Origin: Acaryochloridaceae cyanobacterium SU_2_1
GTDB taxonomy: Bacteria; Cyanobacteriota; Cyanobacteriia; Thermosynechococcales; Thermosynechococcaceae
Direction: 5' to 3'
Length of the DNA: 37,623 bases
Assembly: GCA_012030735.1 (NCBI GenBank)
Contig: JAAUUW010000011.1
Coordinates: forward strand, 1 to 37,623
How positions within the stretch are numbered: the first letter of the stretch is position 1; each line of letters starts with the position of its first letter. The notes below the pieces were generated by a model. That model saw nothing but the letters and a program-made list of their open reading frames with translations. It was not told the DNA's origin and ran no database searches. Below are positions 1 through 37,623 of the stretch, piece by piece. Position numbers and translations under genes: made by a program.

Positions 1-333
1 TTTTCTGCCACCCTGTCTGCATCCTCATGTCCTCCAAGCTCAGGTTTCGCTCATCGTAGCTGAATATGGACTAACTGCTTAGAACCTCCATCTGGCAATG
101 CCTCCATGACTTAACGTGAAAAGTCAGGTCACTGTCCAGGTCCTGATCACTGAACGTTGAAATGACCAAAATTAGAGACGTTGCTTATCAAAATCTCTGC
201 TTGGCAAGATCCCGCTGTTAGCTTGCTGGGGAGGCCCTCCTCTCTTGGAACCTGCTATCCTTGCTTTCCCTTAATCTGATTTAATGCAAGTGTCATCGCT
301 TTTATTGAATCGATCCTAATAAGGGGACTCATT
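1..333. other. Upstream region of sodA, no gene seen
   Basis: I see no convincing gene on either strand here. A short minus-strand reading frame overlaps the start of sodA but resembles nothing known. The last bases hold a good ribosome-binding site for sodA, AAGGGGA about six bases before the ATG. The promoter must lie in this stretch, but no clear -10/-35 pair stands out. Confidence 0.6.
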
Positions 334-1098
334 ATGCGTTTTAAATTGCCTCGGATTCTATTCTGTCTCTGGGTGATGGTTAGTGTTCTGACTGTGCAGG
401 GCGCCCAACTGCCTGATGCTTGGTTCGGTATGGCCGGTGATGGTAATGCGATCGCAGCTCCCCTGCTTGCTGCGGCCAATTCAAAATTCACGGTACCGCC
501 CCTACCCTATGCCTATGACGCCTTGAGTCCGTACATTGATGCCCAAACGATGACCATTCACCATGACAAGCATCATGGTGCCTATGTGACCAACTTAAAT
601 AAGGCCATTGGCCAATATCCAAATTTAGCGGGTCGCCCTATTGAGGATCTATTAGCGAATTTAGAGAATTTACCAGAGGAGATCCGCAGCTCTGTGCGCA
701 ATAACGGCGGTGGCCATGCTAACCACAGCTTATTTTGGAGCAGTATGGCTCCCCAAGCGGGTGGACAGCCCCAAGGAGAACTGGCCCAAGCGATTGACAG
801 CAGCTTTGGTAGCTTTGATCAGTTTAAGCTCAACTTCAACAAAGCAGGGATGGCTCGGTTTGGCAGTGGTTGGGTTTGGTTGATTTTGGATCAGAAAGGT
901 AACTTGGCAATTACCAGTACTACCAATCAAGATAGCCCGATTTTAGAGGGTCAGATACCCTTGTTGGGGAATGATGTCTGGGAACATGCTTATTATTTGA
1001 CCTATCAGAATCGTCGAGGAGACTATCTGAATGCTTGGTGGAATCTGGTGAATTGGGCGGAAATTAACCAGCGATACTTGGCCGCAAGTCAGTCTTAA
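334..1098 (+). CDS. sodA: Exported/membrane-anchored Mn superoxide dismutase
   Basis: Superoxide dismutase of the Fe/Mn family, converting superoxide to oxygen and peroxide. Residues 1-25 form a basic start plus a hydrophobic segment, so the enzyme is probably exported or anchored. The catalytic domain starts near residue 51. The four metal ligands are visible: His76 (IHHDKHH), His131 ([10 protein letters not shown]), Asp214 and His218 (NDVWEHAYY). The GGHANH context and the TTNQDSP segment match the Mn type and not the Fe type, where the key Gln sits elsewhere. The ATG is preceded by AAGGGGA. The gene is intact and its stop overlaps the stop of convergent prmA by four bases. Manganese specificity is inferred from motifs. 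Confidence 0.93.
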
Positions 1099-2061
1099 CC
1101 CAACTCTGGCCCTGGATAATCGATCACCAAACAGCACCAATCATGTTGATAATCGGTTCGCAAAACTTGCCAGCCATGCTGGTCTAAGGCTGTAAGGATA
1201 GGGGGAACTTGACTGGCTAAGATTCCGCTCAAGATTCCCCAGCTACCGGGCTGCGTGATGCTTGCAAATTGCGGGATCAACTCCAATATCACAGGGGCCA
1301 AAATATTTGCAGCAAAAACCTTGCACTGGTCCTGGCAATAGTTCTGCGAGGGTTTCAAGACTGCCTGAGGCAACGATCATCTGGGTTGTCGATAGGCCAT
1401 TTAACTGGCGGCTATCTTGGGCAGCGCCCACGGCGAGCAGATCGGTGTCTACTCCATAGGCTTTTTGAGCGCCCAATAGCAGGGCTGCGATCGCAAGAAT
1501 TCCTGAGCCACAACCAATATCAGCAATAATTTGGGATTGGCTAGGATCAATCTGAAGTTGACGCTCCAAGGCTTGTAGACAGAGTTGAGTCGTGGCATGG
1601 GTTCCCGTGCCAAAGGCCACCCCTGGATTTAGCTGGAGAACGAGCCGATCGGTGTTCTCTGGCCTTGGCAGCCAGGCTGGATTAATCAATAATCGTTCAC
1701 CCACTGCTTGAGGATGCCAATACTGTTTCCAGTCCTCGGCCCAATCCTCTTCGGCAATTTGTCGCCAAGTAACCTGGGGCGGGGGTTCGCCCAAGGCCAT
1801 GGCATCTTGGCGCAGGCAGGTTGCCATGGGGGCCAACTCCGCCTCCTCTATTTGGTAGCAGGGCAAATAACTTTTAACGGATAAGGCTTCAGCAATGTGC
1901 TGACTGGCCATACCTTGACAGCCCATCTCTTGTAACCGCCAAAACAGGCTCTCCTCTAGGGCCAGAGATCCGACCACTTCAATCTCCCACCATTGATTGA
2001 GCCGTGGGCCTGAAGAGAGATCGGGCTGGACTGTAGAGGGAAGTCCCTCAGGATTAGCCAT
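1095..2061 (-). CDS. prmA: Ribosomal protein L11 methyltransferase, one frameshift
   Basis: PrmA-type SAM-dependent methyltransferase that trimethylates ribosomal protein L11. The SAM-binding motif [20 protein letters not shown] is intact in the first segment (2061 down to about 1319). The family motif [14 protein letters not shown] lies in the second (about 1313 down to 1095). The two frames join if one A is removed from the A5 run at 1314-1318, reading [13 protein letters not shown] and giving about 321 residues, normal for cyanobacterial PrmA. The break is therefore a single inserted base, probably a sequencing error. The ATG lies two bases after the serA stop, so serA and prmA are probably one transcript. 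Confidence 0.88.
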
Positions 2062-2063
2062 GC

Positions 2064-3643
2064 CTATAAATTAACAATATAGGCATCACGAATTCCCTCT
2101 ACATGGGTAATTCCTGCCAGGACACCCTCGGGTAGAGGATCATCCAAACTTAACACCATTACCGCTGATCCCCGCACTAGCTTGCGACCCACCTGCATAC
2201 TGGCTATATTGACGTTAAAGCTCCCCAGCTGAGAGCCAATTTGGCCAATGATCCCAGGCATATCACGGTGAACTGTCAATAACATATGACGGGTAGGGGC
2301 CACGTTGATGGGAAAGTCATCAATATCCGTAATCCGAATCTCTTCAGCGCCCAAAAGGGCACCTGTTACAGAGCGAGTCTCAGAGGGACCCTTGGCAGAT
2401 AAATGAATCGAACCTGCATAGTCCCGAATCGAGGCATCGCGGGTTTCAATCACTCGAATGCCCCGATCCTTGGCTTCAATAGCCGCATTGACATAATTGA
2501 CTCGCTCTCGCAAGGCGGGCGACAACAGACCCTTAAGGGCTGCCACCACAATGGGCTGACTATCATTGGACGCCAGCTCCCCTTGCAAGCGCACATCTAG
2601 AGATTCAATCCGTCCCCCGGCCAGTTGGCCCACCAGATTGCCCAGGGTTTCAGCGAGGAGCATATAGGGTTTGAGTTTCTCTAATACATCAGGTCGTAAC
2701 CCTGGAATATTGACCGCTGAACGGGCGGGCAATCCTAGCAATACATCACGGATCTGCTCCGCCACATCTAGGGCAACATTCAATTGAGCTTCTTCTGTAG
2801 AGGCGCCCAAATGGGGGGTTAAGATCACATCCTGCTGTAAATGACATAGGGGCGAGTCGCCTAGGGGCTCATTGGCATAAACATCTAGGGCCGCTGCTGC
2901 AATTTGTCCAGACTCAAGCGCTGCTGCTAAGGCTTGTTCGTCAATAATTCCACCCCGAGCGCAGTTGATGATCCGGGCGGTGGGCTTCATTTTTGCTAAG
3001 GTTTCGGCATTGATCAGATTTTGGGTTTCTGGGGTCTTGGGTAAATGTAAGGTCATGTAATCTGACTCTCGAAACAGAAAGTCCAATTCCACTAACCGAC
3101 AACCCAATTGTTCGGCCCGCTCCTTCGAGAGAAAGGGATCATAGGCAAGCAATTTCATGCCCATGGCTCGAGCAACAGTGGCCACATGGGAGCCAATTTT
3201 GCCTAGGCCAAGAATGCCTAAGGTTTTTTTGTAGACTTCTACGCCGGTAAATTTTTTGCGCTCCCATTTGCCGGCCTTAACGGATTGATTGGCATCAGGA
3301 ATATGGCGCGATAGAGACATCATCAAGGCTAAGGCATGTTCAGCGGCGGCAATGGTGTTACCCTCAGGAGAGTTGACGACAACGATGCCTTTGCGAGTGG
3401 CGGCGGGCACATCGACGTTATCAACTCCAACGCCTGCACGACCAATGATTTTAGTTGGGTGGCGGCTTCGATCACCGCTTCGGTTACCTGCGTGCTTGAT
3501 CGAATCATCAAGGCATCGTATTCAGGAATAATTTGAATGAGCTGGTCTGGGGTGAGATCTGTCTTGACATCGACTTGGGCAACTTGACCCAGCAGGTCAA
3601 TGCCCGACTGATCGATGGAATCTGAAACGAGAACCTTGGGCAT
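2064..3643 (-). CDS. serA: D-3-phosphoglycerate dehydrogenase, one frameshift
   Basis: First enzyme of serine synthesis, oxidising 3-phosphoglycerate with NAD. The order is N-terminal substrate domain, NAD-binding fold (GILGLGKIGSHVA), catalytic segments CARGGIIDE and TPHLGASTEEAQ, an intervening domain and a C-terminal ACT domain (HRDMPGIIGQIGSQLGSFNVNIASMQVGR). The frame breaks after TQLK near 3449-3452. Adding one base to the T4 run restores KIIGRAGVGVDNVDVPAATR, the expected family sequence, and a protein of about 526 residues. A single missing base, probably an error, explains the break. The ACT domain suggests possible allosteric control. The gene heads a serA-prmA pair. Confidence 0.93.
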
Positions 3644-3767
3644 AGTTGACTAGGATAGTGATGGGGCAAGGGTTAGAGTTATATAAAGGGACAAGTGATT
3701 CCGGAAGGAAAGGTTTACTTGCCTCAGATGGTCATTCTACAAGAACCATTCGGTAAAGCCTAGGGTA

Positions 3768-5155
3768 ATGGATAAATTTAGCGTGGAGCCTGAACGTATT
3801 CAGGTTTTGAATCGACAGCCGATCCAAGCCGGTGATTATGTTTTGTACTGGATGCAGCAATCCCAACGGGCCACAGATAACCATGCCTTGGAATATGCGA
3901 TTCAACAAGCTAATTTGCTCGCCAAGCCAGTGTTGGTTTGCTTTGGGCTCATGGCTGATTATCCTGAGTCTAATTGGCGTCATTACACCTTTATGTTGGA
4001 GGGTTTGCAAGAGACGGAGCAAGCTCTGGTGAAGCGCGGCATTAAGTTTGTTTGTCGCTATGGCTATCCTGACCAACTGGCTTTGGAGTTAGGGCAAGGG
4101 GCCGCTTTGATAGTCTGCGATCGCGGTTACCTGCGCTTCCAGCGTCAATGGCGCGATCGCCTCGCTCAAGCAGCTCCCTGTTCCCTCATTCAAGTCGAGT
4201 CCGAGGTGGTGGTGCCTGTGGAAACAGCCTCCAGTAAAGCTAACTATGCTGCGCGCACCCTAAGGCCACGCATCCATCGTCATCTGGATCGATTTCTGCG
4301 CGGCTTAGATCCGACGCCGGTCCAGCATTCATCCTTAACCTTAGAAATTCAGGGCTTAGATCTCAGCAATATTGAGGCCGTCTTGTCGAAGTTATCTCTC
4401 GATCGAAAGGTGCCCCCTGTCAGCAGCCTTTTTCGGGGAGGAACAACGATTGGCAAGCAAGTTTTGGCCCAGTTTTTAAAGCATTCCTTTACCCATTACG
4501 CCGCACATCGCAACCAGCCTCAGACAAATGATCTTTCCTATATGAGTCAATATCTGCATTTGGCCAAATTTCTCCCCTCTATCTGGCCTTACAGATTCAA
4601 GGGCAAAGCGAAGCTGCCCTGCCTAATATTGAGACCTATCTCGAAGAATTAATCATCCGGCGGGAGCTAGCCATGAACTTCGTCTATTACACCCCCGATT
4701 ATGACGCCTATAGTTGTTTACCGAGCTGGGCGCAAAAAACTCTCGATCAACATCGTCATGATCCCAGATTGCCTTGCTATAGTCTAGAACAACTGGACCT
4801 AGCCACCACAGAGGACCCCTACTGGAATGCAGCCATGCGGGAAATGAAATATACGGGATATATGCATAATTACATGCGGATGTATTGGGGCAAAAAAATT
4901 CTAGAGTGGACAGAGAGCCCCGAGGCTGCCTTTCAGCGCATTTTGTTCCTTAATAATAAGTATTTTCTAGATGGCCGAGATCCAAATTCTTACGCAGGAG
5001 CGGCTTGGATTTTTGGGGTTCATGATCGAGGTTGGCGTGAACGTCCGATTTTCGGTACGGTTCGCTATATGGCAGCCAGCGGGCTGCGCCGCAAATGTGA
5101 TATCGATGCCTATGTCCGGAAGGTGGATCAAAGGGTTCAGCCCTTTCTGGCTTGA
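3768..5155 (+). CDS. Class II DNA photolyase, one frameshift
   Basis: Deoxyribodipyrimidine photolyase of class II (microbial, plant and animal CPD type), a flavoprotein that repairs UV-induced pyrimidine dimers in light. The N-terminal Rossmann-like part contains GDYVLYWMQQSQRATDNHAL. The FAD-binding helical part contains ELIIRRELAMNFVYY and YTGYMHNYMRMYWGKKILEW, both class II hallmarks, and ends with WIFGVHDRGWRERPIFGTVRYM. The frame breaks at TTT 4559-4561. One added T gives YLHFGQISPLYLALQIQG and a protein of about 462 residues. The first segment runs to about 4561, and the second frame continues through the ATG at 4673, which is internal and not a start. Confidence 0.9.
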
Positions 5156-5191
5156 TTTTTGGTGTTGACCTTCCTTAAGTCGCCTTCGATA

Positions 5192-5207
5192 AAGGGGTTA
5201 GCCCCTT
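5192..5207 (+). terminator. Small hairpin between photolyase and JAMM genes
   Basis: AAGGGG and CCCCTT arms flank a four-base loop TTAG. There is no T tract after it, so this is only a weak candidate for ending photolyase transcription or shaping the leader of the next gene. Confidence 0.3.
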
Positions 5208-5262
5208 GATAGGGCTATTCTCTCTGCCTTTTCAGGCAAACTCTAAGGAATGGAATGCTGCT

Positions 5263-5775
5263 ATGCTAACTCTGACTTCCGCTCAAATTGATCAGATCAA
5301 AACCCATGCCGAAGCCTGTTATCCCCAGGAATGTTGTGGATTGCTCTTGGGTATCATCGAAGGGTTGCCCGACCATCCCCAAAAGATACTCTATGCCTTA
5401 CAGCCTACAGATAATGTTTGGGATACCCAGACAGACCCCTGCAGGCGTGGGGATGATCACCCAGACTTGACCCTGACCACGGCTCGACGCTATCGCATTG
5501 CCCCCCAGGATTTACTTCAGGCTCAAAAATACGCACGTCTTCAGGGTTGGGATATTATAGGAATCTACCACTCCCATCCTGACCAAATAGCAGTACCCTC
5601 AGAATGCGATCGCCAAGGAGCCTGGCCACAGTATTCCTATCTCATTGTTGCTGTCGAAGGCGGCACCGCCCATGAGATTCAAAACTGGGTATTAAATGAT
5701 CAGCATCAGTTTCAACTTGAAGCCATGATTCTCAGCCAGGATGCAACCTTGTCTAACCTTGAAGCATCTCCTTAA
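5263..5775 (+). CDS. JAMM/Mov34 (M67) family metalloprotease
   Basis: Zinc metalloprotease of the JAB1/MPN/Mov34 group. The JAMM signature is complete: Glu in PQECCGLLLG near residue 25, then His-Ser-His, seven residues, Ser, two residues, Asp in YHSHPDQIAVPSECD. Bacterial members such as Mec+ of Mycobacterium release a sulfur-carrying ubiquitin-like protein or trim its C-terminus. I place the start at ATG 5263, which follows AAGGAATGG, giving about 170 residues and the usual MLTLT start. An upstream start at 5206 would add an unconserved tail. The moeB-rhodanese gene starts 53 bases downstream on the same strand, supporting a role in sulfur transfer. No sulfur-carrier gene lies in the window. 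Confidence 0.87.
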   Translation: MLTLTSAQIDQIKTHAEACYPQECCGLLLGIIEGLPDHPQKILYALQPTDNVWDTQTDPCRRGDDHPDLTLTTARRYRIAPQDLLQAQKYARLQGWDIIGIYHSHPDQIAVPSECDRQGAWPQYSYLIVAVEGGTAHEIQNWVLNDQHQFQLEAMILSQDATLSNLEASP

Positions 5776-5828
5776 ATGTCTGATTGACCCTTATCACTTC
5801 ATCTCTGGATGTCAAGATATTTCCCATC

Positions 5829-7000
5829 ATGCTCAACCTCAATCTAGATCAGATCGACCTTACCAAGGCAGAATACGAGCAGTATTCCCGTCATTTAATT
5901 CTGCCTGAGGTGGGTTTAGAAGGGCAAAAACGCTTAAAAGCTACCAGTATTCTCTGTGTCGGCACCGGAGGACTAGGTTCGCCCCTATTACTTTATTTAG
6001 CTGCTGCGGGTATCGGTCGACTCGGAATTGTGGATAACGATGTAGTGGATCATTCTAACTTGCAGCGTCAGGTGATCCATGGCACCTCTTGGGTGAACAA
6101 GCCCAAAATTGAATCTGCCAAACATCGCATCTTAGAGATTAATCCCTTCTGTCAAGTGGATCTCTATCCGACCTGGCTCACCTCGGAGAACGCCTTAGAA
6201 ATCGCCGCACCCTACGATATTGTCATTGACGGAACTGATAATTTCCGACTCGTTATCTTGTCAATGATGCCTGTGTGTTACTCAATAAGCCCAATGTCTA
6301 TGGTTCAATTTATCGGTTTGAGGGGCAGGCCACAGTCTTTAACTACGAAGGGGGGCCCAATTATCGCGATCTCTATCCTGAACCCCCACCCCCAGGCTTA
6401 GTGCCCTCCTGCGCTGAAGGAGGGGTCTTGGGGGTTTTACCAGGCATTATTGGTGTGATTCAAGCGACCGAAGCCCTTAAAATAGTTTTGGGCCAAGGCA
6501 CGACCTTAAGCGGGCGACTCTTGTTATTTAATGCCCTGGATATGAAGTTTCGGGAGTTGACCCTACGGCCCAATCCCATTCGGCCGGTGATTGAAAAACT
6601 GATTGATTACCAAGAATTCTGTGGCATTCCACAGGCCCAAGCCGCTGAAGCAGCCCAACAAGCAAATATGGAAGAAATCACAGTCCAAGAACTCAAAACT
6701 TTGATCGATAGCGATGTCCAGGATTTTGTCCTCTTAGATGTTCGAAATCCCAATGAACATGAGATTGCCCGCATCCCCGGATCGGTTTTGGTTCCCTTAG
6801 CAGAGATTGAAAGTGGTGAAGGGATTCCGAAGGTGAAAGAACTCTTGAATGGTCATCGTCTGATTGTGCATTGCAAAATGGGTGGACGCTCAGCAAAGGC
6901 ATTGGGGTTCTTGCAAGCAGCGGGAATCATGGGCACTAATGTCAAGGGAGGCATTCAGGCATGGAGCCAGGAAATTGATGCATCGGTCCCTGAGTATTAA
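5829..7000 (+). CDS. moeB: MoeB/MoeZ-type adenylyltransferase with rhodanese domain, one frameshift
   Basis: E1-like enzyme that adenylates the C-terminus of a sulfur-carrier protein, fused to a rhodanese domain that supplies sulfur. Seen: nucleotide-binding CVGTGGLGSPLLLYLAAAG, the DNDVVDHSNLQRQ segment, catalytic-Cys region LVPSCAEGGVLGVLPG, and a C-terminal rhodanese domain with active Cys in IVHCKMGGRSAKA. The CxxC zinc pair of classic MoeB is replaced by YRDLYPEPPPPG. The frame breaks at CC 6245-6246. One added C gives DNFPTRYLVNDACVLLNKPNV and about 390 residues, the usual size. I chose ATG 5829 (MLNLNLDQIDL). The JAMM protease gene immediately upstream probably acts in the same pathway. 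Confidence 0.9.
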
Positions 7001-7438
7001 AGGGCGAACCCGATGATATTGATCTACTCAAGATTGCTTTACTGGGAAGGTGATGGTCAGAATTTGTTGATCGGCCTCTAAGCTGCCACACCCAATTCGT
7101 GTCGATTGGTAAACAGACCCAGAGCCATATCATGGATCTCACGGCCCCTAGAACAGCAGATTGTTCTGGGGGCTCATTGCTTGCTGTCCAATCCAAGCTG
7201 TTTATCTTCGGTCTCCTGAATTTTAGAGAGGACTTGAAAAATTCTCTAGAAGTCTTGCCTGATAAGATTACAGCCAAGTCATTGGCGAATCTCTTCAGGG
7301 TTGTGAGTGATTGTTAAATATTAACTTATGTTATAAATTATAATTATTTATAACAGTAAAATTTTTTTTCAATAGAAGCAAGGTAAGCCTTCGAGGCTAA
7401 AGACCTTAGCAGAATTTCTCAGAACAGTTTCTGGGGGG
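7001..7438. other. Intergenic region upstream of the RpaB-like gene
   Basis: No supported gene. A 72-codon plus-strand frame at 7099-7317 resembles nothing and has no ribosome-binding site. The last 120 bases are very AT-rich and contain the inverted repeat listed at 7331-7353, so this part is probably the promoter of the regulator gene. Confidence 0.5.
7331..7353. promoter_or_regulatory. AT-rich inverted repeat upstream of RpaB-like gene
   Basis: Perfect eight-base arms TTATAAAT and ATTTATAA are separated by seven bases. It lies about 90-110 bases before the likely start of the response regulator and could be a protein-binding site or simply AT-rich promoter DNA. Confidence 0.3.
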
Positions 7439-8236
7439 TTGTCTAGCATAAATTTTGCTTTAAATCATGGAGATAAACGTCCTTTGGTCAGGCAACATAA
7501 GATTTTGGTGGTTGATGACGAAGCAACCATTCGGCGGATTTTAGCAACCCGTTTATCGATGGTGGGGTATGAGGTTGTTGTGGCTGCTGATGGCTTAGAG
7601 GCCCTAGATTTATTTCAATCAGCTGAGCCTGACCTGATTGTTCTAGATGTGATGATGCCTAGGATGAATGGGCTAGAGGTTTGCCAAGAGCTACGCAAGC
7701 ACACAGGTATCCCTATTATTATGCTGACTGCTTTGGGTGATGTGAGCGATCGCATCAAAGGGTTAGAGCTAGGGGCCGATGATTATTTACCCAAACCCTT
7801 TTCTCCAAAAGAGCTAGAAAGCCGCATTCAAGCTATTCTGCGACGGACAATGCCTGCTGCAGGGCTGCAGGGTAAGAGGCCGGAGGACAGACCAGACCCC
7901 GCGATTATCGAGATCGGGCCGTTGCGCATCGAAACCCATAAGCGTCAAGTTTATCTGAATAATCAACGCATTCAACTGACGGGCATTGAATTCGATGTGC
8001 TCAAACTGTTGGTCTCTAAGGCTGGACAAACAGTGTCACGCTCAGATATTTTGCAGCAAGTCTGGGGTTATTCAGCCAATCACTATGCTGATCTGCGGGT
8101 TGTGGATGTCAATGTATCGCGATTGCGCTCCAAAATTGGGGATAGTTCCAAGCAACCGAAATATATTCATACGGACTGGGGAATTGGGTATTTTTTTCAG
8201 AAGATTAGGCAATCAGCAGAGCAAGTGATGTGCTGA
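7439..8236 (+). CDS. RpaB-like OmpR-family response regulator
   Basis: Two-component regulator with an N-terminal receiver (phospho-acceptor Asp70 in LIVLDVMMPRMNG, Lys in LPKPFSPKE) and a C-terminal OmpR-type winged helix. The receiver closely resembles RpaB, the essential light- and stress-responsive regulator that binds HLR1 sites (IIMLTALGDVSDRIKGLELGADDY). The DNA-binding half is more divergent (THKRQVYLNNQRIQLTGIEF, ending TDWGIGYFFQKI), so it may be a second RpaB-type paralogue. The only in-frame start near 7439 is TTG with no clear ribosome-binding site. An ATG at 7467 would give the short N-terminus usual for RpaB if one base is missing near 7484. The start is therefore uncertain. 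Confidence 0.8.
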   Translation: MSSINFALNHGDKRPLVRQHKILVVDDEATIRRILATRLSMVGYEVVVAADGLEALDLFQSAEPDLIVLDVMMPRMNGLEVCQELRKHTGIPIIMLTALGDVSDRIKGLELGADDYLPKPFSPKELESRIQAILRRTMPAAGLQGKRPEDRPDPAIIEIGPLRIETHKRQVYLNNQRIQLTGIEFDVLKLLVSKAGQTVSRSDILQQVWGYSANHYADLRVVDVNVSRLRSKIGDSSKQPKYIHTDWGIGYFFQKIRQSAEQVMC

Positions 8237-8272
8237 GAAGCGTTTAATTTTAGGGTCGTTTCTGGGGGCTAT

Positions 8273-8947
8273 TTATTCGCGCAGCACATAGCCAACACCA
8301 CGCACTGTCTGAATGAGGCGCTTCTCTTGATTTTCTTCTAACTTGAGGCGCAGATAGCGAATATAAACTTCGATGATATTGGAATCACCCATAAAGTCAT
8401 AGCCCCAAACCTGTTCTAAGATGCGATCACGAGTTAGCACTTGGCGCGGATGCATCATTAAATAGACCAGTAGATCAAATTCCTTGGCTGTTAACTCAAT
8501 GGCCCGTTCTTGGCGGAAGATTTCGCGGGTACGCTGATTGAGTGTGAGATCGGAAAACTCTAGCAGGTCGGGATCTTCTTCGTGGGTGCGGCGTAAATGC
8601 GCCCGTACCCTAGCCAGTAATTCCTCAATGCTAAAGGGTTTGACCATATAGTCATCAGCCCCGGCGTCAAGACCTTCGACGCGATCGCTAATTTCATCCT
8701 TAGCCGTCAGTAAAATTACTGGAACCTTATCACCCGTGGTCCGCAACCGGCGGCAGACCTCTAAACCCGACAGGCCAGGTAGCATCCAATCAAGCAAAAT
8801 CAGATCCGGTTGAGATTCCCGAGCCATCGTTAATCCGCCCATGCCATCACTCGCCACCGTGACCTGATATCCCTCATGGGTGAGTTCCATCTCCACAAAC
8901 TGAGCTAACTTGGCTTCATCTTCTACTACAAGAATATGTGCTGTCAT
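8273..8947 (-). CDS. OmpR-family response regulator paired with sensor kinase
   Basis: A 224-residue response regulator. The receiver covers residues 1-120 with Asp53 in LLDWMLPGLSG and Lys in MVKPFSIEELLARVRAHLRR. The winged-helix effector domain ends VRGVGYVLRE. Its ATG overlaps the stop of the upstream sensor-kinase gene by four bases (ATGA), so the two are co-transcribed and translationally coupled, and almost certainly form a cognate pair. The general make-up is that of common cyanobacterial regulators such as the ManR/RppA type, but I cannot assign a specific name. The gene is intact and is the last of the minus-strand set starting with the lipoprotein. Confidence 0.9.
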   Translation of the reverse strand: MTAHILVVEDEAKLAQFVEMELTHEGYQVTVASDGMGGLTMARESQPDLILLDWMLPGLSGLEVCRRLRTTGDKVPVILLTAKDEISDRVEGLDAGADDYMVKPFSIEELLARVRAHLRRTHEEDPDLLEFSDLTLNQRTREIFRQERAIELTAKEFDLLVYLMMHPRQVLTRDRILEQVWGYDFMGDSNIIEVYIRYLRLKLEENQEKRLIQTVRGVGYVLRE

Positions 8948-10443
8948 AGTGCTTTAGTCGTTGCCGGTAACGTTACCGTAAATGTACTCCCTTCACCCGC
9001 ACAAGAGACAACGCTAACATTCCCGCCCATACCCTCAGTGAAGGTTCTCACTAAGGATAACCCTAATCCAGAACCACCAATGGCCCGATTTCGAGATTCA
9101 TCTAAGCGATAAAATCGCTCAAAAATTCGAGCTTGGTGTTTGAGGGGGATGCCTGGGCCGCGATCACACACATGAATAATCGCCTCAGTCTCCGTTTGCT
9201 GAAGCTTAACCACCACCGGCGTCAATGGATCCGAATATTTGACTGCATTTTCCACCAAATTCACCAAGACCTGCTGCAGTCGATCGGGATCAGCATAAAC
9301 TGAAATAATCTCAGTCTCGGCCTCTAAGCAAATCTCCCGATCATTAAAGCGATCTGCCATTTTTACCACCTCCGCTGCCACATCATTGAGAATCAAATTC
9401 TCTAAATGATAGGGTAAATAACCATCATCAGCCCGCGCCAAACAGAGCAGATCCTGCAGCAGACGAATCGTTAAGCCCGTCTCTGACAAGGAGATGTCCA
9501 GGGCTTCTCGTTGCATTTCTGTCAGATTATGGCCCCGTCGTTGAATACTTTGCAAGTAGCCCAAAACAATGGTGAGCGGCGTGCGAAGCTCGTGGGAGAC
9601 ATTACTGACAAACTGGCGTTGCTGCTCACTGCTCTGCTGCTGCTGAGTCCACGCCTTAGATATCCGGCCCAGCATCCGGTTAAAGGTATTCGCTAGCTCT
9701 TGAATTTCGCTAGGGGCTTGGTTAATGAGCACCCTCGTTTCCCCTAAATCATCGGCAGAAATAGCCTTGGTGATCATCCCCATCTGCCTCAGGGGCGAGA
9801 GGGAATGGCGGACAAAGAGCGTCAGGGCAGCCGTAATCAATAATATCGCCACCAGACTTGCTAGAGTCAGACTTTCCACACTCTCCTCAAGCATTTCCTG
9901 ATCGGCTGTAATATCTTGAGCAACATAAAGCTCTCCATAGGTCTTATTACCGATCACCAAGGGTCCTCGACAGGCCACAAAATCTCGACCTTCAAAACGG
10001 TGAACCTCTGGTGTCACACTAGCCTGAAAAGCGCTGCTCATAACCTGAGGGTTTTCGAGCCGCTGCCAGGTCGGTATCAACCCGTTCGTTGAGGCGGTAA
10101 TGAACGTTCCTTGAGGTCGACTCACCCATAGCAACAGATTGCGACCAGCACGGTTATCGACCGCTTTTTGCACCGTTTGCTCAGGGGTAAACATCTCCTC
10201 CATCTGTCGGTACAGCATCACATCGTCCGCCACCCGATCAGAAATCATCTTGATATTGTGCTTATGGCTAGAAATTAAGATCTGCTGCATTTGCCAGCTT
10301 GTCCAGGCCGCCACACAGGTTAAACCCATAACGATTAAGCCAGCCATACTCACCGTCAAGCGAAATTGTAGAGATTTGGGATCAATCCTGGGTCGCCATC
10401 CTTGGGGAACAATCCAACCTAGTTTTGGCATCAAGAGTTTCAT
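8944..10443 (-). CDS. Membrane sensor histidine kinase
   Basis: Sensor kinase of about 499 residues. Layout: cytoplasmic start, transmembrane helix (FRLTVSMAGLIVMGLTCVAA), extracytoplasmic sensor region of roughly 140 residues, second helix (LASLVAILLITAALTLFV), HAMP linker, dimerisation domain with phospho-acceptor His in FVSNVSHELRTPL, and a complete ATPase domain: N box LVENAVKYS, DRGPGIP, FERFYRLD, GGSGLGLSLV. I chose ATG 10443. A TTG at 10467 would overlap the cupin stop by four bases, and neither has a strong ribosome-binding site. The signal is unknown. The cupin gene upstream and the overlapping regulator downstream suggest one transcript. Confidence 0.9.
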   Translation of the reverse strand: MKLLMPKLGWIVPQGWRPRIDPKSLQFRLTVSMAGLIVMGLTCVAAWTSWQMQQILISSHKHNIKMISDRVADDVMLYRQMEEMFTPEQTVQKAVDNRAGRNLLLWVSRPQGTFITASTNGLIPTWQRLENPQVMSSAFQASVTPEVHRFEGRDFVACRGPLVIGNKTYGELYVAQDITADQEMLEESVESLTLASLVAILLITAALTLFVRHSLSPLRQMGMITKAISADDLGETRVLINQAPSEIQELANTFNRMLGRISKAWTQQQQSSEQQRQFVSNVSHELRTPLTIVLGYLQSIQRRGHNLTEMQREALDISLSETGLTIRLLQDLLCLARADDGYLPYHLENLILNDVAAEVVKMADRFNDREICLEAETEIISVYADPDRLQQVLVNLVENAVKYSDPLTPVVVKLQQTETEAIIHVCDRGPGIPLKHQARIFERFYRLDESRNRAIGGSGLGLSLVRTFTEGMGGNVSVVSCAGEGSTFTVTLPATTKAL

Positions 10444-10463
10444 GGGAGGTCTGGTTGGTTCTT

Positions 10464-11075
10464 TCAAAACAAGGTAGCGGTGTGCAACACCGGATCAAAG
10501 GTAAAGCGGGCCTCATAGTCCGTAAGGCCATACAAATTGAAGGTAACCGTCGGTTGCTCGCCCATCGCCTCTACCGAGTGAATGCTATCGGGCATCACAC
10601 TGATAATGTCACCAGGATGCAAGATAATTGTCTCTCTCTGCTCAATCTGTTGGGGATGCTCTGCAATCGGTTTGCGTTGCCAGAGCGTATTTTTCTCTTT
10701 GCCACTCAATAATGCTACAACTCCCCAAGTGGCATGGTTATGAATGGGCGACACTTGACCCGGCAACCAAACCACCGTTTGCACTGTCAAGGGAAAATCT
10801 GGCTCATCATAGAGCATGGTCACCGACCAACCCTGTGCTGGATCTGGCAGGGCTACTTCATACTGCAGCCAAGGAGCATCAGCCAATAGCTGGCGCACCA
10901 AGGGATGAATGGCCTCTAGCCGTTGGTAATCATCTTCAGTTGCTATCAGTACGTCTTCCACCTCGGTTAAGAAGCGGTATAGGCGATAGGCATGTGACTG
11001 TTCCCGCGCCAAAGTTGTCCTTGGCCAAGGCTGTGCATGCCCTGCGGTTGTGATCAACCAATCTTGCTCAACCAT
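10464..11075 (-). CDS. Cupin, cysteine-dioxygenase-like
   Basis: A 203-residue single-domain cupin resembling type I cysteine dioxygenases and related thiol dioxygenases. The three-His iron site is visible: His112 and His114 in SPIHNHATWGVVALLSG and His166 in MPDSIHSVEA. These enzymes use Fe(II) and oxygen to oxidise a thiol to a sulfinate; the substrate here cannot be read from sequence. The start ATG 11075 gives a normal N-terminus. The stop is immediately before or inside the sensor-kinase start region, and the lipoprotein stop lies 45 bases upstream, so the gene probably belongs to a four-gene transcript. It could act as an enzyme or a cytoplasmic redox/thiol sensor for the kinase; the latter is speculation. 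Confidence 0.78.
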   Translation of the reverse strand: MVEQDWLITTAGHAQPWPRTTLAREQSHAYRLYRFLTEVEDVLIATEDDYQRLEAIHPLVRQLLADAPWLQYEVALPDPAQGWSVTMLYDEPDFPLTVQTVVWLPGQVSPIHNHATWGVVALLSGKEKNTLWQRKPIAEHPQQIEQRETIILHPGDIISVMPDSIHSVEAMGEQPTVTFNLYGLTDYEARFTFDPVLHTATLF

Positions 11076-11120
11076 GATTGATGCTCTGCGCCTTTGACAG
11101 TTTTGTGTTTGACAGCTCAG

Positions 11121-11613
11121 TTACTGAACAACGACCGGATAATCTGGGGTTGGATTCAGAGGGCAACTGAATACATAGTTCCCTGGTGTGAGGGTCACTT
11201 CGTAGCGAGAGGTTTTCCCTTGGGTAAGGTTACCACCACTCACCTTAGGTAAGCTGCCTTCATTGGTTCCTTCGCCCCGCAAATAAAATCCTAAGGGGTA
11301 GGCAACATCTCGATTCGTAACCTCAAAGGTATATTTGCCAGGCTTGAGTTTTAAGGGCTTAAAGCCAGTCTGACGCTGATCGAGGGTCTTAGCGTTGATT
11401 CTTTGGCAATCTTCGATGCTGGTGGTTTGATATTTATAATCTTCAGCCTCTGCTTCAATGAATTGACAACCGGTCTGAGTTAGCTTAACCAGATTTACCG
11501 GTGATTCATCCCCCGGCCGATTTTTCGGAATTGTTAGCAGTTGTTTGTGTGGGAGTACAGCTCGTCAACATTATCAGTGCCAAGACACTGCTCTGCAACC
11601 ATGGATATTTCAT
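11121..11613 (-). CDS. Putative lipoprotein with cupredoxin-like C-terminus, one frameshift
   Basis: This gene is split by a frameshift. The start is ATG 11613, preceded by GGAG eight bases away. The N-terminus MKYPWLQSSVLALIMLTSC is a lipoprotein signal with lipobox LTSC, followed by a Ser/Thr/Asn-rich linker. The frame breaks at the C5 run 11510-11514. Removing one base joins SEKSAG to DESPVNLVKLTQTGCQF and gives about 163 residues ending YPVVVQ. The C-terminal part (GKYTFEVTNRDVAYPLGFYL and VTLTPGNYVFSCPLNPTPDY) looks like a cupredoxin beta-sandwich with its late Cys, but the copper-binding His residues are not apparent. The family is not recognised. It lies 45 bases upstream of the cupin gene on the same strand. 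Confidence 0.65.
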
Positions 11614-12666
11614 CGAACATTCTCCCTTTGGTAGTGAACCGTCCTATCTGTCCCCAGTCTAGAACTCAAGAGATGATACCGACCTGACGGTGGTCTAAAT
11701 TTTTCCTGAGAAAACCAATGTTTTTATTTGGGTGCGAAGTTGCAATAGTCCTTGGCTAGATTAAGGAAAGGCGTTGTTTCATAAGTAGAAGTTGAGCCAG
11801 ATAATCCCTCTGCCAAGATGAAGTTAAGCAGCGATCGGAAGGCAAATTGATTTGCCAAGTTGAATCATCCGATTCAGGATCGCAGCTTGACACAATAATT
11901 CTGTCCCCTGATTCTCGAATTTACACAATTGAACTTTGCTCCCAAAAATAGCTCAATGACGAAACATCCTCGTTTCAGATGAAGTTCACCATGCTCATGA
12001 TGGTGATGTCCGGACTTGGCAGGCATTGTTTCTGAAGGCTTGATTATTAAGTCATTGCTCGCTGACCCAGAACCTCAAGCTACCTCGTTGTTTTAAGGCC
12101 AGATTGTACTCACGCCAGTTGCGAACTCGGTATTGCTTCATCCTTTGGGGCTGGACTTCATGATTCAGGGGAACGATCCCATTACACCCCAAAGACACTT
12201 GCTTTCGCAACAACGCTCCTATGATTGAGAGGGCTTTGATCTATCCTGCATAAATTCATCAATAAAAACTGACTAATAGATATGAGCCTTCTTCAAGCTT
12301 TATAACGAATGCAAAACATTTTCTTGAAATAAAAACTATTTACTTATAGTAAAGTATGAAAATTAAATAATACAGATTATTTTGAGCTACCTGCAATCTA
12401 AGTTAAACTTAATTTTGAAAATATAATTTAGGCGCTCATCTTCTAGTTATCTTTTATTGCTTAATCGTCAAAGAATTGTTTTCTAATTGCATCAATAAAT
12501 ATTGTTTTTAATTGAAGAAAATATTGAAAAAACAATTATAAGTCTCGATAGGACTGTTATTCGTTGATATTACTCAATTCACAAAAGATCTTTTTGGTCA
12601 AGATCAGTGAGATTTTTAATTGCCTTCTTGTAGAGCAAACTGTTTCATGAATATTTAGGAGAAAAC
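11614..12666. other. AT-rich gene-poor region with IS remnant
   Basis: No intact gene. It contains a decayed IS5-type left end (12052-12219), the short inverted repeat GGCAAAT-TG-ATTTGCC at 11841-11856, and a strongly AT-rich stretch from about 12290 to 12640 leading into the DUF1350 gene. That stretch has nine-base inverted arms ATTGTTTTT/AAAAACAAT at 12501-12536. Short open minus-strand frames between 11690 and 12050 may be further remnants but resemble nothing I can name. Confidence 0.5.
12052..12219 (-). mobile_element. Remnant of an IS5-family element (left end and transposase start)
   Basis: On the minus strand an ATG at 12141 opens a 29-codon frame reading MKQYRVRNWREYNLALKQRG then SLRFWVSEQ and a stop. 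This matches the start of IS5-type DDE transposases, which typically begin with YRVxNWxEYNxALxQRGS. About 60 bases further upstream is AGCGTTGTTGCGAAAGC (12202-12218), resembling the terminal inverted repeat of that family. No DDE motifs or second end are present, so only the left end survives and the element is dead. Family assignment rests on remembered motifs. Confidence 0.5.
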
Positions 12667-13521
12667 GTGAAAGCAGACTTTAGGTTTTTACCCCTCAAAT
12701 ATAGCTGGGTCGCTATTCATCCTCAGCCAATTGGTGTTGTTAACATAATTGGGGGTGCCTTCTTTGGCACATTTCCAACGGTGTTTTATCGATATCTTCT
12801 CCAGAAAATCTTTGAGAAAGGATATACTATAATTGCTCTTCCCTATCGATTTACTTTTCGTCACTGGTCTGTTGCTATTGGTTTAGTGAGAGAGCAAGAA
12901 GCTCTCCGCCAAGCCATCTCAGCGGAAGCCCAGCGACGAGGCTATGCCCATCATATTTACGAAGAGGATCCTCGATCAGGAACAAGGAACTTTTTTTGGC
13001 TTGGCCATAGCTTAGGAACTAAATATATTGCCTTATTGGAGCTGTTGACCGATTTAGAAACCAAGTCAGAGCAAGAAGTGCTGGGAGATTGTGTGGGTCT
13101 TGATCAGTATCAAGAAATTGAGAAGCGCCTACAACAAATTGACTTCAAGAATATTTCGCTCTTAAACCAACCCTCAATTTTGATGGCTCCCGCAATTACA
13201 GGGATTGAAGCTGCAATTCCCTTCCCAGCCTTGGCAAACTTATTTAAGCGCTTTGGCATAGATGTGAAACCCAGCGTTGATCAGACCTATTGCTTAATTC
13301 GTGGCAGTCGCCTATTTAGCTTAATGGGCTTAATTGCCTTTGATGGAGATGATACGGCTAAACCCACTGTCTCTTGGCTCAGAAAGAATTTATCCTCAAA
13401 AACGATGCCTTTTGCTGAGCTGCCAGGAAAACATCTGACTCCCTTGGGGTATCGATCTGGCGATCCCATCCTCGCTAACCGGGTGATCGAGTTTCTCCAA
13501 ACCTTAGCGGCGAGTCTTTAA
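12667..13521 (+). CDS. DUF1350 family protein, alpha/beta-hydrolase-like
   Basis: A 284-residue protein of the DUF1350 family found in cyanobacteria and plastid-bearing eukaryotes. Typical opening features are FLPLKYSWVAIHPQPIGVVN and IIGGAFFGTFPTVFYRYLL. A nucleophile-elbow-like motif GHSLG (residues 113-117, Ser115) suggests an alpha/beta hydrolase fold, but the reaction is unknown. The start is GTG 12667, supported by TTAGGAGA about six bases upstream. The gene is intact. The next gene, a PhyH-like dioxygenase, begins 10 bases after its stop, suggesting a shared transcript. The long AT-rich leader upstream probably contains its promoter. Confidence 0.85.
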   Translation: MKADFRFLPLKYSWVAIHPQPIGVVNIIGGAFFGTFPTVFYRYLLQKIFEKGYTIIALPYRFTFRHWSVAIGLVREQEALRQAISAEAQRRGYAHHIYEEDPRSGTRNFFWLGHSLGTKYIALLELLTDLETKSEQEVLGDCVGLDQYQEIEKRLQQIDFKNISLLNQPSILMAPAITGIEAAIPFPALANLFKRFGIDVKPSVDQTYCLIRGSRLFSLMGLIAFDGDDTAKPTVSWLRKNLSSKTMPFAELPGKHLTPLGYRSGDPILANRVIEFLQTLAASL

Positions 13522-13531
13522 TTCTGAGATT

Positions 13532-14441
13532 ATGTCTGAATCAAAATTTTTGGTACGTCTATTAAGAACAGACTCAGCTCTGGGTAAGCTAAGGAAACTG
13601 TTTAAACGATCCTCGGGCAAAGTTTCTGCTTATCCATGGGCTGCTACCAATGATCGCTACTATACAAACTACAGACCAGAGTCATCGCCAAGAATTTCTC
13701 ACTCAGGGCTATACCATTGCTAGGAATTTCTTTTCTGAACAAGAAATGACTGACTTAATTCAGCAGATTGAATCCCCTGAGTCTGGTGAATGTCTGGATC
13801 AAGTTTTGTCCAAGGGAACCCTCCGCTTTTATGCCAATTTATTCCGGCAGAACTCGAGTATTCGAGAGTTTGTCTCGCAGCCCAAATTGGTCGATTTTTT
13901 AAAGCCAGTGATTGGGCCTGACTTTTGGGTGAGATGGGATCAGGCTGTGGCAAAGGGGCCAGGGGCAAAAACCTTCCCTTGGCATCAAGACAATGCCTAT
14001 AACGGTTTTAAGCATACTCACTATCAGCTATGGGTTGCTCTCACAGAAATGACCCCAGAAAATGGTGGACTCTGGTTGGTGCCTGGTAGCCATAAACGCT
14101 TACTGCCCCATGAACGGGTAGATTGCCACATGGTCTATAAAGGTAAACCGGAGTCTCCTTTGTTTATTGAGGCCAATAAGGGAGATCTGGTGCTTTTCTC
14201 TTCCTTAACGCTGCACCGCACCACCCCAAATACAACTGCAGCGATTCGTTGGGCCTATGTGATTGAATATATGTCCATTGATGACATTGATCCAGGTATC
14301 AAACCACCCTACTTCATTGTCGCGAAGAAGGGGCAACCCCAAGCAGAATTTGTCCAGTCTTACCGAGGGCTGCGTAACCCCCTGAACCATCTTAAATATC
14401 GCCTCTCTCGCCGAGAAGTGAGTAAATTGCTCTGGGAATAA
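13532..14441 (+). CDS. Phytanoyl-CoA dioxygenase (PhyH) family enzyme, one frameshift
   Basis: Fe(II)/2-oxoglutarate dioxygenase of the PhyH family. Metal ligands His and Asp are in FPWHQDNAYNGF, the distal His in SLTLHRTTPN, and a 2-oxoglutarate-binding Arg follows in TAAIRWAYVIEYM. I extend the gene upstream to ATG 13532 because the preceding frame (MSESKFLVRLLRTDSALGKL) resembles the N-terminal extension of cyanobacterial relatives. Removing one G from GGG 13638-13640 joins SAYPW to LLPMIATIQTT and gives about 302 residues. If this extension is wrong, the protein starts at ATG 13650 with 263 residues. The substrate is unknown; hydroxylation of a lipid, pigment or small metabolite is typical for the family. 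Confidence 0.8.
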
Positions 14442-14583
14442 TCCTGTCAGCTAGGGATATAGGTTGGCCGCTGACTCTATTGCTAGGATGGATAGCAAGA
14501 TAGCAGCCTGAGGGTCTAAGAGGAAAGAGACCTATAGTAGTAGAACTCAAACCCTTTGCTCTACTGGCTTCTTGCGAGAAAAT

Positions 14584-15632
14584 ATGTCTGCTTCCCCCAT
14601 CTATGCTCCCCCTTGGTTTCTCAATCAGGGACTGTTAATGACTCTATATACCGCTTGGTGGTCGAGTCGAGTTTGGGAGCAGACGGTACACTTACCCCAG
14701 CCTCCCTACACAGAAGTAGTCTTTACCGGAGCAGGGGGAGTGCCTATTTTTGCCTGGATGGCGATCCCCACTGCCCCTCGGGGTACGATTATTGGCACCT
14801 ATGGAATTACCGGTACCCTAGAGAACCAATGGTTTTGCAGATTTTGGGTCGCAAGGCTTATGCTCGAGGCTATGCGCTGGTCTTGTTTGATTGGCGGGGT
14901 CACGGCAAAACGGCTCAACTTTCACCTGCCTTGACCTCTGATGGTTTATATGAAGGTGAAGATTTTGTGCAAATTGCCCGCCAAGCCCAAGCACAGGGCT
15001 GCCCAGGCCCAATTTGGTTTACGGGATATTCCTTAGGGGGTCAACTTGCCCTCTGGGGTGTTCAAGCCGCACAGACTACCTCTCTGGATATTTGTGAGGC
15101 GATTGCTGGTGCAGCAGTGATTTGTCCGAATTTAGATGCTGATCGATCTTTAAGTTACTTGGTTCAGCAACCCTTAGGTCGGTATATTGAGCAGGCCATT
15201 GCCAAAAACCTGACAACTCTTGCCTGGCAAATCCATCAAACTCATCCTGGAGTCTTAGATCCTGAGGCCATTATCCGAGCTAATAGTATCGAGGCCTTTG
15301 ATCGAGAATTGGTGATTGGTCCCCTTGGCTTTGATTCTGTCCAAGACTATTACCAAGCCAGCTGTCCCTTGACCTTCTTACCTGGATTGCAGCGTCCGAC
15401 CTTGATGTTATATGCCGCAGATGATCCTCTCTTTGATCCCAGCATTATTGAGGATCTGCAGAACCTGGCTGCCCAAAATGCCCAGATTACCCTCTGGTTA
15501 ACTGCTCGAGGGGGACATGTGGGCTATTGGGCCAACCCTTTAACTCAAGGATATTATGGCGACTCAGATCCTTGGTGGGCTTGGAATCGAATTTTAGACT
15601 GGTGGGATGAGGAAGGTCTGAAGTGGATGTAA
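14584..15632 (+). CDS. Alpha/beta hydrolase, YheT-like, one frameshift
   Basis: Alpha/beta-hydrolase-fold protein of about 349 residues. The nucleophile elbow is FTGYSLGGQLALWG, a likely catalytic Asp is in YAADDPLFDP, and the His is in ARGGHVGYWANP; the last motif is typical of the YheT-like group. The oxyanion strand region is GTIIGTYGITGT. The frame breaks at TTTT 14833-14836. One added T gives ENQWFLQILGRKAYARGYAL, joining the segments. I chose ATG 14584 (MSASPIYAPPWFLNQG), which has GAGAA just upstream. Substrate unknown; esterase, lipase or thioesterase activity is possible. It is codirectional with the DUF1350 and PhyH genes but 142 bases downstream. Confidence 0.82.
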
Positions 15633-15702
15633 TCAGCAGTGCCAGAGGCTTTTGATCGGACTAAATCCTTAATTTGTAGATAAATAAGCTGATATGTAGA
15701 AA

Positions 15703-15719
15703 TTTACAAATTTTACACT
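15703..15719 (+). promoter_or_regulatory. HLR1-like direct repeat upstream of rpaA
   Basis: TTTACAAA and TTTACACT are separated by one base. RpaB-bound HLR1 elements are two (G/T)TTACA(A/T)(A/T) repeats separated by two bases, so this site is one base short of consensus. The second copy lies in a T4 run, and base errors in homopolymers are common in this window. It sits about 210 bases upstream of the rpaA start. Functional assignment is tentative. Confidence 0.3.
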
Positions 15720-15924
15720 TTTGATTATGCTAATGTAGCCGTCTTGATCAATTTATAGGCAAATTTGTCTGTCAATTTTGGATCAATGGACGCCAAGTAT
15801 TGGGATTAAGCAAGTTTATAACCTTTATAATTATCTTTTAAGGTTTGAATCACACTTCCTTGACAATTATCGGTACTTCTTTTATTTCTTTCTTTTCAGA
15901 TATTCTTCCTACTGAGCTGTTTGC

Positions 15925-16698
15925 ATGAAGACCCGGATACTTGTAATTGATGATGATCCAGCGATCGCAGAATTAGTGGCCATCAATTTAGAGATGGCAG
16001 GCTATGATGTTGTCCAAGCAACAGATGGCATCAAGGGCCAAGCCTTGGTTGTGCAACTGCTTCCCGATCTCATTATCCTGGACTTAATGCTTCCTAAGGT
16101 GGATGGTTTTACGATTTGCCAGCGATTGCGACGCGATCAACGCACTGGCGATATACCGATTTTAATGTTGACTGCCCTGAACCAAACCCAAGATAAGGTT
16201 GAAGGGTTTAACGCTGGTGCTGATGACTATTTAACGAAACCCTTTGAGCTAGAGGAAATGCTGGCGCGGGTACGGGCCTTACTGCGCCGGACGGATCGAA
16301 TCCCCCAGGCAGCCCGCCATAGTGAAATTCTCAGCTATGGTCCTCTAACTTTAGTGCCTGAACGCTTTGAAGTCCTTTGGAGTGAGAAGGTGATCAAGCT
16401 TACCCGTTTGGAGTTTGAATTGTTGCATTGCCTTTTGCAACGCCATGGCCAAACGGTTTCTCCCAGCGAAATTCTCCAGGAAGTCTGGGGTTATGATCCT
16501 AATGATGACATCGAAACCATCCGCGTTCATGTTCGCCATCTGCGCACAAAACTAGAACCGGATCCGCGTCACCCCCAATATATTAAGACTGTCTATGGTG
16601 CCGGTTACTGCCTTGAGCTGCCTCTAGTGGTGGAGGGGGATTATGCTGAGGGAGGCGCCCATCATCATGGCAATTCTGCGGCTACCCATAAGGGATGA
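15925..16698 (+). CDS. rpaA: Circadian output response regulator RpaA
   Basis: OmpR-family regulator that carries the phosphorylation state of the Kai clock, received from kinase SasA, to genome-wide transcription. The sequence is nearly the canonical Rpa[21 protein letters not shown], phospho-acceptor Asp53 in [13 protein letters not shown], Lys in [20 protein letters not shown], the [12 protein letters not shown] linker, and a winged helix ending [15 protein letters not shown]. The tail after [20 protein letters not shown] is variable in this family. The gene is intact. The 292-base leader is AT-rich and has an HLR1-like repeat. The stop is two bases from the stop of the convergent helicase gene. 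Confidence 0.93.
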
Positions 16699-16700
16699 GG

Positions 16701-19457
16701 TTAGCCTAGGGGCGTTGAATCATCATCGGTGGCGACTGAGTCTGGCTCTGATGTGATCAGAGGACTCATTAGGCCACTATCGGCAGAGGCTAGGGTCTGA
16801 TCAATCTCGCTAATCGGAAATCGGTTGAGGAGGAGTTGGGCACGCTGGGCATTTTTGGACAAGGTGGTTGAAACACCTGGTACATGGGGAATCTGAGAGA
16901 GGAAATCTAAGCTGCGTCGCAGAATACGGACGAGATCGCCAGCATCTAGGCTGGTATTGGTGCAAAGTTCTTCCCAAGTCAGTCCTAGGGCCCATTGTTC
17001 CACTAAGCCTACGAGTTCTAAGTCCAAGCAGATGGGGAACTCGATTTGATGGAGCTGCTGTTGTTGGAGAAGTTTTCGCTGCAAGGGTTTCAAGGGTCTG
17101 AGAGCGGTGGCGATCTGGGGGTTAAGTTTGCAGGTCGTCCAGACATCAGTCCGATTATTCTCGATCACAAGGGCGGCGCAAGCGGCGGCTAACTGGTGCG
17201 GTTCTAGGGTGTCTAATTGGCTAGAATGAAGGGCTAGACCTAGCCATAATTCGTTCTCACCACGGATCGCAGCGATCATTTGCCCTAGGGGGCTGGGGGT
17301 TAAATCGTAAGGGCCTGGAAATTTTGTAAACATCGATGAGGGCAAGAAAGTCTTGCCAATGGTGTTGCAATTGGCGGTTGCATTTAACTTGGCGATCCTG
17401 TAGTTGCAAGGTGATGGTCTTCACTCGCTGTTGCCAACGCAGAAATTTTTGGTGATGGTGTCGTGAAGCATGGGCAGGATGTTGAACTAGTTGGCTGGCA
17501 ACTGCTTCTAAACTGTGCTGTTGAGCCAATACTTCTGAGGGGTATTGCCAGGCTATGTCAGGAATTTGCTGGGCAATTTTAGCTGTAATTGCGTCACCTG
17601 TTTGAGTTTGTCCGGGTTTCTGTAAGTTGCTGGGCAAGGATAAATTTTGGCAACTCTGAAACTGATCCCAAGTCGGCCCCAAACTGATCACCTGATGCCG
17701 AGTGACCACCTGCCAGATATTTTCTTGGCTCAAACAGGCAAAGTAGGGAAACTGGCCCGCGCTAGGTAGACGGGTGATTAACAGGGCGGCTAAGGGAGCT
17801 TGGGGTTGGCCTGTGCTTGTGGGGGGGCGACTGAGTCCCACTAGGGTGCCAGGGTCAGCCTCGATCAAGGCGAGGGCTATGTCACGGGAACAGGTTTCTT
17901 GGGCTTGTTGATCCAAAATTTTGAGCAGGCGCTGCTCTTCTTTGAGGCGCTGTCGAAGTTTTGGTAGCTATTGAGGGCAGTGGTGTCGAGGTTGGCAAGG
18001 TTGGCTTGTAATTGGCTGATGTTCTTGCTCTAAGTCTGCGATCGCTTGTTTTTGGGGCGACAATTGCAAGTTGGCTAAATATTGGCCGAAACTTTGTTCG
18101 ATTAAACATTTTGATTCATCCAAACTATGGGTTTGTAAGAGATTAAGGACCATCCCATAGCTGGGGGTAAACTGGCTCACTAAGGGATCGGGCCCCATGG
18201 TCGCCAGATGAGCAGCCTCCTTCGCTCCTTCAAAGCGGGTTTGGACCGTGACAACATAGCCCCGGTCATCCATGCCCCGTCGGCCAGCTCGACCAGACAT
18301 CTGCAAAAATTCTGAGGCCGTCAATAAGCGATGTCCCCCATCGGTGCGTTTGGAAAGGCTGGCAATGACAGTGGTGCGAGCCGGCATATTAATCCCTGCT
18401 GCTAGGGTTTCGGTGGCAAATACAACCTTAATCAACCCCGCCTGAAACAATTCCTCAACCCAGTTTTTCCATTGAGGGAGCAGTCCAGCATGATGGGCGG
18501 CAATGCCATGGGCAATGGCGGCCAGTTGGCCAGGTTGACCGATACCGGGATGCTGCTGACGAAACCGCTCTAGAGCTGACTGCATTTGCTCTGCTTCATC
18601 TGGATTGAGCAAGTTAAGATGGGCGGTGGCTTGAACGGTGCGATCGCAACCCCGCCGACTAAAGATGAAATAAATGGCAGGCAGCAGCTGCCGCTCTCGC
18701 AACTGCTTTAAGATACCAATCACATCTGGACTATCGCCACGGCGTTGATGACGAGCAGCTCCTTGCTTTTTACCCTGCCCCTTTAAGCGAGGATTAATGT
18801 GGGTTTTCTGTGCATTCAATAAGGGAAAAATTCCCTTATGAGTGGCAAAATACACCTGAAGGGGGACAGGCCGCCAATCAGACTCAATCAGCTGTGTAGG
18901 GCCATGCACCCAGTTCATCCAATCCGTCAACTGCTGCCCATTGGCAATGGTCGCTGACAAGGCAATCAGTTGAATATGAGCTGGGCAATAAATAATCGAT
19001 TCTTCCCAAACTGTACCCCGCTGGCGATCATTCATATAGTGGCATTCATCCAAAACCACTGCCTCCACACCCAGCAAAGATGTATCAACATTGGCGACTA
19101 AAGTGCCATAGAGAATATTGCGAAAAATCTCTGTGGTCATCACCAAGACAGGTGCCTCTCGATTGAGCGAAAGATCCCCCGTCAGCAAGCCCACATTGCT
19201 ACTGCCAAAAACAGCCTGAAAATCGCGAAGCTTTTGGTTAGAAAGAGCCTTTAAGGGCGTCGTATAGAAAACTCGGTGCCCCCGTTGCAGAGCTTGATAA
19301 ATCGCATATTCACCAATCACAGTTTTCCCTGACCCCGTCGGGGCAGAGACCACAATTGATTGTTGGGCATCTAAGGCCGCACAGGCCTCTTGCTGAAATG
19401 GATCCAGAGCAAGGAGAAACACTGACTAAAATCAGGTAGAACATTGGACAGACTCAC
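16701..19457 (-). CDS. Ski2/Mtr4-like DEAD/DEAH-box RNA helicase, several frameshifts
   Basis: Large ATP-dependent helicase related to Ski2/Mtr4 and plastid ISE2, probably acting on RNA. Motifs: I APTGSGKT, II LDECHYMND, III ALSATIAN, VI QMSGRAGRRGMDDRGYV, with a DSHCT-type C-terminus (LGLTWEELCTNTSLDAGDLVR). Frame breaks: one extra base at 18014-18015 and one missing at 17959-17962 cancel each other, restoring ANLANLDTTALNSYQKLRQR; another lies at about 17300-17335 before LTPSPLGQMIAAIRGENELW. The N-terminus probably starts at GTG 19457 (SLSNVLPDFSQ) with a missing base near 19422; otherwise it is GTG 19422. About 905-918 residues result, normal for the cyanobacterial family. It lies 76 bases after pilL on the same strand. 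Confidence 0.85.
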
Positions 19458-19533
19458 AGGCGCACCGTCTTGAGCTTCGCTAGGGAAAACCTTCCCTGAG
19501 CTACAGCATAGACCTTAAACCCCTCCACCGGTC

Positions 19534-22500
19534 CTACTTGACCAACACTTCGCCGTTAAGCATCCGTTGGGCAGCTTCCAGCAGAGCTTCCTCTAGATAG
19601 GGCTTTGTAAAGTATCCCTTAGCACCTAGTTCAATCGCCATCTGCTTATGACGAGTTCGCCCCCTAGAGGTCAGCATCGCCACGGGTAGATCCTGCAAAT
19701 CTTCATCTTGCTGCAAACGAGATAACAACTCTAACCCATCCATCCTTGGCATCTCGACATCACAAAATACCAAATCACAGGGCAAGCCAGACCGCAGTTT
19801 TTCCCAGGCCTCTTGACCATCTCGAGCTTGTTCAACCCGATAGCCCACCTTATTGAAAGTCATCGATAACAGCTCTCGCACGGTAATCGAATCATCAACA
19901 ATCAATACCGTTGGATCAGTCTCTTCATCGAAATCCGTAGTTTCTAAAATATTCTGCCAGAGATTGCTATTAAGCTCTGTGCGATCCAGACTCAGATCAA
20001 CTAACTCGATCACATCTGCGATCGCCATAATGCCACCATCCCCTAAAATAGTGACCCCAGCAATTCCCATAGGCTTGGGTACCGGATCCGCCAGCTGTTT
20101 AATCACAATCTCTTGCTCAGCCAGAACCTGCTCCACCTCAATAGCCACCACATCTTCCCCACTGCGAAGAATGACCAAAGATGCCATCCCTTCATCCTTC
20201 GTGGAGGCACCCGCATAGAGATTACTGCGCTTAAAACGGAAGTTATAAGCCAACAAATCACTCAGCCGTTTATAGGGAATCTGCTGGTCCTGCCAACTAA
20301 TCGTAATTTGCCCTCGGCATTCTGCCTGAGTTGATCCTTAGGCAAATCCACCACATCTTGCACCCCATCAATCGGGAAAGCAATTTGCGAAGCATGATTC
20401 ACACAACAGAGCGCCTTGGTAATACTCAAGGTCAAAGGTAAACGGATCGTAAAGGTTGTCCCCTTATCAATCCCCGAGTCAGTATTGATAACCCCACGGA
20501 TTTCATGGATGCTATTGCGGACCACATCCATCCCCACACCACGACCAGCCAAATCATTTGCTTTATCTTGAGTGCTAAAGCCCGACTTAAACAACAGTGC
20601 ATAGGCATCCTGTCGTGTCAGATTCTCCGCTTCGGCAGGGGTTAACAATTGTTTTCTAGGGCCTTGGCCTTAATTCGATCAACATCAATGCCAGCGCCAT
20701 CATCCGTAATCGAAATAACTGCTTGATTCCCTTGATAAAAAGCACGCAACTTAATAACACCTTCAGCTTCCTTGCCTAAGGACTGACGAATCTCCGGAAA
20801 TTCAATGCCATGGAAAATCGCATTATTAACCAAATGGGTTAAGGGATCATAGAGCCGCTCTAAAATACTTTTATCGATTAAAGTCTCTCGCCCTTCCAGT
20901 TCTAAGCGAGCTTGCTTACCACATTTTAAGGAAATATCACGCACTGCCCTAGGCAATCGCTCAGCCACCTGGGAAAAAGGTACCATCCGTGATTGGGTTA
21001 GCCCCTCTTGAACCTGAGTCGTAATTTGCCGAAACATCCGAGTGACTTGTTCAGTCCCCTCAACCATAAACTCAATATCAGCAGCAGCTTCTCGGACTCG
21101 GACAATCCGCTCAATCATTTCCTGAGACAAAATATGAAAGCTACTAAAGCTATCCATCTCCAAGGCATCGAATTGGGCACCTGTAGCATGGCCATCACTA
21201 AAGCCATTTCCTCCCTTCGAGGCCAGATGCTGTTGACGACTACTTAACAAAGAATTTTCAAGCAAAGAACGCTCATAATGATCCTCCATCTGCCGCCCTA
21301 AATCATTGAGCTGCTGAACTTGTAGCAACAAATTATCCAAAAACTGTCGCAGGCGATTTTGGGTATCTTCAAAGGAGTTCCGGCTAACAACCAACTCTCC
21401 AATCAGATTACTCAGGTTATCCAGTTGCTTCACTGGCACCTTCATGGTCGGGGAGGCAGTACTATTACGACGCGATGGCTTGGCTGCCCCATGAGCCTGG
21501 GCCGCAACACCGGGGGCCTGAGAACCTCGATTAGGTTCTTCTATCAGCTTTTCTAAATCACCGAAATCATTGCCCTGCAGATCTTTCCCCACAGTTGCTG
21601 GCACAATACCAGATGAGCCCTTTGCCAAGAGCTGATCAAAATTAGTGAAGCTCTCTTCAAAATTAGCAGCAATAGCAGGCTCAGGAACTGGAATAGACTC
21701 CGGTGTATTTAGCCAATCCTCCAGAAAAGAAGCAGACTCTCCTTGAACGGTGACTTTTGTACTGTCTGACCCCTCAAAGAGTCCAAACCAATCCAGATCC
21801 GCTGATTGATCTTCAAGGGGACTATGGAGATCCGTCAGGTCTATGGCCGGCATTAATTCAATGAGCTCTGGCATCGGCTGAACTTCAGCAGCGCGTTGGG
21901 CCAAAACCAAATCCCTCGCATCTTTAATACTCGGAACAATCAAACCTGCCAAGGTTGATAAGGAGTTATCAGGATGTCCAATGGCTGAACCAGAGATTTC
22001 TAACAATTCAGACCAACCAGTTAAGCCAAAGGATTGTCCCAATTGAGATAACTCTTGGCAAATAGTAATGAGCGCTTGGCGAGTTTCCGGGGAATCTTTG
22101 CCTTTGAACAAGCCCAAAAGTTCTCGCAGCTTCTGTAAAACGTCTTTTTGAAAGACATTAATGCCCTCAGCAGTGAGTACCGATGACTCTGCCGCAGCCT
22201 GTGTTGGCGCTCCAGTAGGACTTGTTAACATGAAACTTAGATCAACACCAGGTCCAAGAACCGCCACCAGATGCGTATGAATATCCGTAAACACCGGCTC
22301 CACATCCGCTATTATTTTGGCTGAGAATTGATCCGAAAGACTAAAAGCCCCCTCTAATTCTTCTGTTAAAACACTCAGGGCATCAAAGGTCTTCAAAAGC
22401 AATGACTCCAGCGTTTGATCAACCTGCACCGTATGCTCTTTGAGTACCTTGAAATAGTCTTCTAGGCGATGAGCGATATGCTGAATACTATGAATTCCCA

Positions 22501-22672
22501 GCATGGCAGCCCCACCTTTGACAGAATGGGCGGCTCGAAAAACCTCATTGAGCGATTCAGGGTCGGCAACAACGGTTTGTAAATTGAGTAGGCCATGCTC
22601 AATTGTATGGAGGTGCTCTTTAGCTTCCTCAATGAAATAGACCATAATCCGCTGCTGTTCTGGCTGCATCAC
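19534..22672 (-). CDS. pilL: CheA-type hybrid histidine kinase PilL, two frameshifts
   Basis: Central kinase of the pilus-chemotaxis pathway. Order: N-terminal Hpt domain with His49 (FRAAHSVKGGAAML), long linker, dimerisation domain (MKVPVKQLDNLSNLIGELVV), HATPase (LVNNAIFHGIE, TDDGAGID, GRGVGMDVVRNSIHEIRG), CheW-like domain, and a C-terminal receiver with Asp in FCDVEMPRMDG and Lys in YFTKPY. Two single missing bases split it: near 20646-20655 (joining KALEN to LLTPAEAENL) and in CCC 20311-20313 (restoring EGQITISWQDQQIPYKRLSD). The full product is about 1,046 residues. The name follows domain content and operon order, as in Synechocystis pilG-H-I-J-L. The pilJ stop is 62 bases upstream. Confidence 0.87.
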
Positions 22673-22734
22673 CTTTTTCCTTAGGGTTGCGTAGTAAAGA
22701 TAAAAACTGTTAGATAAACCGGTGAAATATGACC

Positions 22735-25266
22735 CTAAAATTCAGTCCCATCCACACGGAATCGTTCGACAGAGGCTTGTAACTCGCTAGCCACACTCAC
22801 CATGTTGTGGAGCGAATCAGAGACTCGTTGTGCTTCTTGAGAGGTCTCTTGAGCTGTTAACTCGACAGACTGCATAACTTGGGAAACATAGCGAGAAGTC
22901 TCTGTTTGCTCAGTGGTGGCTGTAGTAATCGATCCCACAAGTTGGTTGATTTGAGAGGAAATCTGGATAATATCATCCAAGGATCGCTTGGCTTGCTCAG
23001 CTCGTTGGGTACCCTCAATTACCTGCTGTGTTCCCTCTTCCATGGCCATCATCACAGAACTTGTTTCACCTTGAATTTGCAGGACAATTTGTTCAATTTC
23101 CTTGGATGATTTAGCCGCTCGATCAGCTAACTGCCGAACTTCGTCAGCAACCACGGCAAAGCCCCGTCCCGATTCCCCTGCTCGGGCTGCTTCAATACTG
23201 GCGTTAAGCGCGAGTAAGTTGGTTCGCGAGGCAATTTGTGAAATTAAACCCACAATTTTAGAAATTTCTTGAGATGATTCCGCTAGCCGTTTTACCTTGC
23301 GGGTGCTTTCAGCCACTGTTTCTCGAATTTGAAGAATACCTGCTACGGTGCGTTCCACAGATTCTCCACCCTTAAGCGCCGCCTCTGTTGCGCGCTGAGC
23401 AACTTGATCTGCCGCACGCGCGCTGTTAGCCACCTCTTGGATAGATGTGGTCATCATTTGTACAGAATTGAGAGAGACTGCCAGTTCTTCAGCTTGTCGA
23501 AGGGCATCTGAGGACAAACTACGCGCAAAATCTTCATTTTCAGCTGCCCCTTTATTCACTTGATGGGCTGCCACTTTAACTTGCTTAACAATTTTCTGGA
23601 GATTGTAAATTGTTAAGTTAAGGAGTCAGCAACCGCCCCGAGAATATCTGCTGTTACTTCAGCTTGGACGGTTAGATCCCCCCGCGCTGCACCTTCAACA
23701 TCATCCAGTAGCCGAATTACCTGCCGCTGCAAATCCTCTTTAGCTTTTTCTTGTTCCTCTGCTTTCCGTTGAACCTCAGCTGTTGTAGATTCAATAAAAT
23801 GAGTCATTTGGTTAAAACTGGTGGACAGTTGACCAAACTCATCCTTAGAGAATTCAGTAGCTCTCACACTCCAATCGCCCTGGGCAACCGCCGTTAATTG
23901 CGTTTGCAAGTCATTTGTTGAGCGCTTGATTTGTTTGGTCATAATTTGACCTAAGGCCAAGGTTGTGCCTCCACCTGCTAGGCCAGCCGCCGCTGCGCCC
24001 CAACCTGTCGCTGCACTCATCGATTGGGTGCCTAAGCCAGCGCCAACAACTGCTAGGGCTGAGACGACCCCTGCAGCAGTAGACATCATGATCTGCTTTT
24101 GAGGTAGAGAGGCATTGGTAAAGGGGGCCAAAATACCACTGGCAGGTTGCGCTAAAGAGGTATTAGCGCCTGTAAAGATTGGCCCCCCTGATCTAGGGCT
24201 TTTTAGAAAAACTGCGCCAGAAGCATTGTCCAGATTAGCATCAGGTTGCTCATCTGCTTGAGCAGCAATGGCCTGGGTATTATCCTCAGGGAAGATTAAG
24301 CCAGTGTCTCCCATGAGATCTAACTCATCATCTGCCAAGTTTAGCAAGCTAGGATCAAAATCTGAACTAACATCAAATTCAACCTGCTAAATCAAAATCT
24401 GAAATGGACTGATCTAGCTCTAATTCTAAGCTGTCCTCAGAATGAGGAGCCTCGTTTTCTAGGTGAATATCATTGGGGAATGAAGCATCCATCGATGAAC
24501 CACTCTCAGCATGAAGAAAGCCAGTCTCTTCGCCTAAGTCATCTAGTTGTACCTGATTGTTGGCCATAAAATTTTGCTCCATCGAGGGATAGGGATCTTG
24601 CCAAGTCGTGGAATCCTGCACTTGGAAATGAGTGGCACTGTCTAAGTCAGACTCCTCTACCTTCGGATTATCCTCTGACAAACTCTGAAAAGGCTCTGAA
24701 GTTAGGGGTTCTGAAACACCCTTGTCGGATGTTGAATTTTGTTTATGCATTAGTAATGTGTCATCTTCTTCATCAGCAAAACTATGGATCACAGGAGACT
24801 GTTCCTTTCTCAGCTCAGTGTCTTGTGGGGGTTTATCACCCATAATGAACGGGTTAAAAGAATCTGAAGGGGCGGAGATTGGCGAAGGTTTGTCCATTTC
24901 TGGTTCGTCAGGAACTGATAAGTCGTCCCATTGCAAGGTTGTCTGGCGAGTCATTATTGAAGTAGAAGAGGGCTGTTCAGTTTGGACTGCTGCCAAATAT
25001 TGAGTGGAATCGGCTAAGCTATTCCGAGCACAGTCGATCAACTCTGGATCAGTGGTTAATTCCAGAACAGTCTGGTATTGTTCATTGGCAACTTCATATT
25101 CTTGTAAACAGCTATATATATGGCCTCGCAATAAACGCAGATTGGGATCGTCAGGATATTCTTGGACCAAATGATCTGTGGTCGTTGCAGCATCCTGGTA
25201 ATGCCCCTTCATATAGTCGCTAACTGCTTGTTGATAGTCCTGCGTGTATTGGGTGCTTAATGACAT
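22735..25266 (-). CDS. pilJ: Methyl-accepting chemotaxis-like protein PilJ, two frameshifts
   Basis: Chemoreceptor-like signalling protein of cyanobacterial PilJ type, about 843 residues. The N-terminal 90 residues look TPR-like ([31 protein letters not shown]). An acidic linker, a small-residue hydrophobic stretch ([18 protein letters not shown]) and a HAMP-like region follow. The C-terminal coiled coil has the receptor hairpin [20 protein letters not shown] and [15 protein letters not shown]. Frame breaks: one extra base at about 24385-24395 (joining SDFDL to [12 protein letters not shown]) and one missing at 23618-23622 (restoring [20 protein letters not shown]). The start ATG 25266 has AGGAG upstream. 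pilI ends 200 bases before it, an unusually long gap for an operon. Confidence 0.87.
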
Positions 25267-25466
25267 CTGCCTGCTCCTGCCATTGGGTGAATCGATATGC
25301 TAATTGCAGTAGATCTGCATAGGGTTGCATGTAAAGGTTGACAAAATCCTCTCAGATGAATTAAACCATTTAAGTCTGACAACTCAATATTAGCTATTAT
25401 TGCTGAATGGAAAAATAAAGCGAGGCAGTGATCGATTATTGTTAAGGTTGTTTGTTCCCTTTGATT

Positions 25467-25996
25467 CTAGGATGCCCATCTTGCCGATCTTAGAATCGCA
25501 AGGGGATCAAGCAATCTTAGGGCAAGGTTAGCAGATCCATTCAATGGCCATTCTCCTTTTAAAAAAGGAGACATGTTATCGGAGGCGCTAAGGGAAAGGC
25601 GAAGTTGCTCAGCGTCAAGCCACTCCATACCGGCAACTTTTTCTACGGTTAAACCTACGGTCATATCTTGGGACTCAATGGCGATCACCGAGAGTTCTTG
25701 GCAATCCGTATCCAAGGGTTTGGGATGCCCTAAGAACTGGCCGATATCTGTTACCCAGATTACCTGACCTCTCAAGTTGAGAACACCCATAACCACGGGA
25801 GATACATTAGGAACTGGGGTGATCTGATCCGGTGTTAGGGCTAGCACTTCTCGAATATCGGCAGCTGGCAAGGCAAATTCTTGGTTGCCAGCAATAAAAA
25901 TCTGAGGAACAACTCGCCCTCAGGGTTTTGTAGTTCCTGTAAGCCTGGAAGTGGAAGAGGCTCTTGTGTTTGTAAAAGATCTGGATGACTAACCAT
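25467..25996 (-). CDS. pilI: CheW-like adaptor PilI, one frameshift
   Basis: CheW-domain scaffold that couples the PilJ receptor to the PilL kinase. CheW features are LPAADIREVLALTPDQITPVP, VMGVLNLRGQVIWVTDIGQF and VGLTVEKVAGMEWLD. The start is ATG 25996 (MVSHPDLLQTQEPLPLPGLQ), six bases after the pilH stop, with GAGGGG upstream. The frame breaks at A5 25896-25900. One added base gives LFLRFFIAGNQEFALPAADI and about 176 residues. Tight spacing to pilH shows one transcript. Confidence 0.86.
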
Positions 25997-26002
25997 ATTG
26001 AC

Positions 26003-26368
26003 TTACCCCTCTAGTAATTGCTTAACTAGGATTAATAGATCCCGAGGTTGAACGGGTTTGGCAAGATAAGCATCTGCTCCCTGTTTCATCCCCCAATAAC
26101 GGTCAAACTCCTCTGATTTAGAAGAGCAGATGACAACGGGGACGTTTTGAGTGCGTGGGTTAGATTTTATGGTTCGGCAGACTTCATAACCATTCATGCG
26201 AGGCATGACGATATCCAAAATCACAATATCAGGTTGAGTAGACTCAATCTGTTCTAGTGCTTCAATACCATCCGTTGCAATTAAAACGGTTAAGCCAATT
26301 TCCTCGAGGGCATTGCTGATCAGTTGCCGCTGTGTAATGCTGTCATCAACCACTAAAACTGTTTGCAT
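26003..26368 (-). CDS. pilH: CheY-like single-domain response regulator PilH
   Basis: A 121-residue stand-alone receiver. It has the acidic pocket in VLVVDDSITQRQL, phospho-acceptor Asp near residue 53 in IVILDIVMPRMNGYEV, a Ser/Thr switch region in VVICSSKSEEFDRYW, and Lys in YLAKPVQPRDLL. No output domain is present, so it acts by protein contact, presumably on the type IV pilus machinery or as a phosphate sink. It is the first gene of the pilH-I-J-L order. The usual PilG partner, with its extra N-terminal domain, is not upstream. The gene is intact. Confidence 0.85.
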   Translation of the reverse strand: MQTVLVVDDSITQRQLISNALEEIGLTVLIATDGIEALEQIESTQPDIVILDIVMPRMNGYEVCRTIKSNPRTQNVPVVICSSKSEEFDRYWGMKQGADAYLAKPVQPRDLLILVKQLLEG

Positions 26369-26534
26369 CTAGCGTTCCCTGGTATCTTGATGTGAGACCG
26401 TTACTGTGCTGTTATCCTCTAGATCTACATCTTTATAGCTCTATCGAGCAAGTTAGAAGCTGATGCTAGAGGTGTGACACTTATGGATTGGATTATTCTA
26501 AGCAGCTTGGCCCTATGACAGCCTACTGCCCACC

Positions 26535-26681
26535 CTAGAGTACCCGCTCTTCAAGAGCAAATTGCCAAGACTGGAAGAATTTCTCTGAAGCGAGGTTAAG
26601 ACGGCGAATTTTGAGCAGGGGGCCTAAAATGGGATAGGGCTGATTGAGTAGCAAGCGCAGGTTGATCGGTCTGCAGGGGAA
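26535..26681 (-). pseudogene. Short coding-like remnant of unknown origin
   Basis: A minus-strand frame opens after a TGA at 26682-26684 and ends at TAG 26535. It reads RPINLRLLLNQPYPILGPLL and then KIRRLNLASEKFFQSWQFAL before EERVL. The composition, with basic and amphipathic stretches and a natural-looking end, resembles a real C-terminus, but there is no start codon in frame. An ATG at about 26690 in another frame could join it by an indel. I do not recognise the family. It may be a gene remnant, a frameshifted small gene or chance. Confidence 0.25.
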
Positions 26682-26781
26682 TCATTGCATTAGGGGTGTT
26701 TGCTTCCCCTTTTATGGAGGAGCATGTATCTTTATAGATTATTAGCTAATTGCTAGTGTTTAGTTAGTCTTAAAAAGTAGT

Positions 26782-26795
26782 ATTGAGCGCTCAAT
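26782..26795. promoter_or_regulatory. Perfect 14-base palindrome followed by T tract
   Basis: ATTGAGCGCTCAAT is fully self-complementary and runs into T6, with an A-rich flank on the other side. It could be an operator for hmpF or pilH or a weak bidirectional terminator-like hairpin with only a five-base stem. Confidence 0.35.
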
Positions 26796-26806
26796 TTTTT
26801 CTGAAA

Positions 26807-26831
26807 GACTTAAATCTGTTTTTTTTAAGTC
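26807..26831. promoter_or_regulatory. Inverted repeat with T-rich centre upstream of hmpF
   Basis: Eight-base arms GACTTAAA and TTTAAGTC flank a nine-base, T-rich centre. It lies about 120-140 bases before the hmpF start. A binding-site role is inferred only from symmetry. Confidence 0.3.
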
Positions 26832-26840
26832 GAAGGTTGG

Positions 26841-26864
26841 TTGTCCCGTAATGCATTCGGACAA
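26841..26864. promoter_or_regulatory. Near-palindromic element upstream of hmpF
   Basis: TTGTCC and GGACAA arms surround a central AATGCATT palindrome, with two unpaired bases on the left side. The element covers 24 bases and ends about 84 bases before the hmpF start, a plausible operator position. Confidence 0.35.
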
Positions 26865-26875
26865 ATACACCGGGT

Positions 26876-26888
26876 TTTCCCTGGGAAA
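26876..26888. promoter_or_regulatory. Odd palindrome TTTCCC-T-GGGAAA
   Basis: Six-base perfect arms around a central T, about 60 bases upstream of the hmpF start. It is the fourth symmetric element within roughly 110 bases. Confidence 0.3.
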
Positions 26889-26947
26889 TAATTGTTAGGC
26901 TTTTGCTAAAAATAGCTCAGGTGGATATTAAATAGAGGGTAATAGGT

Positions 26948-28640
26948 GTGCTGTATCTTGCAGAAGTGCACAAAAAAAATAGTTTCATGGGGGCCAAGAC
27001 AGAGCTGAAGCTCATCGCCCGCAAACAATCTGAAAACGATTGGAATCCCATTGCCCGTGAGGAGCTTATTCCAGCAGATGCTGCTAATGATTTCAATGCT
27101 GGAGTGCTGGTGTTGGTTGAGTTGGATGGGAACCAGGTACCTACCAATGTGCAAGATGCAACCCGTCAATTGGTAAGCATCCTCAAAAATTTCTCTCGGA
27201 TGCGAGACCGGTTTCGTACTCAAGAAGAAGAAATTGAAGGGTGGAAGCAATCATTAATTTATCAAAGTCAAGAGTTAACGCGTCGTGAGGTTGATATGGA
27301 GGCTCGGGCAGAAGAATTACAGGAGTTAGAAGCCGAAGCTCAGCGGATTGAGCAGCAGCGCCAGGAATTTGAGGCCACCCGAGATCAAATTCTGCAATTA
27401 AAGGAACAAATTGAGCAAGATCGCCAGCAGCTTGAGGAGGGATGGGGGCGGTTGCAAGTTGCCCAAAGAGAAGCACAGCCTGGACTATCGGATCAGCAAG
27501 TTCATCAGATTGAGGCGTTGTTAACTCAATTAGATGGTGCCTTTGTGAATGAGTCTGGCCATCCCGAGGGGTTGCTTTTGAGAATGGAGCAGCAACAGTC
27601 TCAGTTGGCTGGTTTCTGGCAAGCCTTGGAGCAGGATCGGAATGAAGCTCAAGCGCAACAAACAGCTTTGGAAAAGGTTGAGGCGGAACTGAAGTCCTCT
27701 TGGCAATTCTGGCACCAAAACCAAGAGTCTTTGGTTCAGGCCCAACTTGAGTTGCGGCTGCAAGAGCAGACCTTAAGTTTGCAGGCAGATCGTAAGGTAT
27801 TTTTGAGTGAGCAGCTGCAATCTCAGTCGCAAATCTACGATAGCCTGCGAGAGCTTAAGGGTGATTCTAGAGATCAATTGGTTGATCTACGCTCCTTAAG
27901 AAATATGCCGATTGAGGAGCTGGATCAGACTGTTGAGAAATTAAATCATGAGTTGGTAAAGCTCTCTAGCTTTGTCAATGACCAAGAGGAAGAGCTTACT
28001 TATCAAAAGCAAGCCATTGAGGCCCTTGAGACGAAGATTCAGGTTGCAAGTGAATATGACAGACTGGGTTTGACGGGAGAGCTTGAGGATGAGCGGCAAC
28101 ATTTTCGACTGTTGGATGAAACCTTAGAAGGTCAGCGCAAAACTCTGAAGGAAAAAGAGGCGGTGCTTTATCTGCATCAGGATGTGCTGCATCAACGGAA
28201 CGATCGCAAAAAACAAATTTCATCAATCAGCCACCTTAGATGTAGGCCCTATTCTCGATAATTTAGAGACCGAACAACAAAAAAACCAACAAGCTTTGCA
28301 AGCGCTGGAGACTGAGTTAAGAGCCTTAGAAAACTCGGTAGAAACTACAAGAGACACTATTGCTACCACCACTGCCAGTCAAGAGATCAAACATCAGCAA
28401 CTGCAGCAACAGGACCAAGACATACAGCAACAACGATCGACAGTTGCTGAACTATGGGGTAAAGTCAGGACCTACGAGCAACTCTTACAGCCCATCCAAG
28501 ACACGGTTACAACCTTACAGGAGCAACTATCTACGGTCTTCAATCCTGGCAGCTCCGTGGAGCACCCGCCCCAACAGACTCTAGAAGAACTGAAGCGAGT
28601 TTTCATGGAAATCGGTCAAGGCCGAGAGGGCAGTAGCTGA
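26948..28640 (+). CDS. hmpF: Pilus motility taxis protein HmpF, one frameshift
   Basis: Long coiled-coil protein of about 563 residues matching HmpF, required for type IV pilus-driven motility and phototaxis in filamentous and some unicellular cyanobacteria. The conserved head MLYLAEVHKKNSFMGAKTEL and KLIARKQ, followed by LVSILKNFSRMRDRF and EEEIEGWKQSLIYQSQELTR, is typical. The remainder is Gln/Glu-rich heptad sequence ending near ELKRVFMEIGQG. The start is GTG 26948 with GAGGG eight bases upstream. The frame breaks at A6 28208-28213. Removing one A gives NDRKNKFHQSATLDVGPILD. Divergent placement next to pilH-I-J-L agrees with a shared function in directed motility. Confidence 0.85.
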
Positions 28641-28666
28641 GGTAACCCATCTTAACAAAACTCTAC

Positions 28667-29383
28667 TCAGACTGACTCAGTCCACTCATCTAGCTTGTTT
28701 CGAACCGCTTGAATATCTTGCCACATAAGCCATTTAGGCTTACCTGGCTCCGAGGAAGGATTTCGCAACAGATAGGCAGGGTGAAAAATGGGCATACAGA
28801 GATAGGTTTGCCAGGTTATCCATTGACCTCTAATTTTAGTGATGCCACGCTGATCACCGACCACTCCCTTCACGGCGGTGGCTCCAGTGAGCAAAATAAT
28901 TTTGGGGTTTACCAACCGAATTTGCTCTAGTAAATAGGGTTTACAAGCATCGGCTTCATCAGAAGTAGGGACGCGATTACCTGGCGGTCGGCATTTGACA
29001 ATATTACAAATGTACACATCTCTTTCGGTGTCTAGCTTGACCGAGGCCAGAATCTTTTCAAGTAGCTGCCCTGCACGCCCTACAAAAGGCATACCTGTCT
29101 CATCTTCATGTTGTCCAGGGCCTTCGCCAATAATTAATAAAGGCGCTTGAGGGTTGCCCCGACCCACCACCACATGGGTGCGGCTTTGCGCGAGATCACA
29201 ACGCTGGCATTGTTGACAATGCTGTGTGAGTCTATCCATATTGGCATAAAGCCCTGTAGGAATCGGGACTTGGGCGCTAGTCGGGATCAACTCAGGATCA
29301 AATTCAAACGCTGAGGTTGAGGGGCCAGAAACCGATTCAGAGGTCTGCCAGTCAAATAAGTTGATTTGTTCTCCGTCAGGCAT
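28667..29383 (-). CDS. Type-4 uracil-DNA glycosylase
   Basis: Iron-sulfur uracil-DNA glycosylase (family 4), removing uracil from DNA to start base-excision repair; 238 residues. Cluster cysteines are visible in HCQQCQRCDL and, after the active-site segment GEGPGQHEDETGMPFVGRAG, in YICNIVKCRPPGNR and ADACKPYL. The C-terminal active-site motif is FHPAYLLRNPS. The first 60 residues before YANMDRLTQ are a poorly conserved leader, including NLFDWQTSE. The gene is intact and convergent with hmpF, 26 bases apart. Confidence 0.92.
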   Translation of the reverse strand: MPDGEQINLFDWQTSESVSGPSTSAFEFDPELIPTSAQVPIPTGLYANMDRLTQHCQQCQRCDLAQSRTHVVVGRGNPQAPLLIIGEGPGQHEDETGMPFVGRAGQLLEKILASVKLDTERDVYICNIVKCRPPGNRVPTSDEADACKPYLLEQIRLVNPKIILLTGATAVKGVVGDQRGITKIRGQWITWQTYLCMPIFHPAYLLRNPSSEPGKPKWLMWQDIQAVRNKLDEWTESV

Positions 29384-29551
29384 AGGACAGAATTACAGCT
29401 GCGAGGTTGAGGGGTAAGAACGGCTAGGTAAACCACTTTGAAAGACTATGCTGCCCAGTGAATCTTGTACAAAGCCACCTCAGTGCAAAGGGTCCTTGGC
29501 AAAAAGCGAAGGCTAGGCGAGGGCAATGGGTAAAGGCAACTCCTATCCAGT

Positions 29552-30097
29552 TTATTTTAGGTCTAAATACCCCGTATCTTTGAGTTTTGGATTAAATCGC
29601 AAATCTTCTTCTAGACCACGTTCTTTGAGCAGGGATAGGATTTCTGCTTCGATCCGACGGGCGGCATTCTTTAAGATTTTTTGCTGGCTCCGTTCATCGA
29701 GTTCTGGATCTTGGTATTGCCTTAACTCTTCAGAGGTCATAGCGGCCTTGACATCAATCGCTTGCTCCCAAGCTGATTGGTCAGCACTGTTACCCGTGGG
29801 TACTGTGCCATTCTCTGCTATCCAACTAGTGCGGATATCTTCTAAAACTGTCCGATTGGGGCGATCAATGGTTTGCACCTTCAGCCAATAGCAGTGTTGG
29901 GGCTGACGGATCAGATGTTGTTTGAGACTTAAATAGATATCGCGCGAGTAACCCACATATTGCAAGCTTTTGTCTGCGGCAAAAATGGCATAGACACCAA
30001 TCTTGCCCTCTAGGTCTTGGGGAATCAGGCCTTCGGGACTGATATAGGGAATGGCCTCTAGACTAGCTAAGGGGGGGATAACATTCTCAGCAGACAT
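29552..30097 (-). CDS. GIY-YIG nuclease-domain protein
   Basis: A 181-residue protein with an N-terminal GIY-YIG-like domain: GKIGVYAIFAADKSLQYVGY supplies the GVY...YVG motif, followed by SRDIYLSLKQHL with the usual Arg. A conserved Glu may be in RTVLEDIRTSWIAENG. The C-terminus is charged and helical (LRQYQDPELDERSQQKILKN). Such stand-alone proteins are widespread in cyanobacteria and their role is not established; repair or nucleic-acid cleavage is only a family-level guess. The gene is intact and follows, on the same strand, the terminator of the upstream kinase gene. Confidence 0.8.
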   Translation of the reverse strand: MSAENVIPPLASLEAIPYISPEGLIPQDLEGKIGVYAIFAADKSLQYVGYSRDIYLSLKQHLIRQPQHCYWLKVQTIDRPNRTVLEDIRTSWIAENGTVPTGNSADQSAWEQAIDVKAAMTSEELRQYQDPELDERSQQKILKNAARRIEAEILSLLKERGLEEDLRFNPKLKDTGYLDLK

Positions 30098-30167
30098 GAT
30101 CTTTGATTCGCAACAACAGTCTTAGATGTGATTAAGAATCGCAGGGTATGGCAACCTATTTTTTTGC

Positions 30168-30190
30168 CAAAAAAGCGGATAGCCGCTTTA
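30168..30190 (-). terminator. Rho-independent terminator of the kinase gene
   Basis: On the minus strand AAAGCGG-CTAT-CCGCTTT forms a seven-base stem with a four-base loop and runs straight into further Ts (CCGCTTTTTTGG). It lies about 25 bases after the kinase stop, the expected place. This is the best intrinsic terminator seen in the window. Confidence 0.75.
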
Positions 30191-30214
30191 CTGCAAGACT
30201 CTTTGGGGATTTCC

Positions 30215-31831
30215 CTAGTATGCAGCACCCTCTGTCCCTAAGGGCAAAAAGATTGTCAAGACTTCACCTTGTTGTTGATCTTGGCGAACGGTCAGTTTGC
30301 CCCCTAGAATTGCAAAGAGATGTTTGGTAACGGGTAAGCTGAGGCTCAAACCACCCGTCTCTGGTTGTAGCATTAATAAAGATCCGACTGCTTTGAGCAT
30401 CGGTCTTTCTAGGGGAGAGGTGGCTGTCTGGCTTTGGCTCGGTGGATGGGAACGGATCTCTAGTTTCAGTTGGTGACCCGCTAGGGCAATCTGAAACTCA
30501 ATTTGACTGCCTGTTGGTAAGCTATGGCTGAGTCGATCCATCAACCCTGTGAGTACTTGCTCTAGCATGCCTGGATCGCAGATGGTGATTGCGGGTAATT
30601 GGCCGGGTACCTCTAGATTAATGGTGAGATTACGGCGACTGGCTTGTTGGCGCCAACGGGGCATATTGGTTTGCAATACGTCTTGAACTGACACAGATGT
30701 AAGTTGCTGAGCGATGCTTGGTGGTTCGCTATTGGTTAATTCCATGGCCCGAAAGATGAGGCCAAAGCGATCAATTTGATCCCGGCATTCCCGCTGGATG
30801 GATTCTAGGCGCTTTAAGACTTCTCCCGGCAAGTCGGAGCGGTTAAGGAGTAATTGGGTAAAGGTGGCGATGGTGGCTAAGGGAGTTCGCACTTCATGGG
30901 CGATCGCTTTTAGGAGGGCAATGTCATTCCCCTGTGAATGATCTAGATCTGGAGAATCAGCCTCCAGGGCAGAAGATTGGATAGAAGATTGGATCTGCTC
31001 TGGTTTAGCACTGTTTGGATAGGAAACATGGGCAGGTAAGGATAGGGCGAGGGGGGTACTCTTCGGTGCTGACGTGGTTAGATAGGAGCCGAAATGGGTG
31101 GAAAATTGCAAAAATTTGCGACTAAACTGCAAAATTAGCCGATAGTCTGGTTCAATGACTGGGAATTGCTCTAGTAGGCTGTTGAAGGTCTGGAGTTGAT
31201 GGGGACAGGTAAGCTGAATTCGAGATCTGAGCACCTGTAAAATTTGCTCCAGGGTGTCTGGTATAAAGGAAAATTGTAGCCGTGATTGACTGGCTGATAG
31301 TCTTTGCAGGATGGCAACCCAGCTAAATTTGGGCAGGAGTATCACACAAAACTGCTCGAGGGTTAAGGGATCGGCAGGGAGCAAGGGAACGACTTGTCCC
31401 GTTAAGGTTTGGCTGTTAGGACTGTCACCAGGGGGGAGTTGAAAGGTAGATGTTTGGGCACCAGCAAAGGTCCAGGAGGGAAAGCGCTGGAGTAGGGTTG
31501 GATCGCTGAGGAGGGGGGTGGGTCCGGCCAGAATGATCCCTGAAATTTCTGGGGTTGCAGGGGGAGTTTCTGGGATGCAAGCTTGTTTGGGGAAGGAAGA
31601 CTCAGAAACTAGAGGGTGGGGTGCAGGATCGGGCAGCATCGACAATATGGTTGCGATCGCAATATGCCATTGCTGCTCCCCTTGGGCAAGGGAAACCCTT
31701 TGCATATTTTGCCATCCTCCAAACTCCAGCTCACTTCGGCAATAGGCTTCGCTAACCGTCGGTAAAACCCATTTATTCACACCCTTGACACCCTCCACCT
31801 CATCATCATTCATACCCAATCCCAGATTCAT
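30215..31831 (-). CDS. Histidine-kinase-like protein with degenerate ATPase domain
   Basis: A soluble 538-residue protein with no membrane segment. The first 300 residues are of unrecognised type, rich in Pro and Ser. A dimerisation domain with phospho-acceptor His is clear (LLKAIAHEVRTPLATIATFT). The following ATPase region is unusual: where the N box should be it has LTGLMDRLSHSLPTGS without the key Asn, and the D-x-G-x-G box is missing (LEIRSHPPSQSQTATSP). Only TGGLSLSLPVTKHLFAILGG resembles the later Gly-rich part. It may be a pseudokinase or a phosphotransfer/phosphatase partner. The start is ATG 31831. It is divergent from rseP and ends in a clear terminator. Confidence 0.8.
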   Translation of the reverse strand: MNLGLGMNDDEVEGVKGVNKWVLPTVSEAYCRSELEFGGWQNMQRVSLAQGEQQWHIAIATILSMLPDPAPHPLVSESSFPKQACIPETPPATPEISGIILAGPTPLLSDPTLLQRFPSWTFAGAQTSTFQLPPGDSPNSQTLTGQVVPLLPADPLTLEQFCVILLPKFSWVAILQRLSASQSRLQFSFIPDTLEQILQVLRSRIQLTCPHQLQTFNSLLEQFPVIEPDYRLILQFSRKFLQFSTHFGSYLTTSAPKSTPLALSLPAHVSYPNSAKPEQIQSSIQSSALEADSPDLDHSQGNDIALLKAIAHEVRTPLATIATFTQLLLNRSDLPGEVLKRLESIQRECRDQIDRFGLIFRAMELTNSEPPSIAQQLTSVSVQDVLQTNMPRWRQQASRRNLTINLEVPGQLPAITICDPGMLEQVLTGLMDRLSHSLPTGSQIEFQIALAGHQLKLEIRSHPPSQSQTATSPLERPMLKAVGSLLMLQPETGGLSLSLPVTKHLFAILGGKLTVRQDQQQGEVLTIFLPLGTEGAAY

Positions 31832-32043
31832 TCCCTAGACCATAACCCTTCACCCCCTGCTCTCCCAAGGTTGAAACCGAACAAAATTAGCGAAACCTCC
31901 CCACCAAGATCTGGGACTATCTCTTCAGAATACGAAGGAAAAGACGTTAAGATAGGTTATCTTAATCGGGCAATATCAACTCAGTTATCCTTACCCTGCC
32001 CTTATTACCCCTTAAATTGTCCCCTCCAATAGAGGTATATTCC

Positions 32044-33132
32044 ATGCCTGCCTTAGCCGCAATTCTAGCGATGATTGGAATTCTCGGGCTGTTGATTGCA
32101 GTTCATGAGCTCGGACATTTCTTAGCCGCTCGGCTCCAAGGAATTCATGTCAATCGGTTCTCGATTGGCTTTGGCCCTGTGCTCTGGAAATATCAAGGAG
32201 CGCAAACGGAATATGCCCTAAGAAGCATACCCTTAGGGGGATATGTGGGCTTTCCAGATGAAGATCCTGACAGTTCCTTCTCCCCTACCGATCCTGATCT
32301 CATGCGCAATCGACCGATCTTGGATCGCGCCATTGTGATTAGTGCTGGGGTGATTGCTAACCTTATTCTTGCCTATGTGCTGCTTGTTGCCGAAGTCGGA
32401 ATTGTGGGCATTCCGGGTGGCGTGCAATATCAGCCCGGTGTACTCATTGCTCAGGTAGCAGCGGATGTCAGCTCTGTAGCCACCGATGCTGGTCTGCAAG
32501 CGAGAGATGTGGTGTTGGGGATCAATGGTCAATCCTTGGGGAAAGCAGAAGCAGCCCGTGACTTACTCATGAATTCTATCCGTGGCAAAGCAGGGCAGCC
32601 TATCCAACTCCAAATTAAACGTCAAGATCAAGAGCTTGATATCACCCTAGTTCCGGAGGCGGGAGAAGAAGGGGTGGCTCGGATTGGCGTGCAACTCGCC
32701 CCTAATGGCAGGCTGGTGCGCCGTCCAATTAAAAATGTTGTCGAACTGTTTGGCGCCGCTGCCCAAGAATTTCAAAAGATTATTGGTTTTATGGTCCAGA
32801 CCTTTGGGCAATTAGTGGGTAATTTCCAAGAGTCGGCCAGTCAAGTGGCTGGGCCTGTGGGCATTGTGGCCATGGGAGCAGATATGGCTCGCTCGGATAT
32901 CACGAGCCTCTTTCAATTTGCAGCGGTGATCAGTGTCAATTTGGCCTTTATCAATATTCTACCCTTGCCGGCTTTAGACGGCGGTCAGCTTGCTTTCTTG
33001 CTCTTAGAAGGGGTGCGCGGTAAACCATTGCCTAACGGGATCCAAGAAGGTGTGATGCAAGTGGGTTTATTTTTATTGTTGGGCTTAGGGGTGTTTATGA
33101 TTTTTCTCGATACCGCCAAATTGATGGCTTAA
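32044..33132 (+). CDS. rseP: Site-2 metalloprotease RseP
   Basis: Intramembrane zinc protease cleaving membrane-bound regulators. The first membrane helix carries HELGH (His21, Glu22, His25 from ATG 32044), and the second active-site motif is LDG in NILPLPALDGGQLAFLLLEG. Between them is a PDZ domain (AGLQARDVVLGINGQSLGKA), and the C-terminus has another helix (VGLFLLLGLGVFMIFLDTA). I chose ATG 32044 with AGAGGT upstream, giving 362 residues. A TTG at 32017 would add nine unlikely residues. Substrates in cyanobacteria are not settled. The neighbours nth and rpsN are codirectional, a conserved order in cyanobacteria to my recollection. Confidence 0.9.
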   Translation: MPALAAILAMIGILGLLIAVHELGHFLAARLQGIHVNRFSIGFGPVLWKYQGAQTEYALRSIPLGGYVGFPDEDPDSSFSPTDPDLMRNRPILDRAIVISAGVIANLILAYVLLVAEVGIVGIPGGVQYQPGVLIAQVAADVSSVATDAGLQARDVVLGINGQSLGKAEAARDLLMNSIRGKAGQPIQLQIKRQDQELDITLVPEAGEEGVARIGVQLAPNGRLVRRPIKNVVELFGAAAQEFQKIIGFMVQTFGQLVGNFQESASQVAGPVGIVAMGADMARSDITSLFQFAAVISVNLAFINILPLPALDGGQLAFLLLEGVRGKPLPNGIQEGVMQVGLFLLLGLGVFMIFLDTAKLMA

Positions 33133-33326
33133 GGTATCAATTTGGTGATCAAGGCTTTCCGGGGGTAGAGGTAGGCAATATTCATCTTGTTTATTCCCCA
33201 CTAGGGAGCCTGCAGAAATTCCTCAATCCGGATCAAAGACCAGCGGTATGCAAACACCATGAATATCCTGAGTAACAAGGGTCCCAGCCTTAAACCTTGC
33301 CCTTTGCACCCTGAGCCAATGCTCCT

Positions 33327-33989
33327 ATGCCTTCTTCTCTGAGTTCTCAAAGAAAACTGGCCCTCAAACTATTAGCCCGCTTGCTGGATCTCTATCCCGA
33401 TGCTTGCTGTAGTCTGACTTATGAAACACCTGTACAGCTCTTGGTTGCGACCATTTTGTCAGCGCAATGTACTGATCAACGGGTCAACCAAGTCACTCCA
33501 GCCCTATTTGCTCGATTTCCAGATGCGGTGGCATTGAGCAGGGCAGATCGCCCAGACTTAGAGGCGTTGATCCGATCGACTGGTTTCTACCGTAATAAGG
33601 CCAAACATATTCAGGGCGCTTGTCAAAAAATAGTTCATGAATTTGGTGGTCTTGTCCCTGATCAAATGGATCAACTGTTGACGTTGCCGGGTGTGGCGCG
33701 TAAAACAGCGAATGTGGTGCTAGCCCATGCCTATGGCCTCAATCAAGGGGTAACGGTAGATACCCATGTGAAGCGATTGAGTCAGCGTTTAGGGCTGACC
33801 CGTCATCAAGATCCTGTCAAAATTGAGCAGGATTTGATCCAGTTACTGCCGCAAACCGATTGGGAAAATTGGTCGATTCGTCTGATTTATCATGGTCGTG
33901 CGGTTTGTAATGCACGGCATCCAGCTTGCGATTGCTGCACCCTAGCTGACCTTTGTGCCTCAGCAGGTAAAGTGATGTCTAGGAAGTAA
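33327..33989 (+). CDS. nth: Endonuclease III
   Basis: Bifunctional DNA glycosylase/AP lyase for oxidised pyrimidines, 220 residues. The helix-hairpin-helix is LPGVARKTANVVLAHAYG with catalytic Lys126. Catalytic Asp145 is in VTVDTHVKRLSQRLGL. The C-terminal iron-sulfur loop has the Cys-x6-Cys-x2-Cys-x5-Cys spacing (CNARHPACDCCTLADLC). The N-terminal segment LLVATILSAQCTDQRVN is typical. The gene is intact and codirectional with rseP and rpsN. Confidence 0.95.
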   Translation: MPSSLSSQRKLALKLLARLLDLYPDACCSLTYETPVQLLVATILSAQCTDQRVNQVTPALFARFPDAVALSRADRPDLEALIRSTGFYRNKAKHIQGACQKIVHEFGGLVPDQMDQLLTLPGVARKTANVVLAHAYGLNQGVTVDTHVKRLSQRLGLTRHQDPVKIEQDLIQLLPQTDWENWSIRLIYHGRAVCNARHPACDCCTLADLCASAGKVMSRK

Positions 33990-34151
33990 AGGCCTTGGGC
34001 GTTAGCTTAGAATAAGTAAGCCTCTAAACCGATAGTCATCACCACCTAAGGTCATCGCCAGCCTCTCATTCATCTGAGACCTAGAGAATAGGTCAAAAAT
34101 TCGTTACCATAGAGAAAACTGTTTCACATAGATTAGGTATTTCAGAGCTGC

Positions 34152-34454
34152 ATGGCTAAGAAAGGTATGATCGAGCGAGAAAAAAAGCGCCAACGATTGG
34201 TCGCTAAATACGCTCCTAAAAGACAAGCATTACAAGAGCAAATCTCTCAAGCGACCTCTCAACAAGAGCGCATGAACCTGCATCGGCAGCTTCAGCAGTT
34301 GCCACCCAATAGTGCCCCCACTCGTTTACGAAATCGTTGCTGGGCGACGGGGCGCTCCCGTGGGTTTTATCGGGACTTCGGTTTATCTCGTCATGTACTG
34401 CGAGAAATGGCCCATGAAGGCTTACTCCCCGGCGTTACCAAATCAAGTTGGTAA
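34152..34454 (+). CDS. rpsN: 30S ribosomal protein S14
   Basis: Ribosomal protein uS14, 100 residues, of the long zinc-free type: it has no CxxC pairs. Conserved segments are [40 protein letters not shown] and [20 protein letters not shown], with the usual C-terminal SW. The protein contacts 16S rRNA in the head of the small subunit. The gene is intact and isolated from other ribosomal genes, as normal in cyanobacteria. A strong hairpin lies about 105 bases downstream. Confidence 0.97.
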
Positions 34455-34559
34455 TCCCCTGAGTCTCCAAAGTTGAGTATATTAAATGATTAGATCAGGT
34501 TATCTTGTTTCAAGGTGGCCTGGTTTGGCCTTTTAAACTGGCTCAGACTCTAGTCGCTC

Positions 34560-34594
34560 CAGTCTTAGGATCTGTATCGCAGATCCTAAGACTG
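34560..34594. terminator. Perfect 15-bp hairpin between convergent genes
   Basis: Arms CAGTCTTAGGATCTG and CAGATCCTAAGACTG pair perfectly around the loop TATCG. The element lies between rpsN and the convergent unknown gene, and its right arm contains that gene's TAG stop. There is no T tract on either side, so it may be a bidirectional terminator, an RNA-stabilising hairpin or a repeat copy. Confidence 0.55.
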
Positions 34595-34918
34595 CCCACA
34601 GCAAGTATCAATTCCTAGGCTGTTGAGCAATAAGTCGCTGACAGCATTAGCCACGGCAAATTCGCTGTAAAAGCTTTTAGAGAAGTCAAAACCACGCATC
34701 TCTGTCAAAATGGCCATTAACAGAGAGCCAACATCATTCTCTCCTTCCATCCGCTGTCGCAGAAAAACGCTAGCTGCCCGTTGAGCAATCTTTTGGTTAA
34801 CTAACTCTGGCAAAAATTCGCGATCTAGCCATTCTTTCAGCGCATTTTCCAACCATTGAGCTTCCTGTTGAGGACGATTGCAGGGGGGTAAGGTGATTGC
34901 TGGGATAGGTTCTATCAT
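34586..34918 (-). CDS. Conserved-looking protein of unknown function
   Basis: Unrecognised protein of about 110 residues from ATG 34918 (MIEPIPAITLPPCN), or 130 from GTG 34978, which overlaps the cdv3-like stop by one base. It is mostly helical by composition: EAQWLENALKEWLDREFLPE, then IAQRAASVFLRQRMEGENDV, then a tail ending GIDTCC. There is no membrane segment or known motif. Its place directly after coaD and the cdv3-like gene suggests co-transcription. The stop codon is inside the hairpin at 34560-34594. The start choice is uncertain. Confidence 0.65.
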   Translation of the reverse strand: MIEPIPAITLPPCNRPQQEAQWLENALKEWLDREFLPELVNQKIAQRAASVFLRQRMEGENDVGSLLMAILTEMRGFDFSKSFYSEFAVANAVSDLLLNSLGIDTCCGQS

Positions 34919-34977
34919 GACTGATCCGCCTGTCCAAACTAGAAAGGGATACCGTTCAAGGCCATGAATTAATGGCA

Positions 34978-35619
34978 CTAAGAGCCTGGTTTTTGTAAAT
35001 GAGAACGGCCATTATGCACCACTTGAATCATGTGACCAAGCCGTTCTTCTAACTCCCTCAACACTTGCTCAGCATAGTGATCAGCGTCTCTTTGAATTTG
35101 TTCACAGTCTCTTTGAGCTGCTTGACGCATTTGATCCAGCTCCTGTTGGGTTTGTCGTCTGGCCCGCTCAACATCTGAGAGATTACGCTGGCGAATGCTA
35201 TCTACTTCCCCTTGAACTTGTTTGCGTAGGTGTTGGGCCTCCATTTCTGCCTGCTGAATAATAGTTAACTCATCGGCAATTTTGGCGGCGCGTTGCTCAG
35301 CAGCTTGAATCAATTCCTCGGCAATTTGGTTGGCGCGGTTAATAATATCTTCTTTGGTTTGCAAGATCTGCTCGGCGCTGCGAATAGTTTCAGGAATGCT
35401 CCGTTCTACTACTATTAATTGAGCAAGCAATTGTTCTTCATCAATGATGGCCTGTCGAAGCAAGGGTATTTTAACCCCATCTACAACAATCATTTCTTCT
35501 AGACGCTGAAGCTGTTGCTGTAGTTCTAGTCCTTGAGACTGTTGTGGTATTAGTCCATTGGCATAGTGGGAGCCATTGGAGTTGGTGTCGAGACTAAAGG
35601 AGGATTCTTGCTGAAGCAT
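34978..35619 (-). CDS. Cdv3-like DivIVA-family coiled-coil protein
   Basis: A 213-residue coiled-coil protein resembling Cdv3 (DivIVA-like) of Synechococcus elongatus, a cell-division protein. Family-like segments: [36 protein letters not shown], then long heptads ([40 protein letters not shown]) ending [20 protein letters not shown]. There is no membrane helix. The ATG at 35619 lies inside the 3' end of coaD, with a 70-base overlap in another frame, so the two are translationally linked if the coaD end is correct. Assignment is by remembered family pattern. Confidence 0.72.
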
Positions 35620-36080
35620 TGTTCTAACTCAATAGCAATATTTTTAGGGACAAGATGAGCAACTGAGCCTCCAAATTTGGCAATTTCTTTAACTAAGCTA
35701 CTGCTTAAGAAACTATACTCATTGGATGTGGCCAGAAATACTGTTTCGACTTGAGGAGATAAGCTTTGATTGGTATGGGCCATTTGTAACTCATATTCAA
35801 AGTCAGACAAGACCCGCAACCCCCTTAGCAAGACAAGTGCGTTGCGCTTGCGTGCATAAGTCACTGTTAGTGTATCAAATGTGTCAAGCTCTAAATTAAC
35901 AAGATGTTGAGTACAAGATCGAATATGCTCCACACGTTGGTGAACGGTAAATAAAGGAGCCTTGTTAGGATTGCGGGCAACGGCAACAATCACTCGCTCA
36001 AATAACTGGCAACCTCGCTCGATGATGTCGAGATGGCCTAAGGTGATCGGATCAAAACTGCCAGGATAAACTGCAATCAT
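35550..36080 (-). CDS. coaD: Phosphopantetheine adenylyltransferase
   Basis: Fourth step of coenzyme A synthesis: transfers AMP from ATP to 4'-phosphopantetheine. Nucleotidyltransferase motif [20 protein letters not shown] contains the TxGH signature. [20 protein letters not shown] and the ISSS-like [18 protein letters not shown] are typical. The product is 176 residues; family members usually stop near 160, and the last 20 residues ([17 protein letters not shown]) are the part overlapping the cdv3-like gene. A missed frameshift near 35620 could have removed the normal stop. An inverted repeat lies just upstream, in the region shared with divergent cysS. Confidence 0.93.
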
Positions 36081-36104
36081 AGCGATCTGTACTGAGTTGA
36101 AGTG

Positions 36105-36110
36105 ATTATA
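36105..36110 (-). promoter_or_regulatory. Candidate -10 box for coaD
   Basis: TATAAT on the minus strand, 25 bases upstream of the coaD ATG. Because the sequence ATTATAAT is nearly symmetric, it also reads TATAAT on the plus strand. No good -35 is seen; the palindrome at 36119-36135 overlaps its place. Confidence 0.4.
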
Positions 36111-36118
36111 ATCTATCG

Positions 36119-36135
36119 ACTCTAAAGTTTAGAGT
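36119..36135. promoter_or_regulatory. Palindrome between coaD and cysS
   Basis: ACTCTAAA-G-TTTAGAGT, eight-base perfect arms about a central G, nine bases upstream of the candidate coaD -10. The position suits a repressor or activator site for coaD, and possibly for cysS. Confidence 0.4.
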
Positions 36136-36354
36136 ATTCGATGCTCAAATTGCCTTTGATTCTTTGCTCAGGATAGTTCTCTCCTCAATGAATATTTCGG
36201 TTCTCTGGTTAATGAGTGTGGGACAATTCCCCTAAACGCTCTACTCACCAAGGGATTTTCTGGCTAACTGGGTAGCGGAGAGTTCAGTTTGCTTGCTCTG
36301 CTGATGTACCTGGCAAGGTTTGAGGTTCTAGTCAGCGATTCCTCGAAATATTTC

Positions 36355-36384
36355 TTATTGTCACTCTTGTTATTGTCATTCTTG
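36355..36384 (+). repeat. Two tandem 15-base repeats before cysS
   Basis: TTATTGTCACTCTTG is followed directly by TTATTGTCATTCTTG, differing at one base. The pair ends six bases before the cysS ATG, in the 5' untranslated leader. Confidence 0.6.
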
Positions 36385-36390
36385 ATTCAG

Positions 36391-37623
36391 ATGCCCCTAA
36401 TCCTCTATAACAGCCTGACTCGTAGCAAGGAAGCTTTTCAGCCCGTGATCCCTGGTCAGGTGCGGATGTATTGCTGTGGTGTAACAGTTTATGACTACTG
36501 CCATTTAGGCCATGCCCGTTCCTATGTGGTTTGGGATGTGATCCGACGGTATTTGCAATGGCGGGGTTATCAGGTTCGGTATGTGCAAAATTACACTGAT
36601 ATTGATGACAAAATTCTGAAGCGGGCCGCCGAAACAGGTCAGGATTGGCAAAGGATTACCCAAATCTATATTCAAGCCTATCAAGAAGATATGGCGCGCT
36701 TAAACATTTTACCTGCGGATTTGTATCCCCAAGCGACAGCATCCATGCCGGCTATCCTTGACCTGATCGAGGCGTTGGTGACTGAGGGCTATGCCTATGC
36801 AGCCGCTGGGGATGTTTACTATGCTGTCGAGAAATTTCCTCGCTATGGTCAGCTTTCAGGCCGTTCTCTAGATCAGGATTCTGCGGGGTCTAGTGGTCGG
36901 CTAGGTGACGGAGACCAGAAAAAGCAGCATCCCCTAGACTTTGCGCTTTGGAAGGCGGCAAAGCCAGGGGAGCCGAGTTGGGAGTCTCCTTGGGGAGCAG
37001 GGCGTCCAGGCTGGCATATCGAATGTTCGGCAATGGTGAAGGTCTGTTTAGGGGCTGAGATTGATATCCATGCGGGTGGCTCAGATTTGGTGTTTCCCCA
37101 TCACGAAAATGAAATTGCCCAGTCGGAAGTGATTTCTCAGAGGCCTTTGGCTCGTTACTGGATGCATAACGGCTTTGTGAATGTGGGGGGGGAGAAAATG
37201 TCTAAGTCTTTGGACAATTTCACAACTATTCGCCAACTGCTGGATACCCCCCTAGAGGTATTGGAGGGGGAAAAGCTCGATCCGATGGCCCTCAGGTTGT
37301 TTGTTCTTCAAGCTCACTATCGAAAGCCGATTGATTTTACGGAGGATGCGATCGTAGCCGCGCAGCAAAGTTGGCAAACCCTTAAGGAAGGTCTGCTCTT
37401 TGGGTATGACCATGGATTGCAATTAGGATGGCCTGATGCTCAAGATCCTGACTTTGGCGATCCATCCTCAATGCGTATCTCTAAGATTGATGAGCCTATG
37501 CAACGCTTCCAATCAGCCATGGACGATGACTTTAACTCCCCCGGGGCCTTGGTCGACTTTATTTGAGTTAGCGAAGGAATTACGCAAGACTAAGGAATTG
37601 CTCAAGCCAATCAGGACAAAGCA
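36391..37623 (+). CDS. cysS: Cysteinyl-tRNA synthetase, frameshifted and cut by window end
   Basis: Class I aminoacyl-tRNA synthetase charging tRNA-Cys. From ATG 36391 it reads MPLILYNSLTRSKEAFQPV, the usual start. The HIGH motif is HLGH (residues 38-41), the KMSKS loop is GEKMSKSLDN, and zinc ligands are in MYCCGVTVYD, HIECSAM and FPHHENEIAQSE. The frame breaks at TTT 37558-37560: removing one T continues VDLFELAKELRKTKELLK to the window end. The 3' part lies beyond the window. An upstream in-frame GTG/TTG extension is rejected. The ribosome-binding site is poor; the leader before the ATG has two tandem 15-base repeats. Confidence 0.93.

Follow-up and report, generated by a model that had tools for sequence, protein, structure and literature searches.

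A predicted EfeO-like cupredoxin lipoprotein family with three invariant cysteines and no conserved histidine

A cyanobacterial gene split between two minus-strand reading frames appears to encode an exported lipoprotein whose domain is predicted to adopt the cupredoxin fold, with the cupredoxin domain of EfeO as its nearest structural match, and whose family has three invariant cysteines and no conserved histidine. We tentatively propose that this EfeO-like, histidine-free lipoprotein serves as a partner, acting through its cysteines, in the handling of thiols or soft metals in the periplasm. The frameshift interrupting its gene is probably an artefact. The fold is already known; the ligand set and the gene association are new. 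A preliminary description of this DNA had recognised the hidden protein and its cupredoxin-like end, and the three invariant cysteines, the nearness to EfeO and the link to genes for PCA-repeat and thiol-dioxygenase-like proteins lay beyond its reach. If the proposal is correct, a fold best known for type-1 copper has here been turned to cysteine chemistry instead.

The interrupted lipoprotein gene

The whole stretch of DNA that we analysed, here called the window (37,623 nucleotides), is contig C24 of a 3.02 Mb genome in 206 contigs that is 87.5% complete and is counted here within the genus Acaryochloris. It carries the following features around the gene:

11121..11613, minus strand: whole gene of the cupredoxin-like lipoprotein, from two overlapping frames and intact homologues
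11506..11613, minus strand: N-terminal frame, a signal peptide with lipobox-like LTSC, assigned by eye
11121..11564, minus strand: C-terminal frame, with its TAA at 11121-11123
11124-11510, minus strand: conserved domain in the C-terminal frame, with C15, C35, Y71, C116, N119 and Y124 (fragment numbering)
10464..11075, minus strand: cupin of 203 aa, thiol-dioxygenase-like by sequence relation (a relative of 3-mercaptopropionate dioxygenase)
8944..10467, minus strand: sensor histidine kinase, from domain matches (HAMP, HisKA, HATPase_c)
8273..8947, minus strand: OmpR-type response regulator, from domain matches
11683..11709, minus strand: direct repeat TCAGG-N17-TCAGG upstream of the operon, in 7/7 genomes of the genus; a candidate regulatory site

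The minus-strand frame at 11506-11613 reads MKYPWLQSSVLALIMLTSC... and contains LTSC, which is lipobox-like as judged by eye; lipobox-like cysteines were assigned in the same way in 8/14 family sequences. The two frames overlap in a linker that includes a five-C run at 11510-11514. They were neither joined nor mended, and the conserved domain, which lies wholly in the second frame, was analysed from there. The preliminary description had made out a lipoprotein with a beta-rich C-terminal part, visible only after repair of the five-C run, and this was borne out: both motifs that it quoted are present in the window, and intact homologues of 157 aa (L011, from Acaryochloris sp. IP29b_bin.148) and 160 aa (L012) carry signal and domain together in one continuous frame. 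The second frame matches L011 with 70% identity (E 4.3e-63), at the sequence level far beyond chance. Elsewhere in the window, a histidine kinase at 20262-22672 (minus strand) seems split, its small frame at 20262-20648 being only the end of HATPase_c.

The frameshift most likely reflects an error of sequencing or assembly, the gene itself being intact in the cell: two more conserved genes are broken up in this window yet whole in 6/6 congeners. A ThiF/MoeB-rhodanese gene (5784-7000, plus strand) occupies two frames here and one frame of 394-406 aa in the congeners, and a DSHCT helicase (16701-19422, minus strand) is present as 484 aa plus further pieces, compared with 894-911 aa elsewhere. 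A recent true lesion is less likely. A recognisable copy of the lipoprotein gene occurs in 7/7 genomes of the genus, and among the six congeners only one is intact (G003, the source of L011); five are truly decayed, with several stops in G005 and G001, large deletions with differing far ends in G002 and G004, and only the last ~20 residues left in G006. The lipoprotein is therefore dispensable in those five. The order within the genus was unresolved in trees of the cupin and of the kinase (8 rows each), so independent losses could not be counted. This record of decay invites the reading that the window copy is likewise a pseudogene, which we nevertheless think improbable: it keeps all invariant residues, its single lesion falls in a variable linker, the contig holds other split conserved genes, and pN/pS against L011 is low (pN 0.169, pS 0.875 and saturated, over 124 codons of the domain).

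Predicted fold and ligand positions

A profile built from three sequences found the family in 18/388 genomes of the class, 7 within the genus and 11 outside it. A plasmid search gave no family match, 16 pattern stretches in viral contigs yielded 0 confirmed relatives, and deeper searches recovered only members already in the set (3 of 8 and 2 of 42). The window sequence, L011, L012 and 11 others were aligned in 14 rows, the five broken congeners being excluded; members are ~50-70% identical to the window. There are 44 invariant columns, including C15, C35, Y71, C116, N119 and Y124 as well as the run SCPLNPT and an LRG motif. Each of the 14 domains has exactly 3 cysteines, every one invariant. 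The window domain contains neither His nor Met; two of the 14 domains have one His each, which is not conserved. A histidine-free family is thus well supported by the aligned sequences.

AlphaFold2 models built from three sequences gave similar confidence for the window fragment (pLDDT 65.5, pTM 0.61) and for L011 (pLDDT 66.0, pTM 0.61), the ~30-residue insert that bears C35 being of low confidence. Both are predicted, with moderate confidence, to form the beta-sandwich of the cupredoxin superfamily. The top PDB match in Foldseek was EfeO (7wgu, E 1.6e-5), with 4 matches at E up to 0.001. Using VIA-align, EfeO led for the window model (Z 12.4, rmsd 2.1, 90 aligned), followed by FtrB and Cupredoxin_1 4hcg (both 11.0) and nitrosocyanin (10.7), and led again for the L011 model (Z 10.7, rmsd 2.2, 89 aligned), followed by FtrB (9.4). 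Alignment with the E. coli EfeO domain in hhalign (probability 84.4%) placed its late cysteine on C116; the counterpart of the first EfeO cysteine is ambiguous between C15 and C35, as hhalign begins at the C35 region and the structural alignment at the first strand. The window scored 18.0 bits against Pfam Cupredoxin_1, under the 27-bit cut-off, and 8/14 members matched this family at E up to 1 (best 9.1e-5). The cupredoxin fold of the family is well supported as a prediction.

Matches to the PDB by sequence only were weak, with plastocyanin at E 0.16. In this weak alignment the invariant Tyr71 takes the place of the first copper His, and C116 that of the copper Cys. Judged by the spacing of the plastocyanin ligands, Asn119 and Tyr124 would presumably occupy the positions of the second His and the Met. 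The full ligand set of a type-1, or blue, copper site, two His and one Cys (usually with Met), is not present. The preliminary description had anticipated a cupredoxin fold, a late cysteine region like that of blue-copper proteins and a lack of the usual His ligands; all three hold, the first as a prediction in both models and the last as a trait of the whole family. It had also pointed to Cys, Met and Tyr as residues that homologues might conserve, and here the cysteines, Tyr71 and Tyr124 proved invariant whereas no Met is conserved.

Neighbouring genes and proposed function

A frame with at least three PCA repeats (NPCASK-type, exported) lies by or in the lipoprotein gene at 10/14 loci. Six of these frames are divergent, at a distance of 228-550 bp, and four are inside the lipoprotein itself, two of them with a second copy upstream; the frame at L048 has 3 repeats only. 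No further PCA frames turned up in the rest of the 202,885 bases scanned. None is present at the window locus, L012 or L049, nor in the 600 bases of upstream sequence that L047 comprises. Within the genus, PCA matches were found in 5/7 genomes and not in G000 or G004, the G004 contig having <300 bases upstream. At L052, a frame of 26 PCA repeats (6043-6546) stands directly upstream of the fused PCA-cupredoxin gene. PCA-repeat paralogues at L068 (1480-2475) and L069 (805-1818) adjoin a YHS-like protein, which at L068 scores 24.3 bits, below the Pfam cut-off of 30.3.

A cupin is encoded within 4 kb at 10/14 loci, in 7 as the adjoining same-strand gene, and was not found in the stretches examined for L047, L050, L052 and L053. 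Its profile matches 3-mercaptopropionate dioxygenase (3uss, E 6.9e-18) and cysteine dioxygenase (E 1.1e-4), and as in thiol dioxygenases it has three invariant histidines (H112, H114 and H166, 6 aligned), which probably bind iron. All 7 genomes of the genus have the cupin, the G006 copy lying elsewhere in its genome and being 53% identical to that of the window. In G006 (L059, 3968-7055) its neighbours are a DsbD_TM membrane protein (35.4 bits, cut-off 27.1) and two PCA-thioredoxin fusions, whose thioredoxin parts exceed the cut-off of 23.5 bits at 44.2 and 48.9. The association of cupin and PCA frames with the lipoprotein looks strong by eye, as counted at these 14 loci only.

Eight copies of the direct repeat TCAGG-N17-TCAGG were counted in 268,572 bases, compared with ~0.5 expected with equal bases; one stands upstream of the operon in each of the 7 genus genomes, whose sequences are related and not independent. 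The repeat is kept where the lipoprotein gene has decayed, so its role may lie with the genes for the cupin and the kinase. As a general feature of the family it was rejected: the 12 loci outside the genus gave one exact copy, between the PCA and lipoprotein genes of L046, ten chance-like matches and a near-match at L047 that was equalled in 4/100 shuffles.

Given the three invariant cysteines and the thiol-related neighbours, we infer a cysteine-based function. The exported lipoprotein would carry a cupredoxin domain resembling that of EfeO, in which the other ligands of type-1 copper are gone and the cysteine of the copper site remains, along with two more invariant cysteines. In the periplasm it may cooperate through its cysteines with the PCA-repeat protein, itself a putative binder of soft metal or carrier of many thiols; the cupredoxin-like domain would take up or hand on metal or thiol/disulfide equivalents by way of C116 together with C15 and/or C35, and the thiol-dioxygenase-like cupin would process small thiols in the cytoplasm. 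A broader model, which we offer as rather speculative, is a periplasmic thiol/soft-metal system of PCA-repeat multi-cysteine carriers whose exchange partner, swapped beside the cupin, is either a histidine-free three-cysteine cupredoxin or a thioredoxin domain. Literature searches found no description of such a cyanobacterial periplasmic system, nothing on PCA-repeat strings or a histidine-free cupredoxin family, and nothing on a cupredoxin in Acaryochloris, with subscription papers mostly outside their reach.

Alternatively, the domain could be a copper-free structural relative that only binds a partner protein, its three cysteines forming a disulfide and a buried thiol. We regard this as somewhat unlikely: every type-1 His and Met position is indeed lost, and the motifs SCPLNPT and LRG seem suited to a surface or to packing, but the invariance of C116, Asn119 and Tyr124 in 14/14 members at this level of identity and the thiol-related neighbours speak against it, although neither is decisive. 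The nearest solved folds, EfeO and FtrB, are both iron-transport proteins, and FtrB is reported to lack the HHC copper set (PMC11966278), which suggests an iron-handling cupredoxin with oxygen ligands. We think that role improbable: the protein stops after the cupredoxin domain and so has no M75 domain, and scores against the NCBIfam EfeO model (NF041757) reach 17.6 bits at best among those scanned (L051; 11 bits for L012; the window not among the matches listed) against a cut-off of 270 bits. Furthermore, the FtrB copper residue H121 has no counterpart in the histidine-free window domain, and inspection of the neighbour proteins, short of a full annotation, revealed neither EfeU nor EfeB. An ordinary blue-copper electron carrier, to which the weak plastocyanin similarity might point, or expression by way of programmed frameshifting, is very improbable, as the window domain has no His at all and relatives have a single continuous frame.

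Comparison with known cupredoxins

Textbook cupredoxins are His-Cys-His copper proteins, and this family would show the fold turned to other chemistry: the Cys is retained, Tyr and Asn are invariant at the apparent positions of the other ligands, two more invariant cysteines are present, and genes for cysteine-repeat and thiol-processing proteins accompany it. Its members are small, testable proteins with obvious point mutants.

The closest likeness is to the N-terminal cupredoxin domain of EfeO (Cup-I, 7wgu), which is the nearest fold in both models, has its late Cys at C116 and is likewise exported. The window protein differs in lacking the M75 domain, in its ~30-residue insert with C35 and in falling far under the EfeO cut-off. 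The copper/iron site of EfeO is a proposal from a homology model (PMC9174327), and other authors call an EfeO metal site uncertain (PMC10318980). FtrB (Cup-II, 8vuk) shares a cupredoxin fold without the HHC copper set and still binds copper via other residues; these are D118 and H121 (PMC11966278), whereas the window domain has no His. The iron site of FtrB comprises the Glu residues E84, E86 and E93. Since FtrB binds copper without the HHC set, and the EfeO site is proposed or uncertain, a different metal site in the window protein is as open as none. Plastocyanin and the type-1 cupredoxins share the fold and, in the weak alignment, the copper Cys at C116, and differ in that the plastocyanin His aligns with Tyr71. 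Pfam Cupredoxin_1 (PF13473, 4hcf/4hcg) resembles the C-terminal half of the sandwich, at a score below its cut-off.
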